Assembly (NCBI RefSeq): GCF_000379725.1
Contig: NZ_KB903622.1
Location: 62,001-126,000, forward strand
DNA: 64,000 nucleotides
Direction: 5' to 3'
Source of the DNA: Cytophaga aurantiaca DSM 3654
GTDB taxonomy: Bacteria > Bacteroidota > Bacteroidia > Cytophagales > Cytophagaceae
Part shown: positions 1 through 64,000 of the stretch, piece after piece
Layout of the letters: each line of letters starts with the position of its first letter
How positions within the stretch are numbered: position 1 is the first letter of the stretch
Notes under the pieces: model-generated
Seen by the model: only the letters and a program-made list of their open reading frames with translations
The model's database searches: none
What the model was told of the DNA's origin: nothing
Made by a program: the position numbers and the translations under genes

Positions 1-443
1 GAGAGGTGATCGATGCGGGCAACTGGCCAGCTGCTGCATCTGCAATAACAGGCTGCAGTTATACCGATCAGAAAATGATCATTCTTCAAGGGCATGGAAC
101 ATTGTTGCTGCGTACCGATGGAGATCAGGCAGAATATAAAATGGTAAGTATACGTGAGATCGATCCGACACAACCCTATACATATCCTTGCATTACAACA
201 GCGATACAAAAATCATCTGCAGTTTCGTATGTAAAATCATATCCCAACCCTTCAAAAGAAAATATAACACTTGAAGCTGCAGGGGAATTTACCTATTCAG
301 TTTATTCCGTATCCGGAAATGTAGTAGTCACGGGCAAAGCAAACGATGCATGTACGATTGGAAACGAATTGCAACCAGGTATATATGTGATCTCTGTACG
401 AATGAATAAAGGCGTGGAGCAAATTAAGTTTATTAAGGAATAA
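1..443 (+). CDS. T9SS type A sorted secreted protein, C-terminal part
   Basis: Only the last ~147 residues are in the window; the frame is open to the left edge, so the true start lies outside. The final ~75 residues form a typical type A T9SS sorting domain: a 'YPNPSKENITLE' start, a middle 'YSVSGNVV' strand, 'LQPGIYVISVR' and a basic tail ending in IKFIKE. Such domains carry proteins across the outer membrane and are cleaved during surface attachment. The ~65 residues before it belong to a passenger region I cannot assign. A long perfect hairpin follows the stop codon. Confidence 0.8.
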   Translation, partial: EVIDAGNWPAAASAITGCSYTDQKMIILQGHGTLLLRTDGDQAEYKMVSIREIDPTQPYTYPCITTAIQKSSAVSYVKSYPNPSKENITLEAAGEFTYSVYSVSGNVVVTGKANDACTIGNELQPGIYVISVRMNKGVEQIKFIKE

Positions 444-475
444 AGCGAACGTCTTGAGCTGATAAAACAAGAAGT

Positions 476-533
476 ATATTAACCTAAAATCCGATAGATC
501 AATAAAATGATCTATCGGATTTTAGGTTAATAT
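476..533. terminator. Perfect 26-bp hairpin, likely bidirectional terminator
   Basis: Arms 476-501 and 508-533 are perfect reverse complements around a 6-nt loop. It lies 32 bp after the stop at 443 and 23 bp after the stop of the minus-strand small gene at 557, so it sits between convergent genes. There is no strong T tract on either side, so the terminator role is inferred from position and stem strength. Confidence 0.6.
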
Positions 534-556
534 TAGTTTGGATAAAAATATTCTTC

Positions 557-730
557 TTATTTATTATCTCCTTTAAAAGGCTGCGGCTTCATACGAATCT
601 TGTCGCTTCTTGTTTCTTCAAACTCATTTGGACCAACATGAGTTGATTTTTTAGGTGGTTGATCGTAATCATCCGCACCTGTTGACTTCTTCACTTTTTG
701 AATGGTCTTAGCATTTTTCATTTTCCCCAT
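557..730 (-). CDS. Small charged hypothetical protein (57 aa)
   Basis: An open frame of 57 codons runs from an ATG at 730 to a TAA at 557. The protein begins MGKMKNAKTIQKVKKSTG and ends with a KPQPFKGDNK tail; it is rich in Lys, Asp and Pro with no membrane segment or signal peptide, so it should be a soluble, probably disordered cytoplasmic protein. It starts 7 bp after the stop of the SRPBCC gene on the same strand, which suggests co-transcription. I do not recognise a family. Position between a same-strand gene and a strong hairpin supports it as real. Confidence 0.55.
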   Translation of the reverse strand: MGKMKNAKTIQKVKKSTGADDYDQPPKKSTHVGPNEFEETRSDKIRMKPQPFKGDNK

Positions 731-737
731 AGTATTA

Positions 738-1442
738 TTAATTATAAATATGTGGCTGATTATTTTTATGCTTCAGTTTTTTATCTGCAGGAAGTTTTCC
801 TGTTTCAATATATTCTTTGAAATTTAGAATATCATCCTGTATCATTTTCTCGAATGTAGATGTAAATAATGACAGTGCTTTTTCACCTGCTGCCCCAAGA
901 GGTGCCTGATAGCTAATTACTACATGTATCGTGGTTGCTTGCTCTCCCGCATGTTCGAAGATAACTTTACCTGCATTGTTGATTGTAGAACCTTCAATAG
1001 AGTTCCAGGAAAGTTGTTTGCCGGGTTCCTCTTTTACGATCTCTGCTTCCCAACTAATACTGGTGCCAAGGCCTCCGGGAATATAAGCTTGCCATTCAGA
1101 CCTTCCATTTTCCAGCTGAGTAACAGATTTTAGATGTGTCATGAACAAAGGAAGATTTTCTAATCTTCTCCAGAATGCATACACCGTATCTGTCGGCTTG
1201 TTAACAGTGACAGATGTTTCGATGTTTATATTGTGTGCCGTATCAGGCAACCTGCTTTTTCCGATAGCGGCATAAGCCGGACAATGTCCTGTTACACCTC
1301 TGTATACAAGAAGTGCAGCTGGAGCAAGTATTCCGTATTGCTTAGGATCGCGTGCCAATGCACGGTAGATAAAGTATGAGCCGGCTAATACTGAAATAAT
1401 GCGTTCGGTATTTGAAACATTAATGTTTGATTCTCTTTCCAT
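738..1442 (-). CDS. SRPBCC-family protein with N-terminal DUF2892-like membrane region
   Basis: I chose the ATG at 1442 (protein start MERESNINVSNTERIIS) rather than the upstream frame extension, because the family motif begins there. Residues ~10-60 resemble the small inner-membrane DUF2892/YgaP-like module (SVLAGSYFIYRAL, then LLVYRGVTGHCPAYAAIG). Residues ~75-215 resemble an SRPBCC/START-like ligand-binding fold as in polyketide cyclase-like proteins, with 'VNKPTDTVYAFWRRLENLP' and 'SWEAEIVKEEPGKQLSWNS'. The combination is common in stress-linked soil bacteria; the ligand is unknown. Same operon as the 57-aa protein downstream. Confidence 0.75.
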   Translation of the reverse strand: MERESNINVSNTERIISVLAGSYFIYRALARDPKQYGILAPAALLVYRGVTGHCPAYAAIGKSRLPDTAHNINIETSVTVNKPTDTVYAFWRRLENLPLFMTHLKSVTQLENGRSEWQAYIPGGLGTSISWEAEIVKEEPGKQLSWNSIEGSTINNAGKVIFEHAGEQATTIHVVISYQAPLGAAGEKALSLFTSTFEKMIQDDILNFKEYIETGKLPADKKLKHKNNQPHIYN

Positions 1443-1704
1443 AGCTGTAGAAATTATGAGTGAATAATTGATTTCAGAATTAATGTAGTACTTCTGAAAA
1501 TACAAGCCAAACTTCTATGGAGAACATGTAAGCATTCGTGAAAATGATGTAAGCTGCTGCTTAGCTAGCTATCGTGTTAATGCGGATTAATCGAACGTAT
1601 TTTAAACGTTAAAGCAGTAATTTTGGGTTTATTTCTTTATTTTTCTTTAAAAAATTTAGAGATTGTATCAATGGAATAAATCTTTCTCTTTTAATTTTTA
1701 CGGC

Positions 1705-3057
1705 ATGGCAAATGAAGAATTTTTAAACGATCGGATACGACCCATTTTGAAGTTACTTGAAGATGGTACGGATGCACATGATCTTTGTCGGAAGTATGAT
1801 ATAAGTCTGGATACGCTTTATAAATGGAAGGCACGTTATGGAGGCACAGAAAATTTATTAAGTCGTTTGCAAGAGCTGGAAGAAGAAAATTATACTTTAA
1901 AAAGCATGCTTTCAGATGTGCGCATTCAGCGTGACGCAAACAATACAGGAGATATCGATCGCATCTACCGCATTCTTGCTGCAAATATTCCCGGAACTGC
2001 TATTACAATTCTGGATCGTGAAGAACGGTACTTACTTGCAGAGGGTGATTTTTTAACAACCATGGGTTATACAAAAGAAACCATGCCGGGCAAGAAAATC
2101 TCAGAGATCATTACTCCTGAGAATTATGATGGATATTATAAAGACGTTATTCAGCAAGCATTTGCGGGCGAAACAATTTTAACAGAACGGCAAACGATTT
2201 CAGGTTATTTTTCATTAATGAAAGTTGTGCCCTTACGAGATGGACGGGGTGATATCTTTGCAATCATGTTTGTGCTGATCGATGTTACAGGGATCAAGAT
2301 GGCACAGAATCAGTTAAGGAAAATAAATGAAAAACTCGAATTTATTGTACAGGAGCGGACAAAACAATTAAAGGAAGCAAATCGACAGCTCGAAGCATTC
2401 AGTTATTCGGTGTCGCACGATCTAAAAGCTCCGCTCAGAAGAGTTGCAGGATTCTCACGCATGCTGCAGCAAAATCATATAGCAGCACTGGATGATAATG
2501 AAGCAAAACGTCTTGCCGATCGAATTGAATCGAATGTGTCTTCGATGGAAAAACTGATCGACGACTTGTTGGCGTTTTCAAAATTCCAGCGTCAGGAACT
2601 TTCTAAGTCTTCAATCATAATGGAAAAAATGGTTCGAGGCATATTGCACGAACTTACTTCTCAGGAAACTTCAAGAACATTTGAACTGGTTGTATCACCT
2701 CTTGAACCCGCTTATGGAGATGTTAGTCTGATTCGTCAGGTGTGGATCAATCTCCTTTCGAATGCAGTAAAATATTCCCGCAAAAAAGATATAACAAAAA
2801 TTACTGTGAGTTGTAAAAAAGAAGAGAAGAGGATCACGTATAGTGTGACAGATAATGGGGCGGGTTTCGATATGGCATACAGCGATAAAATTTTTGGTGT
2901 GTTTCAACGCTTGCATAGTGCATCTGAATTTGAAGGTACAGGTGTGGGACTTGCCTTAGCAAAAAATATTATCGAACGCCATGGCGGTACAATCGGATTT
3001 GAATCGGAGGTGGATAAAGGAACTACGTTTTATTTTACGTTGCCGGTGAAAGGATAG
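1705..3057 (+). CDS. PAS sensor histidine kinase with N-terminal transposase-type HTH
   Basis: A 450-residue protein without membrane segments, so a cytoplasmic sensor kinase. Residues ~5-50 look like the helix-turn-helix of IS3-family OrfA transposases (DLCRKYDISLDTLYKWKARYGG), followed by a short leucine/glutamate coiled coil (~52-70). A PAS domain covers ~85-200. The phosphoacceptor is His238 in 'SYSVSHDLKAPLRR'. The ATPase has an N box (NLLSNAVKYS), a G1 box (DNGAGFD) and a G2 box (GTGVGLALAKNI). The ATG at 1705 was chosen; the frame continues upstream to a TTG at 1663. No response regulator gene is adjacent. The HTH may be a phage/IS-derived DNA-binding or dimerisation module. Confidence 0.8.
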   Translation: MANEEFLNDRIRPILKLLEDGTDAHDLCRKYDISLDTLYKWKARYGGTENLLSRLQELEEENYTLKSMLSDVRIQRDANNTGDIDRIYRILAANIPGTAITILDREERYLLAEGDFLTTMGYTKETMPGKKISEIITPENYDGYYKDVIQQAFAGETILTERQTISGYFSLMKVVPLRDGRGDIFAIMFVLIDVTGIKMAQNQLRKINEKLEFIVQERTKQLKEANRQLEAFSYSVSHDLKAPLRRVAGFSRMLQQNHIAALDDNEAKRLADRIESNVSSMEKLIDDLLAFSKFQRQELSKSSIIMEKMVRGILHELTSQETSRTFELVVSPLEPAYGDVSLIRQVWINLLSNAVKYSRKKDITKITVSCKKEEKRITYSVTDNGAGFDMAYSDKIFGVFQRLHSASEFEGTGVGLALAKNIIERHGGTIGFESEVDKGTTFYFTLPVKG

Positions 3058-3097
3058 CTTTTGTAATTTATCTGGAGTTGGTGGTAGAAATTTCTTT

Positions 3098-3237
3098 CTG
3101 GCGCGAGTCTTTAGCGCAGCGGGACTCGTGTCCATTATTTAGCAGTCTTTGACTGCATTATATATTGAATTTTATATGCAGTCAAAGACTGCTAAAATGC
3201 CCGACACGAGTCCCGCTGCGCTAAAGACTCGCGCCAG
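3098..3237. repeat. REP/BIME-like palindrome pair, left of the RAYT
   Basis: The outer arms 3098-3132 and 3203-3237 are perfect 35-bp reverse complements. Inside lie two copies of GCAGTC-TTT-GACTGC (also read as GCAGTCAAAGACTGC), each a 6-bp hairpin with a 3-nt loop. Each outer arm also folds on itself (CGAGTC...GACTCG). The whole therefore is two REP units in inverted orientation, the BIME arrangement. It fills most of the 292-bp gap between the kinase and the RAYT pseudogene. Confidence 0.8.
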
Positions 3238-3349
3238 GTATTCATTATTCAACAGTCGTCGACTTTTTTGTATTATTTATCTTTTGTTGTCAATCCTACA
3301 TTTATTTTATCCTTACATTTAAAAAAAATATTTTTTCAAACTCACAGCT

Positions 3350-3903
3350 ATGAGTTCCAAATATAAAATAAGAGATGGGCAGTATGCGCATTTCGTTACG
3401 TTTACTGATGTCAATTGGATCGATGTATTTACAAGAGATGAATATAGAATGATTATTATTGACAGCTTAAACTATTGTATAAACCATAAAGATTAAATGT
3501 ACATGCATATTGTATTATGACTAATCATGTACATTTAATTATAAGTGCAAAAGATGCAGATATAAATCTCGCTTTTGTAGTACGAGATATAAAAAAGTAT
3601 ACTTCATATAAATTGCTAGATACGATTAGACATACTCCGTTTGAAAGTAAAAAACAATGGATGCTTTGGATGTTTGAACGGACAGGAAGTAAAAATACGA
3701 GTAATGAACGTTGTCAATTATGGCAGAATGGCTATTATCCGATCGAACTTAGCAGTGTAGCTTTGGTAGAGCAACGTTTAGATTACATTCATAACAATCC
3801 GGTACGTGGGGGCTTTGTATTATCAGCAGAAGAATATAAATACAGCAGCGCGCGTAATTATGCAGGAGGTATTGATTGTATGATGAATGTAACGTTTTTG
3901 TAA
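3350..3903 (+). pseudogene. REP-associated tyrosine transposase (RAYT), frameshifted
   Basis: RAYTs are IS200-like Y1 HUH transposases that mobilise REP palindromes. The first frame begins ATG at 3350 (MSSKYKIRDGQYAHFVTFTD, a normal RAYT N-terminus) and stops at 3494-3496. The remainder continues in another frame with the HUH-type core 'HAYCIMTNHVHLII' and the C-terminal 'WQNGYYPIELSS' and 'YIHNNPVRGGFV' motifs to 3903. One missing base at about 3490-3493 explains the break. The expected catalytic Tyr in 'GYYPIEL' is kept. REP-like clusters flank it on both sides, as expected for this family. It could also be a sequencing error. Confidence 0.85.
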
Positions 3904-3971
3904 AATGAATTAGAAAGGACGCTAACCTGTCATTAATGTTAAGCGACGCGTCACAAAGGTGGGGCTTTTAT

Positions 3972-4064
3972 CAGTCTTTGACTGCTGCAATATGTATTAT
4001 TTAAAAGGCAGTCAAAGACTGCCAAATAGCCGGCGCCAGTCTCGCTACGCTAAAGACTGGCGCC
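3972..4064. repeat. REP-like palindromes, right of the RAYT
   Basis: Contains CAGTCTTTGACTG at 3972-3984, GCAGTCAAAGACTGC at 4008-4022, and a longer stem GGCGCCAGTCT (4032-4042) paired with AGACTGGCGCC (4054-4064) around a CGCTACGCTAA loop. The core words match the cluster left of the RAYT (3098-3237), so both belong to one REP family. Confidence 0.75.
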
Positions 4065-4089
4065 AGAAAGATCTCTCTGAATAAAAAAT

Positions 4090-7000
4090 TTACTCAACAA
4101 TTATTTTTCCTTGCAAACTATTTTCTGATTCATCCAGAATGGTATAAAAATAAATACCCGGTGTAAGAGTGTTTATTTTTATGCTGAAATCATTGCCCGA
4201 TAATTTTTCAGTTAAAACTATTGATCCGGTAATGCTGATAAATTGAATGCTTTTTAAATTTAAACTCGTACTTTTTATATGAAGCTGATCTTTTGCAGGG
4301 TTTGGATAAACCAAAATATTTTTAGCCACAGGATTTTTGTTTGCTGTGACCAATCCTGTACGTACAGCTACTGCACTGCCTTTTGAAAGATCCTGAAGAT
4401 AATCATTCTTAATTGTCAAAATAGTTTCATTGGTAAGGATCGGATTATTGTAGTCAAAGAAGATGTATGCTTTATTTGAAAGGATTGTTCCTTCTGAAAC
4501 ATCTTCTTTAGGATAAATCGAATAAGATATAAATCCTTGGCTCTTTATAAGATTTGATGTCGAATCGGTTAATACGATTGGATCAAAAGAGAATTTGAGT
4601 ACAGGGGTTCCTCTGCCGGATAGAGTATACGTATAGGCATGACTGGAAGATTCGACCAATAACGTTTCAATATTCAAATCGTTATCCAATGTGTCAATAA
4701 CAACTACTTTGAAAGCGGTGTCTGTACCAACGTTTTGGAATTGTATCATATAAGTAAGCTTATCTTTTTTGTTGATATAATGTTCGGTTCCATAACCCGA
4801 CGGTGTTACAGATTTATGATTTGGATCAAAACTTCCGATAATAGGCAAACATGAATATGCAGTATAGAACGAACGGTCGTCCAATGGTAAATTTGTAAGT
4901 GGAGTGCGAACAGGATTTGCAATTGTAGTTGCATTGCAGCTCTGTGTTGTTAGACTTGGGTTGCTAGGGAAAGGGAAGTCTGGATGTTGCTCTGCATCTA
5001 CTCTGATCGACTTTCCGTTTGCAGGATACGAAACAGATAACGCCGCGTTTGATTCTAATAAAAACGTAGACGAATAAATAATTGTATCGTTCACAAACAC
5101 GTTAAAATTTCTTGGTGCATTCATATCACCCGTTCCAATATTCTGTATAAAAAATACAGATGAATCGGAGCGGCATATTTGTGAAATTTTTATTTCTGAG
5201 CGATCCCATATTGGCGGTACAACACAATTTCGAACAGGAGATATTTCAGCTTTAACACATTGTGTCAATCCAATAACAGACTCGCTTAAGCACAATACAG
5301 AATCGGCTATCGTAATATATCCTTCTTGTCCGGCATTTAGTAAACCAATGTTATACGTTAATACATTCGCAGACATGCTTTGCCATGCAGGAGTACTTTG
5401 TTTGATCTTTATCTGATCGGGATATGTTATTTTAATAATTACATTCGACTCACTTGCTGTGCCATAATTGGCATATTTAATTTTAGTAATACCATTGTAA
5501 CATCTTCTTCTTACTGTGTTCTGAATATCAATGTACAAGAGTGGACACGTTTGCGGATTTAATTTATCTGAAAAATCAATATTCGAAATAGTTTTTTCTG
5601 AACCTGTAAGTGGTACATTATAGCTGTCTGTACATGTGTTTAAATAGAGCTGTTGTTGAATGGGATTCAGTATTTGCTTAACCGTATACTGATACGTACC
5701 GGTATCTACTTTCAACACATATGAACCGCTGGCATCCGTGATGCTGTAATTATACCCCGGTTGAGCAACGATGTTCATATTATTGATACCCGATTCTGAT
5801 TGTCCTTTGTCACACGATGCATCTGCATCTTTGAAAACAGTTCCGGTGATTGTGTTGAAGTTTGGTTTTTCAATTTGAATAGATACGATACGAACATCAC
5901 TATTTATAGCACCATATAAATATGCAACGCCTCTTTTTTTATCATATACCACACCATCGTACCATCCTGCAGCAACAATTGCAAGTCCATTGTTTCCGTA
6001 AGATGCGTCAATCTGGCCTAAGGCATTTGTTTTAGCAACAGCGAATGTATTGCCATATGGAGAAGTATTTCCAAATAAAAATATGTTGTCGTTTTCATCT
6101 AATATAAGATCATAAACAGCAAAATTAATGGTTGGTAATGTTATAAATCCACTTGACCCAAATTCAGGAATGGCTTCACCCGTTGTGTGACTAAGTTTAA
6201 ATAATAGTGCTTGAGGGCCAGGATTAAGGCCGCTTCCATACCAACCACTAACCACAATGTTACCATTAGAATCAAAATCCATAGCCGAACAAGTCGGATA
6301 CGTTGGATAGAGATTTGGTAAAGAACGAATCACAAAACCATTGATACCAAAAAGCGGATCAATAATCTGATTAGAAATTTTGGTAACAAAAAAATCTGTT
6401 GTGGATGCTTTTCCTGAAATGTAGATTATGCCGGCATTGTCTATAATTGCTTTATTTCCATAAATAGAAGTACTTGTTGAAATGACCAATGAGCCTTGAT
6501 TGCCATAAGACAAATCTATGTTTCCGCTACGAGTAATTTTAGTTATAAGTATTGAAGTACTGTTTATGGAATTTGAGAATACCAATAACGATGAATCCTG
6601 ATCGAAGAGTAATTCAAATACATTGGTAAAAGTTACATCGGATTGATACGTAAGGATTCCGTTGACACCGAAGCTTGTAATTAGATTGCCATGTTTATCT
6701 GTTTTCGTAACCGCATTTCTGTTTAATGACTGATCTGTTGAATTAAATGAACCACCTGCAGAATAAATGTTTCCATTTTTTTCCATTAAAATTCTATTTA
6801 GACTAAACGTTTCAGGAGTGTATATTTTTTTACCATTATCTCCGAATGCTGGTCTGAGATTTCCTTCGGTAGACATAGAAGTTAATACAGGATAGCTATT
6901 CGTTAAATAACCCAATACAAATAGGTTCCCTTGCTGATCGAGTATTCCATGCGAAGCGTTATCCGATGAATTGATGTTATTGAATGCAGTTGAAAAGGAA

Positions 7001-8256
7001 TTTGTAATAGTTCCCGAAGAATTTATTGATACAGTTTTAGCAAGCATTTTTCCGGCACCCTGATCTATAAATCCTCCGGAAGAAAGCGTTCCGTTTTTAT
7101 TGATAAATAAATAATCTGTGCTGTTTAAACCTTCATAGATAAAGTTCATAATTCCATCTGAGTTGAACGAAGCATCATAACCTGTACCTGCAGCATTGAT
7201 CTTAATAATTAAAGATTCGTAATAAGTACTGCTTGTTCGGCCATTTCCTGAAAGATAGATGTTGTTGCTTGCATCTATTTTCATATCATTCAGTGTGGTG
7301 CTGCTATAAGACGGAATGGAAATATTGAAAACGCCATTTGTGCCATAAGTAAGATCCGGAAGGCCTGAAGGAAGATAGCGGTATAGTGTATTTATTGTTA
7401 TTCCATTGACAGTTGAAGTAGCATTGTCGTGATGTACAAGTACTCTTTCCTGATTATCTAAAACCATGTGTTTTGATGTCCATAAGTCAGGTAGCGTTAC
7501 AACTCCATTTGTACCGAATGTAGTTACCAAAGCCCCGGAGGGATCCAGCTTCATAAGTGAGGCATAATTTGCATATTGTACAGATAGGTAGATATACCCT
7601 TCTGAGTTAAGCTGGATGTTAGAAATTACATTATTAACATATAGCTGATTAAATGGTGGAGAAGCTATTCCATTAGCGCCAAATGAAGTATCAAATGCAC
7701 CATTTTTATCAAACTTAATGACATTAGTAGTAGTAGATACATAAAAATAAGTATCATCTTTTATGAAATCAGAAGCATAGTTTCCGTTTAAAATTAATTT
7801 ACCTTTCGTTCCAAAGGATAAATCAATTTTTCCAAATCGATTGTATTTTGAAATAGTAAAAAAAGTATTATTGGTACTATTCGTAATCAAATAAATATTT
7901 TCTTCCGAATCAATTTGCATAAGAAGGACATATTGAAAATTTTCATCTTTCAGTCCAGTGATAATTTCTAAGCGTCCTTTATTGCCAAATAACAAATCGG
8001 GTTTGCCATCGGGTGCTATTTTTTCAACAGCGAGTATTCTGCTATCGTAGACACCAGCAATGTAGGTGTTTTCTAAAATGTCTTTTTTAATTATAAACGG
8101 ATATAAATTTCCGGCATGTACTGTATCAAGTAAATTGATATCGACATAACCAGCATTGCCAAAATCTTTTTGTAATGCACCTACCTGAGCATGAATTGAA
8201 TTTGAAAATGAAATAAAGAAGAATGCAATAAGATAAAAGTTGAAAGAACGTAACAT
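4090..8256 (-). CDS. Giant T9SS type A cell-surface protein with delta-60 repeats
   Basis: 1,388 residues. A signal peptide (first ~24 residues, ending NSIHAQ) is followed by a long region (to ~830) of beta-strand repeats with the recurring word 'FGxNG' (for example DTSFGANGIA, DLSFGTKGKL), typical of delta-60-repeat beta-propellers. Around 850-910 is a CNA-B/SdrD-like domain (ITGTVFKDADASCDKG). Around 1180-1300 is a conserved domain with 'YMIQFQNVGTDTAFKVVVIDTL', common in Bacteroidetes T9SS cargo. The last ~75 residues are a type A sorting domain ('YPNPAKDQLHIK' ... 'LTPGIYFY'). Predicted surface or secreted; the ligand or substrate is unknown. The RAYT/REP island lies just downstream. Confidence 0.85.
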   Translation of the reverse strand: MLRSFNFYLIAFFFISFSNSIHAQVGALQKDFGNAGYVDINLLDTVHAGNLYPFIIKKDILENTYIAGVYDSRILAVEKIAPDGKPDLLFGNKGRLEIITGLKDENFQYVLLMQIDSEENIYLITNSTNNTFFTISKYNRFGKIDLSFGTKGKLILNGNYASDFIKDDTYFYVSTTTNVIKFDKNGAFDTSFGANGIASPPFNQLYVNNVISNIQLNSEGYIYLSVQYANYASLMKLDPSGALVTTFGTNGVVTLPDLWTSKHMVLDNQERVLVHHDNATSTVNGITINTLYRYLPSGLPDLTYGTNGVFNISIPSYSSTTLNDMKIDASNNIYLSGNGRTSSTYYESLIIKINAAGTGYDASFNSDGIMNFIYEGLNSTDYLFINKNGTLSSGGFIDQGAGKMLAKTVSINSSGTITNSFSTAFNNINSSDNASHGILDQQGNLFVLGYLTNSYPVLTSMSTEGNLRPAFGDNGKKIYTPETFSLNRILMEKNGNIYSAGGSFNSTDQSLNRNAVTKTDKHGNLITSFGVNGILTYQSDVTFTNVFELLFDQDSSLLVFSNSINSTSILITKITRSGNIDLSYGNQGSLVISTSTSIYGNKAIIDNAGIIYISGKASTTDFFVTKISNQIIDPLFGINGFVIRSLPNLYPTYPTCSAMDFDSNGNIVVSGWYGSGLNPGPQALLFKLSHTTGEAIPEFGSSGFITLPTINFAVYDLILDENDNIFLFGNTSPYGNTFAVAKTNALGQIDASYGNNGLAIVAAGWYDGVVYDKKRGVAYLYGAINSDVRIVSIQIEKPNFNTITGTVFKDADASCDKGQSESGINNMNIVAQPGYNYSITDASGSYVLKVDTGTYQYTVKQILNPIQQQLYLNTCTDSYNVPLTGSEKTISNIDFSDKLNPQTCPLLYIDIQNTVRRRCYNGITKIKYANYGTASESNVIIKITYPDQIKIKQSTPAWQSMSANVLTYNIGLLNAGQEGYITIADSVLCLSESVIGLTQCVKAEISPVRNCVVPPIWDRSEIKISQICRSDSSVFFIQNIGTGDMNAPRNFNVFVNDTIIYSSTFLLESNAALSVSYPANGKSIRVDAEQHPDFPFPSNPSLTTQSCNATTIANPVRTPLTNLPLDDRSFYTAYSCLPIIGSFDPNHKSVTPSGYGTEHYINKKDKLTYMIQFQNVGTDTAFKVVVIDTLDNDLNIETLLVESSSHAYTYTLSGRGTPVLKFSFDPIVLTDSTSNLIKSQGFISYSIYPKEDVSEGTILSNKAYIFFDYNNPILTNETILTIKNDYLQDLSKGSAVAVRTGLVTANKNPVAKNILVYPNPAKDQLHIKSTSLNLKSIQFISITGSIVLTEKLSGNDFSIKINTLTPGIYFYTILDESENSLQGKIIVE

Positions 8257-8271
8257 GCGTAGAACGTTTAG

Positions 8272-8485
8272 CTAATAGTTAAATATGTATAAAGATAAAG
8301 AAAATAGGCCAGTAAAGTTTATATTCCTGTTTGAAACCCCTTGCATATAAAAGACATGAAACTTGTGACCATCCGGATCTGAAAAAAACAAAACCATAAT
8401 ATCCTGCTCTGAATGCTTCCGGTTTTGAAATAATTTGACCGCATGCGCTTTCAACTTTTTTCGCCCAGATCTTTTTCGCATTCAT
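8272..8485 (-). pseudogene. Glyoxalase/VOC-superfamily remnant, truncated and frameshifted
   Basis: Two overlapping minus-strand frames together give the C-terminal half of a VOC (glyoxalase/bleomycin-resistance) domain: first 'KKVESACGQIISKPEAFRAGYYGF', then in the other frame 'FFSDPDGHKFHVFY'. The switch falls in a run of seven A (8382-8388; T on the coding strand), a classic slippage site. The N-terminal half of the family is missing. The combined reading matches the VOC pattern of a GYxGxFxDPDGHxWEV-type C-terminus. Confidence 0.7.
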
Positions 8486-8505
8486 AATGGCATATAATAG
8501 AATGT

Positions 8506-9051
8506 CTATTTTAAATTTCTTTTAAATTCTTCTTCTTCTCTTTTGTTTGCTTCATAGATATGCGGATTCTTTTCTTTCATGAAGCGTTCAAAATCTTGTT
8601 TCTCTGTCTTCAAATAATCTCTGCAAGTGTCTGCATCTGATCTTGAACAAATGATCAGGTTGGGATCCCATCGTTTTCTTTGTTCATGATGTTTTAATGA
8701 ATGTACTATTTTTGGAACCTCGTGATCAAATTCGAAAATTGCAAAATGACTGTGACCTTTCCATAGCATTGTATGGAATTTTGTACGATAATTTAAACAA
8801 CCCCTTAGTGTTGCTTTCGTGATAACAGGTACACTTTCAAAATCATCCAGAAACATACAATCAAAATCCATTGGAAGCTGTGTATCATCAAAGGTATGCG
8901 TGATCACAACACCAATAAAATTATTTAAATTTAATTCCTCAATATGTGTTAATCCTTTTTGAGAAAGGAATTCATTTTGAACAGTATTCAAGGACATAAA
9001 AGAATCTACGTCGTCCTGTGCTTCTGCTCGTATGTAGTTAATGTGTGTCAT
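8506..9051 (-). CDS. Hypothetical cytoplasmic protein (181 aa)
   Basis: Begins MTHINYIRAEAQDDVDSF and ends with a very charged tail (REEEEFKRNLK). There is no signal peptide or membrane segment. Features are an aromatic/His-rich middle (FHTMLWKGHSHFAIFEFDHEV) and a single 'ICSRSDADTC' cysteine pair. I recognise no family. It follows the TonB-domain gene on the same strand with a 29-bp gap and may be co-transcribed with it. Confidence 0.6.
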   Translation of the reverse strand: MTHINYIRAEAQDDVDSFMSLNTVQNEFLSQKGLTHIEELNLNNFIGVVITHTFDDTQLPMDFDCMFLDDFESVPVITKATLRGCLNYRTKFHTMLWKGHSHFAIFEFDHEVPKIVHSLKHHEQRKRWDPNLIICSRSDADTCRDYLKTEKQDFERFMKEKNPHIYEANKREEEEFKRNLK

Positions 9052-9080
9052 ATACTCTGCCTGAACGGTGATTCGTATGA

Positions 9081-9566
9081 TTACTGCATATCGAATTTAA
9101 TCCGTTTTGTACACTGCACCCGAACAGGTTTATCATGCATTTTGCCCGGAGTCCATTTGGGAGATTTAGATACAACATCTATCGCAGCCTGATCGCATGA
9201 TGGCGAAATGCCTCTGCCAGGAATAACATGTATAGATGAAAGGGAACCATCTTTCTCTACAATAAACTGTATGAATACAGTTCCCATAATACCTTTGCTT
9301 TTCGCGTCTTCAGGATAAATTAAATTTTTTCGGACAAATGCATAAAAGGCTGAATCACCACCTCCCGGAAATACAGGCATTACCTCACTATAATATACTA
9401 CACGTAGACTGTCGGGAGTATTGTCTGTACCTCCCATTTCCTCAAGTGTGCCCAATTGGTCTGGTTTTTTTGCAGACGCATCTTGTCCGTCAACCGTTTT
9501 CTCTGTTTGTGCTTGCGATTGAAATAAGATTCCAATTGCAACTATAAGGAGTAGGTAAAAACGCAT
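9081..9566 (-). CDS. Secreted/periplasmic TonB C-terminal domain protein
   Basis: 161 residues. An N-terminal signal peptide (MRFYLLLIVAIGILFQSQAQ) is followed by a polar linker and a TonB C-terminal domain from ~60 on: 'VMPVFPGGGDSAFYAFVRKN', 'YPEDAKSKGIMGTVFIQFIVEKDG' and 'SPKWTPGKMHDKPVRVQ'. This is the short 'energy transducer TonB' form common in Bacteroidetes. Without a membrane anchor it may act as a soluble periplasmic partner rather than a true energy transducer. An inverted-repeat element lies just upstream of the gene, at 9627. Confidence 0.8.
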   Translation of the reverse strand: MRFYLLLIVAIGILFQSQAQTEKTVDGQDASAKKPDQLGTLEEMGGTDNTPDSLRVVYYSEVMPVFPGGGDSAFYAFVRKNLIYPEDAKSKGIMGTVFIQFIVEKDGSLSSIHVIPGRGISPSCDQAAIDVVSKSPKWTPGKMHDKPVRVQCTKRIKFDMQ

Positions 9567-9626
9567 ACTATTTTTTGTGATGGTTGAATAAAGATCGTAT
9601 TTATTTTAGATCAATCATTTCTTTTT

Positions 9627-9753
9627 GTCTGAACTATGATTCATGTGATTAGTATGATAAACATGAAATTGAATATCATAAATGATTCTTATAATAATTT
9701 GCTGCATATTATCATAGCAATCAGTTACATCAGGTGAAATCAGTGGTTCAGAC
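9627..9753. mobile_element. GTCTGAAC inverted-repeat element, copy 1
   Basis: 127 bp bounded by GTCTGAAC and GTTCAGAC. The inner core 'TTATAATAATTT' and 'ACATCAGGTG' is shared with the other copies. The left arm is of the TATGATTC type and the right arm of the CACTGATT type, so this copy looks like a hybrid. It lies 5 bp behind the stop codon of the minus-strand gene at 9759. MITE-like; no transposase for it is visible in this window. Confidence 0.8.
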
Positions 9754-9758
9754 GATTC

Positions 9759-10796
9759 TTACCTTAACACAAACCCAGCATACACTTGTGCGGTGGGAAA
9801 TAGTTGCGGATAGACGGATGATAAAAAGCTATTTTGGCCCTGAAAACTATCGGCACTACCAAAGCGGAATTGAGGACCTGCCCAGCCACCTAAGATCACT
9901 CTTCTGGCAATCAGGAACTGAATTCCAAGCATTCCTTTTACACCGTATCCGGTAGCATGATCGGGGTATACTGACGCATACGGATTGGAAGGATTTACAC
10001 GATCTTTGTTATAAAATATAAATGGAGAAATACCCACAAACAATCCGTCATACGCATGGTTTTTGAATAAAGCCATATAACGGATCAATTGAGGTTGAAA
10101 CAGAACAAAGGTAGAACTGGTTTGATAGCTATAGCTGTCGGCTCCATAGGTCCAGGATCCGGCTTCCATGTATAGACCCAACGATGTCTTGCGCTGAATG
10201 AGAAATTCATAAGACGCGCCTATTCGTGGGTACTGCGTGAAAGGCACTCCCAGATTTATTTTAAAACAATGTTTAGGTCTGTTTGCTGGTATGTCATAAT
10301 AAATGTTCCGGATAAGCATCTGCAATGTTTTATGACGTACAGAAGAATAAATTTTCAGTGGTTTGTAATCCGACTCGCTGGAAGAAGCCTTCGTGAAGTT
10401 GTATATATATGTTTGGTATGTGGAAGAAGAGTAGGAGTATCCGGTATTGCCAAATCCGCCATTGCTGTAACCATAGGTGGGACTTGATGTCGTCATCCTT
10501 CTTGATACTTGTTCTTTACGCAGTGCATAACCATTATTTAAACTATCCATACTCAAGGCTTCCAGGCTGTCTTCCGAAATGAATACATAGTTGTACGGAT
10601 AATACCTTTTGAAGATCTTCTTCGCTTTTTCATAATTATAGGGAAGTTTATCATTTTCTGAGACCGGGAAATACAGCGTGCGTTTAGCTAGATCTGCAGG
10701 TATACAGCTATCCTTTGCAAACCGCCATAATTTTTGAGCAAAAGAAGAAGTAGAACAACAAAGAAGAAACGAAAGAATCAGAATTCGAATGTACAT
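9759..10796 (-). CDS. Putative outer-membrane beta-barrel protein
   Basis: The ATG at 10796 is preferred because it opens a clean signal peptide (MYIRILILSFLLCCSTSSFAQ); the frame extends 21 codons further upstream without one. 345 residues. The N-terminal ~130 residues are Tyr/Ser-rich with a 'YGYSNGGFGNTGYSYSSS' stretch. From ~170 there are alternating aromatic strands typical of a small beta-barrel (INLGVPFTQYPRIGASYEF, GLFVGISPFIFYN), and the protein ends 'AQVYAGFVLR'. No named family recognised. An inverted-repeat element follows 5 bp after its stop. Confidence 0.65.
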   Translation of the reverse strand: MYIRILILSFLLCCSTSSFAQKLWRFAKDSCIPADLAKRTLYFPVSENDKLPYNYEKAKKIFKRYYPYNYVFISEDSLEALSMDSLNNGYALRKEQVSRRMTTSSPTYGYSNGGFGNTGYSYSSSTYQTYIYNFTKASSSESDYKPLKIYSSVRHKTLQMLIRNIYYDIPANRPKHCFKINLGVPFTQYPRIGASYEFLIQRKTSLGLYMEAGSWTYGADSYSYQTSSTFVLFQPQLIRYMALFKNHAYDGLFVGISPFIFYNKDRVNPSNPYASVYPDHATGYGVKGMLGIQFLIARRVILGGWAGPQFRFGSADSFQGQNSFLSSVYPQLFPTAQVYAGFVLR

Positions 10797-10899
10797 TGAA
10801 GTAGGAGTAAAATATGTAGTGCAAAGATAAAGAAAAGTGTGAGCTGGGGAAATCGCCAATCTTAGGTAAAAATATAAATTTTTATTTTTATTTCCTTTT

Positions 10900-11027
10900 G
10901 TCTGAACAGCTCATGAAGCTGATTTATATGATGAACATGAAATAGAATATCTGAAGTGACTCTTATACTAATTTACTGCATGTTGTCATCTCAATCATTT
11001 ACATCAGGCAGAATCAGCGGTTCAGAT
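10900..11027. mobile_element. GTCTGAAC inverted-repeat element, copy 2
   Basis: 128 bp bounded by GTCTGAAC and GTTCAGAT (one terminal change). It shares the core ATATCTGAAGTGACTCTTAT and the AATCATTTACATCAGG word with the other copies. Its right end touches the stop codon (11028-11030) of the minus-strand 81-aa gene, with no base in between. Confidence 0.8.
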
Positions 11028-11273
11028 TTATTTTTTCAAATAGATTCCCCAAACGCAATTAGAAAATTCGCCTGCCGCAAATGTAACTGCTGTTTGTTCA
11101 TTCGTTATTTCATAAACCGTAAAGATAAAATCCTGTCCGTATAACGGATCTTTGATTTGTATTGTCTCTCCTGTATTCTTCCAGTTGCTGTCCCAGATAT
11201 TCAGACCGCCGACTTCAAACCGTTCGCCGTCTGTGATTGTGCGAGCGTGTTGCCAGTTGTTGTTATCGGTCAT
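11028..11273 (-). CDS. Hypothetical protein (81 aa)
   Basis: Begins MTDNNNWQHARTITDGERFE and ends CVWGIYLKK. Soluble, Trp-rich and without a signal peptide. The residues 'DPLYGQDFIFTVYEITNEQTAVTFAAGEFSN' suggest a small beta-rich domain. No family recognised. The stop codon directly abuts a GTCTGAAC element, so the natural C-terminus may have been redefined by the insertion. Confidence 0.5.
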   Translation of the reverse strand: MTDNNNWQHARTITDGERFEVGGLNIWDSNWKNTGETIQIKDPLYGQDFIFTVYEITNEQTAVTFAAGEFSNCVWGIYLKK

Positions 11274-11329
11274 ATTATATAGGTGTGCCAGGAGGATAAG
11301 AACATAGATTAAAATGAATAGACGTATGA

Positions 11330-11809
11330 CTACTCAATTAAATTGTGTAAACGGATAGGCGGGTAGTCCGACCTTGTTGCATTGTTATATTGACTAATAA
11401 CTTCAATCGCTTTAATAGATTCAATTTTAGGCGCAGCGTTAATAGAAAGAATCTCATGTTCTTCTAATGTGTTGAACGTATTTTCTATGAAACTAAAATA
11501 CGGATGATCTGTTCTGCTGTCGATGGAATAATGATGGAAGTCGATCTGTATCGGATTGCTGTTGATTTGATACTTATATCCATATCGGGTGATTTTATCT
11601 TCCGCACCGCATTTGTCAAGATGTGAAGGGCTAAGATAATCCATGGTGTATTCAATGAAATCATACGCTTCACTTATTGCAATAATGAGTTTGGAATTGC
11701 ATTTATGAACGTTGCCATTTTCTGTATAAAGCAAAAGTCTCAAATGGATAACTCTGCCATCGTCTTTTGTTTTAAAGTGGTAGCTTAAGCAATAATAAGA
11801 TTTTAACAT
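11330..11809 (-). CDS. Hypothetical protein (159 aa)
   Basis: Begins MLKSYYCLSYHFKTKDDGR and ends PPIRLHNLIE. No signal peptide or membrane segment is seen. It is rich in Tyr, His and Ile and has a 'YSIDSRTDHPYFSFIENTFNTL' middle. No family recognised. It stands alone between repeat-rich spacers and is on the same strand as the 81-aa gene downstream (56-bp gap). Confidence 0.5.
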   Translation of the reverse strand: MLKSYYCLSYHFKTKDDGRVIHLRLLLYTENGNVHKCNSKLIIAISEAYDFIEYTMDYLSPSHLDKCGAEDKITRYGYKYQINSNPIQIDFHHYSIDSRTDHPYFSFIENTFNTLEEHEILSINAAPKIESIKAIEVISQYNNATRSDYPPIRLHNLIE

Positions 11810-11981
11810 CGGTTTAGATATTGATGTTTTGGGGTATCGCTGAGACCTTGGGAAGTTCAGCGTATTGGAGTTAATTATTTATACCTGCAATATTCGATTT
11901 TTTTAGTATAAATACTATAGTAACGGGTCCTGTTTTTTTTGATTTGTTCTCTTAAAGGTGTTCAAAGTGGGTTTTCTCATG

Positions 11982-12401
11982 CTTGTTGGAGTTTTCAAAG
12001 CAGCGGATATCGTTTCTTTGCGCCCCCAATACGGACGAATAGCGGGACGGTGAAAAGGCCTTTTCTCACGGTATTGCTGAAAACAGATCTAACTTGGTAT
12101 CGGTGTGGTCGGATGTGATAAATCACGGCAAACGAAAGACTTTTTATTGATCAGAAAACACATTACCTAACAATATACACGCATGGAGCTCCGTCCAGGA
12201 GAAACGTTTGTTTGTTATTTCTTGGCGTTACATTCCTTTTGTCTGAACCACTGATTAAGCTGATTGGACTGATAAGAAATGATAATTGAAGATCTGAAAT
12301 GTTTATGATAATAATTTACGGCTTGTTATCATATTAATCATTTACATCAGGTGAATCAGCGGTTCAGACAATTTTCGATTGATCTTGGGAACTCCAACAA
12401 G
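11982..12401. repeat. Gene-free stretch with long-distance inverted repeat, inner repeats and element copy 3
   Basis: The 864 bases between 11810 and 12673 hold no convincing complete gene. CTTGTTGGAGTT at 11982-11993 is the perfect inverse of AACTCCAACAAG at 12390-12401. Between them are a GTGAAAAGGCCTTTTCTCAC palindrome near 12050, a GGAGCTCCGTCCAGGAG word at ~12185 (also present in the 277-bp tandem repeat) and inverted-repeat element copy 3. The outer arms resemble the 15855/15908 inverted repeat, so this may be an older element into which copy 3 was nested. Confidence 0.6.
12241..12369. mobile_element. GTCTGAAC inverted-repeat element, copy 3
   Basis: 129 bp bounded by GTCTGAACCACTGATTAAG on the left and GAATCAGCGGTTCAGAC on the right; both arms are of the CACTGATT type. 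Flanking T and A extend the inverted repeat by one base. It sits within the gene-free stretch before the cryptochrome gene. Confidence 0.85.
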
Positions 12402-12504
12402 GGTGGAGAATGCCTCCCTGTTTTGCAAAACATAATTTTATGTCCTGTACGATAAACAAACAGCCATATCAATTGTTTATAAAATAGTGTGAAGAAAGAA
12501 CAGA

Positions 12505-12656
12505 ATGAAAGCAGAAGCAAAAGCACATTACACATTACCTGATGTATTGGCTTTGGAAAAGAGATAAAAAGTCAATCGTATTTTCGAAGAAACCTAACTT
12601 TAGGCGCAAAACCTTTTGAAGAACTTAAAGATATTCCATTGGATTATAAAATCTAA
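12505..12656 (+). pseudogene. Possible small gene remnant upstream of the cryptochrome
   Basis: An ATG at 12505 opens 'MKAEAKAHYTLPDVLALEKR' then stops. A different frame continues 'QSYFRRNLTLGAKPFEELKDI' and ends 'PLDYKI' with a TAA at 12654-12656. The two halves look like one coding region broken by an indel, but I cannot name a family, and the reading may be chance. Confidence 0.25.
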
Positions 12657-12673
12657 TTTCTCTCGTTGTATAT

Positions 12674-13972
12674 ATGTCAAAAAAAATATCCATTGTATGG
12701 TTTAAAACAGATCTCCGTTTAACGGATAACGAAACGCTCTTGCGTGCTATAGCCGAAAGCGATGAGATCATTCCTGTCTATTGTTTTGATCCGGATCATT
12801 TTAATAAAACGGAATTTGGATTTCAAAAGACTGGAAATTTCAGAGCACAGTTTCTGTTGGAGTCTGTAATAGCACTTGATCAGGCGCTGCGTAAAAAAGG
12901 ATCGGGACTGCTGGTCTTAAGAGGAAGGCCGGAAAAAGAACTGCTCAATGTAATTAAAGAATACAACGTCAAAAAAGTTTATGCAAAAAAAGAAGTTGCT
13001 TATGAAGAGATCCAAAAGGAAACAGATGTTGAACGGGAAATATGGAAACTGAATTGTATCTATACAAAATGCAGTACAAGTACATTGTATCATGCGGAAG
13101 ATCTTCCGTTTTCTATAAAAGACATTCCGGATACATTTACAATTTTTAAAAAGAAAACAGAAAAAGAAACACCGATACGAAAAGCATTTGATGCTCCGGA
13201 AAAAATTGTATCTCCTAACATACCTAAGGCGAAATTCCCTTCCATGAAAGAATTAGGTCTTCAACAGATCACGATCGATAGTAGGAGAGCTATGGCATTT
13301 AAAGGAGGAGAGGAGGAAGCATGCAAGCGTCTGCATACTTATTTTTACGAAACAAGAGCTATTGATACGTATAAACAAACACGAAACGGATTGATTGGTG
13401 CAGACTATTCTACAAAATTTTCACCCTGGCTTGCTCTTGGTTGTATTTCGCCGCGCTCTGTTTATAAAGAATTGAAGGAATATGAAAATGCATATTCTGC
13501 TAATGAATCCACCAGTTGGCTTGTGTTTGAATTATTCTGGAGAGATTATTTCAGATTTATGATGAAAAAATATCACAACCGGTTTTTTATGCAGACAGGG
13601 ATTAAAAATAATTCCAACTACATCAATAAACACAATCCGGATTTATTTTATGCCTGGATTAACGGGACTTGCGGCGTAGATCTTGTAGATGCCAATATGA
13701 TTGAATTAAAACGAACCGGTTTTATGAGCAATCGCGGTCGACAAATTGTTGCAAGCTATTTATGCAACGATCTGAAATTGGATTGGCGCTATGGTGCTGC
13801 CTATTTTGAACAGCAGCTGATCGATTATGATGTATGCAGCAATTGGGGGAACTGGGCATATCTCGCGGGCGTTGGCAATGATCCCAGACCAGACCGTTAT
13901 TTCAATATAGAAAAGCAAGCGAAGGAGTATGATTCCAAAAGTGCCTATAGAAATTTATGGCTGCATGAGTAA
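12674..13972 (+). CDS. DASH-family cryptochrome / deoxyribodipyrimidine photolyase
   Basis: 432 residues, full length for a bacterial cry-DASH. Residues ~5-170 are the photolyase alpha/beta antenna-binding domain (ISIVWFKTDLRLTDNETLLRA, VYCFDPDHF). Residues ~210-425 are the FAD-binding domain: 'YKQTRNGLIGADYSTKFSPWLALGCIS' and 'WLVFELFWRDYFRFMMKKY' are DASH hallmarks, followed by 'GFMSNRGRQIVASYLCNDL' and 'WGNWAYLAGVGNDPR'. The family repairs cyclobutane pyrimidine dimers with blue light, mainly in single-stranded DNA, or serves as photoreceptor. It is not in an operon; downstream is inverted-repeat element copy 4 between convergent genes. Confidence 0.92.
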   Translation: MSKKISIVWFKTDLRLTDNETLLRAIAESDEIIPVYCFDPDHFNKTEFGFQKTGNFRAQFLLESVIALDQALRKKGSGLLVLRGRPEKELLNVIKEYNVKKVYAKKEVAYEEIQKETDVEREIWKLNCIYTKCSTSTLYHAEDLPFSIKDIPDTFTIFKKKTEKETPIRKAFDAPEKIVSPNIPKAKFPSMKELGLQQITIDSRRAMAFKGGEEEACKRLHTYFYETRAIDTYKQTRNGLIGADYSTKFSPWLALGCISPRSVYKELKEYENAYSANESTSWLVFELFWRDYFRFMMKKYHNRFFMQTGIKNNSNYINKHNPDLFYAWINGTCGVDLVDANMIELKRTGFMSNRGRQIVASYLCNDLKLDWRYGAAYFEQQLIDYDVCSNWGNWAYLAGVGNDPRPDRYFNIEKQAKEYDSKSAYRNLWLHE

Positions 13973-14013
13973 ATGTTCTTTACCGGAAGCGGATTGATGG
14001 GCGAAGTCCCAAT

Positions 14014-14141
14014 GTCTGAACCACCGATTAAGCTGATTGATAGGATGAGAATGATCTTGAATATCTGAAATGATTCTTATAATAATTTACTGCTTGTTAT
14101 CATATCAATCATTTACATCAGGTGGAATCAGCGGTTCAGAC
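14014..14141. mobile_element. GTCTGAAC inverted-repeat element, copy 4
   Basis: 128 bp between the stop of the cryptochrome gene (13972) and the stop of the convergent DUF1801 gene (14156). The left arm GTCTGAACCACCGATT pairs with the right arm AATCAGCGGTTCAGAC; an inner stem TGATTGATAxGAT continues after a bulge. The position suggests it could also act as a bidirectional terminator. Confidence 0.85.
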
Positions 14142-14155
14142 AATTGCCTGGTTGG

Positions 14156-14770
14156 TTATTTTTTTGATTGCCAGAATCTATCTTTTCCTTCTGCGATCCA
14201 TTCCAACGATTGTTCAATTCTTTTTTGTCTGGTTGCATCTGTTTTTGCTTCGGCAAGCCAAACGATATAGCTTTTGCGAAACGATGGCGATTTGCTTTCA
14301 AATATCGCAAGTGCCTTTTTGTCTTTTTTTAGCGCGTCAGTAAATTCTTTAGGAGCAACAGCTTCTACGGTAGATTTCTCTTTAACCGGTTTTGGTTTTG
14401 CAGTTCCGCTTGCATTTAATTCCATTGCTTCTTTAATATAAGCAACCAGAATTTTCTTAGCAGGCAATTCAGATACATCCTTGATCTTGTCCATAAAGCC
14501 AAATTTCTTTCCTGCAAGCACACTTTCCTGAATGGCTTTATCTTTCATTAGTTCGGCTTTATATAAATTAAAGGAACAATGCTGTTTGAAGCCCGCCATC
14601 ATAACTAAATGGTCGCCTTTGTATGAATAATGAGGTATTCCCCATTTTATATTTTCTTCCACATCCGGACAGGTACTATGTATAATTTCTCTCAAATGTG
14701 TAAGGATAGGTTTCGCAAAGTCAGCCATTTTTGCGATGTACTCATCTACTTCTGTATTGTGATTTACCAT
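14156..14770 (-). CDS. DUF1801 / YdeI-like (OmdA) protein
   Basis: 204 residues, cytoplasmic. The N-terminal ~115 residues form a DUF1801 domain (EVDEYIAKMADFAKPILTHL, 'IKWGIPHYSYKGDHLVMMAGFK'), followed by a Lys/Pro-rich linker. The C-terminal ~60 residues match the YdeI/OmdA 'bacteriocin-protection' module ('FTDALKKDKKALAIFESKSPSFRKSYIVWL' is its core; shown here in part: SPSFRKSYIVWLAEAKT). The biochemical role of either domain is not well established. It is convergent with the cryptochrome gene. Confidence 0.85.
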   Translation of the reverse strand: MVNHNTEVDEYIAKMADFAKPILTHLREIIHSTCPDVEENIKWGIPHYSYKGDHLVMMAGFKQHCSFNLYKAELMKDKAIQESVLAGKKFGFMDKIKDVSELPAKKILVAYIKEAMELNASGTAKPKPVKEKSTVEAVAPKEFTDALKKDKKALAIFESKSPSFRKSYIVWLAEAKTDATRQKRIEQSLEWIAEGKDRFWQSKK

Positions 14771-15110
14771 ATCAATAAGAATAATTTATGTTACAATTTA
14801 TAACGTTAAATTTTTTGAATGTTTAAGTTAAGAAAAATTGTGATTTTTTAGCATCATACTACACAGATTATCTACTGCGGCAGAGGCTGAAAAATCACAA
14901 CCAAGGCGAGATGAGACGTGGTTATGGTTGTGCGGTAGATATGCATGCCAGATGTTATTCTAAACGATAACTGCCCACCAGAAAGTCATTACCCCAGCGG
15001 GGTAACATATCTGTAGAAACTACATCACCTGACAATATATACGCACGGAGCTCCGTCCAGGAGCGACGTGTTTTATTTGTTGAATGAGATGATCAATTAC
15101 ATTCTCTTTT

Positions 15111-15235
15111 GTCTGAACTATGATTCATGTGATTAATATGATGAACATGAAGTTGAATATCTGAAATGACTCTTATAATAATTTACTGCATGTTATCATA
15201 TCAATCATTTTAATCATAAGAATCATAGTTCAGAC
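15111..15235. mobile_element. GTCTGAAC inverted-repeat element, copy 5
   Basis: 125 bp inside tandem unit 1. Left GTCTGAACTATGATTCATG, right AAGAATCATAGTTCAGAC: both arms are of the TATGATTC type and pair with each other. Confidence 0.85.
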
Positions 15236-15387
15236 AAATTCCGATAACTGCCAACCAGAAAGTAATTACCCCAGCGGGGTAACATATCTGTAGAAGATAC
15301 ATCACCTGATAATGTTTACGCACGGAGCTCCGTCCAGGAGCGACGTGTTTTATTTGTTGAATGAGATGATCAATTACATTCTCTTTT

Positions 15388-15512
15388 GTCTGAACTATGA
15401 TTCATGTGATTAATATGATGAACATGAAGTTGAATATCTGAAATGACTCTTATAATAATTTACTGCATGTTATCATATCAATCATTTTAATCATAAGAAT
15501 CATAGTTCAGAC
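15388..15512. mobile_element. GTCTGAAC inverted-repeat element, copy 6
   Basis: 125 bp inside tandem unit 2 and, as far as I can read, identical to copy 5, which fits recent duplication of the whole 277-bp unit rather than two insertions. Confidence 0.85.
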
Positions 15513-15652
15513 AAATTCCGATAACTGCCCACCAGAAAGTCATTACCCCAGCGGGGTAACATATCTGTAGAAACTACATCACCTGACAACATACACGCAC
15601 GGAGCTCCGCCCAGGAGCGACGTTTTTGCAATACTTCATTACATTCTCTTTT

Positions 15653-15775
15653 GTCTGAACCACTGATTAAGTTGATTCATTTGATAAAAAATGATGTGGA
15701 AGATCTGAAATGCTTATTATAATAATTCACTCTATCAGATTAATCATTTGAATCAGGTGAATCAGCGGTTCAGAC
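15653..15775. mobile_element. GTCTGAAC inverted-repeat element, copy 7
   Basis: 123 bp at the end of the third repeat unit. Both arms are of the CACTGATT type (GTCTGAACCACTGATTAAG and GAATCAGCGGTTCAGAC), unlike copies 5 and 6, although the block before it is homologous. Confidence 0.85.
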
Positions 15776-15854
15776 AATTGACTGCTTGTTGGCCGCTGGC
15801 GCAACAAGCCCTGTGCCGCTTTTGGGCGGGAGGGTTGAGTCGCGACATTCAATG

Positions 15855-15927
15855 CTTGTCGGAGACCCAAGACGATTATTATTTGTATACTATTTGTATT
15901 TTAGTTTGTCTTGGGAACTCCGACAAG
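15855..15927. repeat. 20-bp inverted repeat with 34-nt loop
   Basis: CTTGTCGGAG-CCAAGAC at 15855-15873 pairs with GTCTTGGG-CTCCGACAAG at 15908-15927. A similar half (CTTGGGAACTCCAACAAG) lies at 12384-12401. Just before it, CTTGTTG/CAACAAG (15785-15808) forms a smaller hairpin. The rest of the spacer to 16044 shows nothing else. Confidence 0.65.
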
Positions 15928-16044
15928 GGCGGAAAAGTAGTCAAACATAACTCCATGAAATCTTCTGAAGACATTGTTTATGAACCAATGTTAGGGCAAT
16001 GTGGATGTAAATAATTTGTAATGTGACTGCCAACATAAGTAAAT

Positions 16045-16734
16045 CTAATTTTTTGAACTGCTAATCAATACAATTGTCCATAATATAAATTGAATTATAA
16101 AATCTATAGTATAATTTATCCAAGGTTTATTGAAAATAATAGGAATGAAATTTAATATCCAAGCGAAAAAAATTGAAAACCCAAATAATATTCCACATAC
16201 TAATATTGCAGACACTAATAGTATACCAAATTTGTGCTTAGATTTCTGAAAGATTAAAAATGGAACAGCAGCAAATCCCATAATTAAGAAAAGATTGCTA
16301 GATATATAATGCCATGTATAACTTTTAGCTATTATCGGAGTCGCAATAATTTCTTCCTTTTTAATTTTTACTTCTGGTTTGGTTTTAATTTCTATAGAAG
16401 TATTTTTTTCTGTATTCATAAATGAAAATTTTTCAGGAAATGAATCACACATGGATGATAAGTAATCCAATTTGGTTCGATGACTCAATGTATAATCTCT
16501 TTCTTTCAAAAGGTGATCCTTTTGATTGTCTGTTAAGGTAGAATCAGATAGAAGAAAAGTTATTTTCTCAAGATGTTCTAGTTTTGTTGAGGTTCTATAG
16601 GAATTTATGAAGTCAAAAGTGTCATTTGCAATCCAAAGAGAAAAGCATATAAGAATAAAAGTGAACATCTTTGTCGTCCATTTAACAGCCTTGTCAGTAA
16701 AAATTTTTGTTACGTGGGAAATAGCATCAAACAT
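16045..16734 (-). CDS. Hypothetical four-helix membrane protein
   Basis: 229 residues. Predicted membrane segments lie at ~22-42 (MFTFILICFSLWIANDTF), ~140-160 (NLFLIMGFAAVPFLIF), ~170-195 (ILLVSAILVCGILFGFSIFF) and ~205-226. A polar Lys/Glu-rich loop of ~95 residues separates the first two helices and contains 'KTKPEVKIKKEEI'. No family recognised. It lies 55 bp downstream of the DUF2971 gene on the same strand, and the two may form an accessory operon. Confidence 0.65.
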   Translation of the reverse strand: MFDAISHVTKIFTDKAVKWTTKMFTFILICFSLWIANDTFDFINSYRTSTKLEHLEKITFLLSDSTLTDNQKDHLLKERDYTLSHRTKLDYLSSMCDSFPEKFSFMNTEKNTSIEIKTKPEVKIKKEEIIATPIIAKSYTWHYISSNLFLIMGFAAVPFLIFQKSKHKFGILLVSAILVCGILFGFSIFFAWILNFIPIIFNKPWINYTIDFIIQFILWTIVLISSSKN

Positions 16735-16789
16735 ATTTAACTTAGTTAAAATAAATTTAATAATGGTGTTTTATATTATTATAATAAAA

Positions 16790-17584
16790 TTAATAGTTGG
16801 TTATAAGTTTTCTTTCTAGTTTAAATTGTCTCGGATTAAGTTCTGTTTCATAAATAGGTATATCTGGGAAATTAGTTTTACAAATGTCTAAAATTTCCAC
16901 TTTATATTCGGGCTTCATGCAAAATCCCAAAATTATTTCAGCAACATCTTTACTATTATATTTAATAATTTGATTGACGAAATGGAGTTTTATGAACCGA
17001 TATTCTTTTTCATGTTCCCATGAAATACTCTTATAGCTAAATTGCCTAGCAAAATTGTCAAAATTATTTAAGTCGACGCGTGGTATTAAGACTGGGTATT
17101 CGTTTTGATAACTTACTTCAGACAATGTGCTACATTTTTCATATATATTGTCGGTCTTTAATCCAATACAATAACCTTTGTGACTATCTCCATAATATCC
17201 CCACATTGGTATACTATCCCAAATAGCCGATAAACAATATATTCCTAAAGTTTTCCTTAGCTCTTCTATTTGAAGTTTGGCTTGTAATTCTAAGCCTTCA
17301 GGAGTATAAAAGTCAGGGTGATTTCTCAATTGTTTTCTTAGTTCATCTGTAGTTAGATCATCGGTTTTCAAAAGATTAATACAATATTGTTCAAACTCAT
17401 CTATAGAAAGAGCTGCATAATCAAGCTTAATATTTATATCAAATGGGTCATTAAATTCTTTAGCAGAAACAAAATAAAGTTCTTTGTCTGTTAGTAAAGA
17501 TTTATGATGAACATCGTACCAATTTCTATATTTATATAAAATTTGTGGAGTGTTTTTTATCGGGCCTACTTTTGGAATATTCAT
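16790..17584 (-). CDS. DUF2971 domain protein
   Basis: 264 residues, cytoplasmic. The N-terminus 'ILYKYRNWYDVHHKSLLTDKELYF', then 'SAKEFNDPFD', a middle 'YCLSAIWDSIPMWGYYGDSHKG' with 'YCIGLKTDN', and 'WEHEKEYRFIKL' are the defining motifs of DUF2971. The family is widespread and accessory in distribution; its activity is unknown to me. It is followed by a small membrane-protein gene. The low complexity AT-rich composition and position between repeats and the nrd operon fit an acquired pair. Confidence 0.85.
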   Translation of the reverse strand: MNIPKVGPIKNTPQILYKYRNWYDVHHKSLLTDKELYFVSAKEFNDPFDINIKLDYAALSIDEFEQYCINLLKTDDLTTDELRKQLRNHPDFYTPEGLELQAKLQIEELRKTLGIYCLSAIWDSIPMWGYYGDSHKGYCIGLKTDNIYEKCSTLSEVSYQNEYPVLIPRVDLNNFDNFARQFSYKSISWEHEKEYRFIKLHFVNQIIKYNSKDVAEIILGFCMKPEYKVEILDICKTNFPDIPIYETELNPRQFKLERKLITNY

Positions 17585-17648
17585 TCAATGATGGAAATGA
17601 TTTTAAAATCTAAAACATTAAAGAAATTTATGTTAATCCTCAAAAACA

Positions 17649-17674
17649 AACCCCGGCTCTTTCAAGCCAGGGTT
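17649..17674 (-). terminator. Rho-independent terminator of nrdBA
   Basis: AACCCcGGCT and AGCCaGGGTT pair around a short loop (17649-17674). On the minus strand the stem is followed by TTTGTTTTTG. It lies 34 bp after the nrdA stop. Confidence 0.85.
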
Positions 17675-17708
17675 CATATTAATTAGTTCATACGTTGTTC
17701 CTAAGAGA

Positions 17709-20087
17709 CTATCCGCTGCAGCTCTCGCAGCCTTCCGGATTGTCTAATGAACAAGCCATGTCTGCCGCTTTCTTCTCTGCTTCTGCAATAGAAGCAGCGT
17801 CTGGCGTACCATGTACTTCCGCTTGTTTCTCTACTGTGAACTGGATCGCGTTTGCAGCAGATTTCGTTCTTAAGTAGTACATACCTGTTTTCAAACCTTT
17901 GTTCCAAGCATAGAAGTGCATAGAAGTAAGTTTACCGAAGTTTACATCTGTCATGAAGATGTTTAAGCTTTGGCTTTGGCAGATATACGCGCCACGGTCA
18001 GCAGACATTTCAATCAGGGTTTTACCTTTGATCTCCCATGCTGTTTTGTATAGGTCTTTTAAGTTCTGAGGAATGTCGTTGATGTTTTGTACAGATCCGT
18101 TCATTTCGATCAATCTGTTTTTCATCTTGTCATTCCACAAGTTTAACTTAATTAAGTCTTTTAATAAGTGTTTGTTTACAACCACAAATTCACCTGATAA
18201 CACACGGCGTGTGTAGATGTTTGAAGTATATGGTTCGAAACATTCGTTGTTACCAAGAATCTGAGAAGTAGAAGCAGTAGGCATTGGCGCAACTAAAAGA
18301 GAGTTACGTACACCGTGTTTCTTCACTTCGCGTTTCAACGCTTCCCAGTCATAACGACCGGAAGAAGGCGTAACACCCCACATATCAAACTGGAAGATTC
18401 CTTTAGATACCGGAGAACCTTTAAACGTTTCGTATGGTCCAAGTTTCGCAGCAAGATCTTTAGATGCAGTCATTGCAGCGTAATAGATCGTCTCGTGAAT
18501 ATCAATGTTCAACTGACGTGCTTCTTCCGATTCAAACGGCATACGCATCATAATGAATGCATCCGCTAAACCTTGTACACCCAAGCCAATCGGACGGTGA
18601 CGTTTGTTTGATTTTTCTGCTTCCGGAACCGGATAGTAGTTTACATCAATGATCTTGTTCAGGTTTAATGTTGCTACATACGTAACATCATATAACTTCT
18701 GGTGATCAAACTTACCGTTGATCACATATTTAGGCAAGGCAATAGAAGCAAGGTTACAAACCGCTACTTCGTCCGGTGCTGTATATTCTAAAATCTCTGT
18801 ACACAAGTTTGAAGACTTGATTGTACCTAAATTTTTCTGATTTGATTTACGGTTTGCTGCATCTTTGAACAACATGTACGGAGTACCTGTTTCAACTTGT
18901 GCTTCTAAGATCGCGAACCAAAGTTCCTGCGCTTTGATTGTTTTACGTGCACGACCTTCTTTTTCGTATTTCTCATACAAAGCGTCGAAGTCTTTGCCGT
19001 AAACTTCTGCAAGACCCGGTGCTTCTTTCGGGCAGAACAATGACCAGTCGCCATTATCTTCTACACGTCTCATGAATAGATCTGAGATCCACATTGCATA
19101 GAACAAATCACGCGCACGCATTTCTTCTTTACCGTGGTTCTTTCTCAAGTCAAGGAATTCAAATACATCTGCATGCCAAGGTTCAAGGTAGATAGCAAAC
19201 GCACCTTTACGTTTTCCGCCGCCTTGATCTACATAACGTGCTGTATCGTTGAATACACGCAACATTGGGATGATACCGTTAGAAGTGCCGTTGGTACCTT
19301 TAATGTAAGAACCTGTTGCACGGATATTGTGAATGCTAAGACCAATACCGCCCGCAGACTGAGAGATCTTTGCACATTGTTTTAATGTTTCGTAGATACC
19401 GTCAATAGAATCATCCTGAGTTGTTAGTAGGAAACAAGAAGACAATTGAGGTTTCGGAGTACCTGCGTTGAATAAGGTAGGAGTAGCGTGTGTGAACCAA
19501 CGTTCAGACATTAAGTTGTATGTCTCGATCGCTGCATCCAGGTCGCCTGCGTGGATACCGCAAGATACGCGCATCAGCATGTGCTGCGGACGCTCAACGA
19601 TCTTACCGTCTACTTTTAATAAGTATGATTTTTCAAGTGTTTTGAAACCGAAATAATCGTATCCGTAATCACGATCGTAAATGATCGCTGAATCCAGGAT
19701 CGATGCATTCTTACGAATAAATTCATATACCTCGTTTGAGATCATAGACGCGTTCTCACCCGTCTTAGCATCTACGTAGGTATACAAACGCTTCATCGTG
19801 TTTGCAAACGACTTACTTGTTTTCTTATGTAGGTTTGAAACCGCAATACGGGCAGCAAGTGTAGCGTAATCCGGGTGCTTGGTTGTCATCGAAGCAGCAG
19901 TCTCTGCAGCTAAGTGATCCAATACTTCCGTAGTCACACCATCATATAACCCATCAATCACACGTTTCGCAACGGATGTAGGGTCCACGTAGTTCATGTC
20001 CAAACCGTAGCAAAGGCGCTCGATACGGGATGTGATTTTGTCAAATTTTACAGACTCTCGTCTGCCGTCTCGTTTAAGTACTAACAT
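17709..20087 (-). CDS. nrdA: Ribonucleoside-diphosphate reductase, alpha subunit (class Ia)
   Basis: 792 residues from the ATG at 20087 ([18 protein letters not shown]). It reduces NDPs to dNDPs with NrdB. Residues 1-90 form the ATP-cone allosteric domain. The barrel contains '[22 protein letters not shown]', with the first redox Cys, 'NLCTEI' and the '[26 protein letters not shown]' loop. The C-terminal tail ends with the shuttle cysteines CESCSG. The sequence is of the eukaryote-like subgroup ([20 protein letters not shown]). It is 60 bp downstream of nrdB in one operon, followed by a terminator. Confidence 0.97.
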
Positions 20088-20147
20088 AAGCAAAAAGCAA
20101 AAGGGTATTAAATGTTATCCTATAATTAAATATAATGAATTTCGATA

Positions 20148-21122
20148 TTAAAAGTCTTCATCAAGACTAAATTTTTGAGAATCTTTTTCAGACATGACAC
20201 CTGCCTTTTGGTATTCAGATACTCTTTTTTCGAAGAAGTTCGTTTTTCCTTCTAAAGAGATCATCTCCATAAAGTCAAATGGGTTGGTTGCATTGAAGTG
20301 TTTCGGAACACCTAAAGCAACAAGCAAGCGGTCTGCAACAAATTCAATGTATTGCTGCATCAAGCGTGCGTTCATACCAATAAGATCTACCGGCAATGAA
20401 TCCGTAACGAATTCTTTTTCGATCTCAACGGCTTCCAGAATGATCTGAAGTACACGTTCAACCGGAAGCTTATTGTTGATATACTTTGTATATAACAAAC
20501 AAGCGAAATCGCAGTGCAATCCTTCGTCTCTTGAGATCAACTCGTTTGAGAAGCTCAAGCCTGGCATCAAACCGCGTTTTTTCAACCAGAATACCGAACA
20601 GAATGAACCGGAGAAGAAAATACCTTCTACGGCTGCAAATGCAATGATATTTTCAATGAAAGAACCGTTGTCGATGAAGCGAAGCGCCCAATCGGCCTTT
20701 TTCTTCACGCAAGGAACCGTATCGATCGCATTGAACAGACGGTCTTTTTCTTTCGGATCTTTAATATATGTATCGATCAACAACGAATAGGTCTCAGAAT
20801 GGATGTTTTCCATCATGATCTGGAATCCGTAAAAGCACTTAGCCTCAGGGATTTGTACCTTTTCAAGGAAGTTAACCGCTAAATTTTCGTTCACAATCCC
20901 ATCACTTGCAGCAAAGAATGCCAACACGTGCGAGATAAAGTGGCGCTCACCATCGTTCAGGTTGGCCCAGTCGATCAGATCCTGAGAAAGGTCAATTTCC
21001 TCAGCGGTCCAGAAGCTGGCTTCTTCCTGCTTATACATCGCCCAGATGTCGTCATGCTTAATAGGGAACAGAACGAATCTGTTCTTATTTTCTTTTAATA
21101 ATGGCTCTTCCAGTAGACTCAT
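20148..21122 (-). CDS. nrdB: Ribonucleoside-diphosphate reductase, beta subunit (class Ia)
   Basis: 324 residues starting at the ATG at 21122 ([16 protein letters not shown]); the upstream in-frame extension lacks family similarity. It builds the di-iron tyrosyl radical for NrdA. 'DLSQDLIDW' supplies a metal-ligand Asp, '[19 protein letters not shown]' supplies Glu, His and the radical Tyr, and '[13 protein letters not shown]' and '[10 protein letters not shown]' supply the second ligand set. The C-terminus 'KFSLDEDF' is the docking peptide for NrdA. Closest in style to eukaryotic R2. First gene of the nrdBA operon. Confidence 0.97.
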
Positions 21123-21242
21123 ATATGGTGCACGTTTAATGCTGTACCAAACAGTACAACAAATAGTAAGCAAATAAAGTTTTTAAACAGCCTTTATAAC
21201 GCTGTATATGATTATGGTAACTTGTATTTGGATCAGAACTTA

Positions 21243-21250
21243 CAAAGGTA
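21243..21250 (-). promoter_or_regulatory. Candidate promoter of nrdBA (-7 box)
   Basis: Read on the minus strand the sequence is TACCTTTG, matching the Bacteroidetes -7 consensus TAnnTTTG. It would give a ~115-nt leader before nrdB. No clear -33 TTTG is seen at the expected distance, so this is tentative. I see no NrdR box in the gap. Confidence 0.4.
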
Positions 21251-21592
21251 TAGAGAAGCAGGAACACCGCGTGTTTACTCGCATTCAATTACATGTTGTA
21301 AGGCAAACAGATCAAAAAAGAATTACTTGACTAAGCTCAATCAGCACTTTACAAAAATGATAAAAACGGAAGTCAAAACCAAAGTGCATTCTAATACTGT
21401 TTTCCACATTTAAGCCTGTAATAAAAAACCTAAAATTCAATATTGACTGTTAGACAGCAGTATACAAAATAGTGAATAAATGGCAGGCCTTTTCCAGCTT
21501 ATTTGGGAGGTTTTTAAGACTTCGAAACTTTTCCACAGAACGCAACATTGAATTTATTCGGGGGAATGGTTGGTTCTTTGGTCGGGAAGTGT

Positions 21593-21600
21593 TACATTTG
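21593..21600 (+). promoter_or_regulatory. Promoter of rplU-rpmA (-7 box)
   Basis: TACATTTG matches TAnnTTTG, with a TTG at 21570-21572 at the usual ~20-nt distance, and gives a ~30-nt leader to rplU. It lies in the ~510-base gene-free divergent gap (21123-21634) between nrdB and rplU, in which I otherwise see only the nrdB promoter candidate. Confidence 0.6.
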
Positions 21601-21634
21601 CAGTCCTATTTATTAAAAGTAAACCAATAAGATC

Positions 21635-21943
21635 ATGTACGCAATTGTAGAAATTGGAGGCAAGCAGTACAAAGTAGTTAAAGATCACTTTATCTATGTT
21701 TACAGACTTGAAGGAGCTGAAGGCTCTGCTGTAACGTTTGATAACGTTCTTTTACTCGCCGACAATAGCCAGTATCAGGTAGGTGCACCAAACGTAGCAG
21801 GTGCTAAAGTATCTGGAAAAATCCTTGAACATTTGAAAGACGATAAAGTTACGGCTTTCAAAAAGAAACGTAGAAAAGGTTTCAGAAAGACTGTAGGTTT
21901 CCGTCAGTCATTAACAAAAGTTTTGATCACATCGCTTAATTAA
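21635..21943 (+). CDS. rplU: 50S ribosomal protein L21
   Basis: 102 residues: 'MYAIVEIGGKQYKVVKDHFI', 'VTFDNVLLL' and the C-terminal signature 'KKKRRKGFRKTVGFRQSLT' identify L21, which binds 23S rRNA near domain I/L20. Full family length. It is followed after 25 bp by rpmA, the usual L21-L27 operon. Confidence 0.98.
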   Translation: MYAIVEIGGKQYKVVKDHFIYVYRLEGAEGSAVTFDNVLLLADNSQYQVGAPNVAGAKVSGKILEHLKDDKVTAFKKKRRKGFRKTVGFRQSLTKVLITSLN

Positions 21944-21968
21944 TTTTAAGCTTAATATTTAAAATACC

Positions 21969-22238
21969 ATGGCACATAAGAAAGGGGTCGGTAGTTCAAG
22001 AAACGGTCGTGAATCACATAGCAAACGTCTAGGTGTAAAATTGTATGGTGGACAAGCAGCTATCGCTGGTAACATCATTATAAGACAACGCGGCACGCAG
22101 CATCATCCAGGTGAAAATGTAGGTATCGGTAAAGATCATACATTATTCGCTTTAACAGATGGTATTGTAACGTTCAAAAAAGGTCGTCAGGATCGTTCAT
22201 TCGTTTCTGTTCTTCCTAAAAAAGAAGCTACTGCTTAA
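21969..22238 (+). CDS. rpmA: 50S ribosomal protein L27
   Basis: 89 residues starting [20 protein letters not shown] with the conserved '[21 protein letters not shown]' and '[17 protein letters not shown]'. L27's N-terminus reaches the peptidyl-transferase centre. The start MAHKKG has no extra N-terminal cleavage peptide as in Firmicutes. Second gene of the rplU-rpmA operon; a strong terminator follows. Confidence 0.98.
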
Positions 22239-22266
22239 GTAAGAATTCTTACTAAAACGTATAAGT

Positions 22267-22307
22267 AAAAGAACTCCTGTCCACAATTTGTGGATTGGAG
22301 TTCTTTT
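22267..22307 (+). terminator. Rho-independent terminator of rplU-rpmA
   Basis: AAAAGAACTCC..CCACA and TGTGG..GGAGTTCTTTT form a ~19-bp stem with two mismatches, ending in TTTT, 28 bp after the rpmA stop. Confidence 0.85.
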
Positions 22308-22308
22308 C

Positions 22309-22481
22309 GTTACAAGATTATGGGATTGCAGGATGAACAGGATTATGACACGATTATAGGATTGCAGGAAGGACAGGATTACGGCACGATGATAAGATTA
22401 CAGGAAGACAGGATTCTTCGGAGCAGGATGTTAGCAGTATCTTATGAAGAGAAACGCTCCCTTCTCCTTTAAGGAGAAGGG
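22309..22481. repeat. Degenerate ~36-bp tandem repeat and a 23-bp palindrome
   Basis: Three diverged copies of GATTGCAGGA..ACAGGATTA..CACGATTA run from ~22315 to ~22424. At 22459-22481 lies CCCTTCTCCTT-T-AAGGAGAAGGG, followed by GTTGGGGATGAGG, a palindrome of a type widespread in intergenic DNA. The reading frame across these repeats is low-complexity and I do not regard it as a gene. Confidence 0.65.
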
Positions 22482-22555
22482 TTGGGGATGAGGTAGTAGA
22501 AAGATTCTTGAGTGTTGCATCCGCCTCATTTCAAATTACGTTAAGAAATATATAG

Positions 22556-22957
22556 ATGAAAAAGATACTTGATAACAATTGGTTTGCTATAATACTGATT
22601 GCAGTGCAAGTGATATGTCTGATTATTGGGATTCGCGTGGCCGTTAATGATGGCTGCCATACGTGGATTGCTTTTTTAGTTTTTACACTTACCGGGTTAT
22701 TTTTATTGAGTACGATTTTAACGGTATGTGCTCTTGTTGTAAAAAGTACTAGACTGTGGCTTTACATAACACTCACGGTAATTTGGCTTTTACCAACTGC
22801 CCCAATGCTTACGGAGATTTTTGTTGACGAATATGTGTTTAGCGAACTGGACGAGTTAGAAACAGAAATGATGATAAAGGAGTATGAACAATTAGAAATG
22901 GATGCGGACTCTATTTATTATCTGGATTCAATTCGTAATGCAAACGATTCGCTATAA
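22556..22957 (+). CDS. Hypothetical membrane protein with three helices (133 aa)
   Basis: Begins MKKILDNNWFAIILIAVQV. Three hydrophobic segments are at ~8-30, ~38-65 and ~72-92, followed by a very acidic C-terminal tail (DELETEMMIKEYEQLEMDADS). Charge distribution puts the acidic tail outside the membrane core; its side cannot be told. No family recognised. It is a lone gene; a short GTCTGAA-type inverted repeat starts 11 bp after its stop. Confidence 0.6.
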   Translation: MKKILDNNWFAIILIAVQVICLIIGIRVAVNDGCHTWIAFLVFTLTGLFLLSTILTVCALVVKSTRLWLYITLTVIWLLPTAPMLTEIFVDEYVFSELDELETEMMIKEYEQLEMDADSIYYLDSIRNANDSL

Positions 22958-22968
22958 AAAATGTGTGT

Positions 22969-23014
22969 GTCTGAATCCTGAAAATCTTTTAATTCGGTAA
23001 ATCCTGATTCAGAC
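22969..23014. repeat. Short GTCTGAATC inverted repeat
   Basis: GTCTGAATCCTGA and the inverse GATTCAGAC bound a 46-bp hairpin-forming sequence. The ends resemble those of the ~125-bp elements at 9.6-15.8 kb, so this may be a minimal relative. It lies directly behind a stop codon (22957), as several full copies do. Confidence 0.6.
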
Positions 23015-23057
23015 AATTAATGAATCCTATGCCAATCCAATTACGTTTAACAGAAAT

Positions 23058-24680
23058 ATGAAAAATGTATTGCTGTTCTCAGTCTTATCGTTTATCCTGA
23101 CAACATCCGTACAGGCTTCCATTTTCTATGTAGACCCGAACAACGGAGGTTCAAACGGTAATACAGGTTTAATTAATGCTCCCTGGGCAACAATTCAACA
23201 GGCTGCATCTAATGCACAAGCAGGAGATACGGTATATGTAAGCACGGGTACTTATGCCGAGAAAGTAACATTTACTAATTCAGGAATTATTGACGCACCT
23301 ATTACATTTATTGGTGTCGGTTCTGTGATCGTGGAAGAACCTGCAAATACAACCGTATGGTCTGGCACTTTTAACATCAATACCAAAAGCTATATCTGTA
23401 TTCAGAATTTCACTGTTCAGAATTCGTATTGGTTCGGTATTTACGTAGAAGCAAGCGATCACATTTATCTGGAAAATAATTCAACGTATAATACCGGCGC
23501 ATCCGGCATCAGTGTATGGCATTCTTCTTATGTATACGCTGCACATAATGTTGTTCGGAAGGCCTGCTATCAAAGCCTTTCAACAGGTTCGCAGGAATGC
23601 ATTACGTTTTCAGGTGTTTCTAATTTTGAAATTCATCACAACGAAGTATCTGAAAGTGGAGGGTCTACTAACGGAGGTGAAGGGATCGATACAAAAGAAA
23701 ACTGTTCATACGGGAAGGTATATAATAATCTTGTACATGATCTGATTCGCTTAGGGATCTATGCAGACAGCTGGGATAAGACCTTGCAGCATATTGATAT
23801 TTATAACAACCGTGTATATAAGTGTAGTGATGGTATTGCGATCTCTTCTGAAAATGGAGGCACATCAACGGATGTACATGTTTATAATAATCTCACATAC
23901 AGCAATGATGGATTTGGAATTATTGTTTCGCATTTTGGTACGGATGGTCCGAAGAAAAATATTTTGATCATGAACAATACGATTTACAATAATGGCTTTA
24001 CTGATGCTTTGCCGTATTGGGGTGGCGGAATTATTATTTATTCAAGTAATGTCGAAAATATTTCAATTTTTAACAACATCGTTTCACAGAATGATGCGAT
24101 GCAGATTTCTGATGGATCTGGTGTCGCCAGTGTATCTATTAATAAAAATCTTATTTATGGATATAGAGGACGGAGCGGAACAAATGAAGTGAAGGGTACA
24201 AATGTGATTGAAGCAGATCCATTATTTTTGGATGAAAATGGAGCAGATAATATCAGTGGCAATGCAGACGATAATTTGAATGTAACCTTATCCAGTCCTG
24301 TGATCAATCAAGGTACAAACACAACTGCCCCCGCATTTGATTTTGACAATTATGCAAGACCCGCTGAAGGTACCGTAGATATAGGTGCGTATGAATCGAA
24401 TAGTATTCCCTTAGCAATTAGACACACTACTTCTAATTCACTCGACATTCAGTTGATTCAAGTATATCCAAATCCAAGCAGCAATGGAGAGTTTTATGTA
24501 AAATTCAATAGACAGGTTGAACGCTTAGAAATTATAGATGTAACAGGAACAATCATTCAAATTTTTACTGTACAAACCGATGCACTATCCAAGGTATGTG
24601 TACCACATTCAGGCATATATATAATACGTGTTTATTCCGGCGATATGTTTCAAGTATATAAAATCATCCATTCCAATTAA
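23058..24680 (+). CDS. T9SS type A secreted right-handed beta-helix protein
   Basis: 540 residues with a signal peptide (first ~20, ending TTSVQAS). 'FYVDPNNGGSNGNTGLINAPWATIQQA' is the DUF1565/pectate-lyase-like opening. Residues ~60-370 are parallel beta-helix coils with repeated 'IYNNxVYKC', 'VYNNLTYSNDG', 'IMNNTIYNNG' and 'IFNNIVSQND' rungs (NosD/PbH1-type). Residues ~385-450 read 'ADPLFLDENGAD' and 'RPAEGTVDIGAYE', frequent in such proteins. The last ~75 residues are a type A sorting domain (VYPNPSSNGEFYVKF). Fold implies carbohydrate binding or lyase activity, but no catalytic residues are assignable by eye. Confidence 0.85.
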   Translation: MKNVLLFSVLSFILTTSVQASIFYVDPNNGGSNGNTGLINAPWATIQQAASNAQAGDTVYVSTGTYAEKVTFTNSGIIDAPITFIGVGSVIVEEPANTTVWSGTFNINTKSYICIQNFTVQNSYWFGIYVEASDHIYLENNSTYNTGASGISVWHSSYVYAAHNVVRKACYQSLSTGSQECITFSGVSNFEIHHNEVSESGGSTNGGEGIDTKENCSYGKVYNNLVHDLIRLGIYADSWDKTLQHIDIYNNRVYKCSDGIAISSENGGTSTDVHVYNNLTYSNDGFGIIVSHFGTDGPKKNILIMNNTIYNNGFTDALPYWGGGIIIYSSNVENISIFNNIVSQNDAMQISDGSGVASVSINKNLIYGYRGRSGTNEVKGTNVIEADPLFLDENGADNISGNADDNLNVTLSSPVINQGTNTTAPAFDFDNYARPAEGTVDIGAYESNSIPLAIRHTTSNSLDIQLIQVYPNPSSNGEFYVKFNRQVERLEIIDVTGTIIQIFTVQTDALSKVCVPHSGIYIIRVYSGDMFQVYKIIHSN

Positions 24681-24798
24681 ATCCATTTAGTTGAATTGGC
24701 TTTTAATGCCTAGCTAGTTCTAGTGATTTTTACTTTTTTCAGATTTGTTTAATTCCAAATTCATACCTTGTAGCTTTATTTATTAACTATATTTTAAG

Positions 24799-27678
24799 AT
24801 GAAATCAACATTATTGATTTTTGCCAAACTGCAAGTTGTGTTGCTGTTTTTACTTATTTCAAGATCATCAATCGCTCAAAACTGCGGAGTAGGTGATGAA
24901 TTTCATGAAGTATTAAAACAGTACAATACGAATTTAAGAACGACAAGTATATCACCTGTGAATGGGATTCTTTATATACCAATCACAATCCATCAAGTTA
25001 GACATACAAATGGTACCTTTTCAAAGAATAATTCTCTTGAACCATTTTATCATAGTTTGATAAGTCTGAATAGAGTATTTTCAGAAGTACACATTCAGTT
25101 TTATGTGAATAAAAACATAGACTATATAGATAACGATGCGTACTTGCTTCCTACACTAGATGGTGCAGTGAATCAACAATTAATAACCAATTATAAAAAT
25201 GCAAATACAGCTAATGTATGGATTCTTGATGGTTGGTCTGACTCACAAGCTGATGGTAAGGCTGGACCAGGCGGTGTTCAATTGGCAGGTCTGAGTGAAA
25301 GAACAGTGATCCATGAATTCGGACATTTTTTTACGCTAATGCATACATTTGATACTGTAAATGGAGTTGAGAAAGTGGCACGTACCGGAGGCAATTGCGC
25401 AACTGCAGGAGATGGACTTTGTGATACACATGCTGATCCATACGGGTTAACTACCTCTCAAATAATTGGAAATGTAGTAACATATAAAAATTGCACCGTA
25501 ACATCTAATACAAGGGATTTGAACAATGAAGTTTATACTCCTCCATTTGACAATTTTATGTCTTACTACGACAATGAGTGTGGATTAAAATTTACACCTC
25601 AGCAATATGACCGCATGGTTGCCAGTATTCCTATTTATCATTCAGCTTATACTGAAATGCAGGGAGCAGGAATTGCAGGAGCACCCTCAGCACTTAATAT
25701 AGTATCGAATGTTGGCTATAGTGAAATAGCGTGGACGAACAACTCCGGTTCTATAGGTACGATTGTTGAATATTCAACAGATGGCGGAACAAGCTGGTCC
25801 GTTATGAATGGTGTTAATTCGACTTCTACAAAGACGGTTCTATCAAATATTTTTGTAGGAAAAACATATTTATTTAGAGCCCGACATTTAAATAGTATTA
25901 CGTATTCAGCTAACATCACATATACACCAACCATTTCGCACCCATTTATTCCAATAGTAGTAGTAAGTAAACCAACTGATTTTTATTCAATCGGAGGGGT
26001 TTCAATCACAAATACGAATCTGGATAATCAAACGAATATTCAGGAAGATTACACAATTCATGCGTATAGTCCTGTTCCGAATTTTTTCATTGGAGGAAGT
26101 TTTAATCTCAATTTGAAGATAAAAACAATTGATCATGGCGGGGGAAATATTGGTGTAGGTGCTACATATATGTTTGTGTATTTAGATGAAAATGGTGATG
26201 GTGACTTTGATGATATTGGAGAAGTGAAATATCAAGAAACTCAATCTGCTTACCCATTGACCTTAACTATTCCTGTGTCGATTTCTTCACAAGCAACTAC
26301 TGGATATAAACGTTTACGCATTCGTTCTTTTTCTCAGTATGCGAACCCGAATCCATATGCAATGTATGCTTATGGTGAAACAGAAGATTACATACTTAAT
26401 GTCATTGCTGACAGTCCATCAATAAGCGCATTGACAGCTCAATTTAATACTTCAAATCAAACGGTTGCATTAGCATGGACAGATCTAATAAACAATTATA
26501 ATTATGTTATTGAACGAAGCAGTGATGGAATAAACTTTACGGCTATTAAAACTACAACAAGTTCATTGCCATCAACATTTATTGATACGGATGTCGCACC
26601 GAATACTCAATATGCATACCGTGTTAAACATGTTGGCGGAGCTTTATATAGTCCAATAGCAGACGTGTTTTCAAATGATTATCCACTAAAATATTGCACA
26701 CCACTATCTTCTAATGGTTGCAGCGGTACTGGTGGTACCGGTATTGATGAATTTGCGATTCCATCAATCAGTTTTGTAAATAACTCAACAGACAATTGCG
26801 GTTTTTCAGGAGGTGGATATTCGAATGAATACCCGAATAAAACAATCGCTTTGTCTGCTGGTCAGAATTATAGCTTTACTGTGAAAAATAATTATTTTGG
26901 TGGTGTTAATTTTTTTGATTTGTATTTAGATATAAATCAAAATGGCACTTTCGAAACCTCAGAGAGATTAGTAAACAATATTGCTTCAGGAACAACCTGG
27001 GCGTATAAGAATGGTACATTCACAGTTCCGGCTTCTTCATTAAATGGGGCAACCAAATTGCGAATTCGATCATATGCGAATAGTATTGACGGTGCGTGTG
27101 GTTCGTCTGCATATGGAGAAACAGAGGATTATAAAGTAATCATAAGCGGCGGAACAGAAGTGCCGGTTATTAATCCTGTGATTACAAATGTTACACAGAA
27201 TAGTATATCTGTATCTTGGGCTTCAGCAGCATCTCCACTACCTTTAGGATATAAAATTCAAATTTCTACAGATGGTATAGTTTATTCAATTCCCGTTAAT
27301 TTATCTACAAGCCAAACCTCGTATACATTTGCTGGATTAGTAGCAAACAGTAAATATTTTATTCAAATTATATCTGCGGGAGCAACAACTTCAGCTACAA
27401 AAAAACTTTGGACTCAAACATTATCTCTAACAACTGCAATAGCTGATGAAGAAATAACTAAAAATGTTGCTTATGTATATCCGAATCCAGTGTCGGGTAT
27501 ATTAACTATAAAAGCAAATGGTGTTGCTTCGTTGTTTAATAGTGTTGGACAAGCGATAAGAAGTGAATTTATTTCAGAGTCGGGATATTGGGATATGAAT
27601 GGTCTTGCATCAGGCGTGTATTTTTTACACATTCAAAATGAAAATCAAACTCAGGTATTGAAAATTATTAAACAATAA
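24799..27678 (+). CDS. T9SS type A secreted M43-type zinc metalloprotease
   Basis: 959 residues with a signal peptide (first ~26). Residues ~50-280 are a pappalysin-like M43 domain; the zinc site is His172-Glu-x-x-His176-x5-His182 and the Met-turn is in 'NFMSYYDNECGLKFTPQQYD'. The Gly usually at position eight of the motif is Thr179 here. Two GEVED-type beta-domains (~395-530 and ~630-790, each ending 'YGETEDY') and two fibronectin III-like segments follow. The last ~75 residues are a type A sorting domain (VYPNPVSGILTIK). Expected to be a surface or released protease. Confidence 0.88.
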   Translation: MKSTLLIFAKLQVVLLFLLISRSSIAQNCGVGDEFHEVLKQYNTNLRTTSISPVNGILYIPITIHQVRHTNGTFSKNNSLEPFYHSLISLNRVFSEVHIQFYVNKNIDYIDNDAYLLPTLDGAVNQQLITNYKNANTANVWILDGWSDSQADGKAGPGGVQLAGLSERTVIHEFGHFFTLMHTFDTVNGVEKVARTGGNCATAGDGLCDTHADPYGLTTSQIIGNVVTYKNCTVTSNTRDLNNEVYTPPFDNFMSYYDNECGLKFTPQQYDRMVASIPIYHSAYTEMQGAGIAGAPSALNIVSNVGYSEIAWTNNSGSIGTIVEYSTDGGTSWSVMNGVNSTSTKTVLSNIFVGKTYLFRARHLNSITYSANITYTPTISHPFIPIVVVSKPTDFYSIGGVSITNTNLDNQTNIQEDYTIHAYSPVPNFFIGGSFNLNLKIKTIDHGGGNIGVGATYMFVYLDENGDGDFDDIGEVKYQETQSAYPLTLTIPVSISSQATTGYKRLRIRSFSQYANPNPYAMYAYGETEDYILNVIADSPSISALTAQFNTSNQTVALAWTDLINNYNYVIERSSDGINFTAIKTTTSSLPSTFIDTDVAPNTQYAYRVKHVGGALYSPIADVFSNDYPLKYCTPLSSNGCSGTGGTGIDEFAIPSISFVNNSTDNCGFSGGGYSNEYPNKTIALSAGQNYSFTVKNNYFGGVNFFDLYLDINQNGTFETSERLVNNIASGTTWAYKNGTFTVPASSLNGATKLRIRSYANSIDGACGSSAYGETEDYKVIISGGTEVPVINPVITNVTQNSISVSWASAASPLPLGYKIQISTDGIVYSIPVNLSTSQTSYTFAGLVANSKYFIQIISAGATTSATKKLWTQTLSLTTAIADEEITKNVAYVYPNPVSGILTIKANGVASLFNSVGQAIRSEFISESGYWDMNGLASGVYFLHIQNENQTQVLKIIKQ

Positions 27679-27707
27679 GCGTTGAAGCTATAGTTAAAGT
27701 TTTTTTT

Positions 27708-27747
27708 AGAACTGTGATTTATAAAGTAATTTATAAATCACAGTTCT
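27708..27747. terminator. Perfect 18-bp hairpin between convergent genes
   Basis: Arms 27708-27725 and 27730-27747 pair perfectly around a 4-nt loop; T runs lie on the upstream side. The right arm contains the stop codon (27738-27740) of the minus-strand phosphatase gene, so the hairpin serves both genes. Confidence 0.8.
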
Positions 27748-28676
27748 TCTATTGAAGGGAATTTATCTCCATAATATAATACGATCCCTTTTTGTTGAAG
27801 CAGCTGTGTTGAATAGGCTACAACTTCATCATCTGCAGGACGGTTAACAACTTTAAGGATGATAATATATTTTATACTCTCCGGAAATTTTTCTGCCATG
27901 CTTAAATAAATATCCAGATCCTGTTGTGTATTGTCGCCAACAAAAATAAATTTCTTATTGGTAAAAAAACGCAGCAGTAAATTCAAGGTTGTGAGTTTGT
28001 GTAAACTCTGTTCCGGGAATTTTTTACCACGAAATACATCACGAAGTTTGCGCATTTCTTTTAAAAAGATTGGACCTTTTGGGAAATTGTTGTGTTTTAA
28101 AAAACGATAAATAAGCGGATATAAATTCTGTTCGCTGTTTGATAAATAAAACGGTTCAACCCCTAAAGCATACTGATCACGAATCAATTTCATGGTTGGT
28201 TCTACAGCTCTTCTTCGTTCTACAGATGTAAACATCAGCGTTAAAAATTTCATGAATTTATTTGAGATATACGAATGAATTACGGTGTCATCAATATCTG
28301 AAATAAGGATGTTATCTGTTTTGATTTCATGAATCTCCAGATCATACAATTCTTTCATAAAGGTTACGGATACACCATTGATCTGAATATCTAAAACGAA
28401 TTTCTGACCTGTAACTAAATCTGCTGTTAAATAAAAAGAACCTTTCTTATCTGTACTAGTAGTGGCCTTACCTGTATTAAATATAATTTCGATTTGCTGT
28501 TCTGAAACAAAGCTTGTTCGGTATAAAGATAGTAATGTGAAAAAAGTTTTTGTGGAGCTGAATCCGGTGAAGCTTAGATCTTTTATAAGTGAATGTGTCA
28601 GGTAGCCAAATACCATCAGCTTTTCTCCATTAGATAAAGCATAAAAACTCAGCAGTATGGGTTGCTTCGGCGTCAT
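27738..28676 (-). CDS. App1/DUF2183-like phosphatase
   Basis: 312 residues, no signal peptide. The HAD-type catalytic motif 'ILISDIDDTVIHSYISNK' (DxDxT), 'EPFYLSNSEQNLYPLIYRFL' and 'KFIFVGDNTQQDLDIY' match the DUF2183 (App1) domain, whose yeast member is a phosphatidate phosphatase. The N-terminal ~120 residues form a beta-sandwich-like preface often present in bacterial members. It overlaps the lipid kinase gene by 4 bp (ATGA), which implies translational coupling. A role in reversing or balancing the kinase's product, phosphatidate, is inference. Confidence 0.85.
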   Translation of the reverse strand: MTPKQPILLSFYALSNGEKLMVFGYLTHSLIKDLSFTGFSSTKTFFTLLSLYRTSFVSEQQIEIIFNTGKATTSTDKKGSFYLTADLVTGQKFVLDIQINGVSVTFMKELYDLEIHEIKTDNILISDIDDTVIHSYISNKFMKFLTLMFTSVERRRAVEPTMKLIRDQYALGVEPFYLSNSEQNLYPLIYRFLKHNNFPKGPIFLKEMRKLRDVFRGKKFPEQSLHKLTTLNLLLRFFTNKKFIFVGDNTQQDLDIYLSMAEKFPESIKYIIILKVVNRPADDEVVAYSTQLLQQKGIVLYYGDKFPSIEEL

Positions 28677-29545
28677 GGTATTAAAATGGATATTGCTGAA
28701 GGCAGCATTTCTATTTTTAAATAATTTACTTCCCCTATATATTCTCCATCAATTTGAAAATCTACTTTCTGATCAATAAAAACTTCCGCAAACGTGCAGC
28801 TGATCACATCTGTAAACATATGCTTGTCAATGAAAATATTGAATTTGGTAAGCCCAGCTTTGATAAAATCCGTCCAGCTTATTTTGGGTATATTCCGGAT
28901 CTCAAACATACCGTCGTGTACAGAGCCTTCGGTAATTTTAATTCCTGTTCCGTACATATTTGCATTCGCGAAAGCTAGCATATAACCTTCCTGCGCTAAC
29001 GTTTCTTTTTCCGTTTTGATTGTATAATGCAATAACGGAGTTTCTTTTACAGCATGAATGACATGGCGTGCATACCCGATCATACCGCTGTTGCCCGCTT
29101 CTTCGTATTCTTTAACCATCATGCCATTGATGCCGATATCTGCAAGATGCACACAGATATGGATATCATTTATGCGTAACAGGTCCAATGGCATAGCGGG
29201 CATCGAAGCAAAAAGATATTCGATCAATGCATTTTCTTCAGAAGGTATATTCAATGATGTAGCAAGTCCGTTGGCTGAACCAAGCGGCAATAAAACAATG
29301 GGAATGTCTGTGCCTATAAGATTTCGTGCTACAAGCTGAATGGTTCCATCGCCGCCGCCGGCAACAACTCTGTCTGGTTTGTATAAGTTGATCTCTTCGC
29401 GTATCATTTCATCATCCCGTTTACCGGTGGTATAAAGAATATTGATGGATGCATTTTTCAATGCAGCGGTTTCCTGAATACGGGCAATAGTTGCATTATT
29501 GCTACTTACTCCGGAATTGGGATTGATGACAAATAATATTTTCAT
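28673..29545 (-). CDS. Diacylglycerol kinase-family lipid kinase (YegS/BmrU-like)
   Basis: 290 residues: 'MKILFVINPNSGVSSN' opens the DAGK catalytic domain, 'RVVAGGGDGTIQLVARNLIG' is the nucleotide-binding GGDGT motif and 'IVLLPLGSANGLATSLNIP' is the following conserved loop. The C-terminal beta-sandwich has 'GMFEIRNIPKISWTDFIKAG' and 'DFQIDGEYIGE'. The family phosphorylates diacylglycerol or related lipids at the membrane. First gene of a two-gene operon with the App1-like phosphatase. Confidence 0.9.
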   Translation of the reverse strand: MKILFVINPNSGVSSNNATIARIQETAALKNASINILYTTGKRDDEMIREEINLYKPDRVVAGGGDGTIQLVARNLIGTDIPIVLLPLGSANGLATSLNIPSEENALIEYLFASMPAMPLDLLRINDIHICVHLADIGINGMMVKEYEEAGNSGMIGYARHVIHAVKETPLLHYTIKTEKETLAQEGYMLAFANANMYGTGIKITEGSVHDGMFEIRNIPKISWTDFIKAGLTKFNIFIDKHMFTDVISCTFAEVFIDQKVDFQIDGEYIGEVNYLKIEMLPSAISILIP

Positions 29546-29685
29546 GAATGGAATAGCTGGTATTATGAATATAAAAATATTCAGACAGTTTAGCTAGAAA
29601 AAATAATCCAAATTCAGAAGATAAAATATAAAAGACCATTGTATATTTAGTCTGTATTTTTATTTATTCGGATCAGCTGCTTATT

Positions 29686-31368
29686 ATGCGGAACTATTTA
29701 GTATTCTTTTTTTATATCTGTGTCTTTATATCTGTGTCGTTAAAGACCAAGGCGCAATACATCTTTATTCCGGATGCAAATTTTAGAGCATATTTAGAAT
29801 CTACATTTCCCACCTGCATGCAAGGCGGCATGATGGACACAACCTGTACAGGCATCACAAATGCAACAACTATAGATGTGCATTCAAAAAATATTTTAGA
29901 TCTTACAGGAATACAGTATTTCGATCATCTTCAGGAGCTGGATTGTCATGAAAATTACATTGCTTTTTTGCCGCCCTTGCCAATCACGTTAAAATTTTTA
30001 AAATGTTATAAAAATATTCTTACATCATTACCCTCTTTGCCTAATATATTGGTGTATTTAGATTGTTCTGAGAATTTACTTACATCTTTACCTATCTTAC
30101 CTGTTCCGCTGTTTTGGTTAGATTGTGGAATGAATCAGTTGAAGACCTTGCCAGTCTTGCCTGATCCTTTAATAGAATTAAGTTGTGAGATTAATCAATT
30201 ACAAACCTTGCCAGTTCTGCCTGGACTGCTTCAATATCTGGATTGTTCAGAAAATGAAATCATTAATTTACCTCCATTACCTTCACCTCTTCTTACTTTA
30301 TCATGTGATAAGAATTTGCTTACAGCTTTACCTGCGTTGCCTGCATCATTAATAAATTTAGGTTGTGTTGGGAATCAATTGACCGCATTACCCAATTTAC
30401 CTGCATCACTTTTCACCTTATACTGCGGTTTTAATAATTTAGGAGTATTACCTCCTTTGCCTTCTTCACTTCTTAGCTTATCCTGTGTAGAGGCTCAGCT
30501 TGTTAATTTGCCTTCTTTACCAAACAAATTGAATTTTCTGGAATGCGATCGAAATGTAATTACTTGCCTTCCTGTATTGCCTAATAGCTTAACGATGCTA
30601 ATAACAGATTATGTATGCCGTCCAAACCTACCGCCAAATCTTACGACGAACATGCCTTTAAATTCTCCGTTTTGTTCAGCAGTAAATTTTACGCATACAC
30701 GCGTGTGTGCAGGTGATTCCACACGTTTTAATCTGATTAATGCCAGTTGCCATGTTTTTATGTGGAACTTTGATGATCCGGCTACAGGTGTAAATAATAC
30801 ATCAACGCTGCAAAGCCCCAAACATTTATTTTCTCATTCAGGTACGTTCAATGTAAAACTAATCAGTTATGCTACGAATCCGGCAACGGTGATCACTAAA
30901 ATGGTAACGGTAGATAAGCTGCAGCACATTGATTTTGGAAACGATCACAGCATGTGTTCGGACGATGGTATTACACTTGATGCAGGAAAAGGATTTGAAT
31001 CGTATCTCTGGCAAGATGGCTTAAACGCTCAGGTATATAAAGTGACAACAGCAGGCACATATACGGTAACCGCAACAAATACCTGTGGTTCTACAACAGA
31101 GACTATTCATCTAAGTGACTATACATTAACGCTGCCTAATTTATTTACTCCCAATAAAGATGGGCATAACGAAACATTTGAAGTTAAAGGATTGGATGGC
31201 GATAAGGGATTATTGCAGGTTTATAATTCCTGGGGAGCAGAAGTGTACCGTGCAGAAAACTATAACAACGATTGGAATGGTGAAGAGCTACAGGATGGTA
31301 TTTATTATTATTCCTTTACACTAAAAAGCTGTCCTGTAAAGAAAGGATGGATACAGATCATACGGTAA
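29686..31368 (+). CDS. T9SS type B secreted protein with LPxLP leucine-rich repeats
   Basis: 560 residues with a signal peptide (ending TKAQ). Residues ~80-310 carry about a dozen ~20-residue repeats with the pattern 'L.C..N.LT.LP.LP.SL..', the short bacterial LRR class also seen in YopM/IpaH-type proteins. Residues ~340-400 are a PKD-like domain (CHVFMWNFDDPATG), followed by an Ig-like region (TLDAGKGFESYLWQDG). The end, 'PNLFTPNKDGHNETFEVKGL' and 'QVYNSWGAEVY', then 'WNGEELQDGIYYY', is the CHU_C/type B sorting domain. Predicted surface binding protein of unknown ligand. Confidence 0.88.
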   Translation: MRNYLVFFFYICVFISVSLKTKAQYIFIPDANFRAYLESTFPTCMQGGMMDTTCTGITNATTIDVHSKNILDLTGIQYFDHLQELDCHENYIAFLPPLPITLKFLKCYKNILTSLPSLPNILVYLDCSENLLTSLPILPVPLFWLDCGMNQLKTLPVLPDPLIELSCEINQLQTLPVLPGLLQYLDCSENEIINLPPLPSPLLTLSCDKNLLTALPALPASLINLGCVGNQLTALPNLPASLFTLYCGFNNLGVLPPLPSSLLSLSCVEAQLVNLPSLPNKLNFLECDRNVITCLPVLPNSLTMLITDYVCRPNLPPNLTTNMPLNSPFCSAVNFTHTRVCAGDSTRFNLINASCHVFMWNFDDPATGVNNTSTLQSPKHLFSHSGTFNVKLISYATNPATVITKMVTVDKLQHIDFGNDHSMCSDDGITLDAGKGFESYLWQDGLNAQVYKVTTAGTYTVTATNTCGSTTETIHLSDYTLTLPNLFTPNKDGHNETFEVKGLDGDKGLLQVYNSWGAEVYRAENYNNDWNGEELQDGIYYYSFTLKSCPVKKGWIQIIR

Positions 31369-31407
31369 AGTAGATCTGTACTGTTTTATTCTATTGGGTT
31401 TTTTATT

Positions 31408-32022
31408 TTAGCCAATAATATTTTGCACCGCAGATGCCACAGTCTGGATCATTGCCAGCACAGCACGATAATCATAAATGCTCATAAATACCAAGCCATA
31501 AATTGCACCATATAAGTGTGCGGAATGATTGACATTATCTCTGCTTTTCTTATCCATGTAATAAGAATATGCCAGGTATAAAATACCAAACACAATTGCG
31601 GGCATGGGTATGAAGTAGATCAAAAGAGTGCTGAAAGGCTTCAATATGATTGACGCAAAGATTACTGCAGACACCGCACCGGATGCGCCAAGGGATGCAT
31701 AATTCGAATTGTGTTTATTTTTTAAATAGGTTGGAATATCAGAAACTACGATCGCAGATAAATAGAACACAATATACAAACCTGTACCCAACCATGCTTC
31801 AGCGATATATCCGAAGAAATAAAGCGAGATCATATTGAAGATCAGGTGCGGATAATTTGCATGAATAAAGCCGGATGTAACAAATCGATAGTATTCTTTT
31901 TTGCGCTCAATCCAATAAGGCGTAAGAAGAAAGCGGTTCATTAATTGCGGATTGTTTAATGCCAGATAGCTGACAATGCAATTAATGATGATTATAATAA
32001 CGGTGGTAGAGAGCGCCTGCAT
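31408..32022 (-). CDS. Rhomboid-family intramembrane serine protease
   Basis: 204 residues with six membrane helices. The catalytic Ser is in 'YASLGASGAVSAVIFA' (GxSG) and the catalytic His in 'NHSAHLYGAIYGL' on the last helix. 'HANYPHLIFNMISLYFFGY' is the HxxxN oxyanion motif on helix 2. Cleaves membrane proteins within the bilayer; the substrates are unknown. It lies 30 bp downstream of the polyprenyl synthetase gene on the same strand. Confidence 0.9.
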   Translation of the reverse strand: MQALSTTVIIIIINCIVSYLALNNPQLMNRFLLTPYWIERKKEYYRFVTSGFIHANYPHLIFNMISLYFFGYIAEAWLGTGLYIVFYLSAIVVSDIPTYLKNKHNSNYASLGASGAVSAVIFASIILKPFSTLLIYFIPMPAIVFGILYLAYSYYMDKKSRDNVNHSAHLYGAIYGLVFMSIYDYRAVLAMIQTVASAVQNIIG

Positions 32023-32052
32023 AATAGTATAGTAGGGAAGTAAGATCGCAGC

Positions 32053-33030
32053 TTATTGTTCGCGGCCGATCAATGCAAGCAGGTAATCTTTGATGTAATG
32101 CTTACGAAAGATCGAACCTTTTACTTTACCTAACGATTCAACCGCCTGATCGAAGTACTGCTGAATCAATGCTTCGGTTTCTTCTTTAATTTCTAATTGG
32201 TCGTAAATTTTTGTTACGCCTTCAACTTTCGCTTTGTCTGAAATGGTTTTATCGGACAATAGTTTTTCTAATTCTTTTTTCGTTTTTCCTTCTGCTTTTT
32301 CAAGTGCACGGATCAATAAGAAAGTTTTTTTGTTTGCAACAATATCGCCGCCTACTTTTTTTCCGAAGGTTGCTGCATCACCATATACATCCAGTAGATC
32401 GTCTTTCAATTGAAAACCAATACCAGCAGAGATGCCTACAGTACGAAGGTGTTCGCAGCTCTTATCGTCTGCGTCCCCTAAGATACCGCCAAGCTCCATG
32501 CTGAAGCCTAACAATACAGCAGTCTTCAAACGGATCATATTGATATAATCATCCACGCTGATGGTTTCAAGTGTTTCAAAGTTCATATCAAACTGCTGAC
32601 CTTCACAAACACCTGCTGCTGTTTCATTGAAACGATCCAATACACGCTTCAGATGTTTTTCATCAACAGACATAAATTGTTTGTAAGCTTCAACAAGCAT
32701 TACATCGCCTGAAAGGATCGCAATGTTGGTGTTCCATTTTTCGTGTACCGTCGACTTGCCTCTGCGAAGCGGAGCCTTGTCCATGATGTCGTCGTGCATC
32801 AACGTGAAGTTGTGAAAAACCTCCACAGCAACCGCAGCATGCATCACCTTGGTACAGTCTTCTTCAAAAATATAATTTGATAACAACGTTAAGAGCGGTC
32901 GCATACGCTTACCGCCCAGATCCATAATGTATCGGATCGGTTCGTATAATTCAGTCGGCTCTTTCCCAAATTCAGCTTTTGTGATCGCCTTTGAAATGTC
33001 TTTGGTTAAACGCTCTGGAGTAAGTAACAT
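32053..33030 (-). CDS. Polyprenyl (all-trans) diphosphate synthase
   Basis: 325 residues. The first Asp-rich motif is in 'LMHDDIMDKAPLRRGKSTVH' and the second in 'GIGFQLKDDLLDVYGDA'; 'GGKRMRPLLTLLS' is the N-terminal substrate loop. It condenses isopentenyl diphosphate with allylic diphosphates to make long isoprenoid chains, probably for menaquinone or carrier lipid. Chain length (FPP, GGPP or octaprenyl) cannot be told by eye. In the same strand run as rnr upstream and rhomboid downstream. Confidence 0.9.
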   Translation of the reverse strand: MLLTPERLTKDISKAITKAEFGKEPTELYEPIRYIMDLGGKRMRPLLTLLSNYIFEEDCTKVMHAAVAVEVFHNFTLMHDDIMDKAPLRRGKSTVHEKWNTNIAILSGDVMLVEAYKQFMSVDEKHLKRVLDRFNETAAGVCEGQQFDMNFETLETISVDDYINMIRLKTAVLLGFSMELGGILGDADDKSCEHLRTVGISAGIGFQLKDDLLDVYGDAATFGKKVGGDIVANKKTFLLIRALEKAEGKTKKELEKLLSDKTISDKAKVEGVTKIYDQLEIKEETEALIQQYFDQAVESLGKVKGSIFRKHYIKDYLLALIGREQ

Positions 33031-33107
33031 ATATTTTAATTAATGCTGTATTCTAAAATGGATTTGTATATAAATCATCTCGTGTAGCAACAGTCAGATC
33101 TATTGAT

Positions 33108-35399
33108 TTATCGTTTTCTTTTTGGCGATGGACGTACATCACTGAAATCCAACGCGTCTCTATTTACGTCCCTGTCTAGGTCTCTGTCTCTGTTTACACC
33201 TTTGTTTGTGTCGCTGTTGTTCACTAACTCTAAATCAATTGTTCTGCGTTCAAGATTGGTAGATTTCACTATAACCTGAACAGAATCACCTAAGGTGATC
33301 ATGCGTTTATTTTTCTTGCCAACGATTCTGTAATTGTCCATATCAACTTCATAGAAATCATCTTCCAGATCGGCCAGACGAACCATACCTTCGCATTTTG
33401 TTTCAACCAGTTCCACAAACATTCCAAATTCTGTAACACCTGATACAATACCTGCAAACTCTTTGCCGATACTGCTCTGCATAAACTCCACCTGTTTGAA
33501 TTTAATAGAACTGCGTTCTGCTTCGGCTGCTAATTTTTCCTGTGCAGAAGAATGTTCGCAGGCATCGATGTAATAATCTTTGTCTGCAGATTTTCCTCCG
33601 TCTAAATAATGCTGCAATAAACGATGCGCCATTACATCCGGATAACGGCGGATAGGAGAGGTGAAGTGCGAGTAATGTTTGAATGCCAACCCGAAGTGCA
33701 TATCGGGTTCGATGCTGTAAATCGCTTTCGACATGGTACGTATTGCTAAACTCTGCAACACGTTTTGTTCCGGCTTGCCTTCTACTTCATCGCTTAACTT
33801 ATTTAAGTTTTTCGCAATCGTATGTTCATCGTCCAGTTCAACTTTGTGACCGAAACGTTTTGCAAACGTTGATAAGGCTGCAAGTTTTTCAGGATTCGGT
33901 GCATCGTGGGTACGGTACACCATGGTATTGGATTCTTTTCCACCTTTTTTTAGATTGAAAACAAACTCTGCTACACGTTTGTTTGCAAGCAGCATGAATT
34001 CTTCGATCAGTTTGTGTGCATCTTTACGAACCTTCGGAACAACTTCCAACGGTTTTCCTGTTGAGTCTAGTCTGAATTTTACTTCAACGGTTTCAAAACT
34101 GATAGCACCTTCTTTGAAGCGTTGGTCGCGCATTTTTTTCGCAAGCGTATTCAGTATAGTCAATTCTTTTGGCAAGTCGCCTTGCAGTGTTTCTAATACT
34201 TCCTGCGCCTGTTCGTAAGAGAATCTGCGGTTTGAATGAATGATGGTTCTTCCAAACCATTCTGTATGGATCTTAGAATCTGCATCAATTTCAAAAATAG
34301 CAGAGAAGGTTAATTTATCTTCGTTTGGTCTTAGCGAACACAATTCATTTGAAAGACGCTCCGGTAGCATCGGTACACAGCGGTCTACAAGGTAGACAGA
34401 TGTTGCACGGCGATACGCCTCTTTATCTAAGATGTCGCCCGGTTCAATGTAGTGTGATACATCTGCAATGTGTATACCTATTTCCCAATTGCCATTGTCT
34501 AAATATTTAAATGATAATGCATCATCAAAATCTTTAGCATCTTCGGGGTCAATTGTGAATGTTAATGTATCGCGCATGTCTCTGCGCTTTTTAATTTCTG
34601 CTTCGGATGTTTCTGCTTTGATTGCTTCCGCAGCTTTTAATACCGTCTCCGGAAATTCATATGGAAGTCCAAACTCTGCAAGGATCGCATGCATCTCCGT
34701 TTCATTTTCACCAGCCATACCAAGCACTTCGGTTACTTTACCCGTTGGACTTTTTTCCTCGCGTGTTGGCCAGTTTGTAATGTCAACTAAAACTTTTTCA
34801 CCTGTCTTTGCACCATTGATAAATTCTTTCGGTACAAAAATGTCAACGTGCATTTTGCGGCCATCGGGTATAACGAATGCATGTCGTGCGGATACTTCAA
34901 TACGTCCAACAAAAGAAGTACGTTTGCGTTCTACAACTTCGACGATTTCGCCTTCTGCACTCTTCGTGCCTTTGTTGCCGCCGCCGCTGCGCTTGTATAA
35001 AGCTACGCGTACAATGTCTCCATCTAAGGCGCCGCCTATCTTATTGCCACTGATCCAGATATCATGTTCTGCTTTTTCACCACCTTCTGTAATCGGAATC
35101 ACATAACCGAAGCGTGGATTTACAAAATCCAAACGACCTGTTATTAGATTTTCTCCGCCGCTACTGCCGGCATAGCTATATAAGCCTGATTTATCTTTCG
35201 CAATTGCGCTTTCAAGCACAAGTTCTTCAAGCAAGTCTTTAAGAGCTTTCTTGTCTTTGTCGCGAACGAGGTGAAGTTTTTTGATTAACTCTTTATAGCT
35301 GAAAGGATTCTTTCTGCTGTTATTAAAAAATTTGATAATTTTTGATTTAAGGCTTTCTCCGCCTTTAGTATCGCTTTGTTCTGTTGTATTTTTTCTCAT
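33108..35399 (-). CDS. rnr: Ribonuclease R
   Basis: 763 residues, full length. An N-terminal winged-helix region and two cold-shock domains (~80-230) precede the RNB catalytic domain, with 'TIDPEDAKDFDDALSF' carrying the metal-binding Asp cluster and 'EIGIHIADVSHYIEPGD' following. The tail is an S1 domain ('FAGIVSGVTEFGMFVELVET') and a basic end (RPSPKRKR). 3'-5' exoribonuclease degrading structured RNA. It is separated from the peptide ABC ATPase gene by 8 bp on the same strand. Confidence 0.95.
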   Translation of the reverse strand: MRKNTTEQSDTKGGESLKSKIIKFFNNSRKNPFSYKELIKKLHLVRDKDKKALKDLLEELVLESAIAKDKSGLYSYAGSSGGENLITGRLDFVNPRFGYVIPITEGGEKAEHDIWISGNKIGGALDGDIVRVALYKRSGGGNKGTKSAEGEIVEVVERKRTSFVGRIEVSARHAFVIPDGRKMHVDIFVPKEFINGAKTGEKVLVDITNWPTREEKSPTGKVTEVLGMAGENETEMHAILAEFGLPYEFPETVLKAAEAIKAETSEAEIKKRRDMRDTLTFTIDPEDAKDFDDALSFKYLDNGNWEIGIHIADVSHYIEPGDILDKEAYRRATSVYLVDRCVPMLPERLSNELCSLRPNEDKLTFSAIFEIDADSKIHTEWFGRTIIHSNRRFSYEQAQEVLETLQGDLPKELTILNTLAKKMRDQRFKEGAISFETVEVKFRLDSTGKPLEVVPKVRKDAHKLIEEFMLLANKRVAEFVFNLKKGGKESNTMVYRTHDAPNPEKLAALSTFAKRFGHKVELDDEHTIAKNLNKLSDEVEGKPEQNVLQSLAIRTMSKAIYSIEPDMHFGLAFKHYSHFTSPIRRYPDVMAHRLLQHYLDGGKSADKDYYIDACEHSSAQEKLAAEAERSSIKFKQVEFMQSSIGKEFAGIVSGVTEFGMFVELVETKCEGMVRLADLEDDFYEVDMDNYRIVGKKNKRMITLGDSVQVIVKSTNLERRTIDLELVNNSDTNKGVNRDRDLDRDVNRDALDFSDVRPSPKRKR

Positions 35400-35407
35400 G
35401 AAAAAGA

Positions 35408-37237
35408 TTAGACTTTTTTCTTTCGTTTGGATTGGGCTCGAATAATGTCTTCGAGGTTCCCTTTTGGTATTGAATGAATAAGTCGTTTGGTATATTCGGT
35501 TTGAGGGTTTTTGTAGATGTCTTCTGCGTAACCCATTTCTTCAATTTTACCTTTATTCATTACAATGATGCGGTCTGACATAAATTTTACGACCGATAAA
35601 TCATGTGATATAAAGATATAAGTAAAATTGAATTCTTCTTTTAATTCGTTCAATAAATTTAACACCTGTGCCTGAACGGATACATCAAGTGCAGATACGG
35701 ATTCATCGCAAATGATGAATTTCGGATTTAGAGCCAAAGCCCTTGCTATACAAATACGCTGGCGCTGACCGCCTGAAAATTCGTGCGGATAACGATTGAA
35801 TTGTTTGCTGCTTAAATTTACACGTTCAAGTAATTCAATCGCACGTTTTCTTCGTGCATAATCTGTGTCCAGAATGTTGTTTACGCGCATTGGTTCAATA
35901 ATGGCTTCACCAATGGTCATTCTTGGGTTTAACGATGAATACGGATCCTGAAAGATGATCTGTATGTCTTTACGCAATTCGCGTAATTGTTTTGATTTTA
36001 ATGCAAGAATGTCAATGCCTTCAAATTCAATAGAACCACTTGTTGGATCGATCAAACGAAGGATACTTCTTCCTAAGGTTGTTTTGCCGCAGCCGGATTC
36101 GCCTACCAGACCGATGGTTTCACCCGGATATACATCAAAGCTCACATCATCAACAGCCTTAACATGATCTATGGTTTTATTGAACAAGCCTTTTTTTATC
36201 GGGAACCATGTTTTAAGATTTTTGATCTTTAAAATAGGTTCTAATTTTCCCAGTGCTGTATTGCGGTCTGCCAAATCTTCGTCTGAAACGTAATTGAATA
36301 AGATGGCTTCCCCAATAGAAGAGAATTTACGCTCTTTTTCAAGAAACTTCCCTTGCGCATTCACTTCCATGAAATCGGAAACGATCGGCAAAACTTTCAA
36401 ACGGATATCCAATTTCGGACGGCAAGCCAGAAGGCCTTTTGTATAGGGGTGTTTAGGGTTTGAGAAGATCTCAAATACGGTTCCCTGTTCAACAATTTTA
36501 CCCTGATACATAACGATCACTTTATCTGCAATCTCTGCTACAACGCCCAGATCATGGGTGATGAAGAGGATTCCCATATTGTTTTCGTCGCGAAGTTGCT
36601 GCATCAATTCGAGGATGCGGGCCTGCACCGTAACGTCAAGGGCAGTAGTTGGTTCATCGGCAATTAGGATAGATGGATTGCAGGACATTGCCATCGCAAT
36701 CATAACCCGTTGCTTTTGTCCGCCGGAGATCTGATGGGGATAGGAATTGAATATCGCCTCCGGTCTTGGTAATTCTACTTTTTCAAAAAGCTCAATGGTC
36801 CTTTTCTTTGCTTCCTGGCTGGAAACTTTTTGATGAAGTTGTATCGCTTCCATTACCTGATTTCCACACGTAAAAACCGGGTTTAGGGAAGTCATTGGTT
36901 CCTGAAAGATCATGGAAATAGAATTCCCGCGTTCGTCCTGCATCTCTTTTTTATCAAGAGTAATGAGGTCAATAATACCTTTTTCAGGATGGTTAAATTC
37001 GATTGTTCCGTTTGCTATTTTCCCAGGAGGATTGGGAATGAGCTGCATAAGAGACAGGGCTGTAACGGATTTTCCTGAACCGGATTCACCAACAATACCG
37101 ATGGTTTCGCCACGTTTAAGCGTAAAGCTCACATCGTCAACAGCTTTCACAATTCCTCTTTCGGTACGGAAGTGCGTGCTGAGATTGCTTACTTTAAGTA
37201 GGAAATCCTGTTCTGTTTTATCAACCTCGTCCTGCAT
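35408..37237 (-). CDS. Fused two-domain ABC transporter ATPase (Dpp/Opp/YejF type)
   Basis: 609 residues with two complete ATPase domains. Domain 1: Walker A '[20 protein letters not shown]', signature '[15 protein letters not shown]', Walker B '[12 protein letters not shown]'. Domain 2: '[20 protein letters not shown]', signature '[15 protein letters not shown]', and Walker B '[12 protein letters not shown]'. Each is followed by the oligopeptide-transporter C-terminal segment ('[14 protein letters not shown]', '[10 protein letters not shown]'). This is the fused DppD-DppF/YejF layout for di- or oligopeptide import; the permeases and binding protein are not next to it. Confidence 0.92.
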
Positions 37238-37380
37238 TGTTGCTTCTCTTCAAAAACGATTTTATTGTAATTTATTCCAAAATAAGCACAATGCAAATTA
37301 TTGAATTTGTGTATGCTTCTTTAAACGAAAATTATATTAAAAGGTTTCAATAAAATAATCGAATAATGCCATAATGGTAT

Positions 37381-37779
37381 TTACCTATGAAGTATGCCTT
37401 TAAGCCCTAATTGAGGAATCGCGACTAAGTTTTGTTCAATTATGGTTTCGGGTACAAAGATGAATTTCTTATCATAGATCTGCTTGCCGATAAAGTAACT
37501 GATCCAGTATTCATTATTCAAATGGAAAACGGATGGGTCGATCAGTTCGATCTTTGTGAAATTATTTGCTTCAACAACCGGGAAGACGTGACGCAAAACA
37601 GAGGTTTCCTGCGGAAAACCGTCTTTGATACCGTACCCCCGTGAGCGTACAAAAACATTATCGATTGGGAATTCATTGCTGTTAATGATGTACACATTCC
37701 AGGATACGGCATCATTAATTTCCTGAGCAACGGCAATATATACGCCTTCTACGCTAGGGAAAGGAATATCTTTTTTCAT
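37381..37779 (-). CDS. Conserved Bacteroidetes hypothetical protein (132 aa)
   Basis: Begins MKKDIPFPSVEGVYIAVAQE and has 'NVFVRSRGYGIKDG', 'SVLRHVFPVVEANNFTKIEL' and 'NNEYWISYFIGKQIYDKKF', ending with 'FVPETIIEQNL'. I recognise this as a short protein family conserved across Bacteroidetes that databases have sometimes wrongly labelled phenylalanyl-tRNA synthetase alpha; it lacks any synthetase motif. Soluble and beta-rich; function unknown. It follows lipB on the same strand (44-bp gap). Confidence 0.7.
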   Translation of the reverse strand: MKKDIPFPSVEGVYIAVAQEINDAVSWNVYIINSNEFPIDNVFVRSRGYGIKDGFPQETSVLRHVFPVVEANNFTKIELIDPSVFHLNNEYWISYFIGKQIYDKKFIFVPETIIEQNLVAIPQLGLKGILHR

Positions 37780-37823
37780 TTAATATTACTAGACTTTATA
37801 CTTAATACCGCAGCTATACGGTA

Positions 37824-38564
37824 TCACATCACATTAATTTTACTTGAACGATCTATTGTTATTTCAAACAGATCTACGATATGATTGATTAAAATGTTCT
37901 TCACCTTATCCATGGAAACATCTGCACCCAATTCTTCCGAAATAGACGTAACCGCCTTGTCGTCAATGCCGCAAGGGATGATGTTTTTAAAATAACTCAG
38001 ATCGGGTTGTACATTGAGCGCAAAACCGTGCATGGTTACCCATCTGCTTGCTTTTACACCCATGGCACATATTTTTCGGGCCTTAACCGGATTTTCAGTT
38101 TCAATCCAAACACCGGTAAGTCCATCGATCCGTCCCGCTGTAATTCCAAGATCGGCCAGCGTACGTATAATTGCCTCTTCCAGAAAACGCAGGTATTTAT
38201 GAATGTCTGTAAAGTAGCTGTCCAGATCAAATATCGGGTAACCTACCAATTGACCCGGACCATGATAGGTTATATCACCGCCTCTATTGATCTCATGATA
38301 GGTAGCATGTGCATCCCGCAGCTGAGATTCATTGATCAGTAAATTCTCCCGTTTGCCGCTTTTGCCTAAGGTATAGACATGCGGATGTTCACACAAAAGC
38401 AAATAACCGGCAGGAGCCTGTTGATCTTCTTCAGGAAGATCACGCAGCACCAGTTTTTTTTCAATAATTGAATTAAACAGTTTTGTTTGATAATCCCATG
38501 TTTGCTGGTAATCAACTAAACCTAAGTCTTCAATTAATACGCTTTTGTTTGTATGTTTATACAT
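37824..38564 (-). CDS. lipB: Octanoyltransferase
   Basis: 246 residues. It transfers octanoyl from acyl carrier protein to lipoyl-domain lysines. 'GKSGKRENLL', 'EINRGGDITYHGPGQLVGYP' is the signature, 'ICAMGVKASRWVTMHGFALN' holds the catalytic Lys and 'IIPCGIDDKAVTS' the catalytic Cys. Full family length. It starts 35 bp from the divergent YraN gene. Confidence 0.95.
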   Translation of the reverse strand: MYKHTNKSVLIEDLGLVDYQQTWDYQTKLFNSIIEKKLVLRDLPEEDQQAPAGYLLLCEHPHVYTLGKSGKRENLLINESQLRDAHATYHEINRGGDITYHGPGQLVGYPIFDLDSYFTDIHKYLRFLEEAIIRTLADLGITAGRIDGLTGVWIETENPVKARKICAMGVKASRWVTMHGFALNVQPDLSYFKNIIPCGIDDKAVTSISEELGADVSMDKVKNILINHIVDLFEITIDRSSKINVM

Positions 38565-38599
38565 TCGAATTCAATCAATACAGCAAATATACGATTTTT

Positions 38600-38938
38600 A
38601 TGGAGCATATACAGAAAGGTATTGCAGGGGAAGACAAGGCTTGCATGTATCTGGAACAGAAAGGGTATAAAATTTTCCAGCGGAATTACAGAGCAGGGAA
38701 AGGCGAAATTGATATCGTTGCGCAAGCAGCAGATTGCTTGTGTTTTATCGAGGTTAAATACAGGAAGCACAACAAGTTTGGTTTCCCTGAAAATTTTGTA
38801 ACCGAAAAGAAAATGAATAAGATCATGCAGACGGCTGAAGCATATGTTTTGCAACACAATTGGCATGGACGTATTCGTTTTGATGTGATTGCCATTACCG
38901 GAAATGAAACACCTATGCATATTGAAGATGTTACATAG
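38600..38938 (+). CDS. YraN/UPF0102-family putative nuclease
   Basis: 112 residues starting at the ATG at 38600 (MEHIQKGIAGEDKACMYLEQ); the frame is open upstream into the lipB promoter but without family similarity. 'GYKIFQRNYRAGKGEIDIVA' and 'CFIEVKYRKHNKFGFPEN' are the PD-(D/E)XK-like core of UPF0102 (Glu-Ile-Asp, then ExK). Fold predicts a Holliday-junction resolvase-like nuclease, but activity is not established. Divergent from lipB. Confidence 0.9.
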   Translation: MEHIQKGIAGEDKACMYLEQKGYKIFQRNYRAGKGEIDIVAQAADCLCFIEVKYRKHNKFGFPENFVTEKKMNKIMQTAEAYVLQHNWHGRIRFDVIAITGNETPMHIEDVT

Positions 38939-39039
38939 GCACGAATTTTAAGACATTGAAATGATACAAATTGAATTTAATTCAGGGTTTGGGTTTAGAT
39001 ATTGTTTCTCTATCTTGCGTGTCATATTTTGAGATTAAA

Positions 39040-40023
39040 ATGAGTACACTATATCCATTACGTTTTAAAACGATTTTTAAAGATAAGATCTGGGGAGGTT
39101 CTAAGATCAAAACTGTTTTGGGAAAAGATTACGATCCGTTGCCAAACTGTGGAGAGACCTGGGAATTATCAGCAGTTGCGGAAGAGCCTTCTGTAATTGA
39201 TAATGGAGTGTTTGCGGGCCAGGACCTAAACGCACTTGTTAAGACCCATGGTGCGGAACTGATGGGCAAGAAAAACCTTGAACGTTTTGGAAACGAGTTT
39301 CCTCTTTTAATAAAATTTATTGATGCGAATGCAGATCTGAGTATTCAGGTACATCCGGATGATACTCTTGCAAATGAGCGCCACAACTGTGCAGGTAAAA
39401 CAGAGATGTGGTACATCTTAGCGGCAGATGAAGCGGCACGTTTGAATGTTGGTTTTAATAAGCAGACGAACAAAGATGAGTATCTTGATTATTTAAATAA
39501 AGGTAAAATATTAGACTTACTACATTATGAAACGGTAGCTGCAGGAGACGTATTTTATTTGCCGGCAGGAAGAATTCATTATATAGGTAGAGGAATTTTA
39601 TTGGCTGAAATTCAGCAGACATCGGATATTACGTATCGCATCTATGATTTTGATCGCAAAGACGCGAAAGGCAATAAACGTGAACTGCATACAGAGCTAG
39701 CCTTGGATGCAATTGACTTCAGTCATGTGGAAGACTATAAAACAAAGTACGAAGCCGAAGAAAATATTCCTGTAAACTTAGTTGACTCAAAATATTTCAC
39801 AACAGATTTATTTGTATTAACAGATGAAATTGAACTGGATTATTCTGAAACAGACATGTTCCGCATTTTTGTGATCGTTGAAGGAGATGTGATGATGACA
39901 ACCGAACAAAACAAATCCGATCTGCTGACCTTTGGTGATGTGGTGTTGGTGCCTGCGTCTGTGAAAGAGGTTTTGTTTTCACCGTTGGGTGAAGTGAAGA
40001 TACTGGAGGTTTATATTCCGTAA
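39040..40023 (+). CDS. manA: Type I mannose-6-phosphate isomerase
   Basis: 327 residues from the ATG at 39040 (MSTLYPLRFKTIFKDKIWGG). It interconverts mannose-6-P and fructose-6-P. Zinc ligands are in 'LSIQVHPDDTLANE' (His and adjacent residues) and 'CAGKTEMWYILAAD', and 'DVFYLPAGRIHYIGRGILLA' holds the third ligand. The C-terminal cupin half follows. The in-frame ORF extends 23 codons upstream without similarity. Alone on its strand; it links to Pgi (49.5 kb) through fructose-6-P. Confidence 0.9.
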   Translation: MSTLYPLRFKTIFKDKIWGGSKIKTVLGKDYDPLPNCGETWELSAVAEEPSVIDNGVFAGQDLNALVKTHGAELMGKKNLERFGNEFPLLIKFIDANADLSIQVHPDDTLANERHNCAGKTEMWYILAADEAARLNVGFNKQTNKDEYLDYLNKGKILDLLHYETVAAGDVFYLPAGRIHYIGRGILLAEIQQTSDITYRIYDFDRKDAKGNKRELHTELALDAIDFSHVEDYKTKYEAEENIPVNLVDSKYFTTDLFVLTDEIELDYSETDMFRIFVIVEGDVMMTTEQNKSDLLTFGDVVLVPASVKEVLFSPLGEVKILEVYIP

Positions 40024-40202
40024 ATGAGAATTTTTAAAAGAAACCTTTTTCAGGTGGAATTGGTATGTATTTTTCGTTTGTAGAATAAGGATAATAATCT
40101 TACAACCTTTTTTTGTGTTTCAGTACACATATTTTAGAATCTTTTAGTTAATATTTTTTACTAATATATTTTATCTCAGCTAAAACATTACCTTAATTTA
40201 TT

Positions 40203-41216
40203 ATGCTTCAAAACCACTCCTTAATCCCAGATATAAAAGCAATTATTACCAATGCTCGAGACAAAGCCATTAAAGCAGTTGATAACGAGCGGACAATAAT
40301 GTATTGGACAATTGGCAAACGTATCTTTGAAGAAGAACAACAAGGGAAAGACCGTGCGGATTATGGGACATATTTAATTAAATTCCTGGCGGATCAATTG
40401 CAACCCGAATATGGAAGTGGTTTTTCGATAAGACAACTAGAGCGATATCGACAGTTTTACCGTATTTACCCAATTGCGTCCGCACTGCGGACGCAATTGA
40501 GCTGGACTCAATATAAACTATTGCTTTCTGTTGATAATCAAGATAAAAGAGATTTTTATGTTGCTGAAACCGTAAAGAATAATTGGACGTCAAGACAGTT
40601 AGAGCGTCAAATTAATAGTAGTTTGTACGAGCGACTTTTGATGAGTAGTGATAGAGAAGATGTTTTGGCTGTGGCGAGAAAGGAAAAAATGCCGTCGGAT
40701 GCAAGACAGATTATAAAAGACCCGATGTTTTTAGAGTTTTTGGATTTAAAACAAGAAGCTTCTTATTACGAAAGAGATTTAGAAAGCGCAATTATTACCC
40801 ACTTGCAAGATTTTCTATTAGAGTTAGGAAATGGTTTTGCATTTATTGCAAGGCAAAAGCGTATTCATATTGAAGGAGATGATTTCTTTGTAGATTTAGT
40901 TTTTTATAACCGTTTATTGCAATGTTTTGTAATCATTGAAATAAAAACTGAAAAACTAAATCATCAAGATATAGGTCAGTTGCAAATGTATGTTAACTAT
41001 TACGATCGTATAGAGAAAAACGATAATGAAAATTCCACAATTGGAATCTTACTTTGTGCCACTAAAAACGATGGTGTAGTCAAGTTTTCTCTTCCCGAAA
41101 ACAATAAGAATATTATCGCGAGTCAATATAATTTATACTTACCAACAGAGAAACAGCTGCTAGAAGAAATGAAAAAAGAGTTGGCAAACTTTGAAGAAGA
41201 TAAAAATCAAGAATAG
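40203..41216 (+). CDS. YhcG/DUF1016-type PDDEXK nuclease
   Basis: 337 residues. The N-terminal DUF1016 region reads 'VDNERTIMYWTIGKRIFEEE', 'YGSGFSIRQLERYRQFYRIY' and 'LRTQLSWTQYKLLLSVDNQD'. The C-terminal nuclease half has 'FAFIARQKRIHIEGDDFFVD', 'VFYNRLLQCFVIIEIKTEKL' (the D...ExK core) and 'LPTEKQLLEEMKKEL'. The family occurs near restriction systems and mobile DNA, but no methylase or other defence gene lies beside it here. A perfect 29-nt palindrome lies within the gene at 40471. Probably an acquired accessory gene. Confidence 0.9.
   Translation: MLQNHSLIPDIKAIITNARDKAIKAVDNERTIMYWTIGKRIFEEEQQGKDRADYGTYLIKFLADQLQPEYGSGFSIRQLERYRQFYRIYPIASALRTQLSWTQYKLLLSVDNQDKRDFYVAETVKNNWTSRQLERQINSSLYERLLMSSDREDVLAVARKEKMPSDARQIIKDPMFLEFLDLKQEASYYERDLESAIITHLQDFLLELGNGFAFIARQKRIHIEGDDFFVDLVFYNRLLQCFVIIEIKTEKLNHQDIGQLQMYVNYYDRIEKNDNENSTIGILLCATKNDGVVKFSLPENNKNIIASQYNLYLPTEKQLLEEMKKELANFEEDKNQE
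40471..40499. repeat. Perfect 29-nt palindrome inside the YhcG-type gene
   Basis: CAATTGCGTCCGCA and its exact inverse TGCGGACGCAATTG flank a single C. It encodes the residues between 'YPIA' and 'QLSW' (reading IASALRTQL). It is more GC-rich than its surroundings. Confidence 0.85.
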
Positions 41217-41243
41217 CAACCTCAAAGATTACTTTTCTGTAAA

Positions 41244-41294
41244 TAAAAAAGTCCAGTAACTATTCTTATAGGAATTAGCACTGGACTTTTTTTA
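41244..41294. terminator. Bidirectional terminator hairpin
   Basis: TAAAAAAGTCCAGT (41244-41257) pairs with ACTGGACTTTTTTTA (41280-41294) around a 22-nt loop, giving A and T tracts on both strands. It lies between the convergent stops at 41216 and 41312. Confidence 0.85.
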
Positions 41295-41311
41295 TTTATA
41301 TCAGATGAAAT

Positions 41312-41809
41312 TTAAAGATTTATTTTTCCGTGTTTTCCTTCGTTGTATTCTTTTCCGGTAACAAGTGCTTTTACCATATTAAATGCTACAACCATTTTGT
41401 TTGAACTGCTGTCCCAATAGCTCGCTTCGGTAGGAATTACTTTTATCAGAATCAATTCCGGGTCGTCAATGCCCATCGGGAACCAAGCCTTCATGATTGG
41501 ACTCCAGAACTCTTTCATTTTCGAATAATCATAAGACAAACGTGCATTGCCATTGATCATCAAATAAACGTTTTTACTTTCGCTTATAATTGCTAAAGAT
41601 ATCTGTGCGTTTTGTTCGATCTCATCTACTTTAGGAGAAGACATTTTTGTAAAAAACCACATGGTTCCGTCTTCTTCAACATGAGATATACCCATCGGTC
41701 TGCCCGATAAGTTTTCTGTATATTTTTCGATCGTAATCAGCATGCATGTTTTTACATCTTTAACAAGCTCTACTAATTTGCTTACGTCTTGGTTTAGTTC
41801 TTCTTTCAT
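41312..41809 (-). CDS. Pyridoxamine 5'-phosphate oxidase-family (general stress protein 26-like)
   Basis: 165 residues: 'KTCMLITIEKYTENLSGRPM' and 'EEDGTMWFFTKMSSPKVDEI' with 'VYLMINGNARLSYDYSKMKE' are typical of the short split-barrel FMN/F420-binding group called general stress protein 26. A flavin-linked reductase role is inference. Stands alone between a terminator and a short palindrome (41905). Confidence 0.85.
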   Translation of the reverse strand: MKEELNQDVSKLVELVKDVKTCMLITIEKYTENLSGRPMGISHVEEDGTMWFFTKMSSPKVDEIEQNAQISLAIISESKNVYLMINGNARLSYDYSKMKEFWSPIMKAWFPMGIDDPELILIKVIPTEASYWDSSSNKMVVAFNMVKALVTGKEYNEGKHGKINL

Positions 41810-41904
41810 AGTTGTATGAATTAATGTTCATACAAATATTCAATTTGTAAACTTGAAAATCTTTACATGATTTTTATTAATTGTTGCATGTTGTGAACGT
41901 ATCC

Positions 41905-41930
41905 TAAGTCCCCTTTAGGGGATTTAGGGG
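41905..41930. repeat. Short palindrome (AAGTCCCC/GGGGATTT)
   Basis: TAAGTCCCCT-TT-AGGGGATTTA followed by GGGG, a common intergenic hairpin type. It lies 24 bp after the stop of the minus-strand regulator gene at 41954, so it may serve as its terminator. Confidence 0.5.
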
Positions 41931-41953
41931 TAAAGCAGAAGTTTCTAAAATTT

Positions 41954-42607
41954 TTATTTACACAATATATTATTCGCAATCTCCTGACTTAAATAAAATT
42001 CCTTTTTATTATTTACAGATACCAAAATCGATTGGTCAAATTCAACCACATCTTTGATCGTAATCTCTGCGCCCAACTTAAGTCCTAATTTATCTAGGTG
42101 TTGTAAGAACGAAGGTGTATGGTTCTCAATGCCCGTCATTGCTACCGTTTTTCCTATGTTGATGGCAGTAAGTTTAACCGATTTGTTTTGCGCAAACTTT
42201 CCGTTTTTATCCGGGATCGGATCGCCGTGTGGATCAAACTCGGGATTACCTAAAAATTTTGCCAGGCGTTCGGTCAACTCTTCAAAATTAACATGCTCAA
42301 GTTCCTCGGCCATCGGGTGTATTTCATCCCATTTAAAGCCGAGCTTTTCAACCAGGAAAACTTCCCAAAGACGGTGTTTACGGATGGTTTTAACGGCAAC
42401 CGCTCTGCCTTGGTCGGTTAACGTAACTGCTTTATATTTTTCATAAAAGATTAATCCTTTATCCCCCAGTTTTTTGAATGCTTCTGTTACGGTAGCAGCC
42501 TTTACATTCAGTTCATTGGCAATATCATTGGTGTAAGCCCCGTCTTTATTGCGTTCAGTCTGCTTGTAAATAGCTTTTAGATAGTTTTCTTCTATATGTG
42601 AACTCAT
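41954..42607 (-). CDS. DtxR/MntR-family metal-dependent repressor
   Basis: 217 residues. The N-terminal ~60 residues are a winged helix-turn-helix ('EENYLKAIYKQTER', 'TNDIANELNVKAATVTEAFK'). Residues ~65-140 form the metal-binding/dimerisation domain ('GRAVAVKTIRKHRLWEVFLVEKL' and 'HPMAEELEHVNFEELTERL'), with His-Glu clusters expected to bind Mn2+ or Fe2+. The last ~75 residues form an SH3-like FeoA domain ('GLKLGAEITIKDVVEFD'). Transcribed divergently from the dihaem/Rieske/porin cluster with a DtxR-like operator in the shared gap. Confidence 0.92.
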   Translation of the reverse strand: MSSHIEENYLKAIYKQTERNKDGAYTNDIANELNVKAATVTEAFKKLGDKGLIFYEKYKAVTLTDQGRAVAVKTIRKHRLWEVFLVEKLGFKWDEIHPMAEELEHVNFEELTERLAKFLGNPEFDPHGDPIPDKNGKFAQNKSVKLTAINIGKTVAMTGIENHTPSFLQHLDKLGLKLGAEITIKDVVEFDQSILVSVNNKKEFYLSQEIANNILCK

Positions 42608-42622
42608 TTTACCTTAATAATT

Positions 42623-42640
42623 TTAGGTTAAGCTAAATAT
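42623..42640. promoter_or_regulatory. DtxR-like operator between regulator and dihaem cluster
   Basis: TTAGGTTAAGCTAAATAT resembles the classical DtxR/IdeR box (TTAGGTTAG.CTAACC.AA): the left half TTAGGTTA is exact and the spacing to CTAA is as expected. It lies 16 bp before the regulator start and upstream of the cytochrome gene, placed to control both. A second half-like ACCTTAA word precedes it at 42611. Confidence 0.6.
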
Positions 42641-42721
42641 TTAATTTGTTATACCAAATAAATGGACGTAAATTTGATTCCGAAATTACAGACCAAAAAT
42701 AGTATGACCACCAAAAATAGT

Positions 42722-43954
42722 ATGACCAAAAATAAGATTGTTTTGTTTGTTGTTACACTCTGTTTTATTGCAGCGGCATGTAGCAAATTGACAGAACATA
42801 TAGCTCCTAAGTCTCCTGACGAAGATCAGTTGTTAGATGGTCCTATAGAAGGACTTTCTGAACTTGAAAAACGCCAGTTCTTGGCTGGAGATGCAGCTTT
42901 TAACGGAGAGCTGTTTTTTTCAGGCAATGGGCTCGGGCCATACTTTGTAACTTCTTCCTGCGGAAGCTGTCATGCGGGAGATGGGAAAGGACATCCATTT
43001 ACCACACTGACGCGCTTTGGACAATCTGATACACTTGGCAATACTTATTTACATCTTGGCGCACCTCAATTACAAAACAGGGCTTTGCCTGGTTTTACTC
43101 CGGAACAGTTACCGGCAGGAGCCAGCTTTTCAAAATTTATGCCTCCTGCAAATACAGGTTTAGGTTTTCTTGAAGCACTGACGGATTCGCAGATCCTGGC
43201 AAATGTAGATGTAGAAGATGCAAATGCAGATGGTATTTCAGGTAGGGTGAATTATGTAACTGCTCCTGATTTTTTCGCTCCGTTGGCGCATCATCAACCT
43301 CACAATGGAAAATTTATCGGCCGTTTTGGCAAAAAGGCGGCAGCAATTGACCTGTTGCATCAGACGGTAAATGCATACAATCAGGACATGGGCATTACTT
43401 CTGATTACCTGCCGAACGAGCCTGTAATGAATGGCTTGAGCAATCCGTATTTTGATCCCTTTCCCGGACCGGAAGTACAGTTGTCAACGATTGATAACGT
43501 AGTTTTTTATCTGAGAACATTGAAGGCACCTGTACAACGCAATTCATCGGATGCAGAGGTGATCGCAGGTAAACAATTATTTCTGGACATCAATTGTGGA
43601 AGCTGTCATATTCCTGAATGGACAACTCAGCAATCAACGATCGCTGCACTGTCAAATAAAACATTTTATCCATACACCGATCTGCTGCTGCATGACATGG
43701 GTTCGGGTCTGGATGATGGATATACTGAAGGTACTGCCTTAACACCCGAGTGGCGCACACCGCCATTATGGGGGCTGGGCTTGTCAATGAATTCGCAGGG
43801 CGGTTCATACTTTCTGATGCACGATGGAAGAGCTACATCGATACAGCAAGCCATTGAATTGCATGGAGGCGAAGCACTCGCTGCAAAAAATCTGTTTGTG
43901 AATCTTTCTCAAACAGATAAACTGAAACTAATCAAATTTCTTGAAAGCTTATAA
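42722..43954 (+). CDS. Dihaem oxidoreductase (DHOR) lipoprotein
   Basis: I start at 42722 so that the protein begins with a lipoprotein signal (MTKNKIVLFVVTLCFIAAAC); in-frame ATGs at 42662 and 42704 would add a 20- or 6-residue lead, and the CCAAAAATAGTATGA repeat there makes the start uncertain. 410 residues. Two haem-binding CxxCH motifs occur: 'SSCGSCHAGDGKGHPF' and 'NCGSCHIPEWTTQ'. 'TLTRFGQSDTLGNTYLH' and 'TPPLWGLGLSMNSQGGSYFLMHDGR' match the DHOR thiol-oxidoreductase-like family, often found with iron-uptake genes. First of three genes behind a DtxR-like box. Confidence 0.9.
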   Translation: MTKNKIVLFVVTLCFIAAACSKLTEHIAPKSPDEDQLLDGPIEGLSELEKRQFLAGDAAFNGELFFSGNGLGPYFVTSSCGSCHAGDGKGHPFTTLTRFGQSDTLGNTYLHLGAPQLQNRALPGFTPEQLPAGASFSKFMPPANTGLGFLEALTDSQILANVDVEDANADGISGRVNYVTAPDFFAPLAHHQPHNGKFIGRFGKKAAAIDLLHQTVNAYNQDMGITSDYLPNEPVMNGLSNPYFDPFPGPEVQLSTIDNVVFYLRTLKAPVQRNSSDAEVIAGKQLFLDINCGSCHIPEWTTQQSTIAALSNKTFYPYTDLLLHDMGSGLDDGYTEGTALTPEWRTPPLWGLGLSMNSQGGSYFLMHDGRATSIQQAIELHGGEALAAKNLFVNLSQTDKLKLIKFLESL

Positions 43955-43965
43955 CGATCAGAATT

Positions 43966-44409
43966 ATGGATAGAAAAGATTTTATAAAAAGTTGTGGAAT
44001 GATCTGCGCTGGAGGCGTTGGTATTGCGGCACTGCTGCAAAGTTGTGCGACCAGTCAGTATTTTGCAAGCAGTGAAATTTCGGGCAATTATTTAACTGTA
44101 CGGGAAACAGAATTCACGGTAGACAAAAATGGTCTTGCTGTAGATCGCAGATATGTATTGGTGCGCTCTGAAAAATTAAACTTTCCGATTTATTTATACA
44201 AAGTAAATGCACAGGAGTACTCAGCAGTGTGGATGGAGTGTACGCATCAGGGAGCTGAATTGTCTGCCCATGGTGAACAACTATCTTGTCCGGCGCATGG
44301 CAGCGAATTTGATAAGTTTGGTCATGTGGTACAAGGCCCGGCACAAAGCAATTTGAGAAAATTTAAAACGCTGGTTGAAGACGGCATCATTAAAATTCAA
44401 TTGTCATAA
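43966..44409 (+). CDS. Rieske [2Fe-2S] lipoprotein
   Basis: 147 residues. N-terminus 'MDRKDFIKSCGMICAGGVG' with a later lipobox-like 'LLQSCATS' suggests export and lipid anchoring. The cluster ligands are Cys-x-His in 'ECTHQGAELSAHGEQ' and Cys-x-x-His in 'LSCPAHGSEFDKFG', followed by the 'GPAQSNLRKFKT' end typical of bacterial Rieske proteins. Starts 11 bp after the DHOR gene and ends 158 bp before the porin. Probably passes electrons with the dihaem protein in the periplasm. Confidence 0.92.
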   Translation: MDRKDFIKSCGMICAGGVGIAALLQSCATSQYFASSEISGNYLTVRETEFTVDKNGLAVDRRYVLVRSEKLNFPIYLYKVNAQEYSAVWMECTHQGAELSAHGEQLSCPAHGSEFDKFGHVVQGPAQSNLRKFKTLVEDGIIKIQLS

Positions 44410-44427
44410 AATATAAAATAAACAATT

Positions 44428-44481
44428 CGTCAGACCACTTTTTTGTGGTCCAAGAATGTTGTAAACAACTGTGGTCTGACG
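44428..44481 (+). terminator. Hairpin with T tract after the Rieske gene
   Basis: CGTCAGACCAC pairs with GTGGTCTGACG (44428-44438, 44471-44481), with an inner GACCAC/GTGGTC hairpin and ACTTTTTTG after the stem. It may cause partial termination before the porin gene. Confidence 0.7.
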
Positions 44482-44567
44482 ACTTTTTTGTTCGTCTGAT
44501 CACTTGATTAATAAAGTCGAGACTGTAAAATAAATTCATCCCTCTTTTCAGATTTTAATTTAAATCA

Positions 44568-45788
44568 ATGAAAAAAATAATTCTGCTGCTTGCCTGCATC
44601 ATTCAATTTACAACTTACGCACAGGTAGATTCTTCTTTGTTCAAACGCGTTGCCGTACAAGATACTTCCATACAATTGAATGTAGACGCTACGTATAACC
44701 GTCCGTTTCTTTCTGTCGGAAAATCTCCGGTGGCTGTGGGGGGCTACATTGAAGCAAACACAAATTATGCAGTAACGGATGGCGTTTCAGAAGGCTTGTC
44801 TTTTCAGATGAGAAGAATGACGTTGTTCTTATCTTCTGCAATCGGTAAGCGTGTTCGTTTTTTATCAGAGATCGAATTTGAAGATGGAACAAAAGAAATC
44901 AACATTGAATTTGCAGCCGTTGATTTTGAATTTCATCCCATGTTTAATTTGCGAGGTGGAATTATTATGAATCCCATCGGTTCATTCAATCAGAATCACG
45001 ATGGTCCGAAGTGGGAATTCATTGACCGTCCGATTGCGTCAACTACAATCATTCCTTCTACCTGGAGCAATGTTGGTTTTGGATTATGGGGGAAATATTC
45101 GAAGAACAAATGGGCTTTTGCCTATGAAGCTTATCTGTCCAATGGTTTCGATGATCGCATCATTGATAACAATTTAAATCGTACAAATTTGCCCGCGACA
45201 AAATTGAATCCGGATCGCTTTGAAGAAAGTTTTAATGGTGTTCCCTTAACTACATTGAAAACAGCACTTGGACATAGAGTGCTTGGAGAGATCGGTATTT
45301 CCTGGATGGGAGGAGTGTACAATAAATTTGAAGAAGACGGTTTGGTATTGGATTCCAGACGAAGAGTGGATCTTCTGGCAATCGATTTTAAAACAACATT
45401 GCCCATAAAGACTGCTATACGCGGTGAATGGGTGTGGGCTTTTGTGGATGTGCCTTCTACGTATTCACAGCAATATGGAGAGAAGCAGCGGGGCGGTTTT
45501 ATTGATATTGTGCAACCGGTGTTAAGGCGTACCATGCTTGGTTTTGAAAAGGCTGTATTGAATGCCTGTGTGCGACTTGAATACGCAGATTATAATGTTG
45601 GGACGTTTAATGAAACAGGAGGGGACATCGGAGATCATATGTATGCAGTTGTTCCGGCGATCAGCTTCCGGCCTTTTCCTCAGACTGTTCTACGTGCCAA
45701 TTACAGATACTCGTGGACAAGTGATCTCTTAAATAATCCGCCTTCAAAAACAGCAGCGTTTCAGTTTGGGTTTTCGACGTATTTTTAA
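44568..45788 (+). CDS. Outer-membrane porin (phosphate-selective OprO/OprP-like)
   Basis: 406 residues with a signal peptide (ending TTYAQ). 'GGYIEANTNYAVTDGVSEGL', 'FQMRRMTLFLSSAIGKRVRFL', 'FHPMFNLRGGIIMNPIGSFN' and a terminal 'AAFQFGFSTYF' are characteristic of the OprO/OprP-like 16-strand porins. The last residue is Phe, as usual for outer-membrane barrels. In context of the DHOR/Rieske genes and the DtxR-like box it might serve metal or phosphate uptake, which is inference. Confidence 0.82.
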   Translation: MKKIILLLACIIQFTTYAQVDSSLFKRVAVQDTSIQLNVDATYNRPFLSVGKSPVAVGGYIEANTNYAVTDGVSEGLSFQMRRMTLFLSSAIGKRVRFLSEIEFEDGTKEINIEFAAVDFEFHPMFNLRGGIIMNPIGSFNQNHDGPKWEFIDRPIASTTIIPSTWSNVGFGLWGKYSKNKWAFAYEAYLSNGFDDRIIDNNLNRTNLPATKLNPDRFEESFNGVPLTTLKTALGHRVLGEIGISWMGGVYNKFEEDGLVLDSRRRVDLLAIDFKTTLPIKTAIRGEWVWAFVDVPSTYSQQYGEKQRGGFIDIVQPVLRRTMLGFEKAVLNACVRLEYADYNVGTFNETGGDIGDHMYAVVPAISFRPFPQTVLRANYRYSWTSDLLNNPPSKTAAFQFGFSTYF

Positions 45789-45800
45789 AAACGGCTCTAT

Positions 45801-45920
45801 CCGTAGAGTTAGCGAAGCGCTCTACGGATGTTTAATAACCAAGAGTCTTCGACTCGACCTTAAAGTCAGATAAAATAATTATACGAGTCAAAGACTCTAT
45901 TTCATGCTAAATCCGTAGAG
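45801..45920. repeat. REP-like palindrome cluster
   Basis: CCGTAGAG..CTCTACGG (45801-45827), GAGTC-TTC-GACTC (45843-45855) and GAGTC-AAA-GACTC (45885-45897), followed by a second CCGTAGAG at 45913. The layout (an outer stem plus two inverted 5-bp hairpins with 3-nt loops) copies that of the RAYT-flanking clusters, with a different base set. Confidence 0.65.
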
Positions 45921-45932
45921 TGTGGTTATTCC

Positions 45933-46010
45933 AAACCTATGAGGTTTTGTAACGAAGAGAGTTGGAGATTCGGATGAGTAGAGCTGGTGGGGAGAAAACC
46001 TCATAGGTTT
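45933..46010. repeat. 16-bp inverted repeat
   Basis: AAACCTATGAGGTTTT (45933-45948) and AAAACCTCATAGGTTT (45995-46010) are exact inverses, each itself containing ACCTATGAGGT. Adjacent to the REP-like cluster. Confidence 0.7.
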
Positions 46011-46030
46011 CGTATCTTATTCTTAGGAAT

Positions 46031-46064
46031 AAAAAAACTCCCGTTATTGAGCGGGAGTTTTTTT
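46031..46064. terminator. Rho-independent terminator
   Basis: AAAAAAACTCCCG (46031-46043) and CGGGAGTTTTTTT (46052-46064) with an 8-nt loop. It lies 7 bp beyond the stop of the minus-strand hydroxylase gene and 243 bp after the porin stop; A and T tracts allow both directions. Confidence 0.9.
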
Positions 46065-46071
46065 ACTATGA

Positions 46072-47097
46072 TTATGCAGCCGATTGTTGTTGCGCTCTCT
46101 GTGCTTCTTTTTGTTTTTTGATTTCTCTTTGCAATGCTTTCGCAGTTTGAGAGAAGTCGCCCGGCATCCAGCCCGGAGGGCCGAAGATGTACATAAATTT
46201 ATGCCCCCAGTTTGAAGTACTTTTTACATCATTCCAGATATCTCTGTATTCGTGTCCTAAAATAATAAGTGGATTGTATGATTTAGGCGGGTGTACAACA
46301 CCGAATTTAATTTCAATTCCTTCGTCATCCAGAATTTCGTGCGTTCCGAAAATTTTATCGAAGATATTTAAATAACCACCGTGGTTTTTATCCATATACT
46401 CGATGTTCTGAGCGTGGTGTACCTGATGTTGTTTGTGTGTATTCATGAATTTTTCGAAGAAACCTAAGTAAGGCATAAACTTCGTGTGTAATTGAAACTG
46501 CCACAACGATTGAATAGAAAGACAGATCATAACCATAACCGGACTGAAACCGATTGCAGGCAACCACAACCAGAAGATTGGTTTGTAGATTAATGTTACC
46601 CATCCGTTACGGATACCTGAACCTAAGTTGAAGTTATCAGAAGAGTGGTGTACAATATGCGCAGCCCATAGGCATCTGATTGTGTGGCTTAAGCGGTGAT
46701 ACCAATAGTAGTTAAAGTCATCACAAACCTGGCAGATAAGGAATATGTACCAAGCCATTCCAAAGGAAGCCCAGCCGAAAATATTTACACTGTTTGGTGT
46801 GAAGAAATTATATGCCTCGCCAGGATTAACTGGTGTATTAAATAATTTATATACACCAATAAACATGGCAAACGAAAGAATCTTTGCAAAAATTGCTACA
46901 ATTACAGAACCTGCACCCATAGATACGCTGGCTCCAAAATCTTTCCACTGATATAGTTCCGGATCGTATTTTAAGCTGAGTACAATCTCAACACCAATAA
47001 GTAATACAAAAGCTATAACCCCATAAGCTGCAATAGGGTCATCAAATCTATACTCTCCTTGAAGTTGACGGATGGTATCTACAATTGATTGAAACAT
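46072..47097 (-). CDS. Fatty acid hydroxylase / sterol desaturase-family protein
   Basis: 341 residues, several membrane helices. The three diiron His clusters are 'YWYHRLSHTIRCLWAAHIVHHS' (cited in parts HRLSH and HIVHH) and 'THKQHQVHHAQN'. This fits the alkylglycerol monooxygenase/sterol desaturase group. Acts on a membrane lipid; the substrate cannot be read. The C-terminus is basic and Gln-rich (KKQKEAQRAQQQSAA). Stands alone; terminator downstream. Confidence 0.9.
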   Translation of the reverse strand: MFQSIVDTIRQLQGEYRFDDPIAAYGVIAFVLLIGVEIVLSLKYDPELYQWKDFGASVSMGAGSVIVAIFAKILSFAMFIGVYKLFNTPVNPGEAYNFFTPNSVNIFGWASFGMAWYIFLICQVCDDFNYYWYHRLSHTIRCLWAAHIVHHSSDNFNLGSGIRNGWVTLIYKPIFWLWLPAIGFSPVMVMICLSIQSLWQFQLHTKFMPYLGFFEKFMNTHKQHQVHHAQNIEYMDKNHGGYLNIFDKIFGTHEILDDEGIEIKFGVVHPPKSYNPLIILGHEYRDIWNDVKSTSNWGHKFMYIFGPPGWMPGDFSQTAKALQREIKKQKEAQRAQQQSAA

Positions 47098-47216
47098 GGT
47101 ATTTATACGTTTTTAATTTATTGCAATTTACTAAAAATGAGGTAAAAAGTCTATGATAATTATCGAGGACTTTCATGATTTTATCCGTATGGGATTATTT
47201 CAAGATGATCTTTACT

Positions 47217-48395
47217 CTATTTTTTATTTTTCAATTGCATAATGCGTGCATAAGCCTCATTAATGCGACTTTCGGGAATTTCACCAGATAAAACTAATTT
47301 TTTTATGATAGCATGAATTTCAGAAGCTTTGATCCGATCGCTAACAGAAACGTTGTTTCCAAAAACCAATACATCTACACCGGCAAGAATGGATAATTTG
47401 ATGGCATTTTCCAGTCCGTAATTTTTACTGATGGCATACATCTGCATGTCATCTGAAAATACAACACCTTTATAACCGAGCATCGTTCTCAAAATATCTG
47501 TTACCATTACTTTTGAAAGTGTACCCGGAAGTTTGGATGCATCCAAATGTTCGTTGATGATGTGTGCCGTCATTACGGCATCGATATAACCGGAGTCGAT
47601 CAGTGATTTGTAAGGTAAGAGTTCAATGACGTTCCACTGATTGGTCACATCTACAATTCCCAAATGCGAATCGGACGAAGAGCTGCCGTGACCCGGAAAA
47701 TGTTTTACAATGGTTTTAACACCTTGTGTGTGGTGTGCATTAATGCTTGCACCTGCATGGATTGCAACGATTGCAGGATCTGCAGAATAACTTCTTCCCA
47801 CTTTTGCAATGATGGGATTGTTTGGATTGGTTGCAAGATCTAAACAAGGAGCGTAGTTTAAATTGAAACCCAATTCTTTTAACTCAGCAGCCAAACGTGT
47901 TGTGTAGTATCTTGTAGAATCGAGGTTGTTCAGGTTACCTAAATATCCAGCAGAAGGCATGGATACAAATCCATATTTTTCTTTTAAGCGATGTACTTTA
48001 CCACCTTCTTCGTCGATACTCATGAAGAGCGGGGTAGACGCGTAGCGCTGCATATCAGCAATAAGTTTTTTGAGCGTTGCAGCAGATTCTGTATTCGAAA
48101 TATTTTTTTCAAAAAGAATAATGCCACCCATCTTACCGCTTTTGATCTCTGCAATAAGCGAATCGTCAGCTGCTAAACTTTTACGATCGTTGATACCGAT
48201 CATGATCATCTGTCCGATCTTTTCATCCAGCGAAACGTTTTCGTAGATTGGACGTTTTGCTTCCGTTTGTTTTACAGTGGCTTCTTCTGTTTTATCTGCT
48301 GGCTGTGAAGCGTTGCTTGATGGTTGTTTGGTGCAACCAACGAATGATAAAGAGATAGAAAGTACTAAGAGTGTTATAAATGATTTTATGTACAT
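47217..48395 (-). CDS. Glycoside hydrolase family 3 lipoprotein (NagZ-like)
   Basis: 392 residues from the ATG at 48395, giving a lipoprotein signal (MYIKSFITLLVLSISLSFVGC). 'IGQMIMIGIND', 'MGGIILFEKNISN', 'FMSIDEEGGKVHRLKEKYGF', 'IVKHFPGHGSSSSDSHLG' (catalytic His and Asp region) and the nucleophile motif 'GVVFSDDMQMYAI' identify a GH3 beta-N-acetylhexosaminidase. Likely cuts N-acetylglucosamine from peptidoglycan turnover products, but as an envelope-anchored rather than cytoplasmic enzyme. It starts 10 bp after the upstream lipoprotein gene. Confidence 0.9.
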   Translation of the reverse strand: MYIKSFITLLVLSISLSFVGCTKQPSSNASQPADKTEEATVKQTEAKRPIYENVSLDEKIGQMIMIGINDRKSLAADDSLIAEIKSGKMGGIILFEKNISNTESAATLKKLIADMQRYASTPLFMSIDEEGGKVHRLKEKYGFVSMPSAGYLGNLNNLDSTRYYTTRLAAELKELGFNLNYAPCLDLATNPNNPIIAKVGRSYSADPAIVAIHAGASINAHHTQGVKTIVKHFPGHGSSSSDSHLGIVDVTNQWNVIELLPYKSLIDSGYIDAVMTAHIINEHLDASKLPGTLSKVMVTDILRTMLGYKGVVFSDDMQMYAISKNYGLENAIKLSILAGVDVLVFGNNVSVSDRIKASEIHAIIKKLVLSGEIPESRINEAYARIMQLKNKK

Positions 48396-48405
48396 ATAAT
48401 GTATT

Positions 48406-49401
48406 TTAATAATCTGCCTCAACAGAATATGTGCGTGATTTTTTTAGTATCGTATCTCCTGTTGCGGATAAAAATGAATTCTTGTTCCATTTATATTCGA
48501 TGACGGTAGAATCTTTGTTTATTATCTGGGTATCCCCAGGCGCATCTTCGTATTGATCGCCTTCAATAATTTTTAATATACTTCCTTTTTTTCCTAATGA
48601 ATCAGCAGGGAAAATCCAATAACTATATTGATGAAATTGTCCTGCTTCAGCAATTGCATATGTTTCCGGAAAAGCAATTAGTTTTTGTCCATTCCATAAA
48701 AACATGTAGTCAAAACTTGGATAACCGCAGGCATCAAAGCCGGTGTGTATCGAAAAGCTTTCTGTGATGCCATCTAAGCCCGTAGATTCAATTTCTTCAA
48801 AAGAAAAATAATATGAATACGAATAAGGAGCATCTCCTTCTGTAAGAATATCCAATTCAACATAAGAAGTTCCTATAATATTCCAGCCTCTATTTAAGAG
48901 ACAAATTTTTCCGATAAACTTTTCTTTTAATTTATTATAACTCAACGTTAGCGTAACGAGCTGTTGGCTTTTAAGTGTGTCAACTCTGCAGGCAATGTAG
49001 GATTGAGATACGTATCCAGATTTAGTTCCTTCTTGTGATTGATACGAAATTTTGTAAACAGGTTCAATCCAATTGTTTTTGGTTGTTGTACCACAATAAC
49101 TTTCTATTCTTATATGTTCTTCGATGGAAAGTTGGTCCAATGGAATTTGTAATAAGGAGTCAAAGTAAACCTGAGTTGGCTGTGTTGTCAATGTGATTGA
49201 ACCAGCTTTATTTATTATGTCAGAATAGATATAAGGATCTCCGGAATCATCATCTATCAAAGTAGATGTGGGTGAAGTTGAATCAATAGGGTTTGCAATA
49301 CTTGCAGAGTCTGTAGAATCAGTAGAGCCAGTAACTCCATCTTTATCAGTACAGCTTGCTAATACAAATGTGAGTATAAGAAATAAAACAAGCTGCTTCA
49401 T
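48406..49401 (-). CDS. Hypothetical lipoprotein (331 aa)
   Basis: Start at 49401 opens a lipoprotein signal (MKQLVLFLILTFVLASC). Residues ~20-45 are a Ser/Thr/Asp-rich linker (GSTDSTDSASIANPIDS). The remainder is a soluble mixed domain with 'YCGTTTKNNWIEPVYKISYQ' and 'DACGYPSFDYMFLWNGQKLI'. No family recognised. Transcribed together with the GH3 gene downstream (10-bp gap), so probably an envelope partner. Confidence 0.65.
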   Translation of the reverse strand: MKQLVLFLILTFVLASCTDKDGVTGSTDSTDSASIANPIDSTSPTSTLIDDDSGDPYIYSDIINKAGSITLTTQPTQVYFDSLLQIPLDQLSIEEHIRIESYCGTTTKNNWIEPVYKISYQSQEGTKSGYVSQSYIACRVDTLKSQQLVTLTLSYNKLKEKFIGKICLLNRGWNIIGTSYVELDILTEGDAPYSYSYYFSFEEIESTGLDGITESFSIHTGFDACGYPSFDYMFLWNGQKLIAFPETYAIAEAGQFHQYSYWIFPADSLGKKGSILKIIEGDQYEDAPGDTQIINKDSTVIEYKWNKNSFLSATGDTILKKSRTYSVEADY

Positions 49402-49429
49402 GGCGGGAGTAAAAAGATATTTAAGAAAA

Positions 49430-49466
49430 AAAACGTACAAGCTCGGTGGAAGAACCTGTACGTTTT
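49430..49466 (-). terminator. Rho-independent terminator of pgi
   Basis: AAAACGTACA (49430-49439) and TGTACGTTTT (49457-49466) form the stem; on the minus strand it is followed by a TTTTTTTT run. It lies 11 bp after the pgi stop and separates pgi from the next genes. Confidence 0.9.
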
Positions 49467-49476
49467 ATCTTTATAA

Positions 49477-51126
<1,650 letters not shown>

Positions 51127-51170
51127 TTAGGGTATTTTAAAAGGAGTTTCGTTGTTCAAATATACAAAAA

Positions 51171-51222
51171 AAAGAAACGTATGAATAAAGTCCGGGTTCA
51201 GGATTTATTCATACGTTTCTTT
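51171..51222 (-). terminator. Perfect 19-bp hairpin terminator
   Basis: AAAGAAACGTATGAATAAA pairs exactly with TTTATTCATACGTTTCTTT (51171-51189, 51204-51222). On the minus strand a T run follows. It ends the 51247-52185 gene and lies before pgi. Confidence 0.9.
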
Positions 51223-51246
51223 CTATAATCAAGCTTTCGGATTCAG

Positions 51247-52185
51247 TTAGCGTTTACGTTTCAAACGTTTTTTGATCGCATCTTCCTGATCTGCCTGTTT
51301 GGATCCTGCGGGAATTTCTTTGCCGTCAATAATGATGAGTTTTCCTTTCTCGTTCCATTCTTTTAAGATAAGAGGCTGTGTTGTAGTGTCGTCTGGATCG
51401 TCAGGATATTTTGTTTCCCGTTTGCGGTTGATGGAATTGGGAAAGTAATCGATCCATACACCCACTTTTACACCATTCTGATATCTGCCCTTTAAGAGCA
51501 CATCGCCTTTATCTCCAAACAGGTAATAATCCCCTTGCAGCTTTCCATATTCATAAGGCATTACTTCTTTTACTTTTCTGCGTTCCGCATCGAAGTAGGT
51601 GATTTTGGCTTCTTTAGGCCAGCCTTTGTAGAATTTTGTTTTGCCGACTAAGATGTAATTTTTATCGAATGACTCCCAGCGTGCGTGTTTTGTACCTATG
51701 TAAAATGCACCTGTTTCAATAATGACACCGTTGTATTCTTTTACATACGGACCATGAAGCACGCGGTAGTTGGCTTTTTTATCTGCCTCGATCCGGGATA
51801 CTTTTATGATCTGGTTTTTGGTCAGATCCCATACATAAAGATCCGGAATGTAGGGATTCGGATCTTTCCATTCTTTTAAATAATAGAACCTCTCCAACGT
51901 CACATTACCGCTAGTTCCGGAAATGGTACGTACAAATCCTTTTTTACATTTCAGGTTGTAAAAAACTTTCTTTTTAGGCTTAGGTGGTTTTCTTTTTTTA
52001 CGTGTGGGAATCGTGTCCGGTTTGAAGATCAGCTCGGGCACGGTGTCCGTTTCAACAACATAATATCTAGGCTTCTTGCCCGATAGAAGCAAAGTGGTGT
52101 CTTTTTTATCCGTTTGGGCAAAAGAACACATCGGCAATACAATTGCTGAAAAAAGAAATAAAAGGCTGCTAAAAAGGTGTTTCAT
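51247..52185 (-). CDS. Secreted hypothetical protein with MORN/YwqK-like repeats
   Basis: 312 residues with a signal peptide (ending MCSFAQ). A Pro/Lys-rich stretch (KPDTIPTRKKRKPPKPKKK) is followed from ~110 by repeats such as 'GPYVKEYNGVIIETGAFYIG', 'GKLQGDYYLFGDKGDVLLKG' and 'GRYQNGVKVGVWIDYFPN', the YwqK/MORN-2 type found in many Bacteroidetes envelope proteins. The basic C-terminus reads DAIKKRLKRKR. Function unknown. Confidence 0.75.
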   Translation of the reverse strand: MKHLFSSLLFLFSAIVLPMCSFAQTDKKDTTLLLSGKKPRYYVVETDTVPELIFKPDTIPTRKKRKPPKPKKKVFYNLKCKKGFVRTISGTSGNVTLERFYYLKEWKDPNPYIPDLYVWDLTKNQIIKVSRIEADKKANYRVLHGPYVKEYNGVIIETGAFYIGTKHARWESFDKNYILVGKTKFYKGWPKEAKITYFDAERRKVKEVMPYEYGKLQGDYYLFGDKGDVLLKGRYQNGVKVGVWIDYFPNSINRKRETKYPDDPDDTTTQPLILKEWNEKGKLIIIDGKEIPAGSKQADQEDAIKKRLKRKR

Positions 52186-52324
52186 TGATTACAAAACTAC
52201 TAAAAGTATCAATTATTGTGTTAAGAATTGGAAAGAAGTTGTCAGTGAACAGTGGTCAGAAAGTAAAAGCTAGGCAATTTATCTGAATCAGGATTTGAGG
52301 ATTAAGGAAAAACATTGACTTATT

Positions 52325-52426
52325 CCGTTGACTAAAGCCAACGGCAATGAAAGCTGAGCCTTTCTTAATTCATAGAATTGCCGCGCTTTCCCGATAGCTA
52401 TCTGGGCCGTCACATTTATGTGACGG
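52325..52426. repeat. REP-like hairpins in the gap before htpG's terminator
   Basis: CCGTTG-actaaagc-CAACGG (52325-52344) and CCGTCACA-TTTA-TGTGACGG (52407-52426) lie in the 302-base gap 52186-52487. A CCGTTG..CAACGG relative is at 62482-62499, and both continue as ..GCAATGAAAG on one side, so they are dispersed copies of one repeat. Confidence 0.6.
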
Positions 52427-52437
52427 ATGCCAACAAA

Positions 52438-52465
52438 AAGCCCAGGTATAAATCTACCCGGGCTT
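52438..52465 (-). terminator. Rho-independent terminator of htpG
   Basis: AAGCCCaGGTA and TACCcGGGCTT form the stem; the minus strand continues CTTTTTGTTGG. It lies 22 bp after the htpG stop. Confidence 0.85.
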
Positions 52466-52487
52466 CTATTTATTTTTTAAGTTGGTT

Positions 52488-54302
52488 TTATTTCGCCAAC
52501 GCATTCACATTGCGTTCAATAAACGCGCTCAATTCCGCACCTTGTAACAGACCTTGAGAAAGCAATCCTAATTGATATGTTTGTTTGATCAATTGTTCGC
52601 CTTCTGCTTCCGGACTTGCGATTGCTTTTGCGATCAGCGGATGGTTAGTATTTACTACCACTTCGTGCGTCAGTTCAAAGCCTCCAAACATAGATTGTCC
52701 GGATGTTGCAGCCATGTCTTTCATACGACGCATGAATTCTGAAATCACAATCGTAACAGGCATGTCATCTACTGCAAGATGTTCAAGCTTGATGATCACT
52801 TTGCCATTATTGATTACTTTTTTGAAAAGCTCTTCTGCTTGTGTTTCCTGCTCTTTGGTTAGCAGACTTAATTTCGGCTCGTCTTTTTCAATCAGTTTAT
52901 CTACACTTTCAGAGTCAATACGTTTGAATTGTACGTTCTCTAATTTGCCTTCTAACTGACCTAAAAAATGTGAATCGATTACAGAATCAAACAACAATAC
53001 ATCATATTGTTTTTTCTTCGCTGCCTGAATGAAGATGTCCTGCGCCACAGCATTGTTGCTGTATAGATAAACAAGTTTGTTGTTCTTATCTGTTTGTACA
53101 GGTTTGATCTTTTGTTCGTATTCTTCGATTGTAGACAATGCGTTGTCTGTATTTTTCAAGAGACAGAAGTTTTTCGCTTTATCGTAAAACTTCTCTTCGC
53201 TGATCATACCATATTTCACAAACATGCCGATATCATCCCATTTTGCTTCAAAGCCAGCACGGTCGTTGTTAAACAATTCGTTCAGTTTATCCGCTACTTT
53301 TTTCGTGATGTGGCTGTTGATCTTTTTAACATTTCCGTCTGCCTGTAAGAAGCTGCGTGACACGTTCAACGGGATATCCGGAGAATCGATCACACCATGA
53401 AGCAGCATTAAGAATTCAGGAACGATGTCTTTTACTTCATCGGTAATAAATACCTGACGGGAATACAACTGAATTTTATTGCGTTGGAATTCAAAATCTT
53501 TTTTCAGTTTCGGGAAATATAATACACCTGTTAAACTGAATGGATAATCCACATTCAAATGGATCCAGAACAAGGGATCTTCAGACATCGGATATAGTTC
53601 TTTGTAGAACGCAATGTAATCTTCGTCTTTTAATTCACTTGGTTGTTTGGTCCAAAGTGGAGTAGGGTTATTAATAACTTCTCCTTCGAATTCGATTTCA
53701 ATCGGAAGGAAACGGCAGTATTTATCAAGGATAGAATGTATTCTATTCGTTTCTAAAAACTCCAGTGAATCTTCTGCAATGTGTAATGTAATCTCTGATC
53801 CGCGCTCTGATTTGTCAGAAGGTTTGATCTCAAATTCCGTAGAACCATCGCAGATCCAATGCGCTGCTTTTGAGTTCGGCTGATAGGAAAGTGTGTTGAT
53901 CTCAACATTTGAAGAAACCATGAAGGCAGAATAGAAACCTAAACCGAAGTGGCCGATGATCTGATTGGTATCGGTTTTGTCTTTATACTTCTCGATGAAT
54001 TCCGTTGCACCGGAAAATGCGATCTGATTGATGTATTTTTTTATTTCTTCCGCTGTCATACCAATACCTCGGTCGGTAATGGTAATGGTGCCGGCTTCTT
54101 TGTTTACACTGACAGAAACTTTGGTTTCGCCCAGATCGCCCTGGTATTCGCCAAGTGCCGCTAAACGCTTTAATTTTTGCGTAGCATCCACTGCATTGGA
54201 TACCAATTCGCGTAAAAATATCTCATGGTCAGAGTAAAGGAATTTTTTAATGATCGGGAAAATGTTCTCTGTGTGAATGGAGATATTACCTTTTTCTTGC
54301 AT
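52488..54302 (-). CDS. htpG: Molecular chaperone HtpG (Hsp90)
   Basis: 604 residues. N-terminal ATPase: 'FLRELVSNAVDATQKLKRLA', 'TITDRGIGMTAEEIKKYINQ' and 'IIGHFGLGFYSAFMVS'. Middle domain: 'LYSRQVFITDEVKDIVPEFL' and 'GVIDSPDIPLNVSRSFLQAD'. The C-terminal dimerisation domain is shorter than in eukaryotes and lacks MEEVD. ATP-dependent folding chaperone in the cytoplasm. Standalone gene with its own terminator. Confidence 0.97.
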   Translation of the reverse strand: MQEKGNISIHTENIFPIIKKFLYSDHEIFLRELVSNAVDATQKLKRLAALGEYQGDLGETKVSVSVNKEAGTITITDRGIGMTAEEIKKYINQIAFSGATEFIEKYKDKTDTNQIIGHFGLGFYSAFMVSSNVEINTLSYQPNSKAAHWICDGSTEFEIKPSDKSERGSEITLHIAEDSLEFLETNRIHSILDKYCRFLPIEIEFEGEVINNPTPLWTKQPSELKDEDYIAFYKELYPMSEDPLFWIHLNVDYPFSLTGVLYFPKLKKDFEFQRNKIQLYSRQVFITDEVKDIVPEFLMLLHGVIDSPDIPLNVSRSFLQADGNVKKINSHITKKVADKLNELFNNDRAGFEAKWDDIGMFVKYGMISEEKFYDKAKNFCLLKNTDNALSTIEEYEQKIKPVQTDKNNKLVYLYSNNAVAQDIFIQAAKKKQYDVLLFDSVIDSHFLGQLEGKLENVQFKRIDSESVDKLIEKDEPKLSLLTKEQETQAEELFKKVINNGKVIIKLEHLAVDDMPVTIVISEFMRRMKDMAATSGQSMFGGFELTHEVVVNTNHPLIAKAIASPEAEGEQLIKQTYQLGLLSQGLLQGAELSAFIERNVNALAK

Positions 54303-54449
54303 AGATGTTTAAGTTTTTAATGATGAAAGCGTGGTTTCAAAGATTGTTCCACAGATAGAAAGGTGACAAGATGGCAGAGCTTGGTTTCCAGTTGCTAGGT
54401 ACTAGTTTTTAGACAATGGGAAAATTGCATTCACATCATCGATAAACGA

Positions 54450-54486
54450 AACAGCCGTTAGATTCAAATCTACCGGCTGTTTTTTG
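54450..54486. terminator. Terminator-like hairpin downstream of the OmpA-family gene
   Basis: AAACAGCCG and CGGCTGTTT with an inner GATT/AATC step, ending in TTTTTT on the plus strand. The best T run is on the plus strand; on the minus strand TTTCGTTTA follows. Nearby, CTGGCAACTAG occurs twice (54488, 54509). Confidence 0.65.
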
Positions 54487-54520
54487 TCTGGCAACTAGAA
54501 GCTAGAACCTGGCAACTAAA

Positions 54521-56383
54521 TCACAAAATCTTCATCTCTGTTCGTCTGTTTTTCTGTCTACCTTCTTCCGTAGCATTTGAACCAACAGGTTGTGAGGAAC
54601 CATAGCCTTTTGCAACCAGTCTGTTTGCAGAAATGCCGTTTTGGATAAGATAGGTAACAACGGTTTTAGCACGCTCTTCTGAAAGTTTTTGATTCAGTGT
54701 TTCGTCACCGATATTATCTGTATGGCCGGCAATTTCCACACGTAGGGTCGGATTGTTTTTTAGAAGTTCTGTCAGCTTTTTTAATTCAGAGAAAGAGGTA
54801 GCCTGGATCGTAGATTTTCCTGAATCAAAGAAAATGTTTTTCAAAACAATCTTACTGGAAGTTCGCACTGTAACCAGCGTGATGTCCTGTCTGTATTCTT
54901 TATATCCATCGGTCGCATTCAGGGTAACGTTTTCAGAGTAAAATAAATGGCCTTCTTTTTCAATCGCTACACCATAGTTTGTTCCGGAAGGCAGTGCAAT
55001 AATGTATTCGCCTGTTTCACTGTTCGAATGATATTTTGCGATTACTTCTTTGGATTGATTATCTGTAATGGTAATGGTTGCTTCCGTAGGTTTACCTGTT
55101 TGGTCGTCGAGTATTTTTCCTTTTAACAAGGCCAGGTTCGGAACATTTTCTGCAACAGGCATACGTATCGAATAAATATCCTGCTGTCCGTAACCACCTT
55201 CTTTATTGGAAGAATAGTATCCTATTTTTCCATCAGCAGATAATACAAAATAAATATCATCTCCTGCGGTATTAATCGGCGATCCAAGGTTTTCAGGCGT
55301 TGACCAGGTACCGCTGGATGTACGTGTTGTTTTGAAGACATCGTAGCCACCCATACTAGTATGGCCTTTGGAACTGAAGTACAATGTTTTTCCATCCGGG
55401 TGCATAAACGGAGCATCTTCATCAAATGGTGTATTGATGGGGAGTTTAACGGGTTTACTCCAATTTCCTCCTACCGTTCTGCTGCACATATAAATATCTC
55501 TGTTCTCGTAGGCATTGGTCGCACGAACAAAAAACAAGGTACGTTCGTCTGGTGATAAACAGGCGGAAGTTTCAAAGAATTCTGTGTTCACGGGAAGAGG
55601 CGTTGCTGCTCCCCATTTTTTTCCTTTTAATTCAGATTGAAAAATATCGCCGCCATTTACTCCCCGGTATACAAACATGGTTTGTCCGTCTTCTGAAATA
55701 CCGACACAAGCATCGTGCACTGCTGTATTCAACGGTGCACCGATGTTGAGCGCCTGATTCCATGCACCACCAACATTGCTGCACATGTAAATATCTTCAA
55801 ATGGCAAACCATCCGAATCAAGCTTACCACCGATGCTGCCGGCGCGACGGGAAGTGAAATACAACTTCGACATATCGGCGGTGATCACAGGCAGATAATC
55901 CATGCCCTGCGAATTTACCAGCGCTCCGGCATTGGTGATCTTAATATCTTTTGCATTACTCGTATATTTTTTACCGTAAGAACATTCTGTCTCTAATTTT
56001 GAAATCAGTTTGTAATTTGTTTTTCCCGGATCCGATTTTCTATAATAATAAATAGCCGAATCCCAGCGCTGATTCTGATGCAATGCTTGTCCGTATACAA
56101 AGTACATTTCATTTGAAGGCGGATTGGATTTGCGGATTGCAACGCCAGCATAATTCAATGCTTTCTGTTTGGGTGAAGTCAACAGATAACATTTTGCGAT
56201 CATAAAATTTACATAGGGATTATCTTTGTTCTGTTGCAAAGCTAATTCATAGGCCGTTAATGCTTCCGTATAACTTTTTGCTGCAAAAGCAGCGTCGCCT
56301 TTTTTAATCAGCTTATCATCCTGACTGTAGCTGTTAAAAAATAAAAAGCAGGATAGAATGTATGTAAGTATAAGTTTGTTCAT
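54521..56383 (-). CDS. OmpA-family protein with TPR, PD40 propeller and CRD (PorE-like)
   Basis: 620 residues. A signal peptide (first ~20) is followed by TPR-like repeats (~20-130; 'KKGDAAFAAKSYTEALTAYE'), a PD40/WD40-like propeller (~150-405; 'KLYFTSRRAGSIGGKLDSDG', 'TLYFSSKGHTSMGGYDVF', 'IGYYSSNKEGGYGQQDIYS'), a carboxypeptidase-regulatory-like domain (~410-490; 'LKGKILDDQTGKPTEATITI') and an OmpA peptidoglycan-binding domain (~505-620; 'VEIAGHTDNIGDETLNQKLS'). This is the domain order of PorE of the T9SS; paralogues of this architecture are common, so PorE itself is only a possibility. No other T9SS machinery gene is in the window. Confidence 0.88.
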   Translation of the reverse strand: MNKLILTYILSCFLFFNSYSQDDKLIKKGDAAFAAKSYTEALTAYELALQQNKDNPYVNFMIAKCYLLTSPKQKALNYAGVAIRKSNPPSNEMYFVYGQALHQNQRWDSAIYYYRKSDPGKTNYKLISKLETECSYGKKYTSNAKDIKITNAGALVNSQGMDYLPVITADMSKLYFTSRRAGSIGGKLDSDGLPFEDIYMCSNVGGAWNQALNIGAPLNTAVHDACVGISEDGQTMFVYRGVNGGDIFQSELKGKKWGAATPLPVNTEFFETSACLSPDERTLFFVRATNAYENRDIYMCSRTVGGNWSKPVKLPINTPFDEDAPFMHPDGKTLYFSSKGHTSMGGYDVFKTTRTSSGTWSTPENLGSPINTAGDDIYFVLSADGKIGYYSSNKEGGYGQQDIYSIRMPVAENVPNLALLKGKILDDQTGKPTEATITITDNQSKEVIAKYHSNSETGEYIIALPSGTNYGVAIEKEGHLFYSENVTLNATDGYKEYRQDITLVTVRTSSKIVLKNIFFDSGKSTIQATSFSELKKLTELLKNNPTLRVEIAGHTDNIGDETLNQKLSEERAKTVVTYLIQNGISANRLVAKGYGSSQPVGSNATEEGRQKNRRTEMKIL

Positions 56384-56519
56384 TGGATGTACGGTTCTGG
56401 TGCAATGATATAGTAGTTTAACGATTTTTTGTGGTAAAACGATACGTTTGAGTAGGAAGCATTAAGTCTAAAGCGAAAAGATTAAAGCCTAACGCTTTTA
56501 GAGGCAGGTTTAAATAAAA

Positions 56520-56548
56520 AAAGCCTTTCGCATAATACGAAAGGCTTT
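56520..56548. terminator. Terminator hairpin of the DUF4293 gene
   Basis: AAAGCCTTTCG and CGAAAGGCTTT around CATAATA, with an A run upstream that gives a T run on the minus strand. 50 bp after the stop at 56598. Confidence 0.85.
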
Positions 56549-56597
56549 CAATGTTTTTCCCAGGCAAGCCTTAGGCGTTAAGCTTTTAGCGTTGGGC

Positions 56598-57065
56598 TTA
56601 TCTGATTCTGTCTACCGATTTAACCAGTTCTTCGTCTTTTTGAATTCTTTTGCCTGCAATAAAGCAAAGAACTAATGCTGCCAGAGGCATGTAAAATGCC
56701 AGACCGAATTTCTCTGTAATTTCTGCTGTTCCAAGGAATGTTTTCACTTCACGTATATGCCAAAAATACAAGCCTTCAATCAAACAAATAAGAATGGTAT
56801 TCATCATATTTAAACGCATTTGAAGCACTCTGTCTTTGTATTTGAAAATAATAAAAACGGTAAGAAGAATGCTTATTGCAATCAATCCGGCTATATAAAA
56901 TAAATTTTTATGAGTGGAAGTAGTCTCATGTGTAACGTTTAATGTAAAGGAGTTTAACTGGATAAGTGTTCCTCCGGAAGTCGCTTCCCAGGCAGGAGTA
57001 AACAGACAAACAGATAGTATCAAAGCAGAAATTAATAATAGTATGGATTGAATTCTTTGTATCAT
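56598..57065 (-). CDS. DUF4293 four-helix membrane protein
   Basis: 155 residues from the ATG at 57065 (MIQRIQSILLLISALILSVC), the usual start of DUF4293. Four hydrophobic helices are spread over ~5-140, with a polar stretch 'TPAWEATSGGTLIQLNSF' between the first two. 'LQMRLNMMNTILICLIEGL' is a family signature. Function unknown. Divergent from truA with a 42-bp gap. Confidence 0.85.
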   Translation of the reverse strand: MIQRIQSILLLISALILSVCLFTPAWEATSGGTLIQLNSFTLNVTHETTSTHKNLFYIAGLIAISILLTVFIIFKYKDRVLQMRLNMMNTILICLIEGLYFWHIREVKTFLGTAEITEKFGLAFYMPLAALVLCFIAGKRIQKDEELVKSVDRIR

Positions 57066-57107
57066 AAGGGCTTTCAATTAAATTGCAGGATAAAAATAAT
57101 AAAAAAA

Positions 57108-57854
57108 TTGAGATATTTTCTGGATATATCTTATCGCGGTGCCAACTATCATGGCTGGCAGATACAGGAAAACGCTGTTACGGTACAGGGTGTTTTGGAA
57201 AAAGCATTGAGCAATGTACTTGGTGCTAAGATCGATATACTTGGGAGCGGTCGTACCGATACCGGTGTGCATGCTTCTTCGCAGATCGTTCACCTGGATT
57301 CTCCACGGGAATTTGATCCGCTGTTGATCTTTCGGATCAATGGCTATCTGCCTAAGGATATTTGCATTAAGTCTGCGCGTTTGGTGAGAGATGATGCACA
57401 TGCACGCTTTGATGCAACATCACGCGCATATGTATATCGCATTACGCTGGTTAAAAATCCTTTTGAGATTGGTTTGGCATATTATTTTTATCCGCCGATC
57501 AATATCGATGAAATGAATAAGGCTGCAGCCTTATTATTGAAATACGAAGACTTTGAAAGTTTCAGCAAAGTACATACCGATGTTACAAATTTTAATTGCA
57601 CCATCTTTCATGCATACTGGGAACGCAGCGGAGACATGTTATACTTTCATGTAAAGGCCAACCGTTTTCTTCGTGGAATGGTGCGTACGCTTGTAGGTAC
57701 CATGCTGGAAATTGGGAAGGGAAGAATGAGCCTGGATGAATTTGTAGAAATTATTTTAGCAAAAGATCGCAAGCGTGCCGGAATATCTGCACCGCCTGAA
57801 GCCCTTTATTTATCTGAAGTCGAATATCCAGCGGAGGTATACAAACATGTCTGA
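57108..57854 (+). CDS. truA: tRNA pseudouridine synthase A
   Basis: 248 residues. The frame has no ATG at the family start; a TTG at 57108 precisely precedes 'RYFLDISYRGANYHGWQIQE', so I take TTG as start. 'DILGSGRTDTGVHASSQIVH' contains the catalytic Asp (GRTDxGVHA) and 'FLRGMVRTLVGTMLEIGKGR' is the C-terminal signature. Makes pseudouridine at tRNA positions 38-40. Overlaps the ABC ATPase gene by 8 bp. Confidence 0.92.
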   Translation: MRYFLDISYRGANYHGWQIQENAVTVQGVLEKALSNVLGAKIDILGSGRTDTGVHASSQIVHLDSPREFDPLLIFRINGYLPKDICIKSARLVRDDAHARFDATSRAYVYRITLVKNPFEIGLAYYFYPPINIDEMNKAAALLLKYEDFESFSKVHTDVTNFNCTIFHAYWERSGDMLYFHVKANRFLRGMVRTLVGTMLEIGKGRMSLDEFVEIILAKDRKRAGISAPPEALYLSEVEYPAEVYKHV

Positions 57855-58752
57855 GATTCTTCGACTTGAGAATGTAACAAAAACATTTGGCTCCTACACA
57901 GCCATAGATCATATTTCCTTTTCATTAAAAAAGAACAGCATACTTGGCTTGCTTGGTCCGAATGGAGCAGGCAAAACAACCTTGCTGCGCTTGATTACAC
58001 AGATTGTATTGCCTGATAGCGGACAAATCTTTTTTGAAGGGAATGTTTTGTCTGAAGCACATCGTATGCAGATCGGATATTTACCTGAAGAACGCGGTCT
58101 ATATCGCAAGATGCGCGTACAGGAGCAATTGATCTATTTTGCTCAGCTGCGTGGTATGTCTTCAAAAGAAGCGAAACAGCAGACAACAGATTGGTTAACA
58201 CGTTTGGAAATAACTTTTTTTAAAGATCAGGTATTGGAAACATTATCGAAAGGGCAACAACAGAAAGTACAGTTTATTTCTGCTGTTGTACATAATCCTG
58301 AGTTATTGATCTTAGATGAACCCTTCAGTGGTTTTGATCCTGCGAATGCAGAAGTAATTAAAAAAGAAATCAAAGCATTGCATGCATCCGGCACTACAAT
58401 CATATATTCTACACACCGTATGGATACGGTAGAAGATGTCTGCACTGAATTGTTGATGATCGATCATGCAAAAGTAGTGTTGCAGGGCGAACCGAATGCA
58501 ATCCGTAAACAGTTTGACAAAGGCTATGTACGCTTGATCTATAGCGGTGCATTGCCAACGCAAATACAATCGGATATCATTGAACAAAAAAATATTGATG
58601 CAACGAAAGTATCGTATTTGCTTGCGCCATCCATCGAAAAAAAACAACTACTGCAGTTGTTAATTAATCAAGGCGAAGTATATCATTTTGAAGAACACTT
58701 GCCAAGCATGCATGAAATCTTTTTGCAACATGTAAACAAGCAGCGTGTATGA
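57847..58752 (+). CDS. ABC-2 type transporter ATP-binding protein (NatA-like)
   Basis: 301 residues from the ATG at 57847. Walker A 'GLLGPNGAGKTTLLRLITQI', signature 'LSKGQQQKVQFISAVVHNP', Walker B 'LLILDEPFSGFDPAN' and 'IYSTHRMDTVEDVC' are in order. The C-terminal DUF4162-like end is typical of exporters of the NatA group. Overlaps truA upstream and the permease downstream (ATGA), so all three are coupled. Confidence 0.93.
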   Translation: MSEILRLENVTKTFGSYTAIDHISFSLKKNSILGLLGPNGAGKTTLLRLITQIVLPDSGQIFFEGNVLSEAHRMQIGYLPEERGLYRKMRVQEQLIYFAQLRGMSSKEAKQQTTDWLTRLEITFFKDQVLETLSKGQQQKVQFISAVVHNPELLILDEPFSGFDPANAEVIKKEIKALHASGTTIIYSTHRMDTVEDVCTELLMIDHAKVVLQGEPNAIRKQFDKGYVRLIYSGALPTQIQSDIIEQKNIDATKVSYLLAPSIEKKQLLQLLINQGEVYHFEEHLPSMHEIFLQHVNKQRV

Positions 58753-60011
58753 AACAGATCTGGATTGTTTTAAAACAGGAATATCTCAATCGGATCAGAA
58801 AGCGTTCGTTTGTTGTACTCACCTTACTTGGTCCCGTATTGTCGTTGTGCATGTTATTTATTCCCGTTTATCTGAGTTTGAATACCAACGAACGCATACA
58901 TGTATGGCTGCAGACTGCTAATATACGCGGAGGTAATTTTACCGATGAGACCTTTGTTTTCCATCACATTGAAAAGATTGATGTAAAAGAAATTGAACAA
59001 GAGTTCTTGCAGGAAAAAAGCGAGGCTGATGTATTGGCAACATATTCTATAGATCAAAAGCAAATTGTATTGTGGGATAAAAAAGGTTTGTCTGCTGCTG
59101 AACAATGGAAGCTTAAAAATAAGATCCAGGATATTTATGTTAAGGACCTTGTTGCAACCTATCTTCCGGAACGCGCTGTAGCACCGCAGATTCAGTACAT
59201 TCCATTGGCAGAAGAAATACCGCATACAGATATATTGCAGGTAGCAGGATTGTTTTGTGCGATCATCATTTACTTTTTTATTTTCTATTACGGTGTACAG
59301 GTAATGAAAGGCATTGTTGATGAAAAAGTAAATCGGGTAGTAGAAGTGATCTTATGTTCCGTAAAACCTTTTCACTGGATGATGGGGAAGATCCTGGGGA
59401 TTGCTGCTGTATGTCTTACGCAGTTTGGTTTCTGGACCATGATATATGTGTGGATCGGTTCGAAGTTTAATAACCGTTATGGTGAAGCACTCACACAATT
59501 CAACGATAAAAATATTCAGGACACCTTGCATGTAACCACAGATGCCTGGCAGGCACTCGAGTGGAATGTATATGCACAAGGCTTTGAAAGTCTGCCGTTA
59601 TTGACAATAGGTATTTCCTTCTTTGCGTATTTTATCTTAGGTTATTTATTGTACGCTTCTTTGTTTGCAGCTGTTGGCGCAATGACCGATAACGAAACGG
59701 ATACACAACAATTTACTTTTCCGATCACGGCACCTTTATTCATTACTTTTTTGTTTGCAGGTTTAATTATCAGCGCACCCGATTCGCAGATGTCAATGAT
59801 CCTGTCGTATTTTCCGTTAACGTCGCCCGTAGCTATGATGCTGCGTATTCCTTTTGGTGTAAGCGTTTGGGAGATTGTCGCGTCTGTTGCAATTCTGCTT
59901 ACAACATTTATATTTGTTGCGTACCAGGCATCGCAGGTATTCAAACGCGGCGTGTTGCAGTATGGAAAGGCGATGAGCTGGAAGGATGTGTTTAGTTTCG
60001 GTAAAAAGTAA
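58749..60011 (+). CDS. ABC-2 type transporter permease (NatB-like)
   Basis: 420 residues. One N-terminal helix (~20-42), a ~150-residue extracytoplasmic loop and five further helices from ~165. 'QVMKGIVDEKVNRVVEVILC' followed by 'PFHWMMGKILGIAAVCLTQF' are the conserved ABC-2 export permease motifs, and 'PITAPLFITFLFAGLIISAP' a later helix. The substrate (sodium, drug or lipid-like) cannot be told. Partner of the preceding ATPase. Confidence 0.9.
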   Translation: MKQIWIVLKQEYLNRIRKRSFVVLTLLGPVLSLCMLFIPVYLSLNTNERIHVWLQTANIRGGNFTDETFVFHHIEKIDVKEIEQEFLQEKSEADVLATYSIDQKQIVLWDKKGLSAAEQWKLKNKIQDIYVKDLVATYLPERAVAPQIQYIPLAEEIPHTDILQVAGLFCAIIIYFFIFYYGVQVMKGIVDEKVNRVVEVILCSVKPFHWMMGKILGIAAVCLTQFGFWTMIYVWIGSKFNNRYGEALTQFNDKNIQDTLHVTTDAWQALEWNVYAQGFESLPLLTIGISFFAYFILGYLLYASLFAAVGAMTDNETDTQQFTFPITAPLFITFLFAGLIISAPDSQMSMILSYFPLTSPVAMMLRIPFGVSVWEIVASVAILLTTFIFVAYQASQVFKRGVLQYGKAMSWKDVFSFGKK

Positions 60012-60017
60012 TCTTGA

Positions 60018-61006
60018 TTATATTTTAACTTTTCCCACCAATCCCAAATGATCCGAACTTCCGCTGTTAAGAACCTTTGCAGATACGGGAGTTGCTGCAC
60101 CTTTGATTAATATATAATCCAGTCTTAAGAATGGAGTTGCTTTACTTGTGTTGGGGAACGTTGAACTATTACCTTCACCCACTTCATTGAAAACATCTAC
60201 CCAGGTATTCCTTAAATTTCTATACAGAGGTTCGTAGGGAGTTGTATTCAGATCGCCGATTAAAATAGATACATCACTTGGATTGTTTTTTACAGTAGTT
60301 TCAATTTGTTTGAATTGCTTTCTCTCAAGGTGTAATTTGCACTAAACAGCGATAAGAAATTTTCGGGATGTTCAACAGCAGCGGCCGGCGATGCTGTGTG
60401 TACATTTATAAGCTGAATTTTTTTATTATGAATATGTGCAGTAATAATCTGTGCAAAAGGTTTTTTATTATCATTCAACAGTAATGTGTCATTTGAAAGT
60501 TTGTATTTCGAATACACCCCAATCCCATGTGTTCCTTTGTCTATATAAATTCTTTTATACGGATACTGTTTACCAAGGGATTTTGATAGCATAGATACCC
60601 AGGCAGGAGTGAGTTCCTGTACGATCAATATGTCCGGGTCTGTCCGTTTGATTTGGTTTAGGATCACATCCGGATTCTTGTTCTTGAAAAATAAGTTGTA
60701 TGTGAGTAATGTTAATTCTGTATCTGTTGAAGTTTGTTGAGGAGATGCTTCATTCAATTTCGCGAAAATAAATTCCAGGCCTATAAATACTACAGAACCC
60801 AATAAGATGTATTGCAGTTGTTTTGATACAATGCGTTTTGTGGTTAAAAAGAATAAGAGCAGCCCAACAAATAAAAATCCCCATCTGCCCAAGATAAGTG
60901 TTGTTCCAAAAATAAAATGATTTCTACATACTAAAAGACAAACAACAAACACGATAAATGCTATGATCAGGAATTTTAAAAAAGCACTTATGTTTTTTTG
61001 CTGCAT
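60018..61006 (-). pseudogene. Endonuclease/exonuclease/phosphatase-family membrane protein, frameshifted
   Basis: The first frame (61006 to 60290) has three membrane helices (~10-90) and an EEP domain start: 'LLTYNLFFKNKNPDVILNQI', 'ILIVQELTPAWVSML', 'KGTHGIGVYSKYKL' and 'IQLINVHTASPAAAVEHPEN'. It then shifts out of frame. The rest continues in another frame with 'KQFKQIETTVKNNPSDVSIL', 'IGDLNTTPYEP', 'FLRLDYILIKG' and 'SDHLGLVGKVKI' to a TAA at 60018, the expected end of the family. One indel near 60310-60330 explains it. All catalytic words (QE, GDLN, SDH) survive, so it may be recent or a sequencing error. Confidence 0.85.
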
Positions 61007-61040
61007 GAGGTGAAATGTTAATTACAGATGTACTAAATAA

Positions 61041-61817
61041 CTACTCTAATGTGTTTTTATATTTTTTAGGCGCTCTATAATACCATGGAATATTCAATAA
61101 ACCTTTTTGTACATCGATATACATATTGTCACCTATATCAGCTATTTCATATTCTTGCTCTGAAATAGGCAGATCTTCTTTGTAAGGATGATGTTCCCAA
61201 GGAGCAACTGTCACTCGATACGATACGGGAGGATAGTCGCCCCCACCTCTAGTATACTTGGCAGTGATTTTTGTTTTAAAACGTTCAGGAGAAGAGGAAT
61301 CAAATAAACAGTTAATACCAAAGCTTACTCCGTAACTATAAAGTAAAATGCATACAACGAGTAAGCCGTAAAATTGTGTCTGTTGTTTTAAGATTCCTTT
61401 GAAAGGTAAATGATCTAGAATGAAAATAATTACAAAAAATAAAATAGGGATCGCTAAGTAGGTTAATAAACTGAAATAATTTTCACAATTAAATTTAAAA
61501 TAAACCCTTAGAGCTAATACAATAGAAGGTAATATAATATAGAGTGAGACAGCATTTTGTTCGTCTTTATTCTCATTGAATCCAGTGTTTTTCGAATTAA
61601 TAAAATGAATAATTTTCAAAAAAAATGAAAGTCCAATACCTAAGATCGGGATAGATGCCAATGTGCAAAATAATTCCAAAAAAGGATAAGGGAAAAAGAT
61701 GAACCATGCACAAATAAAAAAAGTCATTGTATTTAGCCAATCCAGATTTTTGTTACCTGAGAAATATGATTTCAGTTTGGAGATTAAATGTTGTAAATAA
61801 AAAAATATCTTATGCAT
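61041..61817 (-). CDS. Hypothetical multi-helix membrane protein
   Basis: 258 residues. About four hydrophobic helices (~28-50 WLNTMTFFICAWFIFFPYPF, ~52-72, ~95-140, ~150-170), then a soluble C-terminal ~85 residues with 'RFKTKITAKYTRGGGDYPPV' and 'YDIQKGLLN'-like beta-rich end (DIGDNMYIDVQKGLLNIP). No family recognised. Between the EEP pseudogene and the phosphoribosyltransferase on the same strand (9-bp gap), so probably one transcript. Confidence 0.65.
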   Translation of the reverse strand: MHKIFFYLQHLISKLKSYFSGNKNLDWLNTMTFFICAWFIFFPYPFLELFCTLASIPILGIGLSFFLKIIHFINSKNTGFNENKDEQNAVSLYIILPSIVLALRVYFKFNCENYFSLLTYLAIPILFFVIIFILDHLPFKGILKQQTQFYGLLVVCILLYSYGVSFGINCLFDSSSPERFKTKITAKYTRGGGDYPPVSYRVTVAPWEHHPYKEDLPISEQEYEIADIGDNMYIDVQKGLLNIPWYYRAPKKYKNTLE

Positions 61818-61826
61818 CAGTTAACT

Positions 61827-62330
61827 CTAACTCAGATAAACCCCCATATCCTTCGCTGAAAGATTTACCTCAACATGTTCCTGTAAGGTAGTAGCCATTA
61901 CATAACCTACAAAATCAGCAGAAATAGGAAAAGTATGATGTCCACGATCCACGATGAATGCAGTTTGTATGCGTTTGATGTTGATGTTTAAAAAAGGTTT
62001 TAAGCTGTACGCAATAGTACGGCCCGTGCTTAACACATCATCCACAATGATAACACATTTATTTTTTAGTGTTTTTACATCCACATCCAATGTTACCTCA
62101 CTTTGAGAAGGAGATTGTTTGTCGAGTGTAACTTTAATAAGCGTCGTTTTAGTATCAGAAATAGAATTGAATTCCTTTTCCAACAATTTGGCAAACGAAT
62201 AACCACGATCATAGATTCCTGCAAACACGATTTCCTTTTCTTTGAAATTCTGTTCCAGGATTTCGTATGCAATACGTTTGATGCGTTGCTGAATTTGCTT
62301 CTTGTTTAAAATAAGGTTCTTTTCTGCCAT
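61827..62330 (-). CDS. PyrR-like phosphoribosyltransferase
   Basis: 167 residues. 'CVIIVDDVLSTGRTIAYSLK' is the PRPP-binding loop; 'FAGIYDRGYSFAKLLEKEF', 'VDRGHHTFPISADFVGYVMA' and 'LQEHVEVNLS' resemble PyrR, a pyrimidine-regulated attenuator/uracil phosphoribosyltransferase. The PyrR 'TLYRDD' segment is replaced here by 'VTLDKQSP', so RNA-binding regulation is doubtful. No pyr genes are adjacent. Cytoplasmic. Confidence 0.85.
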   Translation of the reverse strand: MAEKNLILNKKQIQQRIKRIAYEILEQNFKEKEIVFAGIYDRGYSFAKLLEKEFNSISDTKTTLIKVTLDKQSPSQSEVTLDVDVKTLKNKCVIIVDDVLSTGRTIAYSLKPFLNINIKRIQTAFIVDRGHHTFPISADFVGYVMATTLQEHVEVNLSAKDMGVYLS

Positions 62331-62363
62331 GACTTTTACTTGTTAAGCAAAGATAGTAATAGG

Positions 62364-62499
62364 TTTTAAGTTTTAAGTTTTAAGAAGTGTAAAGTTTAAA
62401 GTATCATGTTCTAAGTTTTAGGTTTTAAGAGTGTTCTTGTTGGCGACTGCTCTTTATTAAAAGTACTGACGCGCTTCATTGCCGTTGTTTAGCCAACGG
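62364..62499. repeat. TTTTAAG simple repeat and REP-like hairpin in a gene-free stretch
   Basis: The 436 bases 62331-62766 contain three tandem TTTTAAG units (62364-62384), further diverged AAGTTTTAGG words to ~62430, and the hairpin CCGTTG-TTTAGC-CAACGG (62482-62499), a relative of the one at 52325. The right end holds the L31 promoter. Confidence 0.6.
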
Positions 62500-62636
62500 T
62501 TATGAATAGTATCCCACGGTTACCCCACCATTATCCCATATGAATAGTAGGACAATCGCCTGTAATGCCTTATATCGCAACTATTTATCTTATTTTTACC
62601 TTTTTAGCCCAAATCAGCATAAATTATCCGTTATTG

Positions 62637-62667
62637 TTTGCTGTCTTGGGAATATTCCGTATTTTTG
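62637..62667 (+). promoter_or_regulatory. Promoter of rpmE2
   Basis: TTTG at 62637-62640, exactly 19 bp, then TATTTTTG at 62660-62667: a full match to the Bacteroidetes TTTG-N19-TAnnTTTG housekeeping consensus. It leaves a ~95-nt leader before the L31 start, long enough for regulation. Confidence 0.8.
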
Positions 62668-62766
62668 TCGTCCGATTCATTGAGTGGACGGAGGAAAATG
62701 ATCTGTAAGCAATCGCTTCTGGCCGCATTTTCAGTTAAAAAGAACCAAAAATTAAACAATACGATC

Positions 62767-63009
62767 ATGAAACAAGGTATTCACCCAGATTATAGAGAAG
62801 TTGTATTCCACGACATGTCTGCGGATGTTAAATTCATCAGCCGTTCTACTATCAAAACTGGCGATACAATCGCAATGGAAGATGGTAAAACATACCCATT
62901 GGTTAAATTAGAAGTTAGTTCTGCATCTCACCCGTTCTACACTGGTAAGAAAATGTTCTTGGATGCTGAAGGACGTGTTGAAAAATTCAACAAACGTTAC
63001 AAAAAATAA
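62767..63009 (+). CDS. rpmE2: 50S ribosomal protein L31 type B
   Basis: 80 residues from the ATG at 62767 ([20 protein letters not shown]). '[20 protein letters not shown]' followed by 'EKFNKRYKK' is L31. There is no zinc-binding CxxC pair, so it is the cysteine-free type B form that elsewhere replaces the zinc form under zinc limitation; here it may be the only form. Own promoter and terminator. Confidence 0.95.
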
Positions 63010-63034
63010 TATTTCTCCCCATTCACAGGGATTT

Positions 63035-63069
63035 AAAGTCTTTTCAATGGAAATTGGAAAGACTTTTTT
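63035..63069 (+). terminator. Rho-independent terminator of rpmE2
   Basis: AAAGTCTTTTCAAT and ATTGGAAAGACTTT pair with one mismatch, followed by TTTTTTA, 25 bp after the stop. Confidence 0.85.
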
Positions 63070-63080
63070 ATTTTTGAACT

Positions 63081-64000
63081 ATGAACATTCAATTCTTTGA
63101 TGAACCTAATCTTCGCAAGGCTTTATTGCCGCTAACCTTTACACGACCGACGGCAGAATTACGCATCGGAATTCTTACCATTCGTGAAAAATGGCAGCAG
63201 TATTTTTCAGGCGCACATTGCTCTTTCAAAACAGAAGATTATTTACAAGGAAAATTCCCTTCAGCTGAACAGGCAGATCTACAGATAAACGGATCTGTTT
63301 GTCCGAATGAACACCTGGTTGCAGAAATCAATAAGCTCTCAGAAGGTGAAGGACTTGTTTCTCAAGGAATGGTGATTGCTTCAAAAGGAATTCTGAAAAA
63401 ACGAATTGATTATTTACAGGAACTGCGTGTGATCCATACCCCTGCGGATCTGTTCACGCATAATGGTGCTGAGATCCGTGCGGATTTTGCTCGTGTTACG
63501 AAAGGCAGAACAAGTTGTCCTGTTGATGATAAACATACCATTGTTTACAATCCGGAGAATGTATTTATAGAAAACGGTGTAAAGATCCGTGCTGCCATTA
63601 TCAATGCAGAAGACGGTCCGGTGTATATTGGCAAGGATGTAGAAATACAGGAAGGCGCGATTATTAAAGGTCCGTTTGCAGCATGCCAAGGTGCTGTAGT
63701 TGCGATGGGCTCTAAGATGCGCGGCGATAATACACTTGGTCCGTATTGTAAAGTTGGCGGCGAAGTAAGTAATACCATCTTTATCGGCTACAGCAATAAA
63801 GTACATGATGGTTTTATCGGAAACTCTGTGATCGGCGAGTGGTGCAATTTGGCTGCAGGCACAAACGTTTCTAACTTAAAAAATAATTATTCTTCCATCA
63901 AAGTACATTCGTATACGAATGATATTTTGGAAGATACAGGTAAAATATTTCATGGCTTGATCATGGGCGACTATTCACGCTGCGGAATCAATGCTATGTT
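63081..64000 (+). CDS. GlmU-like putative sugar-nucleotidyltransferase, 5' part
   Basis: The frame opens with an ATG at 63081 and runs to the window edge (306 codons visible). 'MNIQFFDEPNLRKALLPLTF' and 'TRPTAELRIGILTIREKW' match the N-terminus of the GlmU-like NTP_transf_4 family. From ~165 the hexapeptide left-handed beta-helix appears ('VFIENGVKIRAAIINAEDGP', 'DVEIQEGAIIKGPFAACQGA', 'GGEVSNTIFIGYSNKVHDGF'). Probably acts in cell-wall or polysaccharide sugar activation; the substrate is unknown. The stop lies outside the window. Confidence 0.85.
   Translation, partial: MNIQFFDEPNLRKALLPLTFTRPTAELRIGILTIREKWQQYFSGAHCSFKTEDYLQGKFPSAEQADLQINGSVCPNEHLVAEINKLSEGEGLVSQGMVIASKGILKKRIDYLQELRVIHTPADLFTHNGAEIRADFARVTKGRTSCPVDDKHTIVYNPENVFIENGVKIRAAIINAEDGPVYIGKDVEIQEGAIIKGPFAACQGAVVAMGSKMRGDNTLGPYCKVGGEVSNTIFIGYSNKVHDGFIGNSVIGEWCNLAAGTNVSNLKNNYSSIKVHSYTNDILEDTGKIFHGLIMGDYSRCGINAM

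Follow-up and report, generated by a model that had tools for sequence, protein, structure and literature searches.

What are the seven hairpins that lie within about 6 kb of the Cytophaga aurantiaca DSM 3654 genome, and how did they come to be there? The 64,000-nucleotide stretch that we analysed, hereafter the window, carries them between protein-coding ORFs, without an ORF of their own and with no strand assigned to any of them. Copy 1 (9627..9753) joins a TATGATTC left arm to a CACTGATTTC right arm, and a minus-strand stop codon lies 5 nt from its right end. Copy 2 (10900..11027) is degenerate, with the right end GTTCAGAT directly abutting a minus-strand stop codon. Copy 3 (12241..12369) is followed by copy 4 (14014..14141), which lies between two converging ORFs whose stop codons are 41 nt and 14 nt away. 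Copies 5 (15111..15235) and 6 (15388..15512) are identical and belong to one tandem duplication of 277 bp (97%), therefore they are not independent. Copy 7 (15653..15775) completes the set.

The original prediction described seven copies with shared ends and an AT-rich core. The core is present and all seven hairpins are real, yet the shared ends hold for six of them only, copy 2 being the exception. The window contains the word GTCTGAAC 14 times, where 1.3 occurrences are expected, and there are six exact GTCTGAAC-N90..120-GTTCAGAC pairs, compared with none in 100 shuffles. Compared with dinucleotide shuffles, folding is better for five of the six distinct copies (z from -3.7 to -7.8), but not for copy 2 (z -0.5). 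Visual inspection of the window copies revealed no target-site duplication. Of the window ORFs compared in a look for empty sites at these copies, photolyase alone matched the stretches around its homologues in two other genomes (G060 and G048).

It had also been claimed that the left and right arms change together, as selection on base pairing would produce. The words themselves are as described: TATGATTC is present on both sides of copies 5 and 6, and copies 3, 4 and 7 have CACTGATT-like words on the left and CGCTGATT on the right. The left arm of copy 2 has diverged. The proposed covariation did not survive the arm-pairing permutations and RNAalifold analysis, both of which involve few sequences. 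Whether the six distinct window copies are taken (p=0.19) or 12 hairpins of the TGATT class from this genome (p=0.33), arms match their own partners no better than randomly assigned ones. With 15 distinct hairpins the value falls to p=0.013, which we read as the split between the GGATT and TGATT classes. For the six window copies together with two from a congener, the covariation term of RNAalifold is unfavourable (+0.39 kcal/mol), and double-sided change of any kind is seen in 3 of 16 predicted pairs. Moreover, arms of different word classes are united in copy 1, in hairpins C24b and C1, and in a congener. Selection on base pairing through covarying arms is thus unsupported.

Genes of the GxxExxY family bear on the origin of the hairpins. 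Searching this genome with PF13366 gives five matches, which amount to four GxxExxY genes, and each of these is enclosed by inverted arms built of similar short GAT words. Two of the proteins are intact members of TIGR04256 / PF13366 PDDEXK_3. The genes on C5 and C43 are broken, yet arms flank them: the C5 gene has the ends GTCTGAA..TTCAGAC and the C43 gene is flanked by two complete GTCTGAAC hairpins. The exact arm words of the window are found at none of the four; the closest to the window, C6, lies between hairpins and not inside one pair. Arm motifs number 68 in this genome and 71 in a congener (5 and 3, respectively, in the control), and in many genomes of the order they are no commoner than in the control. 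The core of the window hairpins was found within this genome in this cluster only, which gives no support to movement of the gene-less form around the genome. We take the likeness of GTCTGAA to the Neisseria DNA uptake sequence, GCCGTCTGAA, as a coincidence.

The same arrangement recurs in other genomes, mostly of other Bacteroidota. We examined the best 80 of 579 confirmed GxxExxY loci, a sample that is biased by this choice. Inward-facing TGTCTGAA ends, with at most one mismatch, flank the gene on both sides in 44 of these 80 loci, compared with 3 for the outward orientation. Inverted arms were found at 47 of 72 GxxExxY loci; control placements at other points of these loci gave them in 6 of 360 cases. 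An additional arm lies next to the gene in 22 of the 44 full elements (0 of 1760 shuffles), hence hairpins such as those of the window could be what remains after arms recombine. The strongest individual link is the relative L224, where GTCTGAACCACTGATT.. is followed by GxxExxY and then by a hairpin with the end AATCAGTGGTTCAGAC. Its arm words are those of the window, and its protein is sister to the C6 GxxExxY of this genome (99/83). Within the order sample the GxxExxY arms are mostly of other words than the window's; GTCTGAA ends appear among the listed arm pairs only for L082 and for L055 of this genome. Thirteen of 24 order loci score at least 36 (in the cross-locus control 95% is reached at 28 and 99% at 38), a count that leaves out the five truncated loci L067, L073, L083, L085 and L093.

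These results lead us to consider it likely that the seven window hairpins are gene-less relatives of GxxExxY elements. The suggestion of a non-autonomous element is accordingly well supported: this genome has gene-bearing elements with the same type of arms, and in other species there are some whose ends are the same. It had been stated that no transposase with matching ends is visible; this is true of the window, but elsewhere such ends enclose a gene for a PD-(D/E)XK nuclease. The search for a gene-bearing element has succeeded in other species, where GxxExxY elements with TGTCTGAA ends and GATT words exist. This nuclease-coding element comes close to one of the findings by which the prediction was to be refuted, a complete element of which the shared ends are simply the terminal repeats.

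In outline, a full element consists of an arm, the GxxExxY gene and a second arm, half of the elements having one more arm next to the gene. An arm begins with TTGTCTGAAC/T and continues in words of 8-9 nt that contain GAT(T), and elements with the extra arm read arm, gene, arm-loop-arm, or the mirror image of this. If two arms of the same direction recombine, or slippage occurs between them, the gene may be lost and a single hairpin left, much as a solo LTR is formed, and local duplication after such a loss would account for the 6-kb cluster.

How the full elements spread is less certain. GxxExxY has a PD-(D/E)XK fold, in which, across 78 homologues, E78 and K80 are invariant and D68 is at least 90% conserved. 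A sequence search of the PDB with the L121 protein gave no match, and PADLOC gave only weak matches, to Cas4b models. The papers found mention the family in passing only, and the titles and abstract openings searched describe neither GxxExxY elements nor these hairpins. We infer that the mobility of GxxExxY elements is nuclease-driven. The nuclease may cut a target at a gene junction, or the extruded hairpin, and repair of the break would copy the element in, sometimes together with flanking DNA of the donor. This particular mechanism we regard as slightly less likely than not. An in-frame TGA at the edge of the element and a cleavable hairpin would keep the host operon working.

Full elements often lie exactly between a stop codon and the next start codon: in 9 of 40 cases the element itself supplies the upstream stop, as its TGA, in another 10 the stop is 1-3 nt ahead of it, and the next start codon is 2-3 nt past the element in 14 of 37. 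At a few full elements the target DNA is clearly duplicated, over 10 to 54 bp, and at L117 and L130 the repeats surpass every one of 2070 controls. Type I restriction-modification operons are a frequent site; proteins encoded at the hsdR|hsdS junction, six in number, fall in scattered parts of the tree, and there is one clean empty homologue (L223). Plasmid and phage records revealed no case of an insertion that differs between strains. GxxExxY is found in six plasmid records, all under 65% identity, and in no phage record; the Persicobacter plasmid copy has, by eye, word arms without the GTCTGAA pair.

Restriction-modification neighbours, which are frequent, could also mean that these operons use GxxExxY as a functional accessory gene and that the arms are its regulatory hairpins instead of the ends of a mobile element. 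We think this improbable, as many loci have ordinary neighbours (e.g. MutS, ThiC and PNTB), broken genes are flanked by arms too, target repeats are present and gene-less hairpins exist. A still weaker case can be made for REP-like palindromes that a Y1 (RAYT-type) transposase encoded in this genome would mobilise. Eight Y1 matches occur in this genome, one of them a decayed copy at 3394-3636 of the window, but a search of four genomes, with 18 Y1 loci in all, found none that has GTCTGAA to the left and TTCAGAC to the right of the gene. Furthermore, G043, of the same order, has 36 arm motifs (3 in the control) with neither a Y1 nor a GxxExxY match, the latter absence being a point against the GxxExxY reading as well. 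We therefore rejected Y1 as the mover, which these two results largely refute.

The remaining alternatives place the function in RNA. That the hairpins fold better than shuffles in five of six distinct copies is compatible with a selected structured RNA with covarying arms, a reading that retains very little credence given that covariation was absent from both tests, an Rfam search of the window gave no match and the loops differ among the hairpins of this genome. The same good folds would suit an element that acts like the intervening sequences of 23S rRNA: a hairpin transcribed between genes and excised by RNase III, spreading by recombination, with GxxExxY and S23 as passengers or RNA helpers. 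Both neighbours are co-directional with the gene in 52 of 70 GxxExxY loci, so most elements are probably transcribed, and S23, the rRNA intervening-sequence protein, lies in the same kind of word arms at 18 of 31 order loci (0 of 93 control placements). The kept nuclease residues of GxxExxY, the target repeats, which RNA action alone leaves unexplained, and the missing covariation support for an RNA function all weigh against it, and we judge it unlikely.

A broader reading joins the nuclease-bearing GxxExxY elements with S23. Tentatively, and with rather more doubt than assent, we propose that both belong to one class of transposase-free minimal mobile elements, each with one small ORF and arms of short quasi-tandem words. 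A homing-type nuclease would seat the GxxExxY branch exactly between operon stop and start codons, above all in type I restriction-modification operons. The junction would be duplicated on entry, leaving the genes on either side unharmed. In rRNA the class would be represented by the intervening sequences, and its gene-less remains would be hairpin clusters like that of the window.

The seven hairpins look like what is left, without the gene, of a mobile element that in its full form, seen in other bacteria, carries a small DNA-cutting enzyme and has a neat seat between genes, often in antiviral operons. This gives an identity to a type of hairpin that can be numerous in Bacteroidota genomes, and it suggests a role for GxxExxY, which is widely annotated yet barely mentioned in the literature searched. 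It also makes testable how small ORF-plus-hairpin elements move and are tolerated, the long-standing question of the rRNA intervening sequences among them. A stop-to-start seat within restriction operons would be an unusual kind of harmless insertion.

Several known systems invite comparison. Homing endonuclease elements carry a small nuclease gene, enter repeatedly at one conserved site and leave the neighbours intact. GxxExxY elements resemble them in the small nuclease gene and in leaving the neighbours intact, and may do so in repeated entry and in co-conversion of flanks, but differ in their hairpin ends, their gene-less derivatives and the PD-(D/E)XK type of the nuclease, whose cutting is putative. 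REP/RAYT systems (PMC2817692 and PMC3733652) likewise have many dispersed intergenic palindromes, whereas the arms here are longer and no association with Y1 was found at the 18 Y1 loci. The 23S rRNA intervening sequences with S23 (PMC4990558 and PMC11270868) share long inverted ends that form a stem around one small ORF, and the S23 genes of the order have the same kind of arms as GxxExxY, but of other words. The differences are that GxxExxY takes the place of S23 and gene junctions that of rRNA helices; the window copies lie among protein-coding ORFs rather than in an rRNA gene and are ORF-less, and their relatives carry GxxExxY rather than S23. Finally, MITEs such as MITECca01 of Cardinium, whose parent is an IS982-family element (PMC9769881), are also short, gene-less and intergenic, with ends in common with a gene-bearing parent. 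The window hairpins have such terminal inverted repeats (TGTCTGAA ends and GATT words); unlike MITECca01, their arms are runs of short words and their parent codes for a PD-(D/E)XK nuclease rather than a known transposase, Y1 being the transposase family examined.

The hairpins of the window, modest in themselves, lead to a family of nuclease-coding hairpin elements that has apparently not been described so far. The seven copies lie at 9627-9753, 10900-11027, 12241-12369, 14014-14141, 15111-15235, 15388-15512 and 15653-15775 (copies 1 to 7) on contig C3 (the window being C3:62001-126000); the genome measures 4.42 Mb in 46 contigs, and one tandem duplication accounts for copies 5 and 6. That they share their ends, as the original prediction held, was borne out for all but copy 2, with six exact end pairs in the window and none in shuffles; GTCTGAAC occurs 14 times in the window against an expectation of 1.3. 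Each arm consists of GTCTGAAC and then words containing GAT or GATT, and among 30 arms of this genome the GAT-to-GAT spacing is 9 nt in 55 of 86 cases. The Neisseria DNA uptake sequence also contains GTCTGAA, which we take as a coincidence. In this genome the core common to the window copies is confined to the cluster, except for one 21-bp match, and it occurs three times in another Cytophaga, all on one contig. Of 16 gene-less hairpins in this genome, six have a stop codon at most 15 nt from an end; for intergenic points of the window the figure is 7.4%, counted per point, where a hairpin has two ends.

Other repeats share this neighbourhood. A second family, with GGAGCTCCGTCCAGGAGCGACG, adjoins copies 3, 5, 6 and 7 (window 12153-12219, 14965-15073, 15242-15350 and 15519-15627) and lies partly within the 277-bp tandem unit of copies 5 and 6. 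A decayed Y1 (IS200-like) transposase gene at window 3394-3636 is surrounded by the palindromes CAGTCTTTGACTGC and GCGGGACTCGTG, not by GTCTGAAC hairpins. Elsewhere in the genome, the loops of the hairpins at C24:164529-164856 and C24:160595-160805 contain other palindromes or a terminator-like stem, so that foreign sequence can apparently be accommodated in a loop.

The main argument of the original prediction, that left and right arms co-vary under selection on base pairing, did not hold up. Comparing own arms with randomly paired ones gave p=0.19 for the six distinct window copies and p=0.33 within the 12 TGATT-class hairpins, and own arms matched better than random only when the GGATT and TGATT classes were pooled (p=0.013, 15 distinct hairpins). 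Arms of two classes are joined in one hairpin in copy 1 and in two further hairpins of this genome (C24b and C1), and two hairpins of a congener are mixed likewise. The RNAalifold covariation term was +0.39 kcal/mol.

A PF13366 profile search of the genome gave five matches, representing four GxxExxY genes, and inverted short-word arms enclose all four. The gene on C35 lies inside GGATT-type arms, that on C5, with two in-frame TAA codons, inside GTCTGAA..TTCAGAC arms, that on C6 between complete TGATT-class hairpins, and the frameshifted one on C43 between two complete GTCTGAAC hairpins. NCBIfam assigns both intact proteins to GxxExxY, and Pfam to PDDEXK_3. All of 78 homologues have E78 and K80, and D68 is kept in at least 90% of them. 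The structure nearest to an AlphaFold2 model (pLDDT 94) is SSO0001 (4ic1), with Z 9.6 and an rmsd of 3.4 over 100 residues; restriction enzymes and Hjc come next at Z 6 to 7.5, scores that may reflect no more than a common arrangement. By its modelled fold, GxxExxY is a PD-(D/E)XK nuclease. A further gene of 190 aa, apparently complete and presumably DUF4256-like, is bracketed by GTCTGAAC arms at C6:55206-55995 (L033, L250); other cargo may therefore be possible within the arms.

Similar elements occur in other bacteria. A scan of GTDB genomes confirmed at least 579 loci, and the best 80 come mostly from Bacteroidota, with others from Chlorobiota, Ignavibacteriota, Spirochaetota, Nitrospirota, Cyanobacteriota, Chloroflexota and more. 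Among the 72 of these 80 with full 300-bp flanks, inverted arms reach our cut-off score of at least 30 in 47, compared with 6 of 360 placements made at other points of these loci. Pairs combined across different loci reach it in 339 of 1410 cases, because the arms of different species look alike. Spacing is again regular, at 8 or 9 nt in 211 of 277 cases (88 arms of GxxExxY elements). If one mismatch is allowed, TGTCTGAA stands on both sides facing inward in 44 of the best 80 loci and outward in 3 (15 and 2 without mismatch), and an exact copy of it lies in 9 of 649 windows taken 1 kb or more away. When loci were drawn from the Cytophagales, 13 of 24 with usable coordinates scored at least 36, and the arms were frequently made of other words, e.g. 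CACAGAGG; GTCTGAAC is therefore one class among several. One genome of the order (G043) has 36 arm motifs versus 3 in the control, with no GxxExxY and no Y1 matches, and its gene-less hairpins are without a visible parent.

The architecture of these elements offers a route to the window hairpins, whose identity is well supported. The 44 elements with both ends, from the best 80 of 579 loci, measure 463-766 bp, and in 22 of them an extra arm copy adjoins the gene (0 of 1760 shuffles), after it in 11, before it in 15 and on both sides in four. At locus L224 the order is GTCTGAACCACTGATT.., GxxExxY, then GTCCGAACCACTGATT..loop..AATCAGTGGTTCAGAC. Loss of everything between two like-directed arms would turn such an element into a window-type hairpin, and gene loss through recombination between arms is plausible. 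In a protein tree with few columns and many open forks, the GxxExxY protein encoded on C6 of this genome and that of L224 are sisters (99/83). Two cyanobacterial proteins and one from a spirochaete (L152, L168 and L164) group together (98/88) among sequences mostly from Bacteroidota, a sign of transfer between phyla. We hypothesize that the spread of the family is driven by the nuclease.

The elements often sit at gene junctions. Taking the longest ORF near the gene as its neighbour, in the best 80 of 579 loci the upstream ORF runs in the direction of the GxxExxY gene in 64 of 71 cases, the downstream one in 58 of 74, and both in 52 of 70. Upstream families, where a single protein can match more than one, include Methylase_S (12 of 71), Eco57I (8), N6_Mtase (6), EcoR124_C (4) and EcoEI_R_C (3), and downstream ones, counted likewise, HSDR_N (14 of 74), Methylase_S (13), SWI2_SNF2 (5), N6_Mtase (4) and HsdM_N (4). 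Where an upstream ORF shares the strand (40 elements), its stop is the TGA within gTC TGA in 9 cases and ends 1-3 nt ahead of the element in 10; where a downstream ORF does so (37 elements), its start codon follows the element after 2-3 nt in 14.

Across 16 homologous hsdR|hsdS junctions of the order, two are filled (L221 and L224), and L223 is cleanly empty, with hsdR stop and hsdS start overlapping in ATGAGTAA. No GTCTGAA-ended element was found at this junction in the other 13 of the 16 loci, counting L234, whose frame is broken and whose junction is unread; by eye, L220, L230 and L231 carry other word-like repeats there. Pfam places hsdR upstream and hsdS downstream of four more elements (L117, L121, L122 and L136). 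The six proteins encoded at this junction do not cluster in the tree: L121, L224 and L117 each fall in a different supported group, and L122, L136 and L221 share a poorly resolved one. On these sequence comparisons, the simplest reading would be repeated entry at the same junction.

Exact flanking repeats of at least 10 nt accompany 4 of 47 elements (L117, L121, L136 and L109), versus 3 of 2000 control pairs, though the left repeat of L109 adjoins the end of another hairpin and perhaps should be discounted. In a mismatch-tolerant test of 46 elements against 2070 control pairs, 54 nt of the hsdR end are repeated at L117 and 51 nt from the beginning of the following gene (hsdR-type) at L130, each with 6 differences and each exceeding all 2070 controls; controls as good numbered 7 for L115, 8 for L121 and 55 for L136. 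The diverged repeat copies suggest that flanking DNA may have been brought along with the element from a donor.

S23 (PF05635) loci in the order follow the same plan with different arm words, 18 of 31 being bracketed (one locus with a cut flank excluded) versus none of 93 control placements. Two of the three S23 genes in this genome, at C2:54318-54632 and C43:102396-102710 (L058, L059), lie between inverted arms of TAGTTACTAGG and AAGTAATAAG words. S23 is described in PMC4990558 and PMC11270868 as the protein of rRNA intervening sequences. For Flavobacterium columnare, PMC5524665 lists an S23-type gene located between guanylate kinase and nadD-type genes, and thus at a gene junction like the GxxExxY elements.
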